A stretch of DNA of 64,000 bases. Origin: Prescottella defluvii. GTDB lineage: Bacteria; Actinomycetota; Actinomycetes; Mycobacteriales; Mycobacteriaceae. The translations under genes and the position numbers were made by a program. The stretch spans positions 2,108,001-2,172,000 of the forward strand of contig CP121458.1 in the NCBI GenBank assembly GCA_029690005.1. The letters run 5' to 3'. The notes under the pieces were generated by a model. That model worked only from the letters and a program-made list of their open reading frames with translations, was not told the DNA's origin and did no database searches. Below, piece by piece: positions 1-64,000 of the stretch. Every line of letters begins with the position of its first letter. Position 1 is the first letter of the stretch.

Positions 1-1
1 G

Positions 2-946
2 GCGTGCGGCAGCGCGTACCACTCGGGTCTGCTCGCCAAGTACGCGATCGAGCACTGGACGCGGCTGCCTGTCGAGGTCGAGCTCGCCAGCGAGTTCCGC
101 TACCGCGACCCGGTGCTGGACCGGTCGACGCTCGTCGTCGCCATCTCGCAGTCCGGCGAGACCGCGGACACTCTCGAGGCGGTCAAGCACGCGAAGGACC
201 AGAAGGCGCGCGTGCTCGCGATCTGCAACACCAACGGGGCACAGATCCCGCGCGAGGCCGACGCCGTCCTCTACACGCGGGCCGGTCCGGAGATCGCCGT
301 CGCCTCGACCAAGGCCTTCCTCGCCCAGGTGACTGCGAACTACCTGGTGGGACTGGCCTTGGCGCAGGCGCGGGGTACCAAGTACCCCGACGAGGTCGCG
401 CGTGAGTACGCCGACCTGGCCGCGATGCCGGATCTGGTGGCGCGGGTGCTCGAGACGGTGGAGTCGGTGCGGGAACTCGCGCGCAAGTTCGCGCAGTCCC
501 CGGCGGTGCTCTTCCTCGGTCGTCACGTGGGCTACCCGGTGGCGCTCGAGGGTGCGCTCAAGCTCAAGGAGCTCGCGTACATGCACGCCGAGGGTTTCGC
601 GGCGGGTGAGCTCAAGCACGGTCCGATCGCGCTGATCCAGGAGGGTCTGCCGGTGATCGTGATCATGCCGTCGCCCAAGGGGCGCGCGGTGCTGCACTCG
701 AAGCTGGTCTCGAACATCCAGGAGATCAAGGCTCGCGGGGCGACGACGATCGTGATCGCCGAGGAGGGCGACGAGGCGGTGCGCGCCCACGCCGATCACC
801 TCATCGAGATCCCGGCGGCGCCGACGCTGCTGCAGCCGTTGCTGTCGACGGTGCCGCTGCAGGTGTTCGCCGCCGAGGTCGCCCAGGCGCGCGGCCTGGA
901 CGTCGACAAGCCGCGCAACCTCGCGAAGTCCGTCACGGTCGAGTAG
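2..946 (+). CDS. glmS: Glutamine--fructose-6-phosphate aminotransferase (isomerizing), C-terminal part
   Basis: The C-terminal 314 residues of GlmS, which makes glucosamine-6-phosphate from fructose-6-phosphate and glutamine, the entry step to peptidoglycan amino sugars. Both sugar-isomerase (SIS) domains are present: ISQSGETADTLEAV near residue 50 and LGRHVGYPVALEGALKLKE near residue 170 are hallmark sugar-phosphate motifs. The protein ends with the family signature DVDKPRNLAKSVTVE. The N-terminal glutaminase domain lies outside the window, so the start is missing at the edge. The frame is open from base 2. Next to nnr and alr it matches the conserved actinobacterial glmS neighbourhood. Confidence 0.97.
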   Translation, partial: ACGSAYHSGLLAKYAIEHWTRLPVEVELASEFRYRDPVLDRSTLVVAISQSGETADTLEAVKHAKDQKARVLAICNTNGAQIPREADAVLYTRAGPEIAVASTKAFLAQVTANYLVGLALAQARGTKYPDEVAREYADLAAMPDLVARVLETVESVRELARKFAQSPAVLFLGRHVGYPVALEGALKLKELAYMHAEGFAAGELKHGPIALIQEGLPVIVIMPSPKGRAVLHSKLVSNIQEIKARGATTIVIAEEGDEAVRAHADHLIEIPAAPTLLQPLLSTVPLQVFAAEVAQARGLDVDKPRNLAKSVTVE

Positions 947-986
947 TCCGGCGACTGCTCGGTGTGGTCGGTGGTCCGACGTCAGG

Positions 987-1346
987 TCAGATCACGTTGA
1001 CCACACCGAGCATGTCCGGATGCAGCGAGCACGTGTAGTTGTAGGTGCCGGGCGTGGTGAACGTGTACTCCCACGTCCCCGATGTCAGCAGCGGGCTGCG
1101 CAGGACGGCCTTCGCGTCGCCGAGGCCGACGACGTCGTGCGGGGTGCCGCGATCGTCGAACACCCAGGTCACGGTCTGGCCCGCGGAGATCGTGATGGAC
1201 GCCGGCGTGTAGGCCATGTTGGCGACCTGGACCGTGAGAGCTTTGTCCGAGTCGGTCGGCGTGTCGGCCGCGGTATCGGTTGAACATCCGGAAATGGTTG
1301 CGGCCAAAGCGATTCCGGCAATCAGCGCGCTCACGCGTGTCTTCAT
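987..1346 (-). CDS. Cupredoxin-like lipoprotein
   Basis: A 119-residue exported copper-type protein. The chosen start, MKTRVSAL, gives a signal peptide with hydrophobic core and a lipobox ending ISGC, so Cys21 should be lipidated and anchored outside the membrane. The rest is a plastocyanin/azurin-like domain with the phrases ISAGQTVTWVFDD, GTPHDVVG and YNYTCSLHPDMLG, which supply His, Cys, His and Met ligands for a type-1 copper site. An upstream in-frame start would put 27 charged residues before the signal and is rejected. It converges on glmS. An electron-transfer or copper-carrier role is inferred from the fold only. Confidence 0.82.
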   Translation of the reverse strand: MKTRVSALIAGIALAATISGCSTDTAADTPTDSDKALTVQVANMAYTPASITISAGQTVTWVFDDRGTPHDVVGLGDAKAVLRSPLLTSGTWEYTFTTPGTYNYTCSLHPDMLGVVNVI

Positions 1347-1419
1347 AGGTTTCAGCGTAGTCTGAGCACGAGTGTGCCCTTCGGCACCTTCCCGACCTCG
1401 AACCGTGCGAGGAGTTGTC

Positions 1420-2280
1420 ATGCCCACCCGTGATTCCGCGCCTGTCGGCGCACCGTGCTGGATCGATCTGCAGACCTCCGACGTCGACCGTGCCGTCGCG
1501 TTCTACGACGGCCTCTTCGGCTGGACCGACGAGTCGACCGGTGAGGAGTACGGCGGCTATGTGATGTTCTTCTCGGGCGGCAAGCCCATCGCCGGCTTGA
1601 TGGCCGGACAGCCGGGCAATCCCTACGTCGACGTGTGGACGACGTACCTGGCCACGGCCGACGCCGATGCCACCGCGAAGGCGGTCGCGGGCGCCGGCGG
1701 CCAGGTGATGATGGAGCCGATGACAGTGCCCGCGCAGGGGCGGATGGCGATGTTCATGGACCCGTCCGGTGGTGTGGTCGGCGCGTGGCAGCCGGCCGAG
1801 CACAAGGGTTTCGGGGTGATTGGCGAGACCGGTGCCCCGGCATGGTTCGAGCTGGTCACCAAGGATTACGAAGCGGCCCTGCCGTTCTACCGGGACGTCT
1901 TCGGCTGGGAGCTCGCGACGATGAGCGACACCGACGAATTCCGTTACTCGACAGGCCGGTTCGACGGCGACGATCTGGCCGGCATCTTCGATGCGAGCAA
2001 GGCGCTGCCGGCCCAGGTGCCGTCGTACTGGCAAATGTTCGTTCAGGTGGACAACGCTGACGACGCCGTCGCCCGGGTCACCGAACTCGGCGGCACGGTG
2101 CTGCGCGAACCGTGGGACTCCGAGCACGGCCGGATGGCCCAGGTCGCCGATCCGAACGGTGCCCCGTTCATGATCGCTGGACCGGTGGCGGCCGAATCGA
2201 CGTGCGGGACTACTACACGACGACGCAGGTCAAGGCGGCCGAGGCGCCGCTGCTCGAGAGCCTGCCCGAGGGCACACTGA
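1420..2280 (+). CDS. Two-domain VOC (glyoxalase/bleomycin-resistance fold) protein
   Basis: Two vicinal-oxygen-chelate modules in tandem, about residues 8-120 (IDLQTSDVDRAVAFYDGLFGW) and 130-255 (FELVTKDYEAALPFYRDVFGW), each followed by a GGQVM or GGTVL plus DPSGG/DPNGA turn. The layout is that of mycobacterial CFP30B/Rv0577-type proteins; the substrate is unknown. The ATG at 1420 follows a GGAG ribosome site. The last roughly 25 residues are Arg-rich and overlap the start of nnr by about 79 bases. The true C-terminus is probably near AAES around 2200, with the stop lost to a sequence error or mutation. Confidence 0.8.
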   Translation: MPTRDSAPVGAPCWIDLQTSDVDRAVAFYDGLFGWTDESTGEEYGGYVMFFSGGKPIAGLMAGQPGNPYVDVWTTYLATADADATAKAVAGAGGQVMMEPMTVPAQGRMAMFMDPSGGVVGAWQPAEHKGFGVIGETGAPAWFELVTKDYEAALPFYRDVFGWELATMSDTDEFRYSTGRFDGDDLAGIFDASKALPAQVPSYWQMFVQVDNADDAVARVTELGGTVLREPWDSEHGRMAQVADPNGAPFMIAGPVAAESTCGTTTRRRRSRRPRRRCSRACPRAH

Positions 2281-3675
2281 TGCGGCGGGCGGCATACGGG
2301 TTGGCGCGGGTCGCGGCCGACGAGTTGCGGGCCCGCACCGGGGGCGTCGCCGGTCGGAACGTCACGCTGCTGGTGGGGTCCGGTGACAACGGCGGCGACG
2401 CGTTGTGGGCCGGCGCGATGCTGCGCCGCCGCGGCGCGTCGGTCACCGCGGTGCTGCTCGATCCGTCTCGCGCGCATGCGGCGGGTCTCGCGGCGTTGAA
2501 GGCCGCGGGTGGACGCGTGTCACCCGACCCGGGTGATCCGGACCTGGTGCTCGACGGCATCGTCGGGATCTCCGGGAAGGGGCCGTTGCGCCCCGCCGCG
2601 GCCGCGATCGTGGCGCAACTGGACGCGCCGATCGTCGCGGTGGATCTGCCCAGCGGCGTCGACCCCGACACCGGTGCCGTCGACGGCCCCGCGGTGTCGG
2701 CCGCGGTGACGGTGGCGTTCGGGGCGCTCAAGCCGGTCCACGTGCTGGCCGCGGCCAGGTGCGGGCGGGTCGAGTTGGTGCCGATCGGCCTGGACCTGCC
2801 GGACGCCGACATGACCGCGCTGGATCCGGCGGAGGTGGGCCGGCTGTGGCCGGTTCCCCACGCCGCGGACGACAAGTACACGCAGGGTGTGGTGGGGATC
2901 GTCGCGGGAAGCGCGCACTATCCCGGTGCGGCGGTGCTGTCGTCGGGTGCCGCGGTGACCGCGACCGCGGGCATGGTCCGGTACGCGGGCCGCGCCGCCG
3001 TCGAGGTGCTCGACCATTGGCCGGAGGTGGTGGCGGCGCCGTCGCCGGCGGTGGCCGGGCGGGTGCAGGCGTGGGTCGTCGGACCCGGGATCGGCACCGA
3101 CGAGCGCCGCCGTGGCCGAGTTGCGCACGGTTCTCGCGGCGGAGCTGCCGGTCCTCGTCGATGCCGACGGCCTGAACCTGCTCGCCGAGCATCCCGACCT
3201 GGTCCACCAGCTGCGCGGCCGCAGCGCCCCGACCCTGCTCACCCCGCACGCCGGGGAGTTCCAGCGGCTCACCCGGGTCGCTCCCGTCCCGGACCGGGTC
3301 GCGGCGACGCGGGCGCTCGCGGCGGAGTGGGACGTCACCGTCCTGCTCAAGGGGCGGGCCACCGTCATCGCGGACCCGCACGGGCACGTCCACGTCACCG
3401 ACGCCGGCAGTTCGTGGGCGGCCACGGCGGGATCGGGCGACGTGCTGTCCGGCATCATCGGGGCGCTGATGGCGACGGGGCTCCCGCCGGCGCTCGCCGC
3501 CGCGGCGGGCACGCGGGCCCACTCGCTGGCCGCCGATCTGGGCGCGCGGGAGGGCGACGACGAGGTCGGCGAGGCGGGGCTCGCGCCGATCTCCGCGTCG
3601 ACGCTCCTCGCGCACCTTCGGTCGGCGATTCGGATACTGCGCGTGTTCCCGAGCTCACCTGTACCCGAATCGTGA
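2202..3675 (+). CDS. nnr: Bifunctional NAD(P)H-hydrate epimerase / ADP-dependent NAD(P)HX dehydratase (apparent frameshift)
   Basis: Repairs hydrated NAD(P)H. The N-terminal YjeF_N epimerase half has GSGDNGGDALWAGAMLRRRG and DLPSGVDPDTGAVDGP. The C-terminal ribokinase-like dehydratase half has TPHAGEF and the ATP-site motif AGSGDVLSGIIGALMA. GTG at 2202 gives the normal start MRDYYTTTQVKAAE. The frame changes near 3100-3112, just after GPGIGTDE; on restoring it the protein is about 490 residues, usual for the fusion. The break falls in a GCCGCC run, so sequence error is likely. It lies between glmS and alr as in mycobacteria. Confidence 0.92.
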
Positions 3676-3734
3676 CTGGTCGGGTTGTAACCCGCACGAC
3701 TGTTTCGCCCGGATGAGTGGCAGGATCGAATGCC

Positions 3735-4949
3735 GTGACCACTACCGTGCAGGAGCCTGACACCGAACCGAAGACCGTGAGCGCCACCGCAGCGGATACC
3801 CCGCCCCCGGCAGCGGCGCCCAGGCCGAAGCGGTGATCGATCTCGACGCGGTGGCACACAACGTCGGCATCCTGCGCGAGCACGCGGGCGACGCCGCGGT
3901 GATGGCGGTGGTCAAGGCCGACGCGTACAACCACGGCGCGGTTCCGGTGGCGCGGGCGGCGCTGGCGGCGGGTGCCCGCGAACTGGGCGTCACGACGCTC
4001 GCGGAGGGCCTCGAACTCAAGAACGCCGGGATCACCGCGCCCGTCCTGTCGTGGCTGCACACGGCGGACTCCGACTTCGCCCCGGCGATCGCTGCGGGGG
4101 TCGAGCTGGGGGTGTCGTCGCCGCGGCACCTCGCGGCCGTCGTCGCGGCCGCCCGGCGCGTGGGAACCGCAGCGACCGTGACGGTCAAGGTCGACACGGG
4201 TCTGAACCGGAACGGCGTCTCCCGCGAGGAGTGGACGGGCTTCCTCGAGGACCTCGCCCGCGTCGAGGCGGAGGGCGCGGTCCGGTTCAAGGGCGTCTTC
4301 TTCATCTTGCGCACGCCGACGAGCCGCACCACCCGGTCATCGACGAACAGCTCGCCCGGTTCACCGGCGCGCTCGCCGACGCGAAGCGCGTCGGTCTGGT
4401 GCCGGAGGCCGCGCATCTGTCGAACTCGGCAGCCACCCTCACCCGCTCCGACCTGCGATTCGACATGGTTCGGCCCGGAATTGCGATATACGGACTGTCC
4501 CCGGTTCCGGATCTGGGGACGTTCGGCCTGCGGCCGGTCATGACGTTCCGATCGAGGGTGGCTCTGGTGAAGAAGGTGGCAGCAGGAGACGGCGTGTCCT
4601 ACGGGCACGCGTGGGTCGCACCGCACGACACGACGGTGGCGTTGCTGCCGGTCGGGTACGCGGACGGAATCCCGCGTGCACTGGGCGGACGCTTCGACGT
4701 GTGGCTCGGCGACGACCGCCGTCCGGGCATCGGCCGGGTCTGCATGGACCAGCTCGTGGTCGATCTCGGACCGGACGGCGCGGGGGTCCGCGAAGGCGAC
4801 ACCGCGGTGTTCTTCGGCAACGGCGAACACGGCGAACCGCACGCGCAGGACTGGGCGGACGCCCTCGACACCATCCACTACGAGGTGGTGACGTCGGTGC
4901 GGGGCGGACGGTCCGCACATACGTCGGAGGACCGGGCGGCCGGTCATGA
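3735..4949 (+). CDS. alr: Alanine racemase (three apparent frameshifts)
   Basis: PLP-dependent racemase making D-alanine for peptidoglycan. [13 protein letters not shown] carries the PLP-binding lysine, VSYGHAWVA the catalytic tyrosine, and [12 protein letters not shown] is typical of the C-terminal beta domain. The GTG start at 3735 reads [14 protein letters not shown]. The frame then changes near 3801-3812 (a run of C), near 4300 (GVF to HLAHADE) and near 4900 (SVR to [10 protein letters not shown]). It stops at 4947-4949, overlapping the next ATG by four bases. An essential gene broken three times points to sequence errors, not decay. Confidence 0.93.
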
Positions 4950-6039
4950 ACCTCCTGAACAGGCTCGGCCTGTTCGGAGGGATCGTCGGGGTCGCCGCGA
5001 TCGGCACGATCGCGGGGCTCGAGGTCGTCAAGGCCGCGACGACGCGCCGCGGACCCGAGGTCTACGGGTCCGAGGACTTCGAGCTGATGAGCCGCGACCG
5101 GAGCCGGGTCGTCCCGACCGAGGACGACGTGCCGCTGCTGGTCCGCGAGGTGGGCCCCGCGGACGCGCCGCTGACCGTGATCTTCGTGCACGGGTACTGC
5201 CTGCGGATGGAGTCGTGGCACTTCCAGCGCAAGCAGCTCGCGCGGATGTGGGGCGACTCGGCGCGGATGGTGTTCTACGACCAGCGTGGTCACGGCGAGT
5301 CCGGTATGCCGGCCCACGAGAGCTGCACCATCGCGCAGCTGGGCCGCGACCTCGCGACGGTGATCGACGCCGTGGCGCCGTCGGGCCCCGTCGTCGTGGT
5401 GGGGCATTCGATGGGTGGCATGACGATCCTCGCGATGGCTCGCCAGTTCCCGGAGCTGTTCGACGACAAGGTGATCGGTGTCGGCCTGCTCGCGACGACG
5501 GCGGCCGGTCTCGACAAGTCGGGGCTCGGACGCAATCTCGACAATCCGGTGATCGACGGGTTTCGGCTCGCGGTGCGTACCGCCCGGGCATGGTGCAGCA
5601 GGCACGGGGCGCCGCGCGGGCGATCATCTCGCCGATCCTGCGGGCCGCGTCGTACGGCACCGAGGTGAGCCCGCGGCTGGTCGCGTTCTCGGAGGGCATG
5701 CTCAACGACACCTCGGTCGTGACGATCGTCAACTTCCTCGAATCCCTGGAACTGCACGACGAATCCGAGGCGCTGCCGGTTTTGGCGGACACGCCGTCGC
5801 TGGTGCTGTGCGGGGACACCGACATGATCATCCCGTTCCCGAGTTCGCGGTCGCTCGCGGCGGCGCTGCCCCGGGCCGAGCTGGTGCGGGTCCGCGGCGC
5901 GGGCCATCTCTCGCCGCTCGAGTTCCCGCAGGTAACCTCCGATGCGATCGATCGGTTGGTCCGCCGCGCCGTGTCGAGCCGCGAGAATCGCGAGAAAGCA
6001 GCGTCGGCGGGTGAACTGGAGCAGACCGATGTCGGCTGA
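4946..6039 (+). CDS. Membrane-anchored alpha/beta hydrolase (apparent frameshift)
   Basis: About 364 residues. A single N-terminal hydrophobic segment ([20 protein letters not shown], residues 7-26) is followed by an alpha/beta hydrolase domain with oxyanion motif [18 protein letters not shown], nucleophile elbow VVGHSMGGM, acid-bearing [11 protein letters not shown] and the histidine in GAGHLSPLE. The frame changes near 5570-5590, between GFRLAVR and [11 protein letters not shown]. It overlaps the end of alr by four bases and the start of tsaE by eleven, so all three are probably one operon. Lipase/esterase or lysophospholipase activity is the likely role; the substrate cannot be read from sequence. 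Confidence 0.87.
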
Positions 6040-6525
6040 CACACGTACCGGGGCAGCGCGACGCTGCCCACGACGGAGGACACCGAGGCGCTGGGCCGCA
6101 CGCTGGCCCGCGGCCTGGTGGCCGGCGACCTCGTCGTGCTCGACGGCCCACTCGGGGCCGGCAAGACCGCATTGACCCGCGGGATCGCGGCCGGTCTCGG
6201 CGTCGAGGGCCGGGTGACGTCGCCGACGTTCATCATTGCCCGCGAGCATCGGCCGGGGACCCGGCCCGACGGTGGCGCCCCCGTCGCCCTCGTCCACGTC
6301 GACGCCTACCGGCTGGGCGAGGCCGGTGGTGGTGGGGACGTGGACATGCACGACCAGCTCGACGCGCTCGACCTCGACACCGATCTGGCGAGTGCCGTTG
6401 TGGTCGTCGAGTGGGGTGAGGGCGTCGTCGAGCATCTCGCGGATCGCCACCTGCGTGTGCGGCTGCGCCGTGAACCCGAATCCGACGTCCGCACCGCCAG
6501 CTGGGAGTGGGTGTCCAGCACGTAA
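6029..6525 (+). CDS. tsaE: tRNA threonylcarbamoyladenosine biosynthesis ATPase TsaE (apparent frameshift)
   Basis: P-loop ATPase of the t6A pathway, about 165 residues. Walker A is [13 protein letters not shown] and is followed by [12 protein letters not shown], then LVHVDAYRL and VVVVEWGEG, all TsaE signatures. The ATG at 6029 overlaps the previous gene. The frame changes near 6046-6056, before [17 protein letters not shown], in a GGGG run. It lies directly upstream of tsaB, rimI and tsaD, so the t6A genes form one transcription unit. Confidence 0.93.
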
Positions 6526-6551
6526 CGGCAGGCCGAGTAGCCTGAACTACC

Positions 6552-7205
6552 GTGCTTGTGCTTGCCATCGACACCTCCACTCCCGCGGTCACCGCGGGTG
6601 TCGTGCACTTCGATCGCGAATCCGACGCCGCTCCGAAGGCGCTGGCGACGCGGATCACTGTCGACGCCCGTGCGCATGCGGAGGTCCTGACGCCGCAGAT
6701 CCTCGAGTGCCTCGCCGAGTCGGGGCACACCCCTACGGATCTCGACGCCGTGGTCGTCGGGGTGGGGCCGGGCCCGTTCACGGGGCTGCGGGTCGGGATG
6801 GCGACCGGTGCCGCGTTCGGCGACGCGCTGGACATTCCGGTGCACGGTGTGTGCAGTCTCGACGCGATTGCCGCGGACGTGACCGATGACCGGGATCTGT
6901 TGGTGGTTACCGATGCCCGCCGTCGCGAGGTGTACTGGGCCCGTTATTCGGGTGGCAAGCGGGTCGACGGGCCGAACGTGGTCAAGCCGTCCGAACTCGA
7001 CGCGGCACCGTCGGAGGTGATCGCAGGGTCCGCCTCGCATGTCGACATGTTCGACCTGCCGGTGGAGCCGGCCGAGACGCCGTCGCCGGTCGGTCTGGTG
7101 TCGGTCGCGGCGCTGGCGCTGCGCGTCGGCGTGGAGCCGGAGCCGCTGGTGCCCCTGTACCTGCGTCGACCCGATGCGGTGGAGTTGGCGGATCGTCGCA
7201 AATGA
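6552..7205 (+). CDS. tsaB: tRNA t6A biosynthesis protein TsaB
   Basis: A 217-residue ASKHA-fold partner of TsaD, starting at GTG (MLVLAIDTSTPAVTAGV). The family signature VVVGVGPGPFTGLRVGMATG is intact. TsaB dimerises with TsaD and, with TsaE, transfers threonylcarbamoyl to A37 of ANN-decoding tRNAs; TsaB itself lacks catalytic metal ligands, as expected. The reading frame is unbroken. Its stop overlaps the rimI start by four bases, implying translational coupling. Confidence 0.96.
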   Translation: MLVLAIDTSTPAVTAGVVHFDRESDAAPKALATRITVDARAHAEVLTPQILECLAESGHTPTDLDAVVVGVGPGPFTGLRVGMATGAAFGDALDIPVHGVCSLDAIAADVTDDRDLLVVTDARRREVYWARYSGGKRVDGPNVVKPSELDAAPSEVIAGSASHVDMFDLPVEPAETPSPVGLVSVAALALRVGVEPEPLVPLYLRRPDAVELADRRK

Positions 7206-7684
7206 GCACTGGCATGAGCATTCGGATCGTCCCGATGATCGACGCGGACGCCGACCGGTGCGCGGAGCTCGAGCAGATCCTCTTCCCCGGTGACGACCCG
7301 TGGAGCGCGCACGCGTTCCGGTCGGAGCTGGCGGGTGGTCACAACCACTACTTCGCGGCGCGTGACGAGGCCGACGCACTGATCGGCTACGCCGGGGTCG
7401 CGCTGCTGGGCACGAGTGTGAGCCCGGAGGCCGAGGTCCACACCATCGGTGTCGACCCGGCGGCGCAGCGCGGCGGCATCGGCGGCGCGCTGCTCGCGGA
7501 GCTGCTGCGGGTCGCGGACAAGTGGGGCGGGCCGGTGTTCCTCGAGGTCCGCACCGACAACGAACCGGCGATCGCGCTGTACCGGCGGGAGGGCTTCGAG
7601 ATCGTCGGCACCAGGAAGCGGTACTACCAGCCGAGCGGCGCGGACGCATTCACGATGTGCCGCCCGGCACCGGGTAAGGAGTGA
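7202..7684 (+). CDS. rimI: Ribosomal protein S18-alanine N-acetyltransferase
   Basis: A 160-residue GNAT acetyltransferase. The acetyl-CoA site is [19 protein letters not shown], followed by [30 protein letters not shown] in conserved order, diagnostic for RimI. It acetylates the N-terminal alanine of S18, and in actinobacteria possibly other N-termini. It starts inside the end of tsaB and its own stop overlaps the tsaD start by four bases. The tsaB-rimI-tsaD order is the usual mycobacterial arrangement. Confidence 0.95.
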
Positions 7685-8730
7685 CGGACATGATCGTGAT
7701 GGGTATCGAGAGTTCGTGCGACGAGACCGGTGTCGGCATCGTTCGTTGGCTCGGTGACGGCCGCTGCGAACTGCTCGCCGACGAGGTCGCGTCGAGCGTC
7801 GACCAGCACGCCCGCTACGGCGGTGTGGTGCCGGAGGTGGCCTCGCGCGCGCATCTCGAGGCGATCGTCCCGACGATGAAGCGGGCACTCGCGTCCGCGG
7901 GGATCGACAAGCCCGACGCGATCGCCGTGACGATCGGACCCGGTCTCGCCGGCGCGCTGCTGGTCGGTGTCGCCGCGGCCAAGGCGTACGCGGCCGCGTG
8001 GGGCGTGCCGTTCTACGCGATCAACCACCTCGGCGGCCACGTCGCTGTCGACACCATCGAGCACGGCCCGATGCCGCCGTGTGTCGCCCTGCTCGTCTCA
8101 GGTGGCCACACGCACCTGCTGCACGTGGAGGAGCTGGGGCACAAGCCGATCGTCGAGCTGGGCACCACCGTCGACGACGCGGCCGGTGAGGCGTTCGACA
8201 AGGTCGCTCGGCTGCTCGACCTTGGCTTCCCCGGTGGCCCCGCGCTCGATCGCCTTGCGCAGCAGGGCGACCGGGACGCCATTACGTTCCCGCGTGGCAT
8301 GACAGGCCCGCGGGACGCGCGTCACGACTTCTCCTTCTCCGGACTCAAGACCGCGGTCGCGCGGTTCGTCGAAGCGAAGCAGCGTGCGGGTGAACCGGTT
8401 CCGGTCGCCGACGTGGCCGCGGGCTTCCAGGAGTCGGTCGCGGACGTGCTGACGATGAAGGCAGTGCGCGCGGCTCAGGACGTCGGCGTCGACACACTGG
8501 TCCTCGGTGGTGGTGCGACCGCGAACTCGCGGATCCGCTCGCTCGCGGAGGAGCGTTGTGCGGCAGCGGGTCTGACGCTGCGTGTGCCGAGCCCACGGTT
8601 GTGCACCGACAACGGTGTGATGATCGCCGCGCTCGGCGCCCATCTCATCGCGGGCGGTGCGCAGCCGTCGTCGCTCAGCTCGGCGACGAATCCGGGACTT
8701 GCGGTGTCGGTGAGTCAGGTTCGGGACTGA
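7681..8730 (+). CDS. tsaD: tRNA N6-adenosine threonylcarbamoyltransferase TsaD
   Basis: A 349-residue Kae1/Gcp-family enzyme that transfers threonylcarbamoyl from TC-AMP to tRNA A37. [14 protein letters not shown] opens the N-lobe, [10 protein letters not shown] supplies the two metal-binding histidines and VSGGHTHLL is the nucleotide-site signature. FSFSGLKTA and the late [12 protein letters not shown] are also typical. Length is normal and the frame is intact. It is the last gene of the operon; in M. tuberculosis the next gene is groES, whereas here groES is 34.7 kb away. Its 3' end overlaps the convergent actin-fold gene by 56 bases. Confidence 0.97.
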
Positions 8731-10046
8731 CGGCGGAGCGGCGCTCCGGAGGCTTCGGTCTGGAGAACCCCGGAAGGATGTCCGGCAGTCGGGGCGGAGC
8801 GAATCCTGGTCCCGTACCCGGTCGCCGGTGAGGTCCGCCGAAGTCGTCGAAGTCGCCGAAATCCTCGAGGTCGCTGAAGTCCGGCACTTCGAAGCTGGGC
8901 AGCCGAGGCGGCTTGGCGTCCTCGGGGAGCCAGCTCGGCTCCTCCGGCCACCGAGGCGGGATCCACGGCCGCGTCTGCTTCGGGGTCTCCGTCGGTTCGG
9001 GCGTGGTGCTGGTCGGCGTCGGGGTCGGTGACGTGGTCGTGACGGTCGGCGTCGTGGTCTGGAACGTCGACGAGGGCGCCGGGGCGGCGGGCGCCGGGAC
9101 CGTCGAGGTCGGGGTCGGGTCCACGGACGGGATCCCGGTCTGCTCGGGTTGCACGAGAGACGGAATGGGGTCGACGGTGGAAGTTGCGCTTTCGGCGGGT
9201 GTCTCGACCAGGCTGCCCGCGGGGAGAAGTTCTCCGCGCTGTCCGGAATCATCTGCTGGACGCCGTAACCGATCACCAGAGCGCCCAGCACGAAGGCCGC
9301 GATCAGGGGAGCGGACAAGCGGCTTCCGGACCCGTGACCACCGGGAACTGCTGTCGGGCATTCGATCCGGCCAGCAGCGCCACACCCTTGGCGGTGGCGG
9401 CCTCGGGCTCGGGCACGACGATGACCGCGCAGTCGAAGGCCGCGTCGAGACCTTTGCCGACGTCGGGGATGTTTCCGCCGCCGCCGACCACGACGACGGC
9501 GGCGGGCCGACGATCGGCGTGGGTGATGGAATCCGTGACGAACTTCGCCACCCGGGAACCGATCCCGTTGGTGGGCCCGGATGTCGCGGTCTCGCCGCGG
9601 ATGCGGGACGTGCGATCGCAGAAACTGACGGTGCCGTCGGCCGGGTCGACGATCGTGACGGTGAGACCGGACGCGCCGAGGTCGGCGAGTGCGATGCAGT
9701 CGTACCGATCGACCAGTCCGGTGCTCCGCAGGTAGGCGAGGGTGGCGAGGGTCTCGGGCACGAGGCGAATCGCCTGACGTTGTGTCTTGGCCGCGGATCG
9801 CACAGCCGCGGCCTGGCGATCGGTGCGGTAGGCGACGGCGATCGCGTCGGGCTCGATTCTGCGGTCGGGAACCTGGGTGGTCATGAGCCCGATGGCCGAC
9901 AGTGCCAGGTCCCCGACGTCGGAGTGGCTGTCGAGGTCTGCGGAGATGGTCCGGTACTCGACGGATTGGCTGCCGGTGTCGTCGGTGGTGACGAGTGCGC
10001 TGCACACGCCGGCAGAGCCCACGGAGATCCCGAGCGAGTTGCGCAC
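8675..10046 (-). CDS. Actin/Hsp70-fold ATPase-like membrane protein with proline-rich tail (two apparent frameshifts)
   Basis: About 457 residues. The N-terminal 245 look like an actin/Hsp70-type nucleotide domain: [14 protein letters not shown] (phosphate-1-like), [15 protein letters not shown] (phosphate-2-like) and [17 protein letters not shown] (adenosine-like). A single membrane helix follows ([19 protein letters not shown]), then a Pro/Thr/Ser-rich extracytoplasmic tail ending in acidic [16 protein letters not shown] repeats. GTG at 10046 is preceded by GGAGGTG. The frame changes near 9330 and 9230. This resembles mycobacterial and rhodococcal cell-envelope proteins with ASKHA cores; its function is unknown. 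Confidence 0.72.
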
Positions 10047-10265
10047 TGTTCACCTCCCGTTGCGGTCTCGAGGAACTGTTCGGGGTCTGGCTTCGGACGC
10101 AGCGGAAGCTGCGGTTCGTCCCCTCCAGCCATCGGCGTCGTTATCTGAATGTTACAGATCTGCGTCCGTCGTCGCTCGGTACCGTGTGTCGTCGCAGGTC
10201 ACGTAGAGTGTTCGCGGTAGAACGGGCTGACCGCTGTGCAAGCGGGACTGCGAAAGCGAGGGTCA

Positions 10266-10820
10266 ATGTCCGACGGCGACCGCCTGCTGGAGCTGGATCG
10301 GCACGAGCGGCGCCGGCTGCTACGGCTCGCACTGCTGCGTCCGCTGTTCACCGTCCTGGTTCTGGTGATCGCGTACTTCGTGCTGCCGATGGATCGCCTG
10401 TCGAATGCGGGCGCCGTCGTGATTCTCGTCGGCGGGCTGTTGCTCGTCACCGCGTTGTGCCTCTGGCAGGTGCGGCAGATCGTCCGCTCACCCACGCCGG
10501 CGCTCCGCGCGGCGGAGGCGCTCGCCGTCACGCTGCCGGTGTACCTGCTGGGTTCGGCCACCACGACGTTCCTGCTGGCGCAGGTGGATCCGGGCGCGTT
10601 CAGCGAACAGCTCAGCCGGATCGACGCGCTCTACTTCACGCTCACGGTCTTCGCGACGGTCGGTTTCGGCGACATCGTCGCGGTCGACCAGACGGCACGT
10701 GCGATCGTGACCGTGATGATGGTCGGCAATCTGGTGATGCTGGCCGTGGGCGTGAAACTGCTGGTCGAGGCAGTCAAGTGGGGCAAGGCCCGCCGTGACG
10801 CGTCCGACGAGGACGCGTGA
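10266..10820 (+). CDS. Two-pore-helix type potassium channel (Ion_trans_2)
   Basis: A 184-residue membrane protein with four hydrophobic segments (about residues 17-41, 48-67, 83-103 and 145-170). A pore loop, LYFTLTVFATVGFGDIVAV, contains the potassium selectivity signature TVGFGD. It is a minimal channel with no RCK or cyclic-nucleotide domain, so its gating is unknown. ATG at 10266 gives MSDGDRLLELDRHERRR, a charged cytoplasmic N-terminus. It is divergent from the actin-fold gene across 219 bases in which I see no recognisable operator. Confidence 0.88.
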   Translation: MSDGDRLLELDRHERRRLLRLALLRPLFTVLVLVIAYFVLPMDRLSNAGAVVILVGGLLLVTALCLWQVRQIVRSPTPALRAAEALAVTLPVYLLGSATTTFLLAQVDPGAFSEQLSRIDALYFTLTVFATVGFGDIVAVDQTARAIVTVMMVGNLVMLAVGVKLLVEAVKWGKARRDASDEDA

Positions 10821-10851
10821 CGACGGGCCTGGCGCAGCCTGACGAGACGAT

Positions 10852-12576
10852 CTAGCGCAGCGTCGCCAGAACCAGTTCGACGTTGTGGTCCGGCGATTCG
10901 CCGAGCAGCTTCGGATCGGCGTGGATGTCGTTGAACGAGAACTCCCGGTACATCGACGCCAGACCCGCGGGCGAGAAGTCGTCGTAGTCGACCTGGTGCG
11001 GGCTGTCGGCCTCGATCAGCGTCGTCAGCAGCGAGACGGTTCCGTCCTCGTTGTCGACCACCTCGATGATGCGGCCCTGCTGCGGGAAGTCGATGTGCGA
11101 CGCGGTGTTGATCTCCCAGAAGCTCTGCTCCGGCGTCCGTCCGACCTGCGGGGTGATCCGGTTCTCGTGGGTGTGGCCGTTGACCCAGGCGAGGACGTTC
11201 GGGAAGCGGTGCAGCAGATCCACCAGCTGCGCGCCCTTGACCCGGGCTTCGAGCGGGCGCTCGGGGTCCGGGAGGGTGTTCGCCATCGTCGTGCTGGTGT
11301 GATGGCTGAACAGGACGAAGTAGGTGTCGGTGCGGCCCTGCGTGATCAGCGCGCCGTTGGTGTCGTAGTACTTGCTGCTGCCGGCCAGCAGGGTCTGCTC
11401 GATCCACTTGAACTGTTCCTCGCCGAGCGAGCCGTCGACCAGGCCGGCGCGGTTGGTCGAGTCCATGCTGATGCCGATCACGCCGGGCGCGATCTCGAAG
11501 GTGTAGTAGCCGATGCCGCTCTCGTCGGCGTCGGGGGCGAAGCCGTGGCCGACCGGGCCGGGCCCGGTGGCGGCGGGATCGAGGTGCGCGGCGATGAACT
11601 CGCGCGGGTTGAACGGCTTGCGGCGCGCGTCCGGCGTGACGGTGCGCGGCGGGGTGGTGATCGCCGACAGCAGGTTGAGCAGGGCCGTCGGGTCGGAACT
11701 CATGGCGCTCGAGATGCGTGCCGCCTGGTCGGCGGAATCCGGCACCTCGAACTTCTTGTCGCCCGTGTACATCTGCTCGAGGAAGGGGATTCCGCTCGGG
11801 AGCGTTCCCTCGACGGAGTCGTCGTGGTTACCGAACACGCAGTACCACTTGGTGTTCAGGCCGGGGCTGGTGACGGGCTGGAGCGCGGCGGTCAGCAGGC
11901 CGGGGATCTCCGGGAATCCGGCCTTCTTGTAGATGTCCTGGATCGACGACTCGGGGTTCCAGTACAGGTCGGCGCCCGAGTTCTGCACGCCCTCGTAGCG
12001 GGTGGGGTCGCCGGTGTTGGGGGTGAACGTGCCGCCGTTGAGGGCCGTGAGGAACCAGCCCAGCTCGACGAACTCCTTGTTGTCGGTGTTGTCGCCGGTG
12101 GTGATCACCGCGTCGAACTCGCGCTGGGTGTGCGGACCGATCCGCAGCGCGTTCACCCGATCGATCAGGGAGACCAGGCCCTGGGCGGTCATGGTTTCCT
12201 GCGGCCGGAACGCGGCGCCCTGGAAGGGGTGGACGTACTCGAAACGCGTGGGCGACTGCGCGTCGAGCACATGGACGTCGGTGAGCTGGACCATCGACGC
12301 GAGCGCCGTGCGGCGGTCCTCGCGGCCGGACTTGGCCTCCGCAAGGTCGTTTCGGACGACCAGCGGCCAGCCGGGTCCGGCGGTGAGGCGGCGGTAGCCG
12401 CTCGAGCCGAGGGGGACCGCGACGGATTCGAGCGTGGTGCCGGCGATCGATGCGGGCAGCGGCGCGGCCATCGCTCGGCCCACCAGCGGATTCCACGACC
12501 GACCGCCGATGAGCGGGAGTCCTGCGACTCCGAGGGCGCCGACGCCCGCGGCTCCGAAGAAGGTCCGCCGATTCAT
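10852..12576 (-). CDS. Tat-exported calcineurin-like metallophosphoesterase (TIGR03767-type)
   Basis: A 574-residue protein starting MNRRTFFGAAGVGALGVAGL, a twin-arginine signal. The metallophosphoesterase core has LTDVHVLD, ITTGDNTDNKE, FGNHDDSVEG, SHHTST and WVNGHTHENR, the metal-binding series of calcineurin-like enzymes. It has the inserts and overall length of the large actinobacterial secreted TIGR03767 family. It should act outside the membrane; the substrate is unknown. ATG 12576 has AGGTGA just upstream. It is not obviously part of the P450 cluster, because a hairpin separates it from the aldehyde dehydrogenase gene. Confidence 0.9.
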   Translation of the reverse strand: MNRRTFFGAAGVGALGVAGLPLIGGRSWNPLVGRAMAAPLPASIAGTTLESVAVPLGSSGYRRLTAGPGWPLVVRNDLAEAKSGREDRRTALASMVQLTDVHVLDAQSPTRFEYVHPFQGAAFRPQETMTAQGLVSLIDRVNALRIGPHTQREFDAVITTGDNTDNKEFVELGWFLTALNGGTFTPNTGDPTRYEGVQNSGADLYWNPESSIQDIYKKAGFPEIPGLLTAALQPVTSPGLNTKWYCVFGNHDDSVEGTLPSGIPFLEQMYTGDKKFEVPDSADQAARISSAMSSDPTALLNLLSAITTPPRTVTPDARRKPFNPREFIAAHLDPAATGPGPVGHGFAPDADESGIGYYTFEIAPGVIGISMDSTNRAGLVDGSLGEEQFKWIEQTLLAGSSKYYDTNGALITQGRTDTYFVLFSHHTSTTMANTLPDPERPLEARVKGAQLVDLLHRFPNVLAWVNGHTHENRITPQVGRTPEQSFWEINTASHIDFPQQGRIIEVVDNEDGTVSLLTTLIEADSPHQVDYDDFSPAGLASMYREFSFNDIHADPKLLGESPDHNVELVLATLR

Positions 12577-12663
12577 TCCGTTCACCTGATGTTCACCCAC
12601 GCGGACACTGTAGGCGACGAATCGCCCACAGCGTCCCGTTGGGCGAAACGGGTTGCTCGTGTC

Positions 12664-12688
12664 ACGCCGGCGCTCTCTCCGCCGGCGT
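12664..12688 (-). terminator. Hairpin after the P450/ALDH cluster
   Basis: A perfect 9-bp stem (ACGCCGGCG with CGCCGGCGT) and a 7-base loop, four bases beyond the aldehyde dehydrogenase stop on the minus strand. There is no clear U-tract, so it may be a weak or factor-assisted terminator. It marks the end of the 22.2-12.7 kb minus-strand cluster. Confidence 0.5.
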
Positions 12689-12692
12689 TCAC

Positions 12693-14180
12693 TCACCCTT
12701 CGGCGCGGCGGCGGTGGACCGACTGCGGCGTGAGGTAGGCGTTCAGGCCCTCGACGCCGAACTCGACGCCCAGCCCGGAGTCGCCGCGTCCGCCGAACGG
12801 TGCGCTGTGGTTGGAGGCGAAGAAGTTGATCCCGACCGACCCCGTGTCGATGCGGCGCGCCACCTCCACGGCCCGATTCTCGTCCGCGGAGAAGACGATT
12901 CCACCGAGGCCGAATTCGGTGCCGTTCGCGATCCGGACGGCGTCGTCGACAGTGTCGTACCGCAGGATCGTGACGACCGGGCCGAAGACTTCCTCGCGGG
13001 CGACCGTCATGTCCTCGGTGACGTCGGCGAAGACGGTGGGCTGGACGAAGTACCCGCGGTCGGTGTCGGCGCGGTCGCCGCCGGTGGTGACCCGGGCTCC
13101 TTCGGCGCGGGCGCCCGCGATGTAGCCGAGGACCTTCCCGTACTGCTCCTTCGTCGCCGACGGTCCGAACACGGTGTCGTCGTCGAAGGGATCGCCCTGT
13201 CGTGCGGCGGCGACGGTCCGGCTGACGATGTCGACCACCTCGTCGTAACGCGACGCGGGCGCCAGGATCCTGGTCGAGATGTAGCAGGTCTGGCCGGTGT
13301 TGCGCATGCAGGAGCGGATGAGCACCTGCGAGAAGGCATCCAGGTCGGCGTCCTCGAGCACGATCGCCGACGACTTGCCGCCGAGTTCGAGCGTGACCGG
13401 CCGCAGCAGTTCGCCGCAGGCCGCGGCGATCTTCCGTCCGACGCCCGTCGACCCCGTGAACGCGACCTTGCGGACCAGGGGATGACGCACCAGACGATCG
13501 CCCACGGCGCCCGTCCCGGTCACCAGGTTGACCACCCCGGCGGGCACGCCTGCGGCCGCGACGGCCTCGACGACGAACCGGATCGACAGCGGCGTCGACT
13601 CGGCGGGTTTGATCACCGCCGTGCAGCCGGCCATCAGGGCCGGCGCCAGCTTGGCGACCACGAGATTGATCGGAAAGTTCCACGGCGCGATGAGGGCACA
13701 GACACCTACGGGGTCGCGGAAGACGGCGGTCGTGCCCTGGCCATTGGGGTACGGCCGCACATCGGCGCTCTCGAGGTACGGCGCCAGCGACGCGAAGTAG
13801 CGGAAGATGCCGGCAGCATCGACTGCGCTGCCCGAGGTTTCGGCGATCGGGCTGCCGTTCTCCCGGGTCGTGGTCCAGGACATGGGCTCGGACCGCTTCT
13901 CGATCTCGTCCGCGATCCGCAGTAGGTACTGCGCGCGGTCGGACGGGCTCAGATCCGACCACCCCGGTCCGCGGAAGGCGCGGTCGGCGGCGTCGACTGT
14001 CGCATCGACGTCGTCAGCGGAGGCGTCCGGCACCGAACCCCACACCTCTTCGGTGGCCGGGTCGACGACGTCGATGCGCGCGTCGCTCGTGGACGTGACC
14101 CAGGTGCCGTCGACGAAGAGATCGTCGACGTGTGTGTAGGGGAGACCGAGCCGGTCCCGGCTCGGCACGGCCCGTGTCAT
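12693..14180 (-). CDS. Aldehyde dehydrogenase family protein
   Basis: A 495-residue NAD(P)-dependent aldehyde dehydrogenase, frame intact. Cofactor and catalytic motifs are in order: FNPINLVV-type APWNFPINLVVAKLAPAL, GSTGVGRKIAAACG, VTLELGGKSSAIV (general-base glutamate) and RNTGQTCYIST (catalytic cysteine). EEVFGPVVTILRYD and the C-terminal SGLGVEFGVEGLNAYLTPQS are typical. It is the last gene of the minus-strand P450/dikinase cluster and overlaps the upstream HD-domain gene by four bases. The likely role is oxidising an aldehyde formed by the cluster's SDR; the substrate is unknown. Confidence 0.93.
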   Translation of the reverse strand: MTRAVPSRDRLGLPYTHVDDLFVDGTWVTSTSDARIDVVDPATEEVWGSVPDASADDVDATVDAADRAFRGPGWSDLSPSDRAQYLLRIADEIEKRSEPMSWTTTRENGSPIAETSGSAVDAAGIFRYFASLAPYLESADVRPYPNGQGTTAVFRDPVGVCALIAPWNFPINLVVAKLAPALMAGCTAVIKPAESTPLSIRFVVEAVAAAGVPAGVVNLVTGTGAVGDRLVRHPLVRKVAFTGSTGVGRKIAAACGELLRPVTLELGGKSSAIVLEDADLDAFSQVLIRSCMRNTGQTCYISTRILAPASRYDEVVDIVSRTVAAARQGDPFDDDTVFGPSATKEQYGKVLGYIAGARAEGARVTTGGDRADTDRGYFVQPTVFADVTEDMTVAREEVFGPVVTILRYDTVDDAVRIANGTEFGLGGIVFSADENRAVEVARRIDTGSVGINFFASNHSAPFGGRGDSGLGVEFGVEGLNAYLTPQSVHRRRAEG

Positions 14181-14823
14181 CGCAGCACGTCCGTCTTCAA
14201 CAGTGCGCGGGACCGATCGAGGTCCGCGACGGCGATCCGATATCCGGCTTCGGTTTTCAGTTCGGGGAGGATCTCGCTCTCGAGTCGGTCGCAGTACACC
14301 GAGGGGGTCATCCCGAACCAGGACGAGGCGAGTGCGATGCCGACGGGGGCGAAGCGCCACAGTCGATCGGCGTCGCGCACGAGTTCGTCCTCGAGGGACT
14401 TGGCGTCCGGGCGCGTGTCGTGGCCGTCGATGATCTCGCAGACACGCTCGACGAACTCGTCGTCGTAGCCCAGCGGTGGAAGCACCTCGCGCGCGATGAT
14501 GCAGCCCTGACGCTCGTGCTCGTATCGGATTGCGGCCTTGCGCCAGTCGCCGCTGAAGCCCTCCGAGATGATCCGCGATTCGTCGACGCGCCCCCATCCG
14601 GTGTCGTGCAACAGGATCGAGACGCGGACGAGAAGCGCGTCCGCTTCCGGGTAGCAGTCGCACAGACGCTCGGCGTACGCGAACGACGTGGGCAGGTGGA
14701 TGTCGTTGCCGCGGGCCCGGGACTCGGCACCACCGACTTCCAGATCGGATCCAGGTCGGTGCCGGCGCCGGGCGCCACGACGATCGGCGAGGTGTCGATG
14801 GGAAGGGCGGTAGGGGTACGCAT
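14177..14823 (-). CDS. HD-domain protein, copy 1 (apparent frameshift)
   Basis: About 215 residues. After a short N-terminus (MRTPTALPIDTSPIVV) the frame changes near 14715-14735, then an HD fold follows: SILLHDTGWGRVDE gives the HD pair, EHERQGCIIAREVLPPLG a helix histidine, and IIDGHDTRPDAKS and VRDADRLWRFAPVG later ligands. It is a clear paralogue of the HD gene at 21.5-22.2 kb (shared LLHD-GW, IIDGHD and DADxLWR motifs). HD proteins are usually metal phosphohydrolases. In a cluster with a dikinase it might act on a phosphorylated metabolite, but this is inference. It overlaps the aldehyde dehydrogenase gene by four bases. Confidence 0.8.
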
Positions 14824-14829
14824 TGCGCA

Positions 14830-16149
14830 CTACCTCGATTCGGGTGAAGTCGAAGCCGAGAGGACGTCCGCGCTCTCGGTGGTGATGGTCTTGAGGGCCG
14901 TCGCGGGGTCGGCCGCGAGATCGGCCGGGATGTCGGCGCCCTTCGCCAGCGCGCCCCGTACGGCCATGAAGTCGAGTGGATTGTTGATGCAGTCCGCGGC
15001 GATGACGCGTCCGGCGCGGTAGTACAGGACCGTGTACTTGCCCTTCGATTCGTCCCGGCGCACGACGGTGGTGTCGTATCCGGTCGACAGGCCCGCGATC
15101 TGCAGCTTCAGATCGCCCTGATTCGACCAGAACCACGGAATGCTGGTGTATTCGGTGCGGCGGCCGGTGAGCGAGTAGGCGGCGATCTTGGCGTGTTCGA
15201 TCGCGTTGTTGACGCTCTCGACACGGATCCGGTCGCCGGGGTCCGCGCCCGGGACGGGGTTGGGCATGTTCGCGCAGTCACCCACGGCGACCGTGGTGCC
15301 GTCGGAGGCCAGCGCGTACTCGTCGACGCGGATGCCGTCGTCGCAGACGAGCCCCATCGTCTGGGCCAGTTCGACGTTGGGGGCGACGCCGATGCCGACC
15401 AGCACGATCTGCGCGGGCAGGACGCGTCCGTCGGCGAGCTCGACGCCCGTCACGGAGCCGTTTGCGCCGGCGATTCGGGTCACCTTGGCGTCCAACTCGA
15501 TTCGCATCGCGCGCTCGCGGTGTGCCTCGAGGAGATGCGCCGACGTCTCCGGTCCGACGGCCCGGCCGACCAGACGCGGCCCGGCCTCGAGCACCGTCGC
15601 GTTCTTGCCCATCTTCAGTGCGCTCGCGGCCGCCTCGATCCCGATGAACCCGCCGCCGACGACGACGATGTCGGTGGCGTCCGGCATGCGCCGGCGCAAC
15701 TCGAGGGCGTCGTCGGCGTTACGCAGGTACAGCACCCCGTCCAGGTCGTGGCCCGGGATGTCGATCGTTCGGGCACGGGCCCCGACGGTGAGCGCGAGAC
15801 GATCGAACGGGAACCTGGTGCCGGACGCTGCGACGGCGACGCCCGATCCGTCGGGCCCGCGTTCGACGGTGGTGATGCGCTCACCCTTGACCAGCGAGAT
15901 GCGGTGCTCGTCCCAGTATTCCGCGCTGCGGAAGATCAGCGACTCGGCGGACACCAGGCCCTGCAGGAACTCCTTGGACAGCGCCGGACGCTGGTAGGGG
16001 CGGTGGTTCTCGTCGCCCAGCAACGTGATGGGCGGGGTGTACCCGAGCGCCCGGAGCGAGCCGGCCAGCTGGACGCCGGCCTGGCTCGATCCGATGATGA
16101 GCAGTCCACCGCCGGCACTGCCGGCAGCGGGGGCGTCTTCGGAAGCCAT
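14830..16149 (-). CDS. FAD/NAD-dependent ferredoxin reductase
   Basis: A 439-residue putidaredoxin-reductase/BphA4-type flavoprotein. The FAD Rossmann motif is LLIIGSSQAGVQLAGSLRALG, in which the usual third Gly is Ser. PYQRPALSKEFL is the family signature, the NAD(H) motif is IVVVGGGFIGIEAAASALKMG, and VAVGDCANMPN binds FAD. It should pass electrons from NAD(P)H to the [2Fe-2S] ferredoxin encoded two bases upstream and so to the cluster P450. The frame is intact and ATG 16149 directly follows the ferredoxin stop. Confidence 0.92.
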   Translation of the reverse strand: MASEDAPAAGSAGGGLLIIGSSQAGVQLAGSLRALGYTPPITLLGDENHRPYQRPALSKEFLQGLVSAESLIFRSAEYWDEHRISLVKGERITTVERGPDGSGVAVAASGTRFPFDRLALTVGARARTIDIPGHDLDGVLYLRNADDALELRRRMPDATDIVVVGGGFIGIEAAASALKMGKNATVLEAGPRLVGRAVGPETSAHLLEAHRERAMRIELDAKVTRIAGANGSVTGVELADGRVLPAQIVLVGIGVAPNVELAQTMGLVCDDGIRVDEYALASDGTTVAVGDCANMPNPVPGADPGDRIRVESVNNAIEHAKIAAYSLTGRRTEYTSIPWFWSNQGDLKLQIAGLSTGYDTTVVRRDESKGKYTVLYYRAGRVIAADCINNPLDFMAVRGALAKGADIPADLAADPATALKTITTESADVLSASTSPESR

Positions 16150-16151
16150 TG

Positions 16152-16472
16152 TCACACCTGCGTTTCCGGCGTGGTCACGTGCAGGTCCATGCAGTCGGTG
16201 AGCTTGACCTGGCAGGACAGCCGGGAGGTGTCCTGCCGATCCACCGCCGTGCCGTAGAGCATCTCGTCTTCCATGTCGTCCATCGCGGGCAGGTCGCCGA
16301 ACTGGTCCGGGCGGACGAAGACGTGGCACGTCGCGCACGACAGCGAGCCTCCGCACTCGGCGACGATTCCGGTGACTCCGTTGCGCATCGCGACTTCCAT
16401 GACGGAATCGCCGGCGCTGCCTTCGACGACGCGGGTGCTGCCGTCGTGATCGGTGTAGGTGACTGTGGGCAT
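16152..16472 (-). CDS. [2Fe-2S] adrenodoxin/putidaredoxin-type ferredoxin
   Basis: A 106-residue plant/vertebrate-type 2Fe-2S ferredoxin. The cluster ligands lie in ECGGSLSCATCH and, about 35 residues later, SRLSCQV: the C-x5-C-x2-C-xn-C pattern of ferredoxins serving bacterial class I P450s. It ends HVTTPETQV, resembling putidaredoxin relatives. With the reductase just downstream it completes a three-component electron chain for the P450 at 20.2-21.5 kb. Confidence 0.94.
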   Translation of the reverse strand: MPTVTYTDHDGSTRVVEGSAGDSVMEVAMRNGVTGIVAECGGSLSCATCHVFVRPDQFGDLPAMDDMEDEMLYGTAVDRQDTSRLSCQVKLTDCMDLHVTTPETQV

Positions 16473-16483
16473 TGCTGCGCCTC

Positions 16484-17221
16484 CTAGATGAACTGTCGGC
16501 CGCCGTCGACGACGAGTGTCTGGCCAGTGATGTACTTGCTGTCCGGACCGGCCAGGAACAGTGCGGCTCCGACGATGTCGTCGGGCCGGCTGGCCCGCTT
16601 GATCGCGCCGCGGTCGACGCCGTAGTTCTCGGCGTCTTCCATCAGTCCGTAGCTCGCCTCGGTGAGGGTGAAGCCCGGAGCGATCGCGTTGACGGTGATC
16701 GACCGTGTGCCCAACTCCTTGGCCATCACCCGGGTCAGTGCGACGACGCCGCCCTTCGACGCGACGTAGTGCATCCAGTGCGCCGATCCACTGAGAATCG
16801 TTGCGGAGGAAAGGTTCACGACCGATCCTCCCTCCGCGAGGTGCGGGCTGCAGGCTCGTGCGCACATCCACGGCCCCTTGAGGTTGACCGCCATGACGCG
16901 GTCCCGTTCGTCCGGGTCGATCTCCTCGAAGGGCGACCGGGTCACGCCGGCGTAGATCGCTGCGTTGTTGACGAGGACGTCGATGTGGCCGCCGCCGAAC
17001 TCGGCGACCGCGGCCGCCATCGCGTCGGTGGATTCCACCGAGGTCACGTCCACGGCGAGCGACATCGCCTCGGTTCCGCGCTCACGGAGCAGTCGTGCCG
17101 TCGCCTCGGCCCCGGCGGCGTCGATATCGGCGACGGCCACCCGGTAGCCGCGGTCGGCGAATCCTTCGGCGAACGCGCGGCCGAGTCCGCCTGCGCCACC
17201 GGTGATCAGAACGGTTCGCAT
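16484..17221 (-). CDS. Short-chain dehydrogenase/reductase
   Basis: A 245-residue classical SDR. Cofactor motif ITGGAGGLGRAFAEGF; an Asp after the second strand (VADIDAAG) favours NAD(H). NNAAIYAG, the catalytic Ser in NLSSATILSGS, and YVASK (Tyr-x3-Lys) are all present. It starts at ATG 17221, with no base between it and the dikinase subunit stop upstream (17223). It probably oxidises an alcohol formed or exposed in the P450/dikinase pathway before the aldehyde dehydrogenase acts. Confidence 0.93.
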   Translation of the reverse strand: MRTVLITGGAGGLGRAFAEGFADRGYRVAVADIDAAGAEATARLLRERGTEAMSLAVDVTSVESTDAMAAAVAEFGGGHIDVLVNNAAIYAGVTRSPFEEIDPDERDRVMAVNLKGPWMCARACSPHLAEGGSVVNLSSATILSGSAHWMHYVASKGGVVALTRVMAKELGTRSITVNAIAPGFTLTEASYGLMEDAENYGVDRGAIKRASRPDDIVGAALFLAGPDSKYITGQTLVVDGGRQFI

Positions 17222-17222
17222 G

Positions 17223-19040
17223 TCACTCGCCCAGGATCGTGACGACACCCTTGGTGCCGTCGACGTGGAGGCGCTGCCCGGTCTTGATCTGCGTCGACGC
17301 GGAGCCGGTGCCGGTCACGGCCGGCAGACCGTACTCGCGGCACACGATCGCGGCGTGGCTCATCATGCCGCCGATGTCGGTGACGGTCGCCTTGATCTTC
17401 CCGAAGATCGGGCCCAGGACGGAGCGGTGACCGGGGCGACGAGGATCTCACCGTCCTGGACGAGAGCGAGTTCGTCGGAACTGGTCACGACGCGGGCCAT
17501 GCCTTCCACGACACCCGGCGACGCGGCCATACCACGCAGGTTGTCGCCGGACTCGTCGTCGTCGCTGAGCCACTGCTGGACCTGCTCGGTGGTGATGCCG
17601 TAGAGCATGCTCGTGAACGGCTCGGTGATGAACTCCGGGGGAGTGTTGAGCGCCGGCTCCGGGCGGCGGGTCTTCAGCGCGTCGATGATGCCTCGACGGC
17701 GTTCGATCTCGGCGGGCCAGTAGTGCGGTCCGGTCGGCTCGGCGCCGACGGCCCACGCGGTCGCGAGGTCGAACAGGGCTTCGCGGACCTCGCCGCGCTT
17801 GAGGTACAGCAGGTCGTCGGCCTCGGGCCAGAACCCTTCCTCCTGCAGCATGCGGGAGAGCTCGCGGACCTTGCGCCAGAACACGCCCATCGTCCAGTGC
17901 TCGATGTAGAAGTTGTGGTTCTCGACGTACGGGTAGGCGGTGCGGGCCAGTCCGAGCTTGGCGTCGAACGTCTCTCGCGTCTCGTCGTCGAGCAGGTCGC
18001 GGTACTCCTCGGCGATCCGGTCGCGCTCGGCGGCCAGTTCGGCGACCGGGCGCATGATGTCCTGTCCCTCGCCGAGGCGCCGGATGTAGTCGGCGATGTA
18101 GCCGAGCGGGAGTTCCTGGTGCTCGATCCAGTACTTGTCGTGGCCGTAGAAGCCGTTGCCGACGGTGAAGTTGAACCACGGATCCTGGGCGCCCTGGTAC
18201 TGGGCGATCCACCGGGCGCCGTTCTCCGCAGCTGCTGCGATCCGGGCCAGGGTGCCGTCCGGGTCGTCCGTGTTGTCGAACAGATCCGTCAGCCCGAGCT
18301 CGACGGCCAGCTTCGCGAGGTTCTTGAGTTCGTCGTCGGGCCGGAACAGCTCCATGTCGACGCCCTGGACCATCGTCGCGATCGACTGATCGGGGATGTT
18401 CGGAAACACCTCCTTGCAGAAGCCGAAGAAATTGAGGTACGCGATGTACCCGAGGTTGAGGAACTCGAAGTGGTACTGCCAGTTCTGGTAGCAGAGCTGG
18501 ATCAGCCGGTCGTAGTTCTCGAGCAGTACCTCGGTGCCGTCCATCGCCTTACCCGAACGGATGTCGTCGATCGACACCATGTCGGGCAGCTTCGCGAACG
18601 ACAGCGCGTTCATCTCGTCGATCGTCCGGCGAACCTTCTTGTGCCACTGCTCGAGCAGCGGCTCCCAGTTCTGGTAGTAGTACGCGGCGCGCTCCTCGAA
18701 CTGCGGTGCGCGGGTGTCGAACTCATCCTCGGGCGCGGGGATCGGCGACATGTACAGGTAGCCGAGGTGCATCTTGAACTCGATGCCGTTGGAGTTCGGG
18801 ATCAGCAGGTGCCGGGTGTTGTACTGGCCCAGGCACTTGACGGCGAATTCACCGCCGATGGTCTCGAACGGCTTGAACACCGTGGGCCAGTGCTGGCTGT
18901 CGCAGAACCAGAACTTGGCGTCGTCGACGTCCTTGCGGTTCGGCTGGAAGACCATGTTGTACGGGTAGAGCTCTTCCCAGCCCTCGGCGCCGGCGGGCGT
19001 CTCGAGGTCGAAGGGGCTCGGAAAGGACTTCATCGTCATG
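17223..19040 (-). CDS. PEP-utilising/dikinase-type protein: substrate-binding domain plus phosphohistidine domain (apparent frameshift)
   Basis: About 605 residues. Residues 1-510 form an unusual Tyr/Trp/Phe-rich, largely helical region (such as YYYQNWEPLLEQWHKKVRR and NFYIEHWTMGVFWRKVRELS). The C-terminus is the swivelling phosphohistidine domain with MAASPGVVEGMARVV and GGMMSHAAIVCREYGLPAV, the histidine that carries phosphate in PEP synthase. There is no PEP-binding TIM barrel and no ATP-grasp domain; the latter is in the next gene upstream. This split resembles phenylphosphate synthase, HpeHI and the two C-terminal parts of rifampin phosphotransferase. The frame changes near 17425-17440. 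ATG 19040 follows AGAGGAAC. Inferred role: phosphorylating a small hydroxylated compound with ATP. Confidence 0.85.
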
Positions 19041-19107
19041 GGGGTTCCTCTGGAAGGAAAGCGGTGCGGGGCGGGGGCTGGACGTGTACGCGGAGTGCGC
19101 GGTGGGA

Positions 19108-21506
19108 TCAGGCGGAGCGCGGCTTGGTCATGGCCCGGCTGATCAAGCTCATATCGAAGGTCCGCCGAGCAGGCTTGGTGGCCTCGGTTGCCTTGTCCTG
19201 AACGGGTTTTGCAGACCACACGGTCTCGGGGCGGGACTGCAGCAGCAGGAGGTTCTCGCCGTCCGGGAGGTCGGCGTCGAGTGCCCACTCGATGTCCTGG
19301 GGGCATCCGTAGTGCTTCTCGGCGCGTTTGGCGATCGCGGCGACGGCCTTCAGTTCCTCGTCGTTCAGGCTCCGGCAGGCGCGGCGGTCGGCGTCGACCT
19401 CACGCTCGACGAGGCGGTGCGAGACGGGATCGGGGACCAGCTCGGCGTGCTTGTCGCCGATCGTCTCGGACACCACGGTCAGCATCACCTTGTCGAGCAC
19501 GATGTTGTCCGGGGTGACCTGACCGGAGACCACCATCTCGCCGACACCGTACGACGCGTCGACGGTGATCTTCGAGCGGTCCCCGTTGGTGGGGTCCATC
19601 GTCATCGCGACGCCGGCGACCTTGGCGCTGACCATCTTCTGGACCGCGACGGCCATCGAGAGCCCCTCGTCGGGGATGTTGTTCTTCAGCCGGTAGGTGA
19701 TCGCGCGGCTGGTGTAGAGCGACGCCCAGCAGCGTCGGATGTGCTCGAGCACCTCGTCGATCCCGTTGAGCCACAGGTACGTGTCCTGCTGGCCGGCGAA
19801 GCTGGCGTCGGGCAGGTCCTCCGCGGTCGCGGACGACCGCACAGCCACCGGCACGGGGTGGTCGAACCGGGACTGCAGGCGCTCGTACGCGTCGATCGTC
19901 AGGCGCCGCAGCGGCTCCGGAACCGGACGCGAGGTGATCGCGTCCCGGATCCGGGTGGAGATCTCGTCCACGCGGGTGACGTCCTCGGGATCGAGGCCCG
20001 CGAGCAGCTCACGGATCTCGTCGGCGATGCCGGCCGTTGCGATGAAGTCGTCGTAGAGCACGGTGGTCAGCGCGAAACCGGGCGGCACCGGCATGCCGGC
20101 CGCCGTCAGCGACACCAGGGACGCGCACTTGCCGCCCAACTGATCGTGCTGCGGCGCCTCCGGGCCGTCGAAGAACTGGATGTACCGGGCCTGCGAGATC
20201 TCGGGGGTCTCGTCCGTGTCCGTGGTGCTCTCGCCGGGTGCGTTCCACCGCACCGGCACCGATGTCGGTGCCCGGAACGACAGGTTCTCGCCGAAGGTGA
20301 TCGCGTCGGGATCGACGAGTTCGAGGAACGGCGCCGTCTTCAGCACTTCCTCGACGACGATGCGGGTCTGGAGCTGGCGAGCATGTTGCCCAGGCAGTAG
20401 TGCAGGCCGAAGCCGAAGGCCAGGTGCTCGCGCGCATTGTCCCGGGTGATGTCGAAGGTCTCGGGGTCGGCGAACTGCGACTCGTCCCGGTTGGCGGAGC
20501 CCATCGCCAGGAGGATCTCGGATCCGGCCGGAATCGGGGTCTCACCGATCATCGTGTCCTCGAGTGCCTTTCGGCGCCATGCGACGATCGAGGGGGAGTA
20601 GCGCAGCACCTCCTCGACGGCCTTCGGGATCTTCTTCGGATCCTCGCGCAGCGCTTCCCACTGGTCCCGGTGGGCGAGCAGCAGTCGCAGCGTGTTGGAG
20701 ATCAGTGTCGTGGTCGTCTCGTGCCCGGCGAACAGCAGGCTGTAGCAGACCGACGCGATCTCGTGATCGGTGATCTCCGTGCCCTCCTGCTGCACGCGCA
20801 CGAGGTCGGCGACGAGGTTGTCGCCGCCGTGCTCGTGGGCGTGGGCGACCAGTCGTCGGCACTCCTGCCAGTATTCGACCAGGTTGTGCGCGTGCGGAAT
20901 CTGCTGCTCGTCGCTCAGATTGCCCCACGTCATCGCGGCGCGGGAGTCGGACCAGCGCTTGTACTGGTCGACCTGGCTGGTGTCGGCACCGATCAGCGTC
21001 AGGATCGTCACGGTCGGCACGTCGTAGGCGAGGTCGCGCAGCAGGTCGCCGCGGCGGTCCTCGTGCGCGAGCAGGGCCCGCAGCTGCTGGTCGACGTTCG
21101 CCCGGATGAACGGCTCGAGCGCCTTGTAGCGACGCGGAGTGAACGCCTTCGAGGTCGCCTTGCGGATGCGGGTGTGCTCCGGTGGCCTCCGGGCGGACAG
21201 GCCGGAGTAGGCGGTGAACCCGCCGTCGTTCATGATCTGCTTCGCCTGCGGCCCCCGTTCACGCACCGGTGCCTGCGCGTTCTCGCTGCTGAAGATCTCC
21301 CAGTTGTCGAAGACGGTCTTGATGTCGTCGTAGCGGGTGACCACCCAGCAGCCGATCCGCTCGTCGAACATGACCGGTTCCGTCGAGCGGAGGCGGGCGT
21401 AGGCCGAGAACGGGTCGTTCATGTCGAACGGTTCGTAGCCATGGTGGTCGACGGGGCAACCACCGGTGGAGACGGTGTCGGTCCTCTTCTGCGTCGGCGC
21501 GGACAT
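19108..21506 (-). CDS. Cytochrome P450 fused to a PEP-synthase-type ATP-grasp domain (apparent frameshift inside the P450)
   Basis: Residues 1-419 are a P450 of CYP116-like appearance: FAGHETTTTLISN (I helix), EEVLRYSPSIVAWRRK (ExxR) and haem ligand FGFGLHYCLGN. The frame changes near 20365, then the usual P450 end continues to LSFRAPTSVPVRW. With no stop the frame runs through a roughly 15-residue Thr/Asp/Glu linker into a PPDK_N ATP-grasp domain (about 434-800): GGKCASLVSLTAAGMPVPPG, VRSSATAEDLPDASFAGQQD and LLLLQSRPETVWS. No stop triplet occurs in any sense frame across the junction, and there is no ATG in the linker. ATG 21506 has AGGAG and begins two bases after the HD-gene stop. The ATP-grasp half should phosphorylate the histidine of the 17.2-19.0 kb protein. 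Confidence 0.82.
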
Positions 21507-21508
21507 GT

Positions 21509-22249
21509 TCACTCCTGGACTCGGGGTGTCGGGTGCTCGTCGAGCGCGGTGTCGGGGGTAATCGTTGTTGCGGAGGACAATTCGCGAAGCTGTGGTGACA
21601 CGTCGGTCGACGCGATCGCGGCGAACCCGCGAGCCATCAGTCGGGCCGGTTCGGTGCACAGGTGGGCGTGGGTGCGGGACCCCACCAGCCGGAGCGTCTC
21701 GGACGGCGCGAGCCCGAACCATCGGCCGACGGTGGCCAGCCCGTGCGGGGTGATCCGCCAGAGCTTGTCGGCATCCTTGACGACCGCGTCGCTGGGGCTC
21801 GTGGCCTCGCGGCGGCTGTCGTGACCGTCGATGATCGCGGCGATCTCGTCGATGTCGGCGTCGGGTGTGCCGAGGTCGGCGAGGATCGACCGGGCGATCG
21901 CGGCGCCCTCGATCTCGTGGACGCGGACCAGTTCCGGGTGCCGCGGCTCCGGTGCGATCGCCTCCAGCACCAGTTCCTCCGGCACCGTCGACCAGCCGAC
22001 GTCGTGGAGCAGGATCGCCGGCAGCACGATCTCGGGCCGCGCTCCCGGCACCCGGTCGATCAGGGCGCGGGCGATACCGAACGCGTACAGCGTGTGAGAG
22101 TCGTTGTCCCGCACTCGAAGATGCGGGGCGGCTCTGCGCCAGACGCGGTCGTGTGCCGGGTCCATGCCGATCAGGTGGGGTACATCCGCGGCGTTCGGAA
22201 CGTGACTCCGGACGTCCCGGCCGAGGAGCCCTGTGCTGTTGGTCTCCAT
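21509..22249 (-). CDS. HD-domain protein, copy 2
   Basis: A 246-residue HD-superfamily protein, frame intact: HTLYAFGIARAL, AILLHDVGWSTVPEE (HD pair), HEIEGAAIARSILADLG, IIDGHDSRREA and VKDADKLWRITPHG. It is paralogous to the HD protein at 14.2-14.8 kb but about 30 residues longer. The ATG at 22249 has a near-perfect AGGAGGA ribosome site. It is the first gene of the minus-strand P450/dikinase operon and couples to the P450 start two bases downstream. A metal-dependent phosphohydrolase role is expected for the fold; the substrate is unknown. Confidence 0.86.
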   Translation of the reverse strand: METNSTGLLGRDVRSHVPNAADVPHLIGMDPAHDRVWRRAAPHLRVRDNDSHTLYAFGIARALIDRVPGARPEIVLPAILLHDVGWSTVPEELVLEAIAPEPRHPELVRVHEIEGAAIARSILADLGTPDADIDEIAAIIDGHDSRREATSPSDAVVKDADKLWRITPHGLATVGRWFGLAPSETLRLVGSRTHAHLCTEPARLMARGFAAIASTDVSPQLRELSSATTITPDTALDEHPTPRVQE

Positions 22250-22325
22250 GTCGTCCTCCTTGTGACACGGAACACTCTGACCTCTGGCGGTGGCAGGACC
22301 AAGCGGATCCTTCCGATGAACGGAA

Positions 22326-23122
22326 TCAGCCCAGCCAAAAACTACGTATTGCCTGCTCGACGGGCTGCGGAAGCGCCTTGAACACCTTCTCGAGGCGGGC
22401 ACCGGTGCCCCGCAGTGGTGGCAGGTACCGGGTCATGTCCGTCGAACGGTTGCTCGGGAGCACCACGCCGATCGCGGCGACGACCTCGTCATTCGGCGCG
22501 CGGACCGGAATCGCGACCGAGCACGACCCGAGGGCCATCTCCTCCTGCGTCTTCGCGTAACCCTGTTCGCGGATGGTGTCGAGTTCGCGGGCGAGGCGTG
22601 CCGGTTCGGTGATGGTGAACCGGGAGTGGCGTTCGAGGGAGTTGGCGAGGTACGACTCCCGGAACCAGGGATCCTGGTATGCCAGGAGGACTTCCCGACC
22701 GCGGTCGGATGTAGCGGTAGGCGGCTGCCGACACGCGCGAGTCGGGGGACGCGTCGGCTGCCGTAGATGCGATCGACGTAGATCACCTCGGTGCCGCGGC
22801 GCACCACGAAGTGGACCGTCTCGTGGGTGAGGTCGAACAGGTCCTGGAGCGGAGGGTGGACGATGTCGCGGAGTCGGACGCCGGCGTTCTGGCCGATCTC
22901 CCACAGGCGGATGCCGACCTGATATCGACCGTCCGGTACGCGGAGCAGGGCGCCCCACTGCTCGAGCTCGCCGACCAGCCGGTGAACCGTCGTCAGGGGC
23001 ATGTCGGTCTCGGCGGCGATGTTGCTCAACGCGATCGGGCCGGGATCGTTCTCGAACACTTCCAGGATCGCGAGCACTCGCGACGTCGTGGTCCGGCCGG
23101 CTTCCCTGGGAGTACCTGCCAT
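22326..23122 (-). CDS. IclR-family transcriptional regulator (apparent frameshift)
   Basis: About 265 residues. The N-terminal winged helix is TSRVLAILEVFENDPGPIALSNIAAETDMPLTTVHRLV-like, and the effector domain begins VHPPLQDLFDLTHETVHFVV. LHPTAVG is followed by REVLLAYQDPWF, the usual AxGKxLLA region of IclR proteins, and the frame changes there (about 22690-22710). The C-terminal VAIPVRAPNDEVVAAIGV is typical. It lies upstream of and in line with the HD/P450/dikinase operon, so it is the best candidate local regulator of that cluster. Confidence 0.88.
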
Positions 23123-23234
23123 GTCGAACCGCCTTCCGAGTCTCGAGCCCCTCGCACCCAGATCCTGCTCCACCGGGCCGATCGGCACTACCTCGCGCCG
23201 GAGGAGATGGGCGAACCCGGGTCGGCGGTGGGGC

Positions 23235-23831
23235 TCAGGAGTTGTCGTTGCGGAGCAGCCCGAACTGCGGGACCTGCGGCATCGTCGTGACGACGTGCAC
23301 GGTGGCGTCGGCGGTGAGTGACGTGAGCACCCACGGCACGTCGCTCGGGAACTGCACGAAGTCGCCGGGGCCGAGATTGGTGAGTTCGTTCGCCGGGCCG
23401 ACCCGGACCTTGCCGCTGATGACGTACGCGTGGACGAGGGTTCCTGCGGAGTCGGGTGGCCGAACGAGCGAGTCGACCTCGTCGGTTCCGGCGTGCCGGA
23501 GTCGGGTCAGGCTCGTGCGCACGTAACCGGAGCCGTAGATCTGGTCGAGGATCTTGGTGGACCCGGTGTCCGCCTTGTCGTTCCACGATCCTTCCTCGGC
23601 GCGGACGACGAACACGCGGGTTCCCCACTCGGTGACGAGTCGTCGCAGCGGGACGTCCAATGCCTCGGCGATCGCGTCAATGGTTTCGACTGTGGGATTG
23701 CCGACACCTTGCTCGATCTTCGAGAGGGTCTGCTTCGACAGATTCGCGCGCTTGGCGAGGTCGCCCATGCTCATCTGGCGCTCGTTGCGGAACCGCTGCA
23801 CGTTGCGTGCTATCAGGCCGTTGCTGTCCAC
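23235..23831 (-). CDS. XRE-family regulator with C-terminal cupin domain
   Basis: A 198-residue protein. The N-terminal helix-turn-helix (residues 5-65) reads NVQRFRNERQMSMGDLAKRA, then LSKQTLSKIEQGVGNPTVET. The C-terminal cupin has VDSLVRPPDSAGTLVHAYVISG and LGPGDFVQFPSDVPWVL. This two-domain form is common for repressors of small-molecule catabolism, with the cupin binding the effector. GTG at 23831 is chosen because AGGAGG sits three bases before it; longer reading would cross the divergent promoter region. It is divergent from the IclR gene at 24.0 kb. Confidence 0.9.
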   Translation of the reverse strand: MDSNGLIARNVQRFRNERQMSMGDLAKRANLSKQTLSKIEQGVGNPTVETIDAIAEALDVPLRRLVTEWGTRVFVVRAEEGSWNDKADTGSTKILDQIYGSGYVRTSLTRLRHAGTDEVDSLVRPPDSAGTLVHAYVISGKVRVGPANELTNLGPGDFVQFPSDVPWVLTSLTADATVHVVTTMPQVPQFGLLRNDNS

Positions 23832-24039
23832 GGTCCTCCTCTCGGCGGGTGTGCACGGTGCCGCGCGACTCCTTCCAATGAGCTGAATGCTCCAACCGAT
23901 TAAAGCGGAGCCGGACCGGGTGTCACTTTTAGTATCACTATCGTCAATCTTTGACATGCAAATGCCAGGTGGGCACACTCGGATGCGGCGCCTGGTCGCG
24001 CCGGAGATGTCCGTTTCGCAGAGTGAAGTGGTAGGGGTC
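23832..24039. promoter_or_regulatory. Divergent regulatory region between the XRE-cupin and IclR genes
   Basis: 208 bases that are clearly more AT-rich than the surroundings, with TTGACA at 23951-23956 and short repeated TATCACT/TAGTATCACTAT sequence near 23928-23942. It must hold the promoters of both divergent regulator genes. I cannot assign a -10 box or operator with confidence. Confidence 0.45.
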
Positions 24040-24847
24040 ATGGGTGTGCAGGAGTTGACCGATCTGTCGCAGACGAGCTCGGGGCGGGACGGCCGCGCCG
24101 CCGTCGACAAGGCGATGAGCCTGCTCACCAGCTTCGGCCAGGAAGCGCATTCCGGGGTCGGCGTGAGCGAGCTCGCCCGGCGGTCCGGGCTGAGCAAGTC
24201 GACGGCCTTCCGGATCCTCGCCATGCTCGAAGCGCAACCATGCCGTCGAGCGGGTCGGCAGCGACTACCGGCTCGGCGCCGAACTCCACAACCTAGGCGG
24301 CCGCGTGTACGCGCCGCAGCACTCCGTCGTCCGCGACGTCCTCACCCCGTTCCTGGCCGACCTGTACGAGGCCACTCGCCAGACGGTTCATCTCGCGGTG
24401 CTCCACGGCGCCGACATCCTCTACATCAACAAGCTCTACGGTCACCGCTCCGTCGCGTCGCCGTCCCGGGTCGGCGGACGCGCGCCGGCGCACTGCACCG
24501 CGGTGGGCAAGGCGCTGCTCGCGTACTCCGGTCAGGACGCCGAGGGCCTGATCGGGTCGCAGCTGGCGGCGCGGACGACGCACACGATCACCGACATCGG
24601 TCAGTTGCGGGCCGAGCTGTCCCAGGTGCGCAGGGCCGGTGTGGCCTTCGACCGCGAGGAGACCCGCGACGGGCTCGTGTGTGTCGGGGGTGTCGTGACG
24701 GGCGCCGGATCGCGGCCGATCGCGGCGTTCTCCGTCTCGGGTCAGGCCTCCCGCTACTCGCCTGCGAGTGCGGAACCCGCTCTGCGCCGGGTGTGCCTGG
24801 CCGCGTCGCGGGCGTTGTCCGCGTCGCAGGTCGCCCTCGCGTCGTAG
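24040..24847 (+). CDS. IclR-family transcriptional regulator (apparent frameshift)
   Basis: About 269 residues. The winged helix contains AVDKAMSLLTSFG and VGVSELARRSGLSKSTAFRIL. The frame changes near 24236 (MLEAQ to NHAVERVGSDYRLG). The effector domain follows with YEATRQTVHLAVLHGADILYI and HCTAVGKALLAYS. The ATG at 24040 is preferred; another ATG at 24007 would add eleven residues. It is encoded 66 bases upstream of the MhpB-like dioxygenase on the same strand, so it probably controls that gene in response to an aromatic acid. Confidence 0.88.
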
Positions 24848-24913
24848 GTGGCGACACCACAACGTCCGGGAAGAACCTGTCCCGGAAACTGATTCAGGCC
24901 GAAGGAGCCGTTC

Positions 24914-25846
24914 ATGCCAGTCGCGTTGGTTGCGCTGTCCCACTCACCGCTGATCGGGCTCAACGATCCCGCTCAGCAGGTGCTCGACGAGGTCGATCAC
25001 GCCGTTGCCGGGGCGCGGAAGTTCATCGAGGAGTTCGATCCCGAGGTCGTCGTGCTGTTCGCGCCCGACCACTACAACGGCTTCTTCTACGAGAAGATGC
25101 CCCCGTTCGCGATCGCCACGGGCGCAATCGCGGTGGGCGACTTCGGGTCTGCAGAGGGCGAGATCCTCGTCGACGCCGATCTGGCCAACCGGATCGCCGA
25201 AGGTGTGCTCGAGCGTGACATCGACCTGACGATCTCGGCACGCATGGTGGTCGACCACGGCTTCGTGCAGCCCCTCGAGATGCTGTTCGGCGGCATCCAG
25301 TCGGTCCCGGTCGTGCCGGTGTTCGTCAACGGTGTCGCCGCGCCCCTCGGACCGGTGCGCCGCATCCGCCAGTTCGGCAAGGCACTCGGCGAGGCGGCCG
25401 CGCTGCTCGACAAGCGGGTGCTGTTCCTGGCGTCCGGTGGCCTGTCGCACGACCCGCCGGTGCCGATCCTCGCGGGCGCGCCGCCGCGCGTCGCGGAGGC
25501 CCTGATCCTCGGCAACCCGCCCACCCCCGAGCAGCGTGCTCGCGGCGAGCAGCGCGTCGTGCAGTCCGGAATCGACCTGGCGGCCGGCACGTCCACCCGC
25601 AAGCCGCTGAATCCCGAGTGGGACAACGACGTTCTCGACATCGTCGCGTCCGGTGACCTCGAGCAGTTCGACGGTTGGTCCAACGAGTTCTTCGAGGAGC
25701 ACGGCGGCGGGTCGTCGCACGAGGTGCGCACGTGGATCGCGGCGTACGCGGCGCTCGCGGCATCCGGCTCGTACGAGCTGCAGTCGCGGTACTACCGGCC
25801 CATCCCCGAGTGGGTCGCAGGCTTCGCGGTGACGACGGCGAAGTAA
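24914..25846 (+). CDS. MhpB-like class III extradiol dioxygenase (2,3-dihydroxyphenylpropionate type)
   Basis: A 310-residue LigB-family extradiol dioxygenase close to E. coli MhpB in length and motifs: VALSHSPLIGL (early histidine), VLFAPDHYNGFFYEKMPPF and VDHGFVQPLEMLF. FLASGGLSHDPPVP near residue 175 is also characteristic, and the protein ends YRPIPEWVAGFAVT. MhpB uses Fe(II) to cleave 3-(2,3-dihydroxyphenyl)propanoate by the meta route. ATG 24914 follows GGAG. It is the only ring-cleavage enzyme in the window and could serve the dioxygenase cluster at 35-41 kb; substrate assignment is by family only. Confidence 0.87.
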   Translation: MPVALVALSHSPLIGLNDPAQQVLDEVDHAVAGARKFIEEFDPEVVVLFAPDHYNGFFYEKMPPFAIATGAIAVGDFGSAEGEILVDADLANRIAEGVLERDIDLTISARMVVDHGFVQPLEMLFGGIQSVPVVPVFVNGVAAPLGPVRRIRQFGKALGEAAALLDKRVLFLASGGLSHDPPVPILAGAPPRVAEALILGNPPTPEQRARGEQRVVQSGIDLAAGTSTRKPLNPEWDNDVLDIVASGDLEQFDGWSNEFFEEHGGGSSHEVRTWIAAYAALAASGSYELQSRYYRPIPEWVAGFAVTTAK

Positions 25847-25860
25847 CCGGATTCAAGGCG

Positions 25861-25897
25861 GCGAGGCCGGGTTCCCTTCGGGGGAGCCCGGCCTCGC
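25861..25897 (+). terminator. Terminator after the extradiol dioxygenase gene
   Basis: GC-rich 16-bp stem containing one G-T pair, closed by a UUCG tetraloop at 25877-25880, fourteen bases after the dioxygenase stop. A strong hairpin with only a short T-rich tail. Confidence 0.75.
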
Positions 25898-25971
25898 GGT
25901 GTTCCCGGGGTGCTCGACAACGGCGTGGCGGAGTGTTAGCCATGAGGGGGACTTCCAGGGGAGGGGGCGTC

Positions 25972-26889
25972 ATGGTGACTTCGCGGCACCGGGCAGGGGC
26001 CGGAGAACCGGTACTGCTGCTGCACGGCTTCACGCTCTCGCATCACGTGTGGCATCGCGTGGTCGACGATCTGGCGTCGGACTACGATGTCCTGGCGCTG
26101 ACGATGCCCGGGCACTGGGGCGGACCGCGGCTGCGGTGGCGCGACCTGGGGATCGCCGGGATGGCCGACGGCATCGAACGGGAACTCGATGCGATCGGTT
26201 GGGACACATGTCATGTGGTCGGCAACTCGCTGGGCGGCCAGGTCGCGTTCGAGCTGGCGCGTCGGGGCCGGGCCCGCTCGATCGCGGGGATCAACCCGGG
26301 AGGTGGGTGGAAGCGATTCTCCCGCACAGAATTCCGCGTCGGCTTCGGGTTCGTGGCGCAGTTCCCGCTGATGGCGCTCGCTCGGGTGCTCGGTGACCGT
26401 GCCGCGTCGAGCCGGTTCTTCCAGCGCCCCGTCATCGCGAACTGTAGCCACGACGTCTCGGCCATCGATCCCGACGACGCCACGAACGTCATCCGGGCGG
26501 TGTCGCACTGCACCGTGTATCTGCCGATCCTGCTCGCTTTCCTGCGTGACGGCCCGCTGACCGGACTCGACCGGGTCACCGCGCCGACCTCGCTGATCCT
26601 GGCGGAATTCGACACGTTCCTGGCCCGGGACACGTGCATTCAGCGTTTCCTCGACGAACTGCCCGGGCCGGTCGTGGAGATCCCGCTACGCGGGGTCGGG
26701 CACATTCCTCCGCTCGAGGACCCGGACGCGGTGGCAGGTGCGCTGCGTGCGCACCTGGCGAGGGTTGCGGAAATCGCTCTGACGATGTCGGAAGGCGGGG
26801 ACTGTGATGGGCTCGGAGTCGGTTCCGGCGAGGATGCCACGACGGATGGTGTCGTCCGAGGTTCGGGAGATCCTGAACTACTTCGGTAA
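25972..26889 (+). CDS. Alpha/beta hydrolase
   Basis: About 305 residues, alpha/beta hydrolase fold: LLLHGFTLSHHVWH, LALTMPGHWGGPRLRW, nucleophile elbow VVGNSLGGQVAFEL, acid region LILAEFDTFLA and the histidine in GVGHIPPLEDP. ATG 25972 has GGGAGGGGG nearby; an in-frame ATG ten codons earlier is possible. The last 35 residues (after LTMSEGG) are Gly/Asp-rich and overlap the next small gene, so the natural end may be near 26806. Substrate unknown. It could be part of the neighbouring aromatic pathway, but the terminator upstream argues against co-transcription. Confidence 0.8.
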   Translation: MVTSRHRAGAGEPVLLLHGFTLSHHVWHRVVDDLASDYDVLALTMPGHWGGPRLRWRDLGIAGMADGIERELDAIGWDTCHVVGNSLGGQVAFELARRGRARSIAGINPGGGWKRFSRTEFRVGFGFVAQFPLMALARVLGDRAASSRFFQRPVIANCSHDVSAIDPDDATNVIRAVSHCTVYLPILLAFLRDGPLTGLDRVTAPTSLILAEFDTFLARDTCIQRFLDELPGPVVEIPLRGVGHIPPLEDPDAVAGALRAHLARVAEIALTMSEGGDCDGLGVGSGEDATTDGVVRGSGDPELLR

Positions 26890-27102
26890 ATGCCCGCTGT
26901 GCGGGTATCCGCGCGGGCGTCGACGATCTCGGTGATGTTCGACGACGGCGGCCGCGACTCGCTGGTCGTAGGTACGTGCGGTCGCCCGTGTGGGTGGAAC
27001 GGGCCGGTCCAGGTGACACTGATGACGTCTGCGGACCAGGGGCGGTCCTGGCCCGCAGTCGAGACGGTTCGCGATGAGGGAACACCGGCTTCGGGCAACT
27101 GA
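26807..27102 (+). CDS. Small zinc-ribbon-like protein (apparent frameshift)
   Basis: About 98 residues. The N-terminus is basic (MGSESVPARMPRRMVSS), followed by EILNYFGKCPLCGYP and, after a frame change near 26910, TCGRPCGWNGPVQV. The two CxxC/CxxxC pairs suggest one zinc site. No enzyme motif is visible. It overlaps the end of the hydrolase gene. Similar short CPLCGYP proteins occur in rhodococci as hypothetical proteins (from memory). Function unknown. Confidence 0.6.
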
Positions 27103-27148
27103 CTCTCGAAAGGGTTCCGTGAACGTGTGTTTCACTGGCCCCGTGGGG

Positions 27149-27793
27149 ATGGGGAAGTTTTCTGTCGTGGGAACCGAAGCGAGCCGCCGCATGCGCCGCT
27201 TCTTGCGGGCAGTCGTGGTGGGCGTGAGTGGACTGATGGTCGCCGGGTCCGTCGTCGTGGCGACTCCCGGTACCGCGTGCGCGTGCTCGTGTGCCGGCAG
27301 CGCGACACCGGAAGAGGCTGTCTCCGTCGCGTCCGGGGTCTTCGTCGCTCGCGCGACCGAGAAGGTCTCCGACGGGTTCGCCGACATCTACGAGTTCGAG
27401 GTGTCGGGCGTGTTCAAGGGTGACGTCGGTGCCACGACGACGGTGGGGACGCTCGCGGATGGAAACGGGTGCGGGACACGCTACGGGGTCGGCAAGGAGT
27501 ACTTGCTCTTCGTGTCCAAGCCCTACGAGGTCGATGCCGCCTGGGAAGGCTATTCCTGCGGTCCCTACACCGGATCGCCGTTCGACATCCGAGCCGTGAC
27601 GGAGCAGGTGTACGGCGCGCCACATCCGCCCGCAGAATCCGCGCCCGTAGCCACGATCGGCACGGCAACCCAGGGGACTGTCGTTCGTGTGACGCCGATC
27701 TGGGGTCTCGCTGCGGTCGTACTGGTCGGAGCGATGACGTGGGTCGGTGTTCACCTTCGCCGCCGGAGGTCGCGGGGTGCTCGCGGGCGCTGA
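27149..27793 (+). CDS. Secreted membrane-anchored protein with TIMP/netrin-like Cys-rich N-terminus
   Basis: About 214 residues. A basic N-terminus and hydrophobic stretch (FLRAVVVGVSGLMVAGSVVVA) form a signal peptide. Cleavage would expose CACSCAGSATPEEAVSVASGVFVARA, closely resembling the CxC start of TIMP/netrin-like OB folds. Further cysteines (NGCGTRYG, YSCGPYTG) could pair with it. The C-terminus has a membrane segment (WGLAAVVLVGAMTWVGVHL) and a basic tail. The start is uncertain: ATG 27191 or a GTG near 27120 are alternatives. Role unknown; bacterial homologues are usually hypothetical cell-surface proteins. Confidence 0.75.
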   Translation: MGKFSVVGTEASRRMRRFLRAVVVGVSGLMVAGSVVVATPGTACACSCAGSATPEEAVSVASGVFVARATEKVSDGFADIYEFEVSGVFKGDVGATTTVGTLADGNGCGTRYGVGKEYLLFVSKPYEVDAAWEGYSCGPYTGSPFDIRAVTEQVYGAPHPPAESAPVATIGTATQGTVVRVTPIWGLAAVVLVGAMTWVGVHLRRRRSRGARGR

Positions 27794-28339
27794 TAGGCGC
27801 CGACGGGCGTTGTCGGTGGGCCGCTGTCTTGCGTCGAGAAGGTGGCAGGGTCTGGTCGCAGGTTTGGTAGACCGCCGCGCCGCGTCAATCACCGAAGAGG
27901 GACGCGGAACGTGCCGGCCAGCGTAGGCGGCGGGCCTACACCCCCTCGTCAGTTACTCGTCAGGCTGCATCTGCCAGTCCCGGTAGTCGGCCGCCGATCA
28001 GTGTCACCCGCTCTGGGGGTACCACCACCACCACCGGTCGGCGCCCCGGGATCGAGGCGGATGTTGTCGGCGGGTCGTCAACGCTCACGAGAGGCGGCAC
28101 CGCGCGAGGTCCGGGCGCGGTGCCGCCTCTGCCCGCGTATTCGCTACGCGTGCAGCGTCGGCGTCGTCACGGACGGCGACCTAGCGGCGGTGTGTGGCCG
28201 GGGTCGCGTTTTCGACGCTACAGCGGCCGATTCTGGCGTCGGTGGCGAACTGCTGCAACTGGTTTCCGGACGGCCAGCGGAGATTCGCCCGGTCTGTGAC
28301 TATTACGAATCTCTTGTCCCAGGGTGCAATTGATGCGCC
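27794..28339. other. Intergenic stretch without a supported gene
   Basis: 546 bases between convergent genes. A plus-strand open frame (27842-28333) is Arg/Pro-rich with no ribosome site or domain, so I do not call it. The only clear structure is a long perfect hairpin at 28090-28130. A short CCACCACCACCACC tract lies near 28021. The latter half may hold remnants of an older gene. Confidence 0.5.
28090..28130. terminator. Long perfect hairpin between convergent genes
   Basis: A perfect 15-bp inverted repeat (AGAGGCGGCACCGCG with its complement) around an 11-base loop. Located between the secreted protein gene (+) and the LuxR regulator gene (-), it probably stops transcription in both directions, although it lies about 300 bases past the plus-strand gene. 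Confidence 0.6.
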
Positions 28340-30842
28340 CTAGTTGGGCGTCTGCTCCTCACCGCCGCAACGGGAGTTCCGCTCCCGGCGCCGTTCTGAG
28401 AAGTCCGCGGCGTGCAGCCTCCAGGACGGCACCCGGCGGGAGTTCACACCGAGCTTCCGGTACAGGCTCTGGCGCTGGGATTTGACGGTGTTCGGGGAGA
28501 CGAACAGGGATTCGGCGATCTGCGCAACGCTGCCGCCGCGGGCAAGGCCGTCGAGCACGACGGCCTCGCGCTCGGTCAGGGTTACCGGTGGTGCGGGACG
28601 CGGGTACGGTCCGTCGCCCCACTCGGCAAGTTTGTCCGCGAAGGGAATCGCGTCTCCGCCCGCGGTCAGCGAATCGCGGATCGCGGGCGGCACGGTCAAC
28701 AGTGGCCGCACCAGCCCACTGTCTCGAGCCATCGCCGTTGCTCGTTTCCATGCGATCCGGGCGTCGTCGTCGCTACCCTGCTCGTGCTCGAGCGTGGCGG
28801 TGATCGACAACGCCTCGAGGCGGACCCGGCTGATATGGCGCCCGGTCAGAGGCGTGCAGAACGCCATCGCGGCCGCATGGTCGCCGGTACACATGGCGGC
28901 CCTCGCCGCGGCCAGCCGCATCATCGGATGCATCGGTCCGTCTGCCCGTCGGGCGTGGTCGAGCACCCGCGTCGCCTGACCCGCCGCCGTGTGTAGGTCC
29001 ATCAAAGCCGCGGTCAACAATGGGCCTGCAGCGGCGGTCGGCCCGAGCCGGCGCCGGAGCCGGTGGCGGCTCCTGTCCACCCGGTCGAGGCCGACCTCGG
29101 AACGGCCCTGGATCAGGTCGAGTTGACTGCGCACGTACACGACGAACGCCCAGAGCTCGTCGAGCTCTTCGTGGAGTTCGTCCAGTTCATCCATTGCGGC
29201 TTCGGCGGCGGGGACATCCAGTCGATCGAGTTGTTCCAGTGCCCGCGCAACGATCCCCGGACGTTCGACCAACGCTCGGATCCAGCCCGCCCGCTCCCCC
29301 GAACCTCGCCTCCTGCCGGAGCCAGTGTGCCGCCCGCTCGGGCTCGCCCTGTGCCGCGTAGTGCAGCGCCAGATGACCGGCGGCCTGACGGGCCGCGAAG
29401 TTGCCGGGATCGTCGATGCCGCAGTCGACGGCTCGGGTGAGCAGTTCGACCGTCCGCCTGTCCCCGGCACGGAGTTGGCTGGCCAGCCCAAGGTGCATCC
29501 AGGCCGAGGAGAGCCAGCGCCGGTCCAGGCCACCGGATTCGTCTACCTGGTTCGCGAGTGTCACCAGTGCGTCGCGGTCACGCGCCGGCCCCGTCGTAGT
29601 CACCGTTCCAGCGTTGAACGCACAGGCGCAGTGTGCCGGTCAGGAGCGCCAGTTCGGCCGAGTCGCGATCAGCGGTCTCGGTAACGGAGATTTCCGGCAG
29701 CGGTCCGCGCACGTGGCCCGGACTTCCCGCCGTCAGGCCGACTCCGGCGACGAGCAGGCGCGCGTACCGGACGGCGGGGTTCGCCTGTGCCTCCGATTCC
29801 GGCAGTGCGTGCAACGCACGGACCAGTACTCCCAGTCCGGTCGTGACGATGGTAGGCCACTCGGTTGCGAGGATGGCGATCAGCAGATCCCAGTCCTGAC
29901 CGTCGGTCGCGTGACGGAGTGCCTCGACAGGCTCGCCGCGGTCGGCGAACCAGCGTGCGAGGGTCGCCGAGGCCAAGCGAGAGGGCGCCACAGCGTCCCG
30001 CTCCACGATCCGCAGTACGGATCTGCGGAGCGCTGTGGGCCACGTCCAGTATGGGTCCGGTGCCGCTGGCATACGTCGCAACAGGCCGGCGCGTTCGAGG
30101 CCTCCGAGGGTACCTGCGACGTCGTCGACCCCCAACAGTTCCAGCGCATCGGGGACGGCCGCCGCAGCACCGCGATCGTGCGAGCCATGTCGCCGATGCC
30201 CGGATCCTCCAGCAGCATGTCCTCGACATACCTGTCGATCTGTACCCGTACTGCCAGGTAGGCACGTTCCCGCTCGAAGTCCAGGTCGCTGCCGAAGGCT
30301 CGGACCACGTCCTCGGCGATCGCAACCAGCGCCGGGTGGCCTCCGGTGGTCCGCCACAGGTCTCGGGCCGTCCGCTCCGGGGACGACACGGCGTGGTGTG
30401 CGAGCAGGCCGGCGACCTCCGCCTCGGTGAACTCCAGTTCCGCCGCGGTGACAACCGTCAGGTTCGGGTCGGGTAAGCGTACGGACTCCAGCAGGGTGCT
30501 CTCGCGAATCGACACCACGACGCGCAACCCGCGATGCGCCGCGCGGATCGTGTGCAGCCGTTCCCAGATGGTCATGTCGCACAGCCGATCCGGGCGGTCG
30601 AGGACGAGCACGTCGGTGTCCGCGTTCACCCTCTCCGTGAGAGCCGACCAGTACTGTTCCGTGGCCGTGCGGGGATCGGGAACCTCGACTCGGATCACGG
30701 TGCTGTCCGGTTGCGCCGCCAGCCACGTCTCCACGAGTGTCGTCTTCCCGTACCCACGGGGCCCCCACAGCACGGTCTGCGGTGCCTCGTCGAGCCTGGT
30801 GAGCAGCCGGGATCGTCCCCACGGCAAACTTGCAGATGCCAT
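28340..30842 (-). CDS. Large ATP-binding LuxR-family (LAL/MalT-like) regulator (three apparent frameshifts)
   Basis: About 834 residues. The N-terminal NTPase has Walker A LWGPRGYGKTTLVETWL and Walker B-like VLVLDRPDRL. There follows a long alpha-helical TPR-like middle and a C-terminal LuxR helix-turn-helix: LTEREAVVLDGLARGGSVAQIAESLF then SPNTVKSQRQSLYRKLGV. This is the MalT/LAL architecture, a signal-sensing ATPase activator. ATG 30842 is preceded by GAGGGGTGTGAGG. Frames change near 30130, 29600 and 29290. The target genes are not evident. About 257 bases upstream (30843-31099) carry no recognisable gene and must include its promoter. Confidence 0.85.
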
Positions 30843-31099
30843 CCTCACACCCCTCTGGACCCATGATGTCCGAATCTGGCTGCAGATATCTTGTACCAAG
30901 CGGTCTCCGCCGACCGTGAGAACGGTCACCCGACCAGCTCGACACGGATCAATTCTCGAGGGATTTCGCACCCGACTTCGCCCCACGGCCGCCGTGAACA
31001 CCTTCGCTGCCGCCTCGACCACACAGGCCGTGAAGAGCGTGCGTTCGATCGTCGAGGTGCCGGACGGGCAGTGGCGTGGTTTTCGGACGAGACGAGCGT

Positions 31100-31500
31100 C
31101 AGCTATCGGAACTGCTGGCGGTGCCCAGGGAGTCGGAGGAGGACCCGGCCGGGTGCCGGGTTCGGTGATGGTGACCGTGACCTCGAGGACTGCATCCGGT
31201 GTGGTGCCGTTGCTCGCGGTGAGCGTGAAGGTGTGGCTACCGGCGGTGGTGGGGGTGCCGGACAGGACGCCTTCGGGGGTGATCGCCGCCCCGAACGGAA
31301 ACCTGCCGACTGCGATTGGTGTCGGTGACCGTGTCTGCGTGTGCCGCGGGCGCGAGCGGCAGCATCAGCCCGACTCAGATGTCGCCCGGCAGAGCGTGCG
31401 CCGGGACAGCGCCGGAGAATTGGCGTCGCGAGTACCGCGACGAACGCGAAGCGGTGGACGACCGGAGCCTCACCGCATCGACTCTCACTGCGACTTCGAA
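31100..31500 (-). pseudogene. Secreted protein with a putative Ig-like (He_PIG) domain, frame-disrupted
   Basis: Minus-strand reading gives a signal-like stretch (RFAFVAVLATPIL, then LMLPLAPAAHADTVTDTN in another frame). It continues into GRFPFGAAITPEGVLSGTPT and TAGSHTFTLTASNGTTPDAV, the signature of a cadherin-like putative Ig repeat, and ends SSSDSLGTASSSDS at a TGA (31100). The pieces lie in different frames and no clean start is visible, so the boundaries are approximate. Given the many slips in this window, it may be an intact small secreted gene with sequence errors. Confidence 0.5.
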
Positions 31501-32488
31501 CCGCCACCGTTCTGACCGACGCTGAGTCGCACGTCCGCGACCAGGCCGTGGTGATCCGAGCCGACGACGTCGATGCGTTCGAGTGACGTCGCCTGCGCGC
31601 CCTTCGTGAGGATGTGGTCGATGCCGACGACCGCCGGATAGCGTTTGTCGGTCGGGTACGTCGGCAGGATGCCCGCGCCCAACTGGTCCGCCGCATCGAC
31701 ATACCCGCCGCGCCGCAGATCGCGGAACTTACGGTGCGCGTATGTGGCGTTGAAGTCGCCGCTCACGATCACGTTGTCGTGCACCGCAGCCGAATCCAGT
31801 TCGTCGCGCAACCGATCGAAGTCCTCGGTCCAGTCGGCTGCCGGCGCGATGTACGCCGGCACCGGGTGCACGTCGTACAGCACCACCGGCCGGGCCAGGC
31901 CGGCGTCCACCTCGACCGCCAGATTCGTCAGCGCCATCCCGTCGCCCCGCTGCCCGTTCGACAGCGGAAACCGGCTGTAGATCCCGCCTCCGCCACCGCC
32001 CGTCACATGAGGTGCCAGATACGTGTGCGGCAGAACGTCCTCGAGCCCCGCCACCCGCAGCGCCTCCACGGACGGCTCGGTCAACTCCTGGATCGTGAGC
32101 ACGTCGACACCTCGATCGCGCACCGACTGCACCAGCGTCGCCGGGTCCGCGGATCCCACCATGATGTTGGACTGCATCACCCGGATCGACGGGCCTGTCG
32201 GTTCGGCACGCTCGCCGCCCGCGCCTCCCACCCACAAGGGGCCGAACGCCCAGGCGCCCAACGCCAGGACAACCGCGGAGATCCCGAGCAGGACCCACTG
32301 CCGCGCGGCGGCGGTGACGAGCGCGCCGACGATCGTCACCGCCAACAGCAGCGGAGCGAACGAGGCCGCCACGATGACGACGTTGTGGGAGGCGCCCGAA
32401 CGGAATGCGACCAGCGCAGCGAGGCCCGACACGATCCGGCACCGCCGACGACCGCCGCTGCCCGCCGAACTGTGATCGCACCCCTCAT
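31485..32488 (-). CDS. Membrane-anchored endonuclease/exonuclease/phosphatase (VanJ-like) protein (apparent frameshift)
   Basis: About 334 residues. Three N-terminal membrane segments (including NVVIVAASFAPLLLAVTIVGALV and WVLLGISAVVLALGAWAF) precede an EEP domain with VMQSNIMVG, TIQELTEPS, VHPVPAY, SGDFNATYAHRKF, GIDHIL and GSDHHGLVADV, the full metal and catalytic series. This is the layout of VanJ-type proteins, linked in actinomycetes to undecaprenyl-pyrophosphate recycling and teicoplanin resistance. ATG 32488 follows GGGGGA; the frame changes near 32430. The active site should face outward. Confidence 0.85.
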
Positions 32489-32526
32489 CGGATCCCCCAT
32501 GCCTCGTCGAACCAGACGCCGGGAGC

Positions 32527-33393
32527 TTATCCGTTTCGTCCGGTGCGCGGCTCCGACGAGAGCGCGGCGTGGGTGAACCGGACCAGCTCCATCGGCCGCA
32601 ACGCGTCCGACCGATCCCAGAACTCCGCAGGGACGGAATCGGATTCACGCACGGACTCGACTGTCGACCACCCCGAAGCGTCCAGCCAGCCCTGCAACTC
32701 CGCGCGCGACGGCGTGCAGCGCCATGGTTCGCCCTGCGCGCCGACCGCGGCGGCCACCGTGCGGGCGTAGTCGGCGCCGGCGTCGTCCCGGTCGGCCGCG
32801 GGCACGATGTGGTCGAACACCAACTGTGACCCAGGTGCGAGCGCTCCCAGGGACTCGAAGGCCCGCCGCACCGCGTCGGCATCGAGGTACATCGACACCC
32901 CGAGCCACGCGACGAACACCGGCTCGTCCGCGCGAAGCCCCGCGCGCACGAGTTCGGGAACCGGGTCGCTGACGGCGAGGTCGACGGGCACAGACACACC
33001 CCGATCGGGAACACCGGCCGTCTCCAGGAGCGACGAGCGCCAGGCGAGCACACCCGGGAGATCGACGTGCCGGACATCGACCGCGGACTCGGCGGGCAGG
33101 CGCCACGCCGACGTGTCCAGGCCGGTGCCCAGGACGACGTACTGACGGATCCCGGAGGCGCGCAGCAGTCGTTCGGTGTACGCGCTGCGGGTGGCGGCGG
33201 ACAACCGGGCCGCGGCGAGGATGGGTTCGCCGGGGTGGGCGAGGTGGAAGTCGAGGGGTGACGGGCTGCCCGCGGCCGCGCAGAGACGTCGCGCCGTCTC
33301 GTCGACGACCAGATGCGAGGACGAGTCGACCATCGCGTGGGCGGCACGGGCGGCAGCGGACATGAGAGCCGAAGGGCTGGCAGTTGGATTCAC
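32527..33393 (-). CDS. Class I SAM-dependent methyltransferase (TIGR00027/leucine carboxyl-methyltransferase type)
   Basis: A 288-residue member of the large mycobacterial/rhodococcal methyltransferase family. SPSALMSAAARAAH near the start, YVVLGTGLDTSAWRL (SAM site), HVDLPGVLAWRSSLL and VAWLGVSMYLDADAV are diagnostic. The start is a weak choice: GTG 33393 reads MNPTASPSALM; TTG 33402 and ATG 33363 are alternatives. The methyl acceptor is unknown. It faces the acyl-CoA synthetase operon across a terminator. Confidence 0.86.
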   Translation of the reverse strand: MNPTASPSALMSAAARAAHAMVDSSSHLVVDETARRLCAAAGSPSPLDFHLAHPGEPILAAARLSAATRSAYTERLLRASGIRQYVVLGTGLDTSAWRLPAESAVDVRHVDLPGVLAWRSSLLETAGVPDRGVSVPVDLAVSDPVPELVRAGLRADEPVFVAWLGVSMYLDADAVRRAFESLGALAPGSQLVFDHIVPAADRDDAGADYARTVAAAVGAQGEPWRCTPSRAELQGWLDASGWSTVESVRESDSVPAEFWDRSDALRPMELVRFTHAALSSEPRTGRNG

Positions 33394-33462
33394 CTCAACC
33401 AAGTACCAGAGAAGGTGTCCCGGGTGGGGGAGGCGCGCCGCGGGAGGCCCCGAAAACGCAAG

Positions 33463-33498
33463 ACGGGCGGTGGGATTCGGAAGAATCCCACCGCCCGT
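33463..33498 (-). terminator. Intrinsic terminator of the ring-dioxygenase operon
   Basis: A perfect 16-bp stem (ACGGGCGGTGGGATTC with its complement) around a four-base loop, ten bases after the last minus-strand gene stop at 33508. It is followed in that direction by CTTGCGTTTTC, giving a short U-tract. Confidence 0.88.
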
Positions 33499-33507
33499 GC
33501 GGCGTGA

Positions 33508-33906
33508 TCAGAGGGGGAGGTCGTTGACGGCGGTCGGCGCGTCCGCGACCCAGCCCGGTTCCAGGACCAGGAGGGAGAGCTCCGCGATCTCCCGGCCCTC
33601 GCCCGGTACGTCGACGTCGACGACGTACCGGAACCCGGCGTCCTCGGCGAAGCCGATCGCGTCCAGATCGCCCGCCGGAACCGGCAGCACGATCCGTCGA
33701 CATGCCGGGTACTCGCGGAGGATCCGTTCACCGAGCTCGCGCAGTACCCGGGCGTCGCGCAGTCCATCGATGTCGAGTTCGAGGTCGGCGACACCGGCGG
33801 GGTAGGCGTTCCCGAGGGGTCCGCGCACGGCGTACCGCGCGCGGACCTCGACCGGGGTGCCGCTGTCGTCTACCGCGTACGTCAGCGGCCAGCCCGGCGT
33901 GCTCAT
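33508..33906 (-). CDS. Small GNAT-like hypothetical protein
   Basis: A 132-residue protein beginning MSTPGWPLTYAVDDSG. The second half (VLRELGERILREYPACRRIVL, then DAIGFAEDAGFRYVVDVDVP) resembles the C-terminal part of GNAT acetyltransferases, including the AxxFAExAGF-type helix, but no acetyl-CoA loop is evident. Its ATG overlaps the acyl-CoA synthetase stop (ATGA), so it is translated with the aromatic operon and is the last gene before the terminator. It may be an accessory protein of the pathway; function not assigned. Confidence 0.72.
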   Translation of the reverse strand: MSTPGWPLTYAVDDSGTPVEVRARYAVRGPLGNAYPAGVADLELDIDGLRDARVLRELGERILREYPACRRIVLPVPAGDLDAIGFAEDAGFRYVVDVDVPGEGREIAELSLLVLEPGWVADAPTAVNDLPL

Positions 33907-35502
33907 CGGTTCAGCGAACCGCGGCCGTCGGCGGCGAGCTTGCGCAGCTCGACCTTGTCGAGCTTTCCGGAACCGTTGCGCGGCAACGAGTCCAGAACGA
34001 GGATCTCCTTCGGGAGCTTGTAGCGGGCGAGGCGCTCGCTGGTGAAGTCCCGAATCTCCTCGAGCGTCGGATCGGTGTCGGTCGAGACGACCAGGACGGC
34101 GACGACGATCTCGCCCCACTTGGGGTCCGGTGCGCCGACGACCGCGGCGTCCGTGACACCCGGGTACTCGACGAGCACCCGCTCGACCTCGGCCGGGTAG
34201 ACGTTCTCGCCACCCGAGATGATCATGTCCTTGATCCGGTCGACGATGTAGAGGAAGCCCTCCTCGTCGAGGCAACCCAGATCGCCCGAGTGGAACCAGT
34301 TCTCGGCGTCGAACGCCGCGGTCGTCGCCTCCTGGTTGGCCCAGTAGCCGGGCGTCACGTTCGGGCCGCGCACACAGATCTCGCCGGCCGCGTTCGGCTC
34401 GGTCACGGTCGCGCCGGTCACCGGGTCGACGATCTTGATCTCGGTGAACGGCATCGGCAGACCGGCCGACGACGCCCGCTCGAGCGTCCGCTCGGGCGGC
34501 AGTGACGTCGCGAACGGTGCGGTCTCGGTCAGACCCCACGCCTGCTGCAGCGCGACACCGTGGTGGCCGTACTCCTTGACCAGGCTCGGCGGCACGGGCG
34601 CGCCGGCCACGATGGCCGAGCGCAACTGCGACAGGTCCGCGTCCGCGAACTGCGGCAGCTGGGCGATCGCGGAGAACATCGCCGGCACCGCGAAGATCGT
34701 GTTGACCTTGTACTCGATCAGATCGGTGAGCGTGCGGGCCGGGTCGAACGTTCGGCGCACCAGCGTGGCACCGCCGCGGGCGAGGCTGCGCAGCGTGAAC
34801 GAGTTGAGGCACCCGATGTGGAACAGCGGCGCCACCGCGAGGTTGACGTCGCTGCGGCTGGTCTCGACGACCGAGTCCACGTTGAACGAGTTCCACCAGA
34901 TGTTGCCGTGCGTGAGCATGACGCCCTGGGGCGTCCGGTGGTGCCGACGTGTACATCAGCGCGGCCAGATCGTCCGCGAAACGGGGGATCGGGGTCAGCT
35001 CGACGTCCTGGGCCGCGCCGCGCGCGAGGGCCGCGGTCAGACGCTCCCAGCGCTCGGACGGCTCGTCGGTCAGCGGCACCGCGTCGTCGTTGTCGACCGC
35101 GAACATGCGTGACGGCAGGACGGCAGGATCGATCTCGTCGACGACATCCATGTGGCAGGGCTCGACGATCAGGACGCGCGGTCCGAAATCGCCCAGCTGG
35201 TAGGCGATCTCGGCGGCGGCGAGGCGGAAGTTGACCGGCACGAACACCGCGCCCACCCACGCCGAGGCGAGGTACGTCACGAGGAACGTCGGGCTGTTCA
35301 GGCCGAGGTAGGCCACCCGGTCGCCCTTACGGACTCCCGACGCGTGGAGGGCCACCGCCATCGCGTGCACACGCTCGGTGAGCGCGCGGTAGTCGATCGT
35401 GTGGTCCTCGTAGATCAGCGCCGTGCGGGCGCCGTGCAGGCGGCCCAGCGACCGGAGCGCGCGGGCCGGGCTGATGTCTACAGGGGTCTTTTCGGTGCTC
35501 AC
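33903..35502 (-). CDS. AMP-forming acyl-CoA synthetase (apparent frameshift)
   Basis: About 533 residues, ANL superfamily. MYTSGTTGRPQGVMLTHG is the P-loop motif and contains the frame change near 34930. VQQAWGLTE-type ALQQAWGLTETAPF, PGYWANQEATTAAF, WFHSGDLG, RIKDMIISGGENVYPAEVE and PRNGSGKLDK (catalytic lysine) follow in order. It activates a carboxylic acid as its CoA thioester. In an aromatic-degradation operon it could activate a phenylalkanoate or a ring-fission fragment. The stop overlaps the small downstream gene by four bases; its own ATG 35502 overlaps the end of the SDR gene. Confidence 0.9.
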
Positions 35503-36334
35503 AGATCGTCTCCGCCCGCTGCGGTGCGGAACCCGCGCGCGGCGATACCGCCGTCGACGGGAATGATCGCACCGGTGATGTTGGAACTGTTGGCCGACGA
35601 GGCCAGCAGCACGTAAGGCGCCGTGAAGTCGGCGGGGTCGACGCTCGCGTCATGTAGCGGCAGCAACGGGTTGTCACCCGTCGAGGTGCTGCGCGCGAAC
35701 GACGCTTCGATCGAACGGTCGGCCAGACCGATCGACTCGGGTCCACGCAGGTCGGTGCGCATGCCGCCGGCTGCGACGCCGTTGACACGCACCTTCGGGG
35801 CCAGCTCGTAGGCCAGTTCGAGCACCAGTCCGCGGCAGGCGTGCTTGCTCGCGGTGTACAGCGGACCGCCTCCGTTCGGGTAGAAGGCCGAGTTCGACAG
35901 CGTCATCACGACGCTGCCGCGGGTCTTGACCAGCTCGCGCCACGCGGCCTCGACGGCCAGCAGGTAGCCCTTGACGTTGATGGCGAACAGTTCGTCGAAC
36001 GCCGCGGACAACGACTCCCCGTCGAGCCGAGTGATCGAGCGCTGGTAGTCCCAGATGCCGGCGTTGGGCACCAGGGTGTCGAGTTTACCGAAGCGTGCGA
36101 CGGCCTCGGAGACCGCGCGATGCTGGTCGGAGGTGGAGCGGACGTCGGCCTCGACGGTATGGACCGATCGGCACGGTCGGCCGCGGCCTCGACGAGCTCG
36201 CTCAGCTTGGCGGGGTCACGGTCGGCGACGACGACCGACGCGCCCTCGTCGAGGAACCGTTCGGCGACGGCCCGGCCCAGTCCGGAGCCGCCGCCGGTGA
36301 TGAGGGCGACGTTGCCCTCGAGCCACCCGGTCAC
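35499..36334 (-). CDS. cis-Dihydrodiol dehydrogenase-like SDR, BphB/HcaB type (apparent frameshift)
   Basis: About 278 residues. It opens [19 protein letters not shown] with VVVADRD (NAD-type Asp). The frame changes near 36155, then come [17 protein letters not shown], a family-specific phrase of BphB/HcaB/TodD dehydrogenases, [14 protein letters not shown] (catalytic serine) and YTASKHA (Tyr-x3-Lys). These enzymes rearomatise the cis-dihydrodiol made by a ring dioxygenase to a catechol. GTG 36334 overlaps the hydrolase stop (GTGA), and the product fits the neighbouring dioxygenase. Confidence 0.9.
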
Positions 36335-37201
36335 TGATCCTCCAGGAAATCCACCACGAGCCGCTCGAACTCCTTCTGGCGCTCGACCTGGACCCAGTGG
36401 CCGCACCGGCTGAACGCGTGCAGCTGCACGTTCGGGATCTGCTTGAGCATCAGCTGCGAGCCCTCGAACGTGATGGTGCGGTCGTCGGTGCCCCGCAGCA
36501 GCAGCGTCGGCGCCTTGATCTTGTGGGCGTCCCGCCACAGCGGATCCATGCCGTGACGACGCGCGAACGCGGCGTTGTAGCGGTGGTAGAACTCGATGTG
36601 GCTCTCGTCCAGCGACGCCTCGTAGCGGGCCTGGATGTTCGCGTCGTCGAACTGCTTCGGGTCGGCGACCATGGTGCGGACGAAGTCCTTCATCTTCTTC
36701 ACGGTCGGGCCGCCGCCGTTGTAGTAGCGGAACATCGCCTTCTGGCCCTCGGTCGGCGTCGGGCCGAACGGCAGCCAGCCGCCACCCGGTGCCATCAGCA
36801 CCAGGCGGGTGACCCGCTGCGGGATCGCCAGCGCCAGCGCGATGGCCGCTGCGCCACCGAGGCTGTTACCCATCAGGTGGAACTCGTCGATGCCCATCGC
36901 GTCGAGCGTCTGGACGAGCGCGTCGACGGTGATCTGCGTGATGCTGCGCTCCTGGAGGTCCTCCTCCGTCGGGGCGGTAGCTGCCGCCGAAGCCGGGCTG
37001 GTCCGGCAGCGCGACGCGGAAGTGCGGCGTCAGGGCCGGCAGGTTCTGGCTGTAGTTGGCGATCGCCGATGCGCCCGGCCCGCCGCCGTGCAGCATCACC
37101 AGGACCGGGCCGCTGCCGGCCTCGCTCACCTTGATGGTGCCGAGCGAGGTCTCGACCTCGCGGGTGGTCAGGGCAGTCTCCGCCGCTGCATTCGTTGTCA
37201 C
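36331..37201 (-). CDS. Meta-cleavage product C-C hydrolase, BphD/MhpC type (apparent frameshift)
   Basis: About 290 residues. [20 protein letters not shown] is the oxyanion-hole signature of meta-cleavage product hydrolases; [14 protein letters not shown], nucleophile elbow [29 protein letters not shown] and [13 protein letters not shown] (catalytic histidine) follow. It hydrolyses the ring-opened dienoate to 2-hydroxypenta-2,4-dienoate and an acid. GTG 37201 is the start; the frame changes near 36970. It is coupled to the SDR by a four-base overlap. Confidence 0.92.
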
Positions 37202-37247
37202 TGTTCACGCGCTCCTGTGTCTGGGAAGAGTCGGTGGCTGGGGGCGA

Positions 37248-37809
37248 TCAGAAGAAGGTGCTGATGTTCTTGGCCAGCAACACGTTCTGATCGAGCAGAA
37301 TCTTGCGGCGGGCAACGACGAGGCGCCCGTCCTCGGTCTCGCGGAGAACGTCCTCGCGGCCGCCGGAGTAGATGTCGACCTCACGCTTCGAGCCGGTTGC
37401 GGTAGACGATGAAGTTCGATCGCGCGTACCACTGCCCGATCTCGCGCTCGTCCTCGTCGGTGTGCCGGACGACGACGTTGCTCACCAGGTGCCGGGTGCG
37501 CGACGGCGGATCCTCCGCCCACGCCATGCCGGAGTCGAAGCGGCGGATGCGCCACGCCAGGCTGGCGTGGGTCTCGTCGAAGAACGCGGCCTCACCGCGC
37601 GCGGCCACCGCGAGCGACTGCTGGCGGCGCAGCCGGTTGGTCCGCGTCGGGGCCCAGTAGTGCAGGTCCTCGGCGAGCAGGTCGAGCCAGTCGGTGAACC
37701 GGCCGTCGTCGATCAGTTCGGCTTCGTGGAAGTACAGCTGCTGCACCCGGAAATGGGTGTCGGCGTCAGCGGCGGGCCGCTGAGACGGGAGGGCATTGTC
37801 GGTTGCCAT
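37248..37809 (-). CDS. Aromatic-ring-hydroxylating dioxygenase, small (beta) subunit (apparent frameshift)
   Basis: About 187 residues. HFRVQQLYFHEAELIDDGRF, LAEDLHYWAP and WRIRRFDSGMAWAEDPPSRTRH, then VSNVVV, are typical of BphA2/HcaF beta subunits. One base appears to be missing near 37380 (after VYRNRLE), after which REVDIYSGGREDVLRE and KILLDQNVLLAKNISTFF complete the usual C-terminus. It is a structural partner of the alpha subunit in an alpha3beta3 enzyme. Unusually it is separated from the alpha gene by the ferredoxin and reductase genes. Confidence 0.9.
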
Positions 37810-37816
37810 CAGTCAG

Positions 37817-39042
37817 TCATCCTTTGGCGAGCTTGCGCAGGTTCACGGTCGGGTCGGCCAGGGCGGCCGGATCGACGGGAAGAGCGCGGTCGATGATGAT
37901 GCGCGCGGCCCGCACTGCGGGGCCGCCGTCGATGAACGCGGCGCCGACCAGGGTGTTGCCCGGACGCGGAACGCCATCTGCGGGCGGGTGGCGTCGTCGG
38001 CGGCAGGCCGGATCACGGTCTCGCCGTCGGCGGTCATCGATCCGACGCCCTGCACGTGGATGCCGTGCCGGTCGGACCAGAACCAACCCGCGCACTCGGG
38101 TTCGGGCTCCTGACCCAGGACGCGGGCAGCAACCGCGCGTCCACTCAGTTGTGCTGCCTCCCAGTGCTCCTCGCGTCGGTGCAGCGTGCCGTCCGCGTCA
38201 CGCCCGCGGGCGACGTCGCCCGCAGCGAACACCGCGGGATGGCTGGTGCGCAGGTTCTCGTCGACGAGCACGCCGCCGTCGACGTCGAGTCCGGCGGTCT
38301 CGGCGAGCTCGGTCGACGGGATCGAGCCGATGCCGACGAGAACGGCGTCGGCGGGAAGCTCCTCACCGGTCGTGAGGACCACGGTGACGGCCTCGCCGTT
38401 CTCGCGGATCTCGGTCACGCCCGCGGTGTGGACCGCGATGCCGTGCTCGGCGTGCTGGTCGTGCAGGTACCGCGCCATCTCCGGGCCGACCGCGGGCACG
38501 ATCGGCGGATCCAGCGGATCCACCAGGGTCACCGTCGCGCCGAGCTGCAGTGCCGCCGAGGCGGTTTCGGCACCGATCAGGCCGGCGCCGATCACGACCA
38601 GGCGCGCACCCGGCACCAGGCGGGCCTTCAGTGCCCGGGCGTCGTCGATGGTGCGGAGCAGGTGTACCTGCGGCAGGTCGCCACCGGGAACCGGCAGCGG
38701 TCGCGCGCCGGCACCGGTGGTCAGGATCGTCACGTCCGCGTCCAGGCGGGTGCCGTCCGCGAGCTCGACAATTCCCTCGTCGGGCTTCAGGGCCGTCACC
38801 GGAACGCCGGTGCGCAGCGTGATCTGCTGCGTGACATACCAATCCGGCTTGGCCAGGGCGAGGTCCGATTCGTCGGCGGTGCCGAACATGAACGCCTTGG
38901 ACAGCGGCGGACGGTCGTACGGTGCGGGTCCGCCGTCGACGAGGGTGATCGTGCCCTCGAAGCCGCGACTGCGCAGCTCGCCGGCGGCGCTGACGCCGGC
39001 CAGCCCGCCGCCGACCACCACGATGTTTTCGGGAGTGCTCAT
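37817..39042 (-). CDS. Dioxygenase ferredoxin reductase, BphA4/HcaD type (apparent frameshift)
   Basis: About 408 residues. FAD motif IVVVGGGLAGVSAAGELRSRG, PYDRPPLSKAFM, NAD motif LVVIGAGLIGAETASAALQLG and VFAAGDVARGRD. The frame changes near 37970-37985; afterwards FIDGGPAVRAARIIIDRALP completes the usual C-terminus. It passes electrons from NADH to the Rieske ferredoxin encoded just upstream. ATG 39042 lies five bases after the ferredoxin stop; a GTG at 39054 is possible. It is distinct from the P450-type reductase at 14.8 kb. Confidence 0.92.
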
Positions 39043-39046
39043 GGCG

Positions 39047-39400
39047 CTACTCACTCCGCGGCGGCGGACTGGCCGGGTACAGCCAGATCTCGTCGTCCTC
39101 GACCGCGACCTTGTGGGCCGCGACGTCCTCGGTGGCCGGCATCGAGAGCACCGCGCCGGTGCGCAGGCAGAACTTGCCCGCGTGCAGCGGGCACTCCACC
39201 TGACCGCCCTCGATCCAGCCGTCGGCGAGGGAGGCCTCGCCGTGGCTGCAGCGATCGTTGAGCGCGAAGTACTCGCCGTCGTCGTGGAAGACCGCGATGG
39301 GCTCGCCGGTGCCGGTCTGCTCGGCGTCGACGACCAGCGCCTCGCCGTCCTCGATGTCGCCGACCGCGCCGACCTTGATCTTGGTGATGGTCTCGCTCAC
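39047..39400 (-). CDS. Rieske-type ferredoxin component of the ring dioxygenase
   Basis: A 117-residue Rieske [2Fe-2S] ferredoxin: DRCSHGEASLADG and ECPLHAGKFCLRTG give the CxH...CxxH ligands. It is the BphA3/HcaC-type carrier from reductase to oxygenase. It starts at GTG 39400, overlapping the alpha-subunit stop by four bases. The C-terminus (WLYPASPPPRSE) is slightly longer than that of close relatives. Confidence 0.94.
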   Translation of the reverse strand: MSETITKIKVGAVGDIEDGEALVVDAEQTGTGEPIAVFHDDGEYFALNDRCSHGEASLADGWIEGGQVECPLHAGKFCLRTGAVLSMPATEDVAAHKVAVEDDEIWLYPASPPPRSE

Positions 39401-40732
39401 TTCGCGCCCTTTCGTGCCATGCCGGTGTGTTCATCAGTTCCGCCCAGCGCCGGTAGAAGCCGCGGCCGGCAGCGTCGCTGTACAGCTCGCTGGTCTTGCC
39501 GGGGTAGACGCCGTCCTCACGCTCGCTGCCCAGGCCCATCTGGTAGTTGAGCGGCACATTGTTGGTGATGAAACCGCCTGCGATGGACTGGCACTCGCTC
39601 CAGTTCTCTCCGTCGTCCTGCTCGAAGATGCCGCTGGGGCCGAAGGTGCGCAGGTTGTAGAGTCGCTGCGCCTCGCGCACGTCCTCGGGCATCGACTTGT
39701 CGACGATGGTCCAGGCCCAGACCTCCATCTTGTCCGGTCCCTTAGGGTGCCAGACGCGGATGCTGCCATTGACGGGCAGGTACGAGAAGTTCGGGAAGAC
39801 GGTCGCGTGACCCGTGGTCAGCGGGCCCTCGACGCGCTCGTCGCCGAGGCGCTCACGCAGTGCGTCGTAGTCGTAGTACTCGTGCACGGCCTGCGCGTCG
39901 AAGCGGCTGCGCGGGTGCGTCGGGAATCCGGCGCCGTGACCCATCGGATCGCTGAACTGGCGACCGGGGGTGTTGACGATCTCGGCCTTCGGCCCGCGGC
40001 CGGTGGGGAGAGCACCATCAGCGCCGACGCGTGCGACATGTTCACGTGGTACCAGTCGGTGGCGAACTGCTCGGCCGCCAGCTTCCAGTTGCCGTCGAGC
40101 ACCCACTTGTGGATGCCGCCGACGGCGACGGTGCCCTCGGGGTCGCGATCGAGCATCGCATCCATGTAGTAGGTCATGCCGCCGAGTGCTTCCTTCAGCG
40201 GCGGCGCGGCGGGGTTCCACGTCGCGAAGATCAACCCGTGATAGGTGTCGAGCTGCGCGACCTCGACCAGGCCCCAGTCCTTCTTGTCGAAGCTCTCCGG
40301 GTAACCGGCCTCGTTGGGGACGCTCACCAGCTGACCGGCGGTGTCGAAGCTCCAGCCGTGGTACGTGCAGGTGAAGTTCTTGGTGGCGCCGAAGTCGGCG
40401 CGGCATACCCGGGCGCCGCGGTGGCGGCACGAGTTGAGGAACGCACGGATCTTGCGGTCCTTGCCCATCGAGACGATGACCGGATCCTCACCCATGTAGG
40501 TGGTGAGGAACTCGCCCGGCTTCGAGATCTGGGACGTGTGGCCCAGGAACAGCCAGCTCGGCGCGAAGATGCGACGCAGCTCCTGCTGGTAGATCGAGTG
40601 GTCGGTGAAGACCGCGCGATCGACGTAGCCGTTGTCGGTGTCCACCATCGTCGACACGTCGACGAACTTGGTGAGGGCGGACGGCCTCTTGATCGAGCCC
40701 GTGGTCGGGCTGCCTCCGTCGGAGGTACACAT
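39397..40732 (-). CDS. Aromatic-ring-hydroxylating dioxygenase, large (alpha) subunit (two apparent frameshifts)
   Basis: About 445 residues. Rieske ligands: CRHRGARVCRA and CTYHGWSFD. The mononuclear-iron site is TDWYHVNMSHAS (Asp/His/His pattern) after NWKLAAEQFA. The N-terminal WLFLGHTSQISKPGEFLTTY and PVIVSMGKDRK are of BphA1/HcaE class. Frames change near 40005 and near 39428; the last residues are MNTGMARKGAK. Substrate cannot be fixed from sequence. With the hydratase, hydrolase and an MhpB-like enzyme in the window, phenylpropionate/cinnamate- or biphenyl-like substrates are the best guess. ATG 40732 has GGGAG upstream. Confidence 0.9.
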
Positions 40733-40752
40733 GTGTCGTCGTCTCCCTTGAT

Positions 40753-41568
40753 CTAGACGATGCGGACGGTGACGTCGGGCAGGCCCGGCGAACTGACACC
40801 GAAGGTGGAACCGGCGGCCAGCGGGACCGCGGCGTGCACCGCGCCGGCCAGGACGAGGTCCCCGGCGCGCAGATGGTCGCCGTACTCGGCGAGCGAATTG
40901 GCCAGCCAGACAATGGCATTGAGCGGGTGGTCGAGCACCGCCGAGCCGGGGCCCGCGGCGACGTCCTCGCCGTCACGGGTGAGCGTGAGGATCATGTCCG
41001 GAAGGGCGTCGAGGAGTTCCCGAGTGGCGGGAACGCCGGGCCCTGCCACCAGCCGGGCGCTGGACGCGTTGTCCGCGACGGTGTCGACGAGGCCGATCTT
41101 CCAGTCGGCGATCCGGCTGTCGATCAGTTCGAGGCTCAGCATGACCTCGCCGATCGCGTCCCGGACCTGCTCGAACGTGAACGGGGCGTCGCCGGGCACC
41201 AGATCGCGGCTGAGTCGGAACGTGAACTCCGCCTCGGCGCGCGGCGCCACCAGGTTGGCCGCGGCCTGCTCGCCCTCGTGGGCGACGACCATCGTGTCGA
41301 GGATCGCGCCGAAGTCCGGCTGGTCGACACCGAGCTGCTGCTGCATCGCGAGCGAGGTGAGCCCGATCTTGCGACCCACGATCCGCTCGCCGGCCTCGAT
41401 CCGCTGCGCGATGTTGCGGCGCTGGATCTCGTAGGCGTCGGCGACCGTCAGGTCGGGGTACGACGTGGTGGGTTGCGCGACCGGCTGCCGAGTGCGCTCC
41501 GCCTCGGCCAGCTGCGCGGCGACGGCAGGGACTGCCGCGTGCAGCGCGCCCGTGGTGTCAGTTGGCAT
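40753..41568 (-). CDS. 2-Keto-4-pentenoate hydratase (MhpD/BphE type)
   Basis: A 271-residue member of the fumarylacetoacetase-fold hydratases, frame intact: VADAYEIQRRNIAQRIEAGE, VGRKIGLTSLAMQQQLGVDQPDFG, PRAEAEFTFRLSRDL (metal-binding Glu-x-Glu), LELIDSRI and VASG-like ARLVAGPGVPA. It hydrates 2-hydroxypenta-2,4-dienoate, the fragment released by the C-C hydrolase. It is the first gene of the minus-strand dioxygenase operon and diverges from the MDR gene across 162 bases, which must contain both promoters. Confidence 0.92.
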   Translation of the reverse strand: MPTDTTGALHAAVPAVAAQLAEAERTRQPVAQPTTSYPDLTVADAYEIQRRNIAQRIEAGERIVGRKIGLTSLAMQQQLGVDQPDFGAILDTMVVAHEGEQAAANLVAPRAEAEFTFRLSRDLVPGDAPFTFEQVRDAIGEVMLSLELIDSRIADWKIGLVDTVADNASSARLVAGPGVPATRELLDALPDMILTLTRDGEDVAAGPGSAVLDHPLNAIVWLANSLAEYGDHLRAGDLVLAGAVHAAVPLAAGSTFGVSSPGLPDVTVRIV

Positions 41569-41730
41569 GCGTACAGGAGAACGCCGCCACTACTTGCGGG
41601 GCCAGCGGTCGTGCCGAGGTACGGAACACGCCCTCGCGCGAGACGGGTCGCCGCGCCGAACATGGCTATCCGAACACGTATTTCACAGCCGCTGCACCCG
41701 GTGGCTGTGTCCGACCGCACAGGAGAATCC

Positions 41731-42702
41731 ATGCTCGCAGCCGTCGCCGTCGCCCAGAACGCAGACGATCCGCTGAGCGGACTCGAGCTCCGCGAGGTTC
41801 CCGACCCGGTCGTTCCCGACGGCTGGGCCAAGGTCGCGGTGCGTTCGTCCGCCCTCAATATGCACGACGTGTGGACGCTGCGCGGCGTCGGTCACCCGGC
41901 CGACCGGATTCCGATGATCCTCGGCTGCGACGCTGCCGGTGTCGACGAGGACGGCAACGAGGTGATCGTCTACCCGGTGATCGCCGACCCCGACGGGGGC
42001 ATGGGCGACGAGACGCTGGACCCGGGTCGCGCGCTGCTGTCCGAGCAGCACGACGGTGCCTTCGCCGAGTACCTGGTGGTGCCGAAGCGCAACCTGATCC
42101 CCAAGCCGGAGTGGCTGTCGTTCGACGAGGCCGCATGTCTGCCGGTCGCGTGGACCACCGCGTACCGGATGCTGTTCACGCAGGCGCAGATCAAGGCCGG
42201 CGACCGCGTCCTGGTGCAGGGGGCGGGCGGCGGCGTCGCGACCGCCGCGATCAGCCTGGCCGCCGCCGCGGGCGCCAAGGTGTACGCCGCCAGCCGCAGC
42301 GCCGAGAAGCGCGCGAGTGCACTCGAACTCGGGGCGCACACCGCGATCGAAGCCGGCGCCCGGCTGCCCGAGAAGGTCGACGTCGTCATCGAGACTGTCG
42401 GTGAGGCGACCTGGGCACACTCGATGCGGGCCCTGCGTCCGGGCGGCACCATCGTCATCGCCGGCGCGACCTCCGGCTCCAACCCGCCGGCGGACCTGAC
42501 GCGCATCTTCTACCTGCAGCAGCGCATCCTGGGCTCGACGGGCTGCACCCGTGCCGAGCTCGTCTCGATGCTGCGCATGATGGAGGCCACCGGACTGCGG
42601 CCCAGGATCGACCGGGTCGTCCCGTTGCAGGACATTCACGCCGGGTTCCAGGCCATGATTGACGGTGACGTCAACGGAAAGGTCGTGGTGAAGGTCTCAT
42701 GA
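41731..42702 (+). CDS. MDR-family NAD(P)-dependent oxidoreductase (quinone oxidoreductase type)
   Basis: A 323-residue medium-chain dehydrogenase/reductase. VRSSALNMHDVWTLRG and LGCDAAGVDEDG open the GroES-like half; DEAACLPVAWTTAYRML and VLVQGAGGGVATAAISLAAA form the cofactor-binding half. The catalytic-zinc cysteine/histidine set of alcohol dehydrogenases is not evident, so it is nearer NADPH:quinone reductases. ATG 41731 has AGGAG at 41721. It overlaps the thioesterase gene by four bases, forming a two-gene unit divergent from the ring-dioxygenase operon. Confidence 0.88.
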   Translation: MLAAVAVAQNADDPLSGLELREVPDPVVPDGWAKVAVRSSALNMHDVWTLRGVGHPADRIPMILGCDAAGVDEDGNEVIVYPVIADPDGGMGDETLDPGRALLSEQHDGAFAEYLVVPKRNLIPKPEWLSFDEAACLPVAWTTAYRMLFTQAQIKAGDRVLVQGAGGGVATAAISLAAAAGAKVYAASRSAEKRASALELGAHTAIEAGARLPEKVDVVIETVGEATWAHSMRALRPGGTIVIAGATSGSNPPADLTRIFYLQQRILGSTGCTRAELVSMLRMMEATGLRPRIDRVVPLQDIHAGFQAMIDGDVNGKVVVKVS

Positions 42703-43133
42703 GCATCTGGATCGGCGATCCGACCATCGAGATCGCGAACGAGAAGGGTACGGACACTCTCAACGCGAACCTCGGCATCGAGATCACCGAGATGACCGAG
42801 AACTCGCTCAAGGGTCGGATGCCGGTCGATGAGCGGACCAAACAGCCCGCGGGTGTGCTGCACGGCGGCGCGTCGGTCGCGTTCGCCGAGACCCTCGCGA
42901 GCTGGGCTGCGATCTCCTCGGTGGACCGGAGCCGGTTCCACTGCGTCGGGATGGAGATCAATGCCAACCACGTGCGGCCCGTGAGCTCGGGTTGGGTGTA
43001 CGGCGAGGCGACGCCACTCGCGCTCGGACGTCGCACGCACGTGTGGGAGATCAAGATCGTGAACGACGAGGGCAAGCTGGTGTGCGTCGCGCGCTGCACG
43101 ATGGCCGTGCTCGAGACGCCGTCGCGGTATTGA
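42699..43133 (+). CDS. PaaI/YdiI-type hotdog-fold thioesterase
   Basis: A 144-residue hotdog thioesterase: TKQPAGVLHGGASVAFAETLAS (helix with catalytic acidic residue), CVGMEINANHVRPVSSG and VWEIKIVNDEGKLVCVARCT, in the order seen in PaaI/YdiI enzymes. It probably cleaves an aromatic or short acyl-CoA, complementing the acyl-CoA synthetase of the divergent operon. The start overlaps the MDR stop (ATGA) and a hairpin terminator follows. Confidence 0.92.
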   Translation: MSIWIGDPTIEIANEKGTDTLNANLGIEITEMTENSLKGRMPVDERTKQPAGVLHGGASVAFAETLASWAAISSVDRSRFHCVGMEINANHVRPVSSGWVYGEATPLALGRRTHVWEIKIVNDEGKLVCVARCTMAVLETPSRY

Positions 43134-43150
43134 GAATCGCCTGGGGAAGT

Positions 43151-43175
43151 GGCGCCGGAGCATCGCTCCGGCGCC
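43151..43175 (+). terminator. Terminator after the thioesterase gene
   Basis: A perfect 11-bp stem (GGCGCCGGAGC with its complement) and three-base loop, 17 bases after the stop, followed by GCTTTCGTCTCT. Confidence 0.82.
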
Positions 43176-43264
43176 GCTTTCGTCTCTACCGCACCGCTGC
43201 TCACGACCTCGCATGCTCGAGTAGACGAGCGCGAGCGGACTCGAGCGCACGTCGCCCTTGAGTG

Positions 43265-43291
43265 CTGGCGCTCTCATGTATAGAGTGCTAG
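43265..43291 (+). promoter_or_regulatory. CIRCE-type HrcA operator upstream of groES
   Basis: CTGGCGCTC, nine bases, GAGTGCTAG: compared with CIRCE (TTAGCACTC-N9-GAGTGCTAA) the right arm matches 8/9 and the left 6/9 with the exact spacing. A third overlapping half-site, GAGTGCTGG, sits at 43260-43268. It lies about 130 bases before the groES start, so groES-groEL1 is probably HrcA-repressed and heat-inducible, as in other actinobacteria. Confidence 0.8.
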
Positions 43292-43418
43292 TCGACGCTG
43301 AGCGAGTCCCGGCACCCGCGACGACGGGGCGCGTGAAGAGTCACTGTGGTGACTGAATTGATCGTGGTCCGAGGAACAGCCTCGGGCCCAACGAACCCCT
43401 GAAAGTGGAGGGCTCATC

Positions 43419-43721
43419 GTGGCGAGCGTGAACATCAAGCCGCTCGAGGACAAGATCCTCGTCCAGGCCAACGAGGCCGAGACGACGACTGCCTCCGGCC
43501 TGGTCATCCCCGACACGGCGAAGGAGAAGCCCCAGGAGGGCACCGTCGTCGCCGTTGGCCCCGGCCGCTGGGACGAGGACGGCGAGAAGCGCATTCCGCT
43601 GGACGTCCAGGAAGGCGACACCGTCATCTACAGCAAGTACGGCGGAACCGAGATCAAGTACGCCGGCCAGGAGTACCTGATCCTGTCGGCTCGCGACGTG
43701 CTGGCTGTCGTCGCCAAGTAA
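43419..43721 (+). CDS. groES: Co-chaperonin GroES
   Basis: The 100-residue Hsp10 cap of the chaperonin. [36 protein letters not shown] (mobile loop) and [21 protein letters not shown] are intact. GTG at 43419 with GGAGG-like sequence upstream gives [11 protein letters not shown]. It precedes groEL1 by 91 bases and is controlled by the CIRCE element upstream. In M. tuberculosis it directly follows tsaD; here 34.7 kb separates them. Confidence 0.98.
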
Positions 43722-43791
43722 GACCTCACGCCTCCCGCCCCGGAGTTCCGCACAGGACCCGGGGCGGAGTGCGTTCCGGCCGAAGCCCTGA

Positions 43792-45425
<1,634 letters not shown>

Positions 45426-45441
45426 TCTCCTCGGCACTTGC

Positions 45442-45488
45442 CGAAACGCGAGATCCCGGACGAATTCGTCCGGGATCTTCGCGTTTCG
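45442..45488. terminator. Bidirectional terminator between groEL1 and whiB3
   Basis: A long inverted repeat: a perfect 13-bp core (GATCCCGGACGAA with its complement, 45452-45477) extended by a further roughly 10 paired bases with one bulge. It sits between convergent groEL1 and whiB3 and should end both transcripts. Confidence 0.85.
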
Positions 45489-45523
45489 CGTGCTCGTCAC
45501 CTACCGGCGACGAGACGAACCCC

Positions 45524-45814
45524 TCAAGCGATCCGGCGGCGGGCCTGCCTCGTCAGCATCTCCCGCTCGGACTCCGACATCCCTCCCCAGATCCCGTACG
45601 GCTCGGAGACCGCCAGGGCATGGTTGCGGCACTGGTTCAGTACCGGGCACCGCCGGCACATCTCCTTGGCGCGGCTCTCCCGCTGTGCCCGGGCACGGCC
45701 TCGTTCGCCGTCCGGGTGGAAGAACACGGAGGAATCGACGCCACGGCACAGCCCGCGCATCTGCCAGTCCCAGATGTCGGCGTTGGGGCCGGGAAGGTGA
45801 TTAGGAACAGGCAT
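45524..45814 (-). CDS. whiB3: WhiB3-like iron-sulfur regulator
   Basis: A 96-residue Wbl protein. LCRGVDSSVFFHPDGE, AKEMCRRCPVLNQCRNHAL (four cluster cysteines), SEPYGIWGGMSESER (the Wbl signature turn) and the basic tail RQARRRIA are present. MPVPNHLPGPNADIWDWQ at the start matches WhiB3 closely, and so does its place beside groEL1 and sigD. It binds a [4Fe-4S] cluster, senses redox/NO and acts with the primary sigma factor. ATG 45814 is chosen over an in-frame start 17 codons upstream because it matches the family N-terminus. Confidence 0.94.
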   Translation of the reverse strand: MPVPNHLPGPNADIWDWQMRGLCRGVDSSVFFHPDGERGRARAQRESRAKEMCRRCPVLNQCRNHALAVSEPYGIWGGMSESEREMLTRQARRRIA

Positions 45815-46311
45815 CAGAACTCCTCTGTCAGCAGGCTCGCGATGAAGCTGCGAGCGGCCCGCCACCCCCGTGGATGACGGGACCGATGAAATCGGTCACG
45901 CACAGGCAACCGTAAAGGGGTGTACGAAATCCCGTCAACACTTTCGCCGAGTGGCGATTTACATATCCGCGGAGAGAAGAATTAACGAGCTGGTCATTTA
46001 CATCGGCACGCAGGTGTGATTGCGTGGCGGTACGCGGGCAGATGCCGTCGGCGCTGGTGGCCGTGTGCCTCACCTGGACGATCGTCCGGAATGGATGTCC
46101 GATTTTGTTACTTCGGAGTACTGTTCGGCGATTCCCGTTAACCCTACGGCCACATATTCTTCAAAATTGAAGCAAATCGAGCGATTCATGCTCGTCGGGG
46201 CATGGTTCGGATAAATAACCGGTCGTCCAGTTGGGGAATAGTCCGAATTTCGCGGCCACTGGTGCCTTATCGGTTTCGGGGTGTCCGACCCATCGGTGGG
46301 ATGATCTTCGG
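45815..46311. promoter_or_regulatory. Divergent promoter region of whiB3 and the Rv3415c-like gene
   Basis: 497 bases without a gene, notably AT-richer than its surroundings (such as 45960-46000 and 46130-46260). CTTCAA-AA-TTGAAG at 46159-46172 is a small perfect inverted repeat. The size fits the complex control known for whiB3. No promoter box can be assigned with confidence. Confidence 0.5.
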
Positions 46312-47124
46312 ATGCTTCGTGACGTTGCGTTCGGCCCGGATCCCGGGCGAAACCCGCTGTCCGTCCCCGACGATGCCGTCGGACGCTGGCTGCGCGCCGT
46401 GGCGCTCGGCGGCCAGGGGCGCTACGCCCAGGCGCGCGCCGAGCTCGTGGCAGTTCGACTGTCGGCCGCGCCGCCGGCGGTCCGCTCGCTCGCGGCCAGC
46501 ACGCAGGCGTCGCTGTTGCGACAACTGGGCGGGCACGCCCTGGCGTCCGGGTACGACGGCGCCGCGCTGGCGCTGGTCGGGGCGACCCGCGCCGGCAACG
46601 CACTGCCCGACTCGGACGACGCGCTCCTGCACGAGGCGCGATGCGACGCGCTGACCGGGCTCGCGGCCGACGCTCTCGGTTGCGGTCGACTCGCACTGGG
46701 CCGCCGACTGCTCGACCGCTGTCGGGCCTACCTCGACGAGGTCGGGGACACGGACGGGCTGTGGCGTCAACACGTGCGTCTGCACTGGGTCACCGCCGAG
46801 ATCGCGCTCGCGTCGGGTGACTTCGCGACCGCGACGACGCACGCGCAGGCGGCCGTCGACCGGTCCGCCGACAGTCCGTCCGTCCGGCACCGCATCAAGT
46901 CGGCACTGCTGTTCGCGGCGGCAGCCACGGGCCGGCCGGAACCGGACCTGGCACTCGAGACCGCCGAGCGGGTGGAGGCCGACAGCCGTGCGCACGGGCT
47001 CCTGCCGCTGCGGTGGGCGGCGGCGATGCTCATCGACGGCGTGCGCCCGAGTCCGGCCGCACGAGCCGTGCGGGACGAATGCGCGGATGCGATCGCCCGT
47101 CGGGGTGGGCGGTTCACGAAATGA
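46312..47124 (+). CDS. Rv3415c-like helical (TPR-like) conserved protein
   Basis: A 270-residue Ala/Leu/Arg-rich protein built of helical pairs: WLRAVALGGQGRYAQARAEL, SLAASTQASLLRQLGGHALA, LALGRRLLDRCRAYLDEVGD and ALASGDFATATTHAQAAVD. It has TPR-like character but no catalytic motif. Position between whiB3 and sigD matches the conserved mycobacterial protein Rv3415c. ATG 46312 (MLRDVAFGPDPGRN) is chosen; longer reading adds a stretch without family character. Function unknown; the neighbours suggest a link to stress regulation. Confidence 0.83.
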   Translation: MLRDVAFGPDPGRNPLSVPDDAVGRWLRAVALGGQGRYAQARAELVAVRLSAAPPAVRSLAASTQASLLRQLGGHALASGYDGAALALVGATRAGNALPDSDDALLHEARCDALTGLAADALGCGRLALGRRLLDRCRAYLDEVGDTDGLWRQHVRLHWVTAEIALASGDFATATTHAQAAVDRSADSPSVRHRIKSALLFAAAATGRPEPDLALETAERVEADSRAHGLLPLRWAAAMLIDGVRPSPAARAVRDECADAIARRGGRFTK

Positions 47125-47253
47125 GCGCCCGATATTCGAACGATGCACTGACCGGTCGGACTGTGTCGTTACTCTTACAAGCGTTCCGCCGTGAGGCGGA
47201 AGCACACCCGGCTGGGGGGACGTGCCACTGTAACGCCAGGATTCGCTCAGACG

Positions 47254-47831
47254 ATGTCTAACACGGGTGAGGAGTTGAACTCCGCCGTCGCCGCTGCGGC
47301 ACAGGGCGACCGGAACGCTCTTGCCCAGGTCTTGCAGACAATTCGCCCGCTTGTCGTGCGGTACTGCCGGGCCCGGGTGGGGGCTGCGGAGCGGGGAACC
47401 TGTCCCCTGACGACGTCGCGCAGGAGGTGTGCCTGGCCGTCATGACAGCGCTTCCGCGCTATCAGGATCAGGGCCGTCCGTTCATGGCGTTCGTCTACGG
47501 CATCGCCGCTCACAAGGTTGCCGATGCACACCGAAACGCAGCGCGTAACAAATCCGATCCAGTTGCTGAAGTACCAGATGTCGTTTCCTCCGAAGACGGT
47601 CCCGAAGATCGGGCACTGAGTTCGGAGACGAGCCGACAGGTGAACGCGCTGCTGGAAACGCTTCCCGAGAAGCACCGCGAGATCCTGGTCCTCAGGCTCG
47701 TCGTCGGACTGTCCGCGGAGGAGACGGCGGCGGCGGTCGGAAGTACCGCCGGTGCAGTGCGCGTGGCTCAGCACCGAGCCATCGCGAAGTTGAAGAAGGA
47801 AGTGACGAGAGCAGGTGAGAGACATGGCTAG
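47254..47831 (+). CDS. sigD: RNA polymerase sigma factor SigD (apparent frameshift)
   Basis: About 192 residues, ECF sigma factor. LAQVLQTIRPLVVRYCRARVG (region 2.1) and, after a frame change near 47400, SPDDVAQEVCLAVMTALPRY then FMAFVYGIAAHKVADAHR (region 2). LLETLPEKHREILVLRLVVGLSAEETAAAVGS and AGAVRVAQHRAIAKLKKE form region 4. Sequence and neighbours match mycobacterial SigD. Its end overlaps the anti-sigma gene by eight bases. SigD is tied to stationary phase and (p)ppGpp response. Confidence 0.95.
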
Positions 47832-48801
47832 GGGACACAATGGCGATCCGGGCGAGCCCTACGCTGATCTCGCCGGGAACGGCAATCCGGTCGACGTCTC
47901 GGCTGTGCGCCGCGACGACGCGCTGATCGACGCGATCGCCAGTGGCGATCCCTTCGCGACGGACAGCCCCGAGGAATACCAGGTCGCGGCGCTGCTCTCG
48001 AACTGGCGGACCGAGATCCTCGCGCAGCCGATGCCCGCCGAGTCGGACCTCGACGAGATCGTCGAGCGCGTTCACCGCGAGCTCGAGGCTCAGGGGTCCC
48101 TCTCGACCCGCACCCGATCGGGCCGCAGCCAACTCCGGCTGCTCCGCCCCATCGCGGCCGCGGCGGCGGTCGTCGCGATCGCCATGGGCGGGATGACGAT
48201 CTTCTCGTACAACGCCGAACCTGGCGATCCGCTGTGGGGCGTCAAGCAGGTCGTCTTCACCGAGCGCGCCGCCTCGACCGTCGCGAAGATCGACACGACC
48301 TCGAGTCTCCAGGAGGCCGAGCGGCTGATCGCCTCGGGCGACACCGCCGGCGCCAAGGCCAAGCTCGACTCCGCCGGTGCGCGGGCGAGTGACGTCAACG
48401 AGGCGAGCACCCGTGACGAGCTGAACGGGTGGCGGAACCGACTGCTGACGCAACTCGAGAAGACCGCGCCGCCGGCTCCGCCGGCGCCCCCGGCTACCGA
48501 GCAGCCGCCGGCGTCGACGGCCGCCGAGCACTCCTCGTCGGTATCGGGTTCGCAGACCGCCTCGCCCCTGTCGACGGGCGGATCGGGAACCACCTCGAAC
48601 CCGGAGCTGCCGGCGACCATCCCGGGCACCACCGTGCCCGAGACGTCCGCATCGGCGACGTCGACTCCGGGCCAGCCTCCGGCGTCGTCCGCGTCCGCGA
48701 CACCGTCGCCGAGCACCACGCCGTCGTCGTCGCCTGCGACGTCGACCACAAAGGCGACGAGCGGATCCGTCGGCGGTACGCCGACGTCGCCCGCGGGCTG
48801 A
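47824..48801 (+). CDS. rsdA: Anti-SigD factor RsdA-like membrane protein
   Basis: A 325-residue protein. The cytoplasmic N-terminus includes RRDDALIDAIASGDPF, the short motif by which RsdA holds SigD. One membrane helix follows (PIAAAAAVVAIAMGGMTIF), and then an extracytoplasmic region with helical QEAERLIASGDTAGAKAKLD and a long Pro/Ser/Thr-rich tail. It matches M. tuberculosis Rv3413c, in which ClpXP degradation releases SigD. ATG 47824 overlaps sigD; a GTG three codons earlier is possible. The pair is one transcription unit. Confidence 0.9.
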   Translation: MARGHNGDPGEPYADLAGNGNPVDVSAVRRDDALIDAIASGDPFATDSPEEYQVAALLSNWRTEILAQPMPAESDLDEIVERVHRELEAQGSLSTRTRSGRSQLRLLRPIAAAAAVVAIAMGGMTIFSYNAEPGDPLWGVKQVVFTERAASTVAKIDTTSSLQEAERLIASGDTAGAKAKLDSAGARASDVNEASTRDELNGWRNRLLTQLEKTAPPAPPAPPATEQPPASTAAEHSSSVSGSQTASPLSTGGSGTTSNPELPATIPGTTVPETSASATSTPGQPPASSASATPSPSTTPSSSPATSTTKATSGSVGGTPTSPAG

Positions 48802-48817
48802 CCCCGAACACACGAAA

Positions 48818-48857
48818 CGACTACGGCCCGGCAAGTTACCTTGCCGGGCCGTAGTCG
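48818..48857. terminator. Bidirectional terminator between rsdA and the DUF5319 gene
   Basis: A perfect 18-bp stem (CGACTACGGCCCGGCAAG with its complement) around the loop TTAC, midway between convergent genes. Confidence 0.9.
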
Positions 48858-48880
48858 TGTGTCTGTCTGTGCGGTCTACC

Positions 48881-49285
48881 TCAGAGGTCGAAGCCGTCGC
48901 CGTGCAGCGCGTCGTTCATCGAGGCGTCCGCGTACCCGCGGCAGTAGTCCCACGTGACGTACGCGTCGGGCGACGGGTCGTACGCAGGCTCGTGCGGGCG
49001 GACCGTGCCGTCGACCAGGAGCTGGAGCAGGTTCGCGCGCAGCATGTCCCAGTCGTGGTAGTGGTCCTGCTGGCAGTCCTCGCAGCACACGACCAGCCCG
49101 CGGATTCCGCGGTGGCTGAGCAGTGCCTCGTAGACGGCGAGGTCCGCGAGATCCTCCTCCACGGCGAGGCGCTCGTGGGGATCCAGCGGCTGTCCCGGCT
49201 CGATAGCGTCGAGCGCAGCGGACGGGTCGGCGGGGTCGCCGGCGAAGGGGTCCGGCGGGAGACCGGGAGGCAGTTGATCGCGCAC
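48881..49285 (-). CDS. DUF5319 family protein (Rv3412-like)
   Basis: A 134-residue acidic protein: DPFAGDPADPSAALDAIEPG, then VCCEDCQQDHYHDWDMLRAN with a CCxxC pair and histidines that may bind metal, then PHEPAYDPSPDAYVTWDYC and RGYADASMNDALH. It matches the conserved actinobacterial DUF5319 family beside guaB2. It starts at ATG 49285 and diverges from guaB across 194 bases. Role unknown. Confidence 0.88.
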   Translation of the reverse strand: MRDQLPPGLPPDPFAGDPADPSAALDAIEPGQPLDPHERLAVEEDLADLAVYEALLSHRGIRGLVVCCEDCQQDHYHDWDMLRANLLQLLVDGTVRPHEPAYDPSPDAYVTWDYCRGYADASMNDALHGDGFDL

Positions 49286-49416
49286 AAGACCACGGTACGC
49301 AGGTCAGCCCGGTCTGCGCTAGCTGATAGCGCCCCGGTGAGTCGCCGGGAGCGCCCGTGTGTCCGTTCGGGCGAGCCGATACCATCGTCTCGGGACGGGT
49401 GGACGTCACCGCCTGA

Positions 49417-51003
<1,587 letters not shown>

Positions 51004-51035
51004 GCACCACACAACACAATCGAGAAGGGGCGCGC

Positions 51036-52175
51036 GTGCGCGACCTCGTCGAAATCGGCATGGGCAGGACTGCCCGACGCACCTACGAGTTGGACGACAT
51101 CAACATCGTTCCCTCTCGCCGGACCCGCTCCTCCAAGGAGGTGTCGACGGCCTGGCAGATCGATGCGTACCGCTTCGACATCCCGGTGCTGGCTCATCCG
51201 ACCGACGCGCTGGTGTCGCCGTCGTTCGCGATCGAGCTCGGCAAGGCCGGCGGTCTCGGTGTGATCAACGGTGAGGGCCTGTGGGGTCGGCACGCCGACG
51301 TCGAGGCCAAGCTCGCCGAGCTGGCGGAGCTGGCCGAGAAGGAGGTCGATCCGGACGCTGCCGTCGCGCGCCTGCAGGAACTGCACGCCGCGCCGCTGCA
51401 GCCGGGTCTGCTGGCCGCCGCCGTCGCGCAGGTCCGCGACGCCGGCGTCACGACCGCCGTCCGGGTCAGCCCGCAGAATGCCCGCGCGCTCACCCCGGAG
51501 CTGGTCAAGGCCGGTATCGACCTGCTGGTCGTCCACGGCACGATCATCTCGGCCGAGCACGTCGCGCACAACGAGAGCGAGCCGCTGAACCTCAAGACGT
51601 TCATCTCCGAGTTGGACGTCCCGGTCATCGCGGGTGGCGTGAGCGACCACCGCACCGCGCTGCACCTGATGCGCACCGGTGCGGCCGGTGTGATCGTCGG
51701 CTACGGCTCCACGGAAGGTGCCACCACCACCCGTGAGGTGCTGGGCATCGGCGTTCCGATGGCGACCGCGATCGCGGACGCCGCCGCGGCCCGTCGGGAC
51801 TACCTCGACGAGACCGGCGGCCGCTACGTGCACGTCATCGCCGACGGTGACATCACGACGTCGGGCGACTTCGCGAAGGCCATCGCGTGCGGTGCCGACG
51901 CGGCCGTCCTCGGCGCGCCCCTCGCGGTCGCGCAGGAGGCCCCCGGCGGCGGCTGGTTCTGGCCGTCGGCGGCGGCGCACCCGTCGATGCCGCGCGGCTC
52001 GCTGCTGCCGGTCTCGTACGGCGAGCGTCCGGGCCTGGCGCAGGTGCTGAACGGGCCGTCGGACGACCCGTACGGTTCGCTCAACTTCGTCGGTGGCCTG
52101 CGTCGCTCGATGGCGAAGTCGGGCTACTCCGACCTCAAGGAGTTCCAGAAGGTCGGGCTGAGCGTCCGCGCCTGA
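51036..52175 (+). CDS. guaB3: GuaB3-family IMP dehydrogenase-related protein
   Basis: A 379-residue actinobacterial IMPDH-like barrel without CBS domains: [75 protein letters not shown] and [17 protein letters not shown]. The IMPDH cysteine loop (GxGSxCxT) is replaced, so it is probably not a conventional IMP dehydrogenase; recent work on the family suggests GMP-reductase-like activity. GTG 51036 has AAGGGG upstream. It is co-oriented with guaB, 33 bases away. Confidence 0.93.
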
Positions 52176-52186
52176 TCCACCTTCTT

Positions 52187-52246
52187 CCTGTGGCCGAATG
52201 TCACATCCGTTCAGTTGAACTGAACCGGTGTGACATCGGCCACAGG
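52187..52246. terminator. Very long imperfect hairpin after guaB3
   Basis: Arms of 28 and 27 bases (CCTGTGGCCGA(A)TGTCACA... with its complement) pair almost completely around the loop TTGAA, with one extra base and about two mismatches. It lies 11 bases after the guaB3 stop and about 125 bases before choD. It is probably a terminator, although a regulatory RNA structure is possible. Confidence 0.75.
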
Positions 52247-52372
52247 CGTTTCGGGGAACCGCCACCGTTCGTGCGACCGGTGGTTACAGTTAGGGCACCC
52301 TTGTGGCTCGAGTCACAGGTGAGCGGTGCATACTGGCGAGTAACAAATCTGGTTCTCCGGTGGAGGTATCCC

Positions 52373-54154
52373 ATGGGCAAGCAGCGCGCGACCGACTACG
52401 ACGTGCTCATCGTCGGCTCCGGATTCGGTGGAAGTGTCACCGCACTCCGGTTGGTCGAGAAGGGCTACAAGGTCGGTGTGCTCGAGGCGGGCGCCGCTAC
52501 GCCGACTCGGACTTCGCGAAGACCAGTTGGGATCTCAAGCGGTTCCTGTGGGCACCGGCCCTGGGCTGCTACGGCATCCAGCGGGTGCACCTGCTGCGCG
52601 ACGTCCTGATCCTCGCCGGCGCGGGTGTCGGCGGCGGTTCGCTCAACTACGCGAACACCCTCTACAAGCCGCCGGCGTCGTTCTTCCAGGACCCGCAGTG
52701 GCGCGACATCACCGACTGGGACGCCGAACTCACGCCGCACTACGAGCAGGCCCGCAAGATGCTCGGCGTCGTGCAGAACCCGCACATGACCCCGGCCGAC
52801 GAGGTCATCAAGTCGGTCGCCGAGGACATGGGCGTCGGCGACACGTTCATCCAGACCCCGGTGGGCGTGTTCTTCGGTGAGGCCGGCAAGACGGTCGAGG
52901 ACCCGTACTTCGGCGGCGCCGGACCGCCCGCACCGGCTGCATCGAGTGTGGCGAGTGCATGACCGGCTGCCGCCACGGCGCCAAGAACACGCTGATCAAG
53001 AACTACCTCGGACTCGCGGAGAAGGCCGGCGCCACGATCGTCCCGATGACGACCGTCGAGTCGCTGCACGAGGCGTCGGACGGGACGTGGGACGTCGTGA
53101 CCCGTCGCACCGGCGCGAAGGTCCGCAAGAACCACAAGACGTACACCGCGAAGTACGTCGTGGTCGCGGCCGGGACGTGGGGCACGCAGCACCTGCTGCA
53201 CGAGATGAGGGACTCCGGCACGCTGCCCAAGCTGTCGAACCGCCTCGGTGAGCTCACCCGCACCAACTCCGAGTCGATCGTCGGCGCCGCGAAGATGAAG
53301 GTCGACCCGGCGATGGACCTGACGCACGGCGTCGCGATCACGTCGTCGTTCCACCCGACGTCCGATACCCACATCGAGCCGGTCCGCTATGGCAAGGGCT
53401 CCAATGCGATGGGCATGCTGCAGACCCTGATGACCGACGGCGGCGGGAGCACCCCTCGCTGGGGCAAGCTGCTGAAGGTGATCGCCGCGAATCCCGGGCA
53501 GATGCTGCGCATGCTGTCGGTGAAGAACTGGAGCGAGCGCACGATCATCGCGCTGGTCATGCAGAACCTCGACAACTCGATCACCACGTACACCAAGCGC
53601 GGGGTGTTCGGCCGGCGCAAGGTCACCAGCAAGCAGGGACACGGCGAGCCGAACCCCACCTGGATCCCGGTCGGAAACGAGGCCACCCGCCGGATCGCCG
53701 ACAAGATCGACGGCATCGCGGGCGGCACGTGGGGCGAGGTGTTCAACATCCCGCTCACGGCCCACTTCCTCGGCGGCTGCACGATCGGGTCGGACGCGGA
53801 CCACGGCGTGATCGACCCGTACCACCGCGTCTACGGCTACCCGACGCTCAGCGTCGTCGACGGTGCCGCCGTCTCGGCGAACCTCGGGGTGAACCCGTCG
53901 CTGACGATCAGCGCGCAGGCCGAGCGGGCGGCGTCGCTGTGGCCGAACAAGGGCGAGCAGGACACCCGGCCCGAGCAGGGCGCGCCCTACCAGCGGGTCG
54001 CGGCGGTTGCGCCGAACAATCCCGTCGTCCCGCGGGTGCACCGGCCGCGCTGACGTTGCCGATCGTCGAGATCCGCAGCGGCACGGATGGTTCTGCCGAG
54101 AGTGCGGCGGTGGACTCGGCTCCGGACGCCGACGCCGGGTCCGGCGTCGCCTAG
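52373..54154 (+). CDS. choD: Cholesterol oxidase ChoD-like GMC oxidoreductase (three apparent frameshifts)
   Basis: About 594 residues. The FAD motif is [43 protein letters not shown] is the GMC signature, [20 protein letters not shown] a Cys-rich insert seen in ChoD, and [18 protein letters not shown] and [15 protein letters not shown] the C-terminal FAD site. Frames change near 52493 (AGAA to [12 protein letters not shown]), 52920 (FGGAGP to GCIECGEC) and 54025, where a missing G restores [15 protein letters not shown] up to TAG 54154. It matches Rv3409c in sequence and place. Despite the name, steroid-oxidising activity of this family is doubtful. Confidence 0.9.
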
Positions 54155-54197
54155 TCCCGGGGCGAGCGCCGGAGCTGGGCATATTCAGACTGTCCAG

Positions 54198-55769
54198 GTG
54201 TCAGAAACCCAGCAGGACAGGCCGGTTCTCGTCGTCGATTTCGGAGCCCAGTACGCGCAGCTGATCGCTCGCCGCGTGCGCGAGGCCAAGGTCTACTCGG
54301 AAGTGGTGCCGCACACCACGACCGTCGAGGAGATCGCGGCGAAGAAGCCGCTCGCGGTCGTCCTGTCCGGCGGCCCGTCGAGTGTGTACGAGGAGGGTGC
54401 GCCGCAGCTCGACGCAGCCCTGTTCGACCTGGGCGTTCCGGTCTTCGGTATCTGCTACGGGTTCCAGGCGATGGCCAAGGCGCTCGGGGGCACCGTCGCG
54501 CACACCGGTGGACGCGAGTACGGCCGCACCGAGATGAACGTCACGGGCGGCGTCCTGCACGACGGTCTGCCGGCGACGCAGCCGGTGTGGATGAGCCACG
54601 GCGACGGCGTCACGGTCGCACCCGAGGGCTTCGAGGTCACGGCATCGAGCGCCGGCGCGCCCGTCGCCGCCTTCGAGGACCGCGCCCGCAAGCTCGCCGG
54701 CGTCCAGTACCACCCCGAGGTGCTGCGCTCGCCGCACGGTCAGCAGGTGCTCAGCCGCTTCCTGCACGAGATCGCCGAGATCCCCGGCGCGTGGACGGCC
54801 GCGAACATTGCGGACGCGCTCATCGAGCAGGTCCGCGAGCAGGTCGGCGACGGCAAGGCCATCTGCGGCCTGTCCGGTGGCGTCGACTCCGCCGTCGCCG
54901 CGGCGCTCGTGCAGCGTGCGATCGGTGACCGCCTCACCTGCGTGTTCGTCGACCACGGCCTGATGCGTGCCGGTGAGCGCCAGCAGGTCGAGAAGGACTT
55001 CGTCGCCGCGACCGGCGCCCGCCTGGTGACGGTCGACGCGTCCGAGACGTTCCTGCGTGAGCTGGCCGGGGTGTCCGATCCCGAGACCAAGCGCAAGATC
55101 ATCGGCCGCGAGTTCATCCGCAGCTTCGAGGGCGCGGTGTCCGAGGTGCTTGGCGAGAGCGCCGCACAAGGCGAGACCGTCGACTTCCTCGTCCAGGGCA
55201 CGCTGTACCCGGACGTCGTCGAGTCCGGCGGCGGCACCGGCACCGCGAACATCAAGAGCCACCACAACGTCGGTGGTCTGCCCGAGGACCTGCAGTTCAA
55301 GCTGGTCGAGCCGCTGCGTCTGCTGTTCAAGGACGAGGTGCGTGCCGTCGGCCGCGAGCTGGGTCTGCCCGAGGAGATCGTCGGACGTCAGCCGTTCCCC
55401 GGTCCGGGTCTGGGCATCCGCATCATCGGCGAGGTCACGCAGGAGCGTCTCGAGATCCTGCGTCACGCCGACTCGATCGCCCGCGAAGAGCTCACCGCAG
55501 CCGGTCTGGACGGTCAGATCTGGCAGTGCCCGGTGGTGCTGCTCGCCGACGTCCGCAGCGTCGGTGTCCAGGGCGACGGCCGCACGTACGGTCACCCGAT
55601 CGTGCTGCGCCCGGTCTCGAGCGAGGACGCGATGACCGCCGACTGGACGCGTCTGCCCTACGAGGTGCTCGAGCGCATCTCCACCCGCATCACCAACGAG
55701 GTCGCGGACGTCAACCGCGTCGTGCTCGACGTCACCAGCAAGCCGCCGGGAACGATCGAGTGGGAGTGA
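54198..55769 (+). CDS. guaA: GMP synthase (glutamine-hydrolysing)
   Basis: A 523-residue enzyme that aminates XMP to GMP. The glutaminase half has [31 protein letters not shown] (nucleophile cysteine) and YHPEV. The ATP-PPase half has [18 protein letters not shown] (P-loop), [18 protein letters not shown] and the C-terminal dimer domain ending [13 protein letters not shown] 54198 reads [21 protein letters not shown]. The frame is intact. It follows choD and ends at a strong hairpin. Confidence 0.97.
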
Positions 55770-56085
55770 TCCCCTCCTGACCGCACGACAGCGCCCCGGC
55801 CACCACACAGGCCGGGGCGCTGTCGTTCGTGCGGCTAGCGCCGCCGTCCGGGGAGAACACCAGCGCCGCGCCGATAGCGACGGCCACCACGATGAACAGC
55901 CAGTGGAACTCGACGTTCGCGAGCGGTTCGAGCGAGAACGGTCCGATCAGGGCCCACACACTGACCAGCAGTGAGGCCAGGCCTGCGAGCAGCAACCCCA
56001 CCGACGGGAATCGGGATGTCTTCGCGGCGGACTGTTCGTCGGTGCCGTCGGCGCCGGTCTCCGGGGTATCAGCGTATTCAGCCAC
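55732..56085 (-). CDS. Small two-helix membrane protein
   Basis: An acidic N-terminus ([20 protein letters not shown]) is followed by two membrane segments, [19 protein letters not shown] and [17 protein letters not shown]. The open frame runs to 55732, across the guaA terminator and into guaA, which is implausible. One missing base after FSP would give a stop at TAG (55835-55837) with a tail PGRRR, leaving the hairpin outside; that is the likelier end. It overlaps the PspC gene by eight bases and probably belongs to that envelope-stress unit. Confidence 0.72.
55785..55826. terminator. Terminator after guaA
   Basis: A perfect 16-bp stem (ACGACAGCGCCCCGGC with its complement), ten-base loop, 16 bases after the guaA stop. 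It also serves the convergent membrane-protein gene and indicates that the latter should stop before it (see that entry). Confidence 0.9.
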
Positions 56086-57389
56086 GTTCGACCCTCACCT
56101 CTCCGAGCTTGTTGTCGATCTTCACTGTCAGGACCGGTCCGGCGGTGCCGTCGGCGCCGCCGTCGGCGCCGCCGTCGACGTAGCCCTCTCCGATGCAGCT
56201 CTTGTCGCCGACGGTCACCGAGCATTCGGACTGGACGTTCATGTTCTGCGGCACGATCACCGTGTAGTTGCCGAGCTTGCCGTTGATCCGAACCTCGCGG
56301 TTCGTGGTCAGGTCGAGGTGTGTGAGGTCGAGTGTGAAGTCGCCGGCGGTGCCCTCGTAGACGGGGGCGAGTTCGGCCAGCGACGTCGGGCTCCACACGT
56401 GATCGCCGACCTTGGACTCGTCCCACTTCAGCGGTTCGACGACCGATGCGAGGATGACGAACCCCAGGAGCGGGAACGCGACCACGAGCAATCCGTACCC
56501 GCGGCGCAGGAACGCGCCGAGGACGAGTCCGACGCCGATCACCGCGAGCGAGATCGCGCCGATCCGGCCGGGCGACAACCATTCCGGGCCGACCGTGGCC
56601 GACACCGCCGCCGCGGCTGCCGCCGCGAGGACCGCGAGACCGAGGACCACGGACGTGAACCGTGTGCGCTTCCGGGGGAGTTCCGCAGGCAGTGCGGGCG
56701 GGCCGGCCGGTTCGGGCAGGTCCCACGCGAAAGGCGCGACGCCCAGCGGATCCCAGGCGGGCGGGGTCGGATCGCCCGCGGCCGGGCGGTCGTCGCTGCC
56801 TGCGTCCTGCCGGGGGCGGGACGGGTTCGGTGGGTTCGTAGTGGTCGGGCAGCCGCGTGTAGGGACCGTACATGGGCGGCGTGTACGCGGCGGCCTGAGT
56901 GGTCTGGAACGGCGTGACCGGATAGCCGGGCATCGGCTGCGCGACGCTCGCCGGCAGCGCCGGGGGCACCGGCTGGCGCTGGTACAGCAGCCACAGGCCG
57001 CCGAGCATCAGCGCGAAGCTCAGAAGGACGGATCCGCCCATGCCGAACCCGATCGGACCGATCGTGCTCAGCGCGATCGCGAGTGCGACGATCAGCACCA
57101 CCGTCTTGGTGCCGGACTGCGAGCTGCGGCCCCGCCCGAGCAGCGATTCGGCCGGCGACACCTGGTCGCCGGGCTTGCTGAGCACCAGCCAGCCCGCGAG
57201 GTACAGGATGATGCCGGCGCCGCCGAAGAGCGTGGACACGACGAACGCGACCCGCACCAGGACGGGGTCGACGCGGTATCGCTGGCCGATTCCGGCCGCG
57301 ACGCCGGCGATGTGTCCCTGCTGGGGCAGCCGCAGTGGGCGGGTCCGCCAGAGGTCGTGAAGCTGATCCGAGAAGCTCCCAGTCGTCAT
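56078..57389 (-). CDS. PspC-domain membrane protein with C-terminal LiaF-like beta domain (apparent frameshift)
   Basis: About 437 residues. An N-terminal PspC domain (GHIAGVAAGIGQRYRVDPVLVRVAF) is followed by helices LYLAGWLVLS, VVLIVALAIALSTIGPIGFGM and VLLSFALMLGGLWLLYQ. A Pro/Tyr-rich linker comes next, then, after a frame change near 56815, more helices (VVLGLAVLAAAAAAAVSATV). The soluble C-terminal domain (GDFTLDLTHLDLTTNREVRI) is rich in beta strands like cell-envelope stress sensors. It is divergent from the PspC histidine kinase, suggesting joint membrane-stress signalling. Confidence 0.84.
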
Positions 57390-57528
57390 GCGTCAATCGT
57401 GCCGCCGACAGCGCGGTTCGTACCATCGGGAACTACCCTGATCTTTCCCTGAACCGTGGGCCCGGCGAGCGGTGATCTCAGGGTCGGGCCCTGATGTCAC
57501 GCCGACGCAACCGTGCCAGGATCGGACT

Positions 57529-58872
57529 GTGCACCCTCTGGTCGACCCGAACGAACCGGCGACTTCGGCGGTGAACCCCGCGCTGTCGGCGGTTCCTGCT
57601 CCCGTCGTGGACGAGACCCTCTACCCGAAGCTGCAGCGCCGGGTCGGGGGTCGGATCGTCGGCGGTGTCGCCGGCGGGATCGCCGATCATCTGGGCGTCG
57701 ACGCGTTCAAGGTGCGGGTCGCGTTCACCCTGCTTGCGTCACTCGCGGGTGCGGGCATCCTGGCCTACGGACTGCTCTGGATCTTCACCCCGCCGGGCAC
57801 CGACACCGAGCGGCCCAGTGCCGCCGAGCGGCGTCGGGCCATGGGCCTCGCCGTCATCGGCCTCGCCGTCGCCGCGAGCCTGAGCTGGCTGATCAGCGGC
57901 ACCGCGGCATCGGTGGTCACCCCGTTCATCGTGGTCGCGGTGGGTGCCGCACTGGTGTGGCGCGAGTTCGACACCGACGGGTCACGCTCCGTCCTCGGAC
58001 TGCCACACCGTCCGACGGTGCTCACGTGGGCGCGAGTTCTCGGTGGCGTCACGCTCATCGTCACCGGCCTCGGCGTGGTGATCCTCGCGCAGGTCGACAT
58101 CGAGGCGCTGCGGTCGTCGCTGCTGGCGGTCGTCGTGACGCTCATCGGTGCGGGCCTGCTCACGGTGCCGTTGTGGCTCAAGCTGTGGCGGGCGCTCGGC
58201 GAGGAGCGCGCCGCGCGCATCCGCAACGAGGAACGCGAGGAGATCGCCTCGCACCTGCACGACTCGGTTCTCCAGACGCTCGCGCTGATCCAGAAGCAGG
58301 CGGATTCCCCGCACGAGGTGGCGCGACTGGCGCGCGGTCAGGAACGCGAGCTGCGCCGGTGGCTGTTCGGCGGCCCGGAGACGGCGCACACGAGCCTGGC
58401 GGAGGCGTTGCAGACGATCGCCGGTGAGGTCGAGGACCAGCACGGCGTCACGGTCCGGCCCGTCACGGTCGGCGACGTCGCACTGGCCACGGAAGGCAAG
58501 GAGGGCTCTGGGCTGTCGCGGGAGTGCTTCACCGCGCTGCTCGGCGCCACCCGCGAATCGCTCGTCAATGCGGCCAAGCACTCCGGTGTGTCCAGCATCG
58601 ACCTGTACGCGGAGACCGAACGCGACCAGGTGAGCATCTTCGTGCGAGACCGCGGCGTCGGGTTCGACCCGGACTCCGTGCCCGAGGACCGGCAGGGTCT
58701 GGCGAAGTCGATCCGCGCCCGCATCGAGCGCCGCGGTGGACGCGTCGAGGTCCGGTCGACACCGGGGAAGGGCACCGAGGTGCGGATCCGCATGCCGCGC
58801 CCCGTCGACCACGCCGCCGCCGACGACTCGGCTCCGGAGGACGCCGCGGGCGAGCCGGAGGCGATGTCCTAA
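57529..58872 (+). CDS. PspC-domain sensor histidine kinase
   Basis: A 447-residue kinase. The N-terminal PspC domain (about residues 30-90) reads GGRIVGGVAGGIADHLGVDAF; further helices (GLAVIGLAVAASLSWLIS, VLGGVTLIVTGLGVVIL, LLAVVVTLIGAGLLTVPL) precede a HisKA_3 dimerisation helix with phospho-acceptor EEIASHLHDSVLQTLALIQK. The ATPase domain has ESLVNAAKHSGVSSIDLY, VRDRGVGFDPDSVPEDRQG and GGRVEVRSTPGKGTEV. The GTG at 57529 lacks a strong ribosome site. It pairs with the response regulator nine bases downstream. Confidence 0.92.
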   Translation: MHPLVDPNEPATSAVNPALSAVPAPVVDETLYPKLQRRVGGRIVGGVAGGIADHLGVDAFKVRVAFTLLASLAGAGILAYGLLWIFTPPGTDTERPSAAERRRAMGLAVIGLAVAASLSWLISGTAASVVTPFIVVAVGAALVWREFDTDGSRSVLGLPHRPTVLTWARVLGGVTLIVTGLGVVILAQVDIEALRSSLLAVVVTLIGAGLLTVPLWLKLWRALGEERAARIRNEEREEIASHLHDSVLQTLALIQKQADSPHEVARLARGQERELRRWLFGGPETAHTSLAEALQTIAGEVEDQHGVTVRPVTVGDVALATEGKEGSGLSRECFTALLGATRESLVNAAKHSGVSSIDLYAETERDQVSIFVRDRGVGFDPDSVPEDRQGLAKSIRARIERRGGRVEVRSTPGKGTEVRIRMPRPVDHAAADDSAPEDAAGEPEAMS

Positions 58873-58881
58873 TGTTGGGCC

Positions 58882-59553
58882 GTGACCTCGGCCTCCGCTT
58901 CACCCGTTTCTGACAAGTTCCGTGTCTTCCTCGTGGACGATCACGCGGTGTTCCGCGCGGGTGTGCGCGCCGAACTCGGTCGGGAGTCGGACATGGAGGT
59001 CGTCGGCGAGGCCGGTGGCGTCGCGGAGGCGATCGCCGGCATCAACGCGCTGCGCCCACAGGTGGTGCTGCTCGACGTCCACATGCCCGACGGCGGTGGT
59101 GTCGCGGTGCTGAACGGGATCGACTCGGGCCCGGTGTGCCTGGCGCTCAGCGTGTCCGACGCCGCAGAGGACGTGATCGCGGTCATCCGGGCCGGCGCCC
59201 GCGGCTACGTGACGAAGACGATCTCCGGTGCCGAACTCGCGGACGGGGTGCGTCGGGTGGCCGGCGGCGACGCGGTGTTCAGCCCGCGGCTCGCGGGGTT
59301 CGTGCTGGACTCGTTCACCGGACGGTCGAGTGTGCCGGAGCCGCCGCTGGATCCGGAACTGGACTCGCTCACCCCGCGGGAACTCGAGGTGCTGCGACTG
59401 CTCGCCCGCGGCTACACCTACCGTGAGATCGCGGAGGAGTTGGTGATCTCGGTGAAGACCGTCGAGACCCACGCCTCGAACGTGCTGCGAAAGACGCAGC
59501 AGTCCAACCGGAATGCGCTCACCCGGTGGGCGCACCGGCGGCGCATCGACTGA
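58882..59553 (+). CDS. NarL/LuxR-family response regulator
   Basis: A 223-residue regulator. The receiver domain (FRVFLVDDHAVFRAGVRAEL, phospho-acceptor Asp in VVLLDVHMPDGGG, KTISGAEL lysine) joins a LuxR DNA-binding domain (LTPRELEVLRLLARGYTYRE, then ISVKTVETHASNVLRKT). It is the partner of the PspC histidine kinase just upstream. It is convergent with the Ser/Thr kinase gene; their stops are 16 bases apart. Confidence 0.95.
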   Translation: MTSASASPVSDKFRVFLVDDHAVFRAGVRAELGRESDMEVVGEAGGVAEAIAGINALRPQVVLLDVHMPDGGGVAVLNGIDSGPVCLALSVSDAAEDVIAVIRAGARGYVTKTISGAELADGVRRVAGGDAVFSPRLAGFVLDSFTGRSSVPEPPLDPELDSLTPRELEVLRLLARGYTYREIAEELVISVKTVETHASNVLRKTQQSNRNALTRWAHRRRID

Positions 59554-59568
59554 GACCGCGGGCGCGGC

Positions 59569-60804
59569 TCAGAGTGCCAGCGCGACGATCAGGACCACGA
59601 CGAACGCCAGCACGATGACGCCGACCATGACCGCCATCGCGAGCGGTGCGGCCGCGACGATCCTGCCGCGCAGGTCCGTCGGGGCCTGCGGGCCGGTCAG
59701 TCCCTCGGTGAGCTGACGCAACCACGCCCGCCCGGCGGGGCGTGGAACCGAACCGAGCGGGGTGTTCGGCTGCACCGCAGGAAGATCCGTGGCCGTCGTG
59801 GAGCCGAGACGGCGGCGGGGAATGGCAGCCGGCGCCGAACGGTACGCCCAGTTCGGGACGTTGCCGTCGGACGTCTTGACCGGCTCGCCCATCAGCAGGC
59901 CGGTGTGTCCGGGGCCGGCGTCGTCGGACCGGAGCGCGACGGCGGCGAGTGCGTCCCGGGCCTGCGCCATCGTGGGGCGGCGGGTCGGATCGGGCTCGAG
60001 CATGTGCAGCAGCGTGTCGGTGAGCGGTCCGCTGAGGCTTGGTCGGTAGATCTCCGCCTTCGCGACCCGATGCAGCAGCGCGATCGGGTCGCTGTCGAGT
60101 CCGAACGGCGGCTGTCCCTCGACCACGGTGTACAGCGTGGCGCCGAGGGAGAAGACGTCGCTGGCCTCGGTGGGGTCGTCGCCGCGGGCCACCTCGGGTG
60201 CGAAGTAGGCGGGGGTGCCGGTGATGACGCCGGCCTTGCCGGTGGGTGCGTCGCCCTTCGCGCGCGCGATCCCGAAGTCACTGATCTTGACGATGCCGAG
60301 CGCGTCGCCCCGGTCGGCGACGAGGATGTTGCCCGGCTTGATGTCGCGGTGCAGGATGCCGGCCGCGTGGGCGTCGGTGAGGGCGGCGGCGATCTGCGCG
60401 CCGATCTGCGCGACCTCGAGCGGGGGCAGGGTGTCGACGAGGTTCATGGCCTCGGCGAGGCTGCGGGACGGCAGGTACTCCATCACGAGCCACGGCTCGC
60501 CCGACTCGACGGCGACGTCGTACATCGCGATCGCGTGATCGTGGGACAACTGCGCGGCGTTGCGTCCCTCACGCAGGGCGCGGTTGCGGACCTCGCGGGC
60601 CCCGGCGTCGTCCATCCCGGTGGTGGAGGTGACCTGTTTCACGGCGACCTCGCGGTCGAGGAGCGTGTCGTGCGCGAGCCACACCGCGCCCATTCCGCCG
60701 CCGCCGAGCTTGGAGCGCAGCCGGTACCTACCTGCCATCAGGTAGTCCGGCCCGACGACCGCTCTGCTTCGTCGGTCGGATCGGGTGCGTTCCTGCTCAG
60801 TCAC
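59569..60804 (-). CDS. Membrane Ser/Thr protein kinase
   Basis: A 411-residue Hanks-type kinase. LGGGGMGAVWLAHDTLLDREVAVKQV (P-loop and lysine), GILHRDIKPGNILV (catalytic loop), ISDFGIARAK (DFG) and GTPAYFAPEVARG are complete. A Pro-rich linker leads to one C-terminal membrane helix (AMAVMVGVIVLAFVVVLIVALAL) with no outer domain, so it lacks the PASTA sensor of PknB. Targets unknown. It lies between the two-component system and the imuA' gene. Confidence 0.93.
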   Translation of the reverse strand: MTEQERTRSDRRSRAVVGPDYLMAGRYRLRSKLGGGGMGAVWLAHDTLLDREVAVKQVTSTTGMDDAGAREVRNRALREGRNAAQLSHDHAIAMYDVAVESGEPWLVMEYLPSRSLAEAMNLVDTLPPLEVAQIGAQIAAALTDAHAAGILHRDIKPGNILVADRGDALGIVKISDFGIARAKGDAPTGKAGVITGTPAYFAPEVARGDDPTEASDVFSLGATLYTVVEGQPPFGLDSDPIALLHRVAKAEIYRPSLSGPLTDTLLHMLEPDPTRRPTMAQARDALAAVALRSDDAGPGHTGLLMGEPVKTSDGNVPNWAYRSAPAAIPRRRLGSTTATDLPAVQPNTPLGSVPRPAGRAWLRQLTEGLTGPQAPTDLRGRIVAAAPLAMAVMVGVIVLAFVVVLIVALAL

Positions 60805-60874
60805 GCATCCGAGGTTAGTGGATCGCCGAGATTCGGCTTGACGAGCTGACCCGGGGGAGTTTTACTGGAAGTGT

Positions 60875-60890
60875 TCGAAAGAATGTTCGA
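60875..60890 (+). promoter_or_regulatory. LexA SOS box upstream of imuA'
   Basis: TCGAAAGAATGTTCGA matches the mycobacterial SOS consensus TCGAAC-N4-GTTCGA except for one base (A for C). It is 89 bases before the imuA' ATG. The imuA'-imuB operon is LexA-controlled in mycobacteria, so this supports damage-inducible expression here. Confidence 0.88.
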
Positions 60891-60978
60891 GCACTTGTGT
60901 GTCGCGTCTTCCCCGCGCGCCGAACCATCTCGAGACCGAAACGTCCCGAGACCAGCACGTGTGACCCGGGGAGCCGAT

Positions 60979-61764
60979 ATGACCGAACCCGCCCAGCTGT
61001 CCGTACCGGCGCCTCTCGACTCCCCGCTGTCCGGGCTGACCCGTCAGCAGCGTCTGGAGTACCTGCGCCGACGGATCGCGGCGGTGCCGGCGCGGGGCGA
61101 GGCGGTCTCTCGGGGTGAGGCCGGTGCCGGGGGCGTCAGGGATGTCGCGGAACGGATGCTTCCCGTCCCCGGGTCGCTGGCCACGCTGCTGCCGCACGGC
61201 GGGTTGCCCCGGGGTTCCGTGGTCTCGGTCTCCGGTGCGGCCTCGCTGCTGCTCGGGCTGTTGGCCGCGGTGACGGCGGCAGGCGGGCATGCCGCGGTGA
61301 TCGGGCATCCGAAGCTCGGGGTGCTCGCGGCCACCGAGATGGGTGCCCAGTTGCGGAGGCTGGCGTTCGTCCCGGATCCGGGGCCGGACCCGGTGGAGGT
61401 CGCGGCGGTGCTGCTCGACGGCATGGACCTGGTGGTGCTGGGGCTGGGCGGGATCTCGGTTCCGCCGTCGCGGGCCCGGGCCGTGGTCGCGCGGGCCCGC
61501 AGCAAGCAGTCGACGCTGGTGGTGACCGACGGGCACTGGGGCGGGGCCGAGGTCCGGTTGGACGCCCGGGTGCGCGGCTACGACGGGGTGGGGCGCGGCG
61601 CGGACGGCGGACGCGGTCGGTTGTGTTCGGTCCGGTTGTCGGTGCGGGCGCAGGGCCGGGCGTTCCAGCCGCGGACCGCGCGCCTGGACGTGCGGTCGAG
61701 CTGCGGGCGGGTCGAGTGGGTTCCCGAGGCCGTCGCGCTGATCCCGGATGCGGTGGCCCGATGA
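60979..61764 (+). CDS. imuA': Mutasome accessory protein ImuA'
   Basis: A 261-residue RecA/SulA-like protein: LTRQQRLEYLRRRIAAVPAR, LATLLPHGGLPRGSVVSVSG, LLLGLLAAVTAAGGHAAVIG and SKQSTLVVTDGHWGGAEVRL. With ImuB and DnaE2 it forms the SOS-induced mutagenic translesion complex. ATG 60979 is chosen because it follows GGGGAG and leaves the SOS box upstream. It overlaps imuB by four bases. The position next to the guaA region matches Rv3395c. Confidence 0.9.
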   Translation: MTEPAQLSVPAPLDSPLSGLTRQQRLEYLRRRIAAVPARGEAVSRGEAGAGGVRDVAERMLPVPGSLATLLPHGGLPRGSVVSVSGAASLLLGLLAAVTAAGGHAAVIGHPKLGVLAATEMGAQLRRLAFVPDPGPDPVEVAAVLLDGMDLVVLGLGGISVPPSRARAVVARARSKQSTLVVTDGHWGGAEVRLDARVRGYDGVGRGADGGRGRLCSVRLSVRAQGRAFQPRTARLDVRSSCGRVEWVPEAVALIPDAVAR

Positions 61765-63313
61765 GTGCGCGGGTGCTGGCGGTGTGGTGTCCGGACTGGC
61801 CCGCGGTGGCCGCTGCCGCGGCGGCGGACCTGCCGGTCACGCACCCGGTCGCGGTGCTGCATGCCAACCGGGTGGTCGCGTGTTCGACGCCGGCGCGGTC
61901 ACAGGGGGTGCGCCGCGGGTTGCGGCGTCGGGAGGCGCAGGCGAGGTGCCCGGAACTTCATGTGGCGCAGTCCGATCCGGAGCGTGACGCGCGGCTGTTC
62001 GGGTCCGTGGTCACCGCCGTCGACGAGGCGGCTCCCGGTGTGGAGATCCTGCGTCCCGGGCTGCTGGTGCTGGCGGCGCGCGGCGCGATCCGATACTTCG
62101 GCTCGGAGGAGGCCGCGGCCGAGCGGCTCGTCGACGCGGTGGCGGCGGCCGGGCGGAGTGCCGGATCGGCGTCGCCGACGAGCTGTCCACCGCCGTGATC
62201 GCGGCCCGCCGGGCGGCACTGGTGCCGTCCGGGACGCGCCCGGTTTCTCGCGCCGCTGTCGATCGCCGAACTCGCGGCCGAGCCCAGCCTCGCCGCGCCG
62301 GACCGCGGCGATCTGGTCGATCTGTTGCGCAGGCTCGGGCTGCGCACCATCGGATCCTTCGCCGCGCTGTCGCCGGTGGACGTGGCGTCGAGGTTCGGCT
62401 CCGACGCGGTTCTCGCGCACCGGGCCGCTCGCGGGGAGCCGGAACGGCCGCCGTCGGCCCGCGTCCTGCCCCCGGACCTGGAGGTGGAACAGCAGTGCGA
62501 TCCGCCGATCGATCGGGTCGACGCGGCGGCGTTCGCCGGGCGGGCCATGGCCGAGCGGCTGCACGCGAAGCTGTCCGGTGCGGGCGTGGCGTGCACCCGG
62601 CTGCAGGTGTCGGCGAGCACCGGGAACGGCGAGCATCTGGTCCGGACGTGGCGGTGCGCCGAGCCGCTGACGCCGGAGGGCACCGCGGATCGGGTGCGGT
62701 GGCAGTTGGACGGCTGGCTCACCGGCCGCAGCGAGTCCCGACCCACGGCCGGGATCACGGTGTTGCACCTCGAGCCGGTCGAAGTGGTCACGGCGGGGGC
62801 TCTGCAGCTGGGGCTGTGGGGCGGTGTCGGGGAGGAGGACGAGCGGGCCCGACGGGCGCTGGTCCGGGTGCAGGGTCTACTCGGCGGCGAGTCCGTCCGG
62901 GTGGGGGTGCTCAGCGGCGGACGTGGCCCGATGGAGCGAATCACGTTGGTGCCCTTGGGGGACGAGCTGGTTCCGAATGCGGACCCGGCGGCGCCGTGGC
63001 CGGGGCGGTTGCCCGAACCGGCGCCGTCGACGGTGCTGCCGAACACGCCCGCGGTGACGCTGCAGGATCGGTCGGGTGGCGCGGTGAACGTCACCGAGCG
63101 GGGGAGTTCACTGCCGCGCCCGCGAGGCTCCGCTGGGGGAGCCGGGAATGGGACGTGCAGGGCTGGGCGGGGCCGTGGCCGGTGGACGAGCGGTGGTGGG
63201 ACGTCTCGGCGGCGCGGGACGCCGCGCGGGCGCAGGTGCTGCTGGCCGAATCGCGGGCACTGCTTCTGATCTGCGAGGGAGGAAGGTGGGGAGTGGAGGG
63301 CATCTACGAATAG
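61761..63313 (+). CDS. imuB: Y-family DNA polymerase-like mutasome protein ImuB (three apparent frameshifts)
   Basis: About 517 residues. The start MSARVLAVWCPDWPAVAA lacks the Asp of true Y-family polymerases, as expected for the catalytically dead ImuB. RVVACSTPARSQGVRRGLRR, LVDLLRRLGLRTIGSFAALS (helix-hairpin-helix) and the late GPWPVDERWWDVSAARD are characteristic. Frames change near 62165, 62240 and 63105. ImuB links DnaE2, ImuA' and the beta clamp. Translationally coupled to imuA' (ATGA overlap). Confidence 0.92.
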
Positions 63314-63324
63314 CCCCCTTGTCA

Positions 63325-63343
63325 TATACCCATAGGGGGTATA
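63325..63343 (+). promoter_or_regulatory. CsoR-type copper operator
   Basis: TATACCCATAGGGGGTATA, a pseudo-palindrome with the TACCC/GGGGTA core of CsoR operators. It ends seven bases before the ATG of the copper ATPase and 11 bases after the imuB stop begins to clear, so the promoter must overlap the imuB end. No csoR gene is in the window. Confidence 0.78.
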
Positions 63344-63349
63344 CGTTCC

Positions 63350-64000
63350 ATGGGTATGAACCCACACGGCGAAGCACTTCACGATCACCACGTGGCGGAC
63401 GCTCCCGGTCACGAGGGTGAGCATTCGATCGGCCATTCGGGCCATTCCGAGCATTCGGGCCATGGAGGACACGCGGGCCATGCAGGACATGGCGATCATG
63501 TCGCCCAGTTCCGCCGGCTCTTCTGGATCATGCTGGTGCTGTCGATCCCGGTGGTCGGTGCCAACATGATGTTCGCGGACCTCGTCGGGTACACATTGCC
63601 GGACAACCCTGCGGTGGAATGGATTTCACCGCTGCTCGGCACCGTCATGTTCGTCTGGGGCGGGCGTCCGTTCCTCACCGGCGCGGCGGGCGAGCTCCGG
63701 GCGCGTCAGCCCGGGATGATGCTGCTGATCTCGCTCGCGATCACGGTCGCGTTCGTCTCGTCTTGGGGTGCGAGTCTCGGGGTGCTCGGTCATGATCTCG
63801 ACTTCTGGTGGGAACTGGCGCTCCTGATCGTCATCATGCTGCTGGGCCACTGGATCGAGATGCGGTCGCTGGGGCAGGCGTCGAGCGCGCTGGACTCGCT
63901 CGCGGCGTTGCTGCCCGACGAGGCTGAACGTGTCGGCCACGACGGTTCGGTCACCACCGTCTCGACCGCCGACCTGGTGACCGGCGACATCGTGATGGTT
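63350..64000 (+). CDS. CopB-like copper-exporting P-type ATPase (truncated by the window edge)
   Basis: 217 residues up to the window edge, still open. The N-terminus is strikingly His-rich (HDHH, then GHSGHSEHSGHGGHAGHAGH, residues 11-50), as in CopB-type Cu ATPases. Membrane helices follow (FWIMLVLSIPVVGANMMF, ISPLLGTVMFVWGG, MMLLISLAITVAFVSS, ELALLIVIMLLGHWIEM), and then ALDSLAALLPDEA and DLVTGDIVMV of the actuator domain. The Asp-Lys phosphorylation site and CPH motif lie beyond the window. An alternative ATG is at 63356. The operator just upstream implies copper-inducible expression. Confidence 0.9.
   Translation, partial: MGMNPHGEALHDHHVADAPGHEGEHSIGHSGHSEHSGHGGHAGHAGHGDHVAQFRRLFWIMLVLSIPVVGANMMFADLVGYTLPDNPAVEWISPLLGTVMFVWGGRPFLTGAAGELRARQPGMMLLISLAITVAFVSSWGASLGVLGHDLDFWWELALLIVIMLLGHWIEMRSLGQASSALDSLAALLPDEAERVGHDGSVTTVSTADLVTGDIVMV

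Follow-up and report, generated by a model that had tools for sequence, protein, structure and literature searches.

Gene content of the locus

The window, a stretch of 64,000 nucleotides from Prescottella defluvii (contig CP121458.1, positions 2,108,001 to 2,172,000), contains a minus-strand gene cluster that includes a cytochrome P450. The CreJ-type P450 body was located in frame 0 from 21506 down to 20343, with an ATG start at 21506. It matched the Pfam p450 model (E 5.2e-29) and was 74% identical (266 of 358 residues, E 5.8e-184) to PDB chain 5xjn_A, which is titled simply "Cytochrome P450" and which we take to be CreJ. A CreI-type PPDK_N (ATP-grasp) coding region follows at 19108..20184 (minus strand), ends with TGA at 19110-19108, was assigned using Pfam and is 87–96% identical to its counterparts in four relatives of the same genus.

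The next gene on this strand (17223..19039) encodes a CreH-type partner with a substrate-binding and a swivel (phosphohistidine) domain. It carries a deletion near 17416 and was identified through the intact copy of a same-genus relative (L032:10768-12579), which matched PEP-utilizers at 1.8e-23 and scored 1153.5 bits against a cut-off of 650 with NCBIfam NF006150, a family still titled hypothetical protein. In its motif, GGMMSHAA, a serine precedes the catalytic histidine. The remaining minus-strand genes were assigned using Pfam and synteny: an SDR alcohol dehydrogenase in the CreG position (16484..17221), a 2Fe-2S ferredoxin (Fer2) in the CreF position (16152..16472), a ferredoxin reductase (Pyr_redox_2 and Reductase_C) in the CreE position (14830..16149), and an aldehyde dehydrogenase (Aldedh, 1.4e-157) in the CreC position (12693..14180). 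An HD-domain phosphohydrolase in the CreD position (14177..14823, minus strand) has a private deletion near 14728; its two pieces are 88% and 99% identical to the intact copy L032:14970-15614 (HD, 2.7e-09). The gene order P450, ATP-grasp, CreH, SDR, ferredoxin, ferredoxin reductase, HD, aldehyde dehydrogenase is common to L032-L035 and L129.

Directly upstream of the P450 lies a second HD-domain gene (21509..22249, minus strand; Pfam HD 9.9e-10; intact in L032), the product of which is about 38–41% identical to the HD protein in the CreD position. It occupies the same place in L032-L034 and L129, was not found there in L035, and stands upstream of the IclR gene in L036, L037, L130, L131 and L134. 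Beyond it, an IclR-family regulator (22326..23122, minus strand; IclR_C/HTH_IclR) is frameshifted near 22694 according to the deletion alignment.

Several further genes were noted in the surroundings. An ORF with a Cro/C1-type helix-turn-helix domain (23238-24224, minus strand) lies between the IclR and dioxygenase genes. An intact MhpB-like 3-carboxyethylcatechol 2,3-dioxygenase (24914-25843, plus strand; NF009910, 483.2 bits against a cut-off of 291) is 98% identical in L033 and L034, where it also adjoins the cre operon, and just 3' of it lies an alpha/beta hydrolase ORF (about 25975-26889). This stretch possibly represents a neighbouring ring-cleavage route.

A plasmid origin of the region was considered and rejected; the best plasmid matches were Rhodococcus proteins (R. 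oxybenzonivorans, R. ruber) of just 70% identity. The region looks chromosomal because matches to the groL and guaB genes lie in an adjacent part of the window.

The junction in the window

ORF reading placed the end of the P450 body at a TGA (20342-20340) after CLGNMLASSRPASSSRKC. The last approximately 45 residues of the P450 share another frame with the linker and the PPDK_N domain, and this frame appears in the ORF list as an entry of its own from 20346. Within this one open frame, the P450 C-terminus (...LSFRAPTSVPVRW) is followed by an acidic linker of 20 residues and then by the complete PPDK_N domain, which occupies residues 68-388 of the 412-residue ORF (Pfam E 1.8e-108). The C-terminal tail (20245..20379, minus strand; ...LKTAPFLELVDPDAITFGENLSFRAPTSVPVRW, last residues VPVRW) was delimited from the ORF reading and the junction DNA. 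The linker, NAPGESTTDTDETPEISQAR (20185..20244, minus strand), varies in its residues and stays in frame in the fused relatives. The loss of a single A near 20376 puts tail, linker and PPDK_N domain out of frame with the P450 body.

The initial annotation had described the P450 as reading straight into the PPDK_N domain, which is correct for the tail, linker and domain but not for the P450 body, which stands in another frame and terminates at TGA 20342. Two of its observations were reproduced: from about 20335 past the start of the ATP-grasp domain all three sense frames are free of stops, the next ones after TGA 20342 being at 20108, 20011 and 19110, and a codon scan of the window's linker was negative for ATG.

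Missing bases and quality of the assembly

The junction DNA reads ...CTCGCC-AGCTCCAG in the window and ...CTCGCCAAGCTCCAG in three same-genus relatives, that is, GCC-AG against GCCAAG. This private one-base deletion (AA to A; minus strand, site approximate at 20376) was called from a four-way alignment of about 10.7 kb comprising the window, L032, L033 and L034, as were those at approximately 22694 (iclR), 17416 (creH) and 14728 (HD gene). A fifth, at 23152, precedes the IclR start by about 30 bases. Each of the five shortens a run of 2–5 equal bases relative to at least one relative. Deletions that shorten short runs of identical bases are a known type of long-read error. Altogether, eight length changes that are not multiples of three are private to the window; the three besides these five lie at alignment edges or outside genes. 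L032 has five such changes, L033 one and L034 one; those of the relatives lie outside genes, except one at the extreme end of the L032 aldehyde dehydrogenase.

Outside the window, rpoC of the same genome (G000, contig C1, 1929435-1933213) is also broken into two overlapping frames. Among the five genomes compared it is split only there and forms one frame of 1328–1329 codons in G002, G003, G008 and G013. The gene is essential; frameshifted genes of the G000 assembly should be read with caution.

The creJ frameshift of the window is most likely an assembly error, because it is absent in close relatives, similar deletions occur in neighbouring genes and rpoC is split. Alternatively, the strain could carry a truly truncated, inactive creJ in a pathway that is decaying, as the frameshifts in creJ, creH, the HD gene and iclR would suggest. 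We regard this as quite improbable: the essential rpoC is frameshifted as well, the assembly is 79% complete in 5 contigs, and the deletions sit in runs of 2–5 identical bases. Moreover, the amino-acid identity to L033 is 91–97% for the upstream HD protein, CreJ, CreI, CreH, SDR, ferredoxin and ferredoxin reductase, and 95% for the aldehyde dehydrogenase. Programmed frameshifting at 20376 was ruled out; the relatives read through the site without a shift.

Fused and split copies in other genomes

When 121 genomes were searched, four more from the same genus matched the whole 412-residue ORF, P450 tail included, at 86–94% identity; these matches sit in open frames of 851–1064 codons. Intact P450-linker-ATP-grasp frames are present at these four loci (L032, L033, L034 and L035) and at L129 of genome G138, which belongs to a second genus. 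Two of the intact fusions were scanned with Pfam, and both domains were found in the 799-residue L032 protein and the 792-residue L129 protein.

Within the genus the locus occurs in 5 of 14 genomes, that of the window included (E <= 1e-80). The family sample yielded it in 16 of 401 genomes, namely the same five, G138 with the fused form and ten with the split form. Further matches at E <= 1e-90 numbered 3 in the order sample (397 genomes) and 16 in the class sample (394 genomes); a CreJ gene adjoins in 3 of these 19, and all three are split. Overall, creJ stands directly before creI at 23 of the 49 loci examined, fused at six, one of which has the frameshift of the window, and split at 17, for example on contig C2 of G285 (L135). 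Homologous clusters that always encode two separate proteins, which the initial annotation had named as evidence against a fusion, are thus not what was found, and the search for the P450 plus PPDK_N architecture that it had proposed returned five intact copies in other genomes.

Two outlying loci were noted. A creJ-creI-creH cluster of about 51–57% identity and different gene order lies at 4195-8202 of L043, from a metagenome-assembled genome labelled Runella sp. (Bacteroidota), and reflects either distant spread or mis-binning. At L139 (G500), CreI and CreH are 66–69% identical to the fused type, and no CreJ was found directly upstream.

A reading in which the fusion is merely an artefact of the window assembly, a missing base or a substitution hiding the usual creJ stop and creI start, draws on the one-base deletions in creJ, creH, the HD gene and iclR, on the split rpoC, and on the 17 of 23 clusters that have two genes. 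It is contradicted by the uninterrupted fusion in five other genomes. Three same-genus genomes with the fusion, G002, G008 and G013, are single-contig assemblies with complete rpoC, and G013 has no in-frame ATG, GTG or TTG between the ATG of the P450 haem loop (-201) and the TTG at +45 in CreI. For the relatives this reading is already refuted, and we consider it extremely improbable as an account of the fusion. The intact relatives also bear out the earlier argument that a single-base error could not be hiding a normal stop and restart. A real P450 plus PPDK_N fusion is supported by the five intact copies.

Trees were built for 23 loci each, and the six fused loci came together in those of CreJ (100/99), CreI (91/83) and CreH (100/100). 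One origin of the fusion is the simplest reading because the six group in all three trees; the CreI tree backs it moderately. The join is present at every locus found on the fused branch, in two genera.

Among the 17 split clusters, the creJ stop is 8–41 bases from the aligned CreI start in 15 and 69 (L132) and 85 (L137) bases from it in the others. In five of them (L036, L043, L130, L132 and L133) creJ and creI are already in the same frame, separated by two stops in L132 and by one in each of the others; in such clusters in-frame stop loss would therefore join the two genes. The fusion probably arose by loss of the creJ stop codon, a route suggested by this comparison of split and fused clusters.

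The linker and alternative CreI starts

The linkers of the six fused loci measure 20, 20, 20, 20, 14 and 7 codons (7 in G138) and contain no stops. In a comparison of four sequences, third-position GC was 0.95 in the linker against 0.68 and 0.69 in its flanks, and second-position GC was not low, unlike in the flanks. Changes at the three codon positions numbered 21, 21 and 30, and pairs of these sequences gave 47 non-synonymous and 11 synonymous codon differences. A loosely constrained spacer would give such a pattern. Because its residues are barely conserved, a fine-tuned interface is not indicated.

Alternative starts that could release CreI as a separate protein were sought at the junction. 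Besides the haem-loop ATG, the scanned stretch holds no start codon position common to the five intact fused loci. The window has in-frame GTG codons at 20259 and 20253, within VPVRW, and these are not a conserved start because G013 has GTA at those places; a separate CreI initiated from them was accordingly rejected. A TTG near CreI codon 16 (+45; +42 in L129) occurs in the window, L032, L033, L034 and L129 and is not preceded by any stretch flagged as Shine-Dalgarno-like. Initiation there is unlikely because about the first 15 residues, five of them invariant, would be lost and because the TTG is absent in L035. In the relatives the fused gene probably yields one protein.

Relation to known systems

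By the enzyme types that it encodes, the operon matches a cre-type 4-alkylphenol pathway, in which the fusion would combine CreJ (P450) with CreI, the ATP-grasp subunit of the aryl kinase CreHI. All enzyme types of the Corynebacterium glutamicum cre pathway (CreHI, CreJEF, CreG, CreC and CreD) are present. The two-component kinase is represented by the PPDK_N domain of the window together with the PEP-utilizers domain and MSHAA motif of the L032 CreH, and the cluster also holds the ferredoxin, ferredoxin reductase, alcohol and aldehyde dehydrogenases and HD phosphohydrolase. The identification draws on this enzyme set and on the match of the P450 to 5xjn_A. In C. glutamicum CreJ and CreI are separate proteins, whereas in this clade they make up a single polypeptide; this concerns gene structure and not a defining chemical feature. 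A further difference is the second HD gene that directly precedes creJ in the window, L032-L034 and L129.

Passages of PMC12167813 and PMC9618137 state that CreHI starts 4-cresol breakdown through phosphorylation and that in its homologue HpeHI the I protein is the ATP-grasp subunit and the H protein the swivel subunit. HpeHI, the hydroxyphenylethanone kinase of Rhodococcus rhodochrous GD02, and the phenylphosphate synthase PpsAB are likewise two-component dikinases with an ATP-grasp subunit and a substrate-binding/swivel subunit; in both, according to a passage of PMC12167813, the ATP-grasp subunit is a separate protein, whereas here it is joined to a P450. The same source gives serine as the residue before the catalytic histidine in CreH and PpsA and cysteine in HpeH. 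The cysteine, a single-enzyme observation, is replaced by serine in the L032 CreH.

Rifampin phosphotransferase (RPH) and PEP synthase have an ATP-grasp domain of the same family as the CreI part. It is joined to swivel and substrate domains in these enzymes, not to a P450; for RPH, the one-chain arrangement of the dikinase domains is described in a passage of PMC12167813. A PEP synthase (pyruvate, water dikinase) function was rejected. The L032 protein scored 339.6 bits against a cut-off of 598 (NF005057) and 331.6 bits against 739.75 (TIGR01418), both models matched over the first approximately 350 positions only, and the single chain of ATP-grasp, swivel and pyruvate-binding domains was not found. 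The genome of the window has a second, distant PPDK_N locus of 38% identity.

Natural P450-reductase fusions of several types are known. A natural fusion of a P450 with a peroxidase/dioxygenase, CYP5619, is described in PMC5919972. Such fusions likewise carry a second enzyme domain, but theirs are redox enzymes; in the present case the P450 is joined to the ATP-binding half of the kinase for the preceding step.

Proposed function

The cre system adds a phosphate so that the P450 can oxidise the alkyl carbon of the phenol; the P450 follows the kinase and works on the aryl phosphate, and the phosphatase comes last. Du et al. reportedly found that CreJ acts on the aryl phosphate after phosphorylation. 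The initial annotation had proposed that an oxidised product is channelled to a phosphorylating partner; that order is reversed because the kinase acts before the P450, and passages of PMC12167813 and PMC9618137 place phosphorylation by CreHI first. Its other suggestion, a physical anchoring of the dikinase ATP domain to the P450, is possible.

We consider it highly probable that this is a cre-type operon in which creJ and creI have been fused to one gene for a protein of about 800 residues, in which the tether would keep the P450 near the kinase at a 1:1 ratio. This reading is built on gene identities, gene order, the in-frame fusion in relatives and the single branch in three trees; the activities, the substrate and any benefit of the tether are predictions from these. 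The CreI half would bind ATP and phosphorylate the swivel-domain histidine of the separate CreH, which would then transfer the phosphate to a 4-alkylphenol. The encoded ferredoxin and reductase would supply the electrons with which the CreJ half oxidises the alkyl carbon of the aryl phosphate; the SDR and aldehyde dehydrogenase would complete the oxidation, and the HD phosphohydrolase would take the phosphate off. Through the tether, the P450 would sit close to the kinase supplying its substrate, in a fixed 1:1 ratio.

The partner tied to the P450 is the ATP-binding subunit CreI; CreH, which would hold the phenol if it resembles HpeH, is a separate protein. Any gain would then depend on the P450 being close to CreH at the time when CreH is docked on CreI for phosphorylation. 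CreI may not stay with CreH, because no stable complex forms between the related HpeH and HpeI (PMC12167813). We think a plain tether with fixed stoichiometry no less likely than a true improvement in transfer.

The fused gene could also be real but mechanistically neutral, replacing translational coupling, with independent halves and a tether that fixes the ratio only. The distances of 8–41 bases between creJ stop and aligned CreI start in 15 of 17 split clusters are in keeping with this, as is a short, variable, spacer-like linker that shrinks to 7 residues in G138. The retention of the join at every locus on the branch, in two genera, points the other way and is nevertheless compatible with neutrality. 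We judge this a plausible account that falls a little short of an even chance. It differs from the preferred reading in the benefit of the tether alone, and the likelihoods of the two are not additive. A stronger proposal would be a bifunctional kinase-P450, in which CreH and the CreJ-CreI chain form a single unit that phosphorylates an alkylphenol, the aryl phosphate is handed directly to the tethered P450 and the phosphate serves as an unreleased protecting group and handle; this we hold to be speculative and rather unlikely.

The pathway itself is known; the fused variant appears to be new. The statement in the initial annotation that it knew of no described P450 fused to this half of a dikinase holds for the matches listed in the open-licence literature, among which no report of a P450 plus ATP-grasp dikinase fusion appeared, the two founding papers of the cre pathway lying outside that scope. 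The portion of PMC13101518 at hand treats other cresol routes and does not mention creJ or creI, and that of PMC10879549 reports docking with chain 5GWE and does not contain the words "glutamicum" or "cresol".

Two neighbouring enzymes of an alkylphenol pathway, the P450 and the ATP-binding kinase half of the step before it, are thus probably combined in one protein in a small actinobacterial group. PMC9549646 describes the cre system rebuilt in E. coli for synthesis. A natural join of a kinase subunit to a P450 would be a compact part for engineering and a ready test of whether proximity is of benefit in tag-then-oxidise chemistry.
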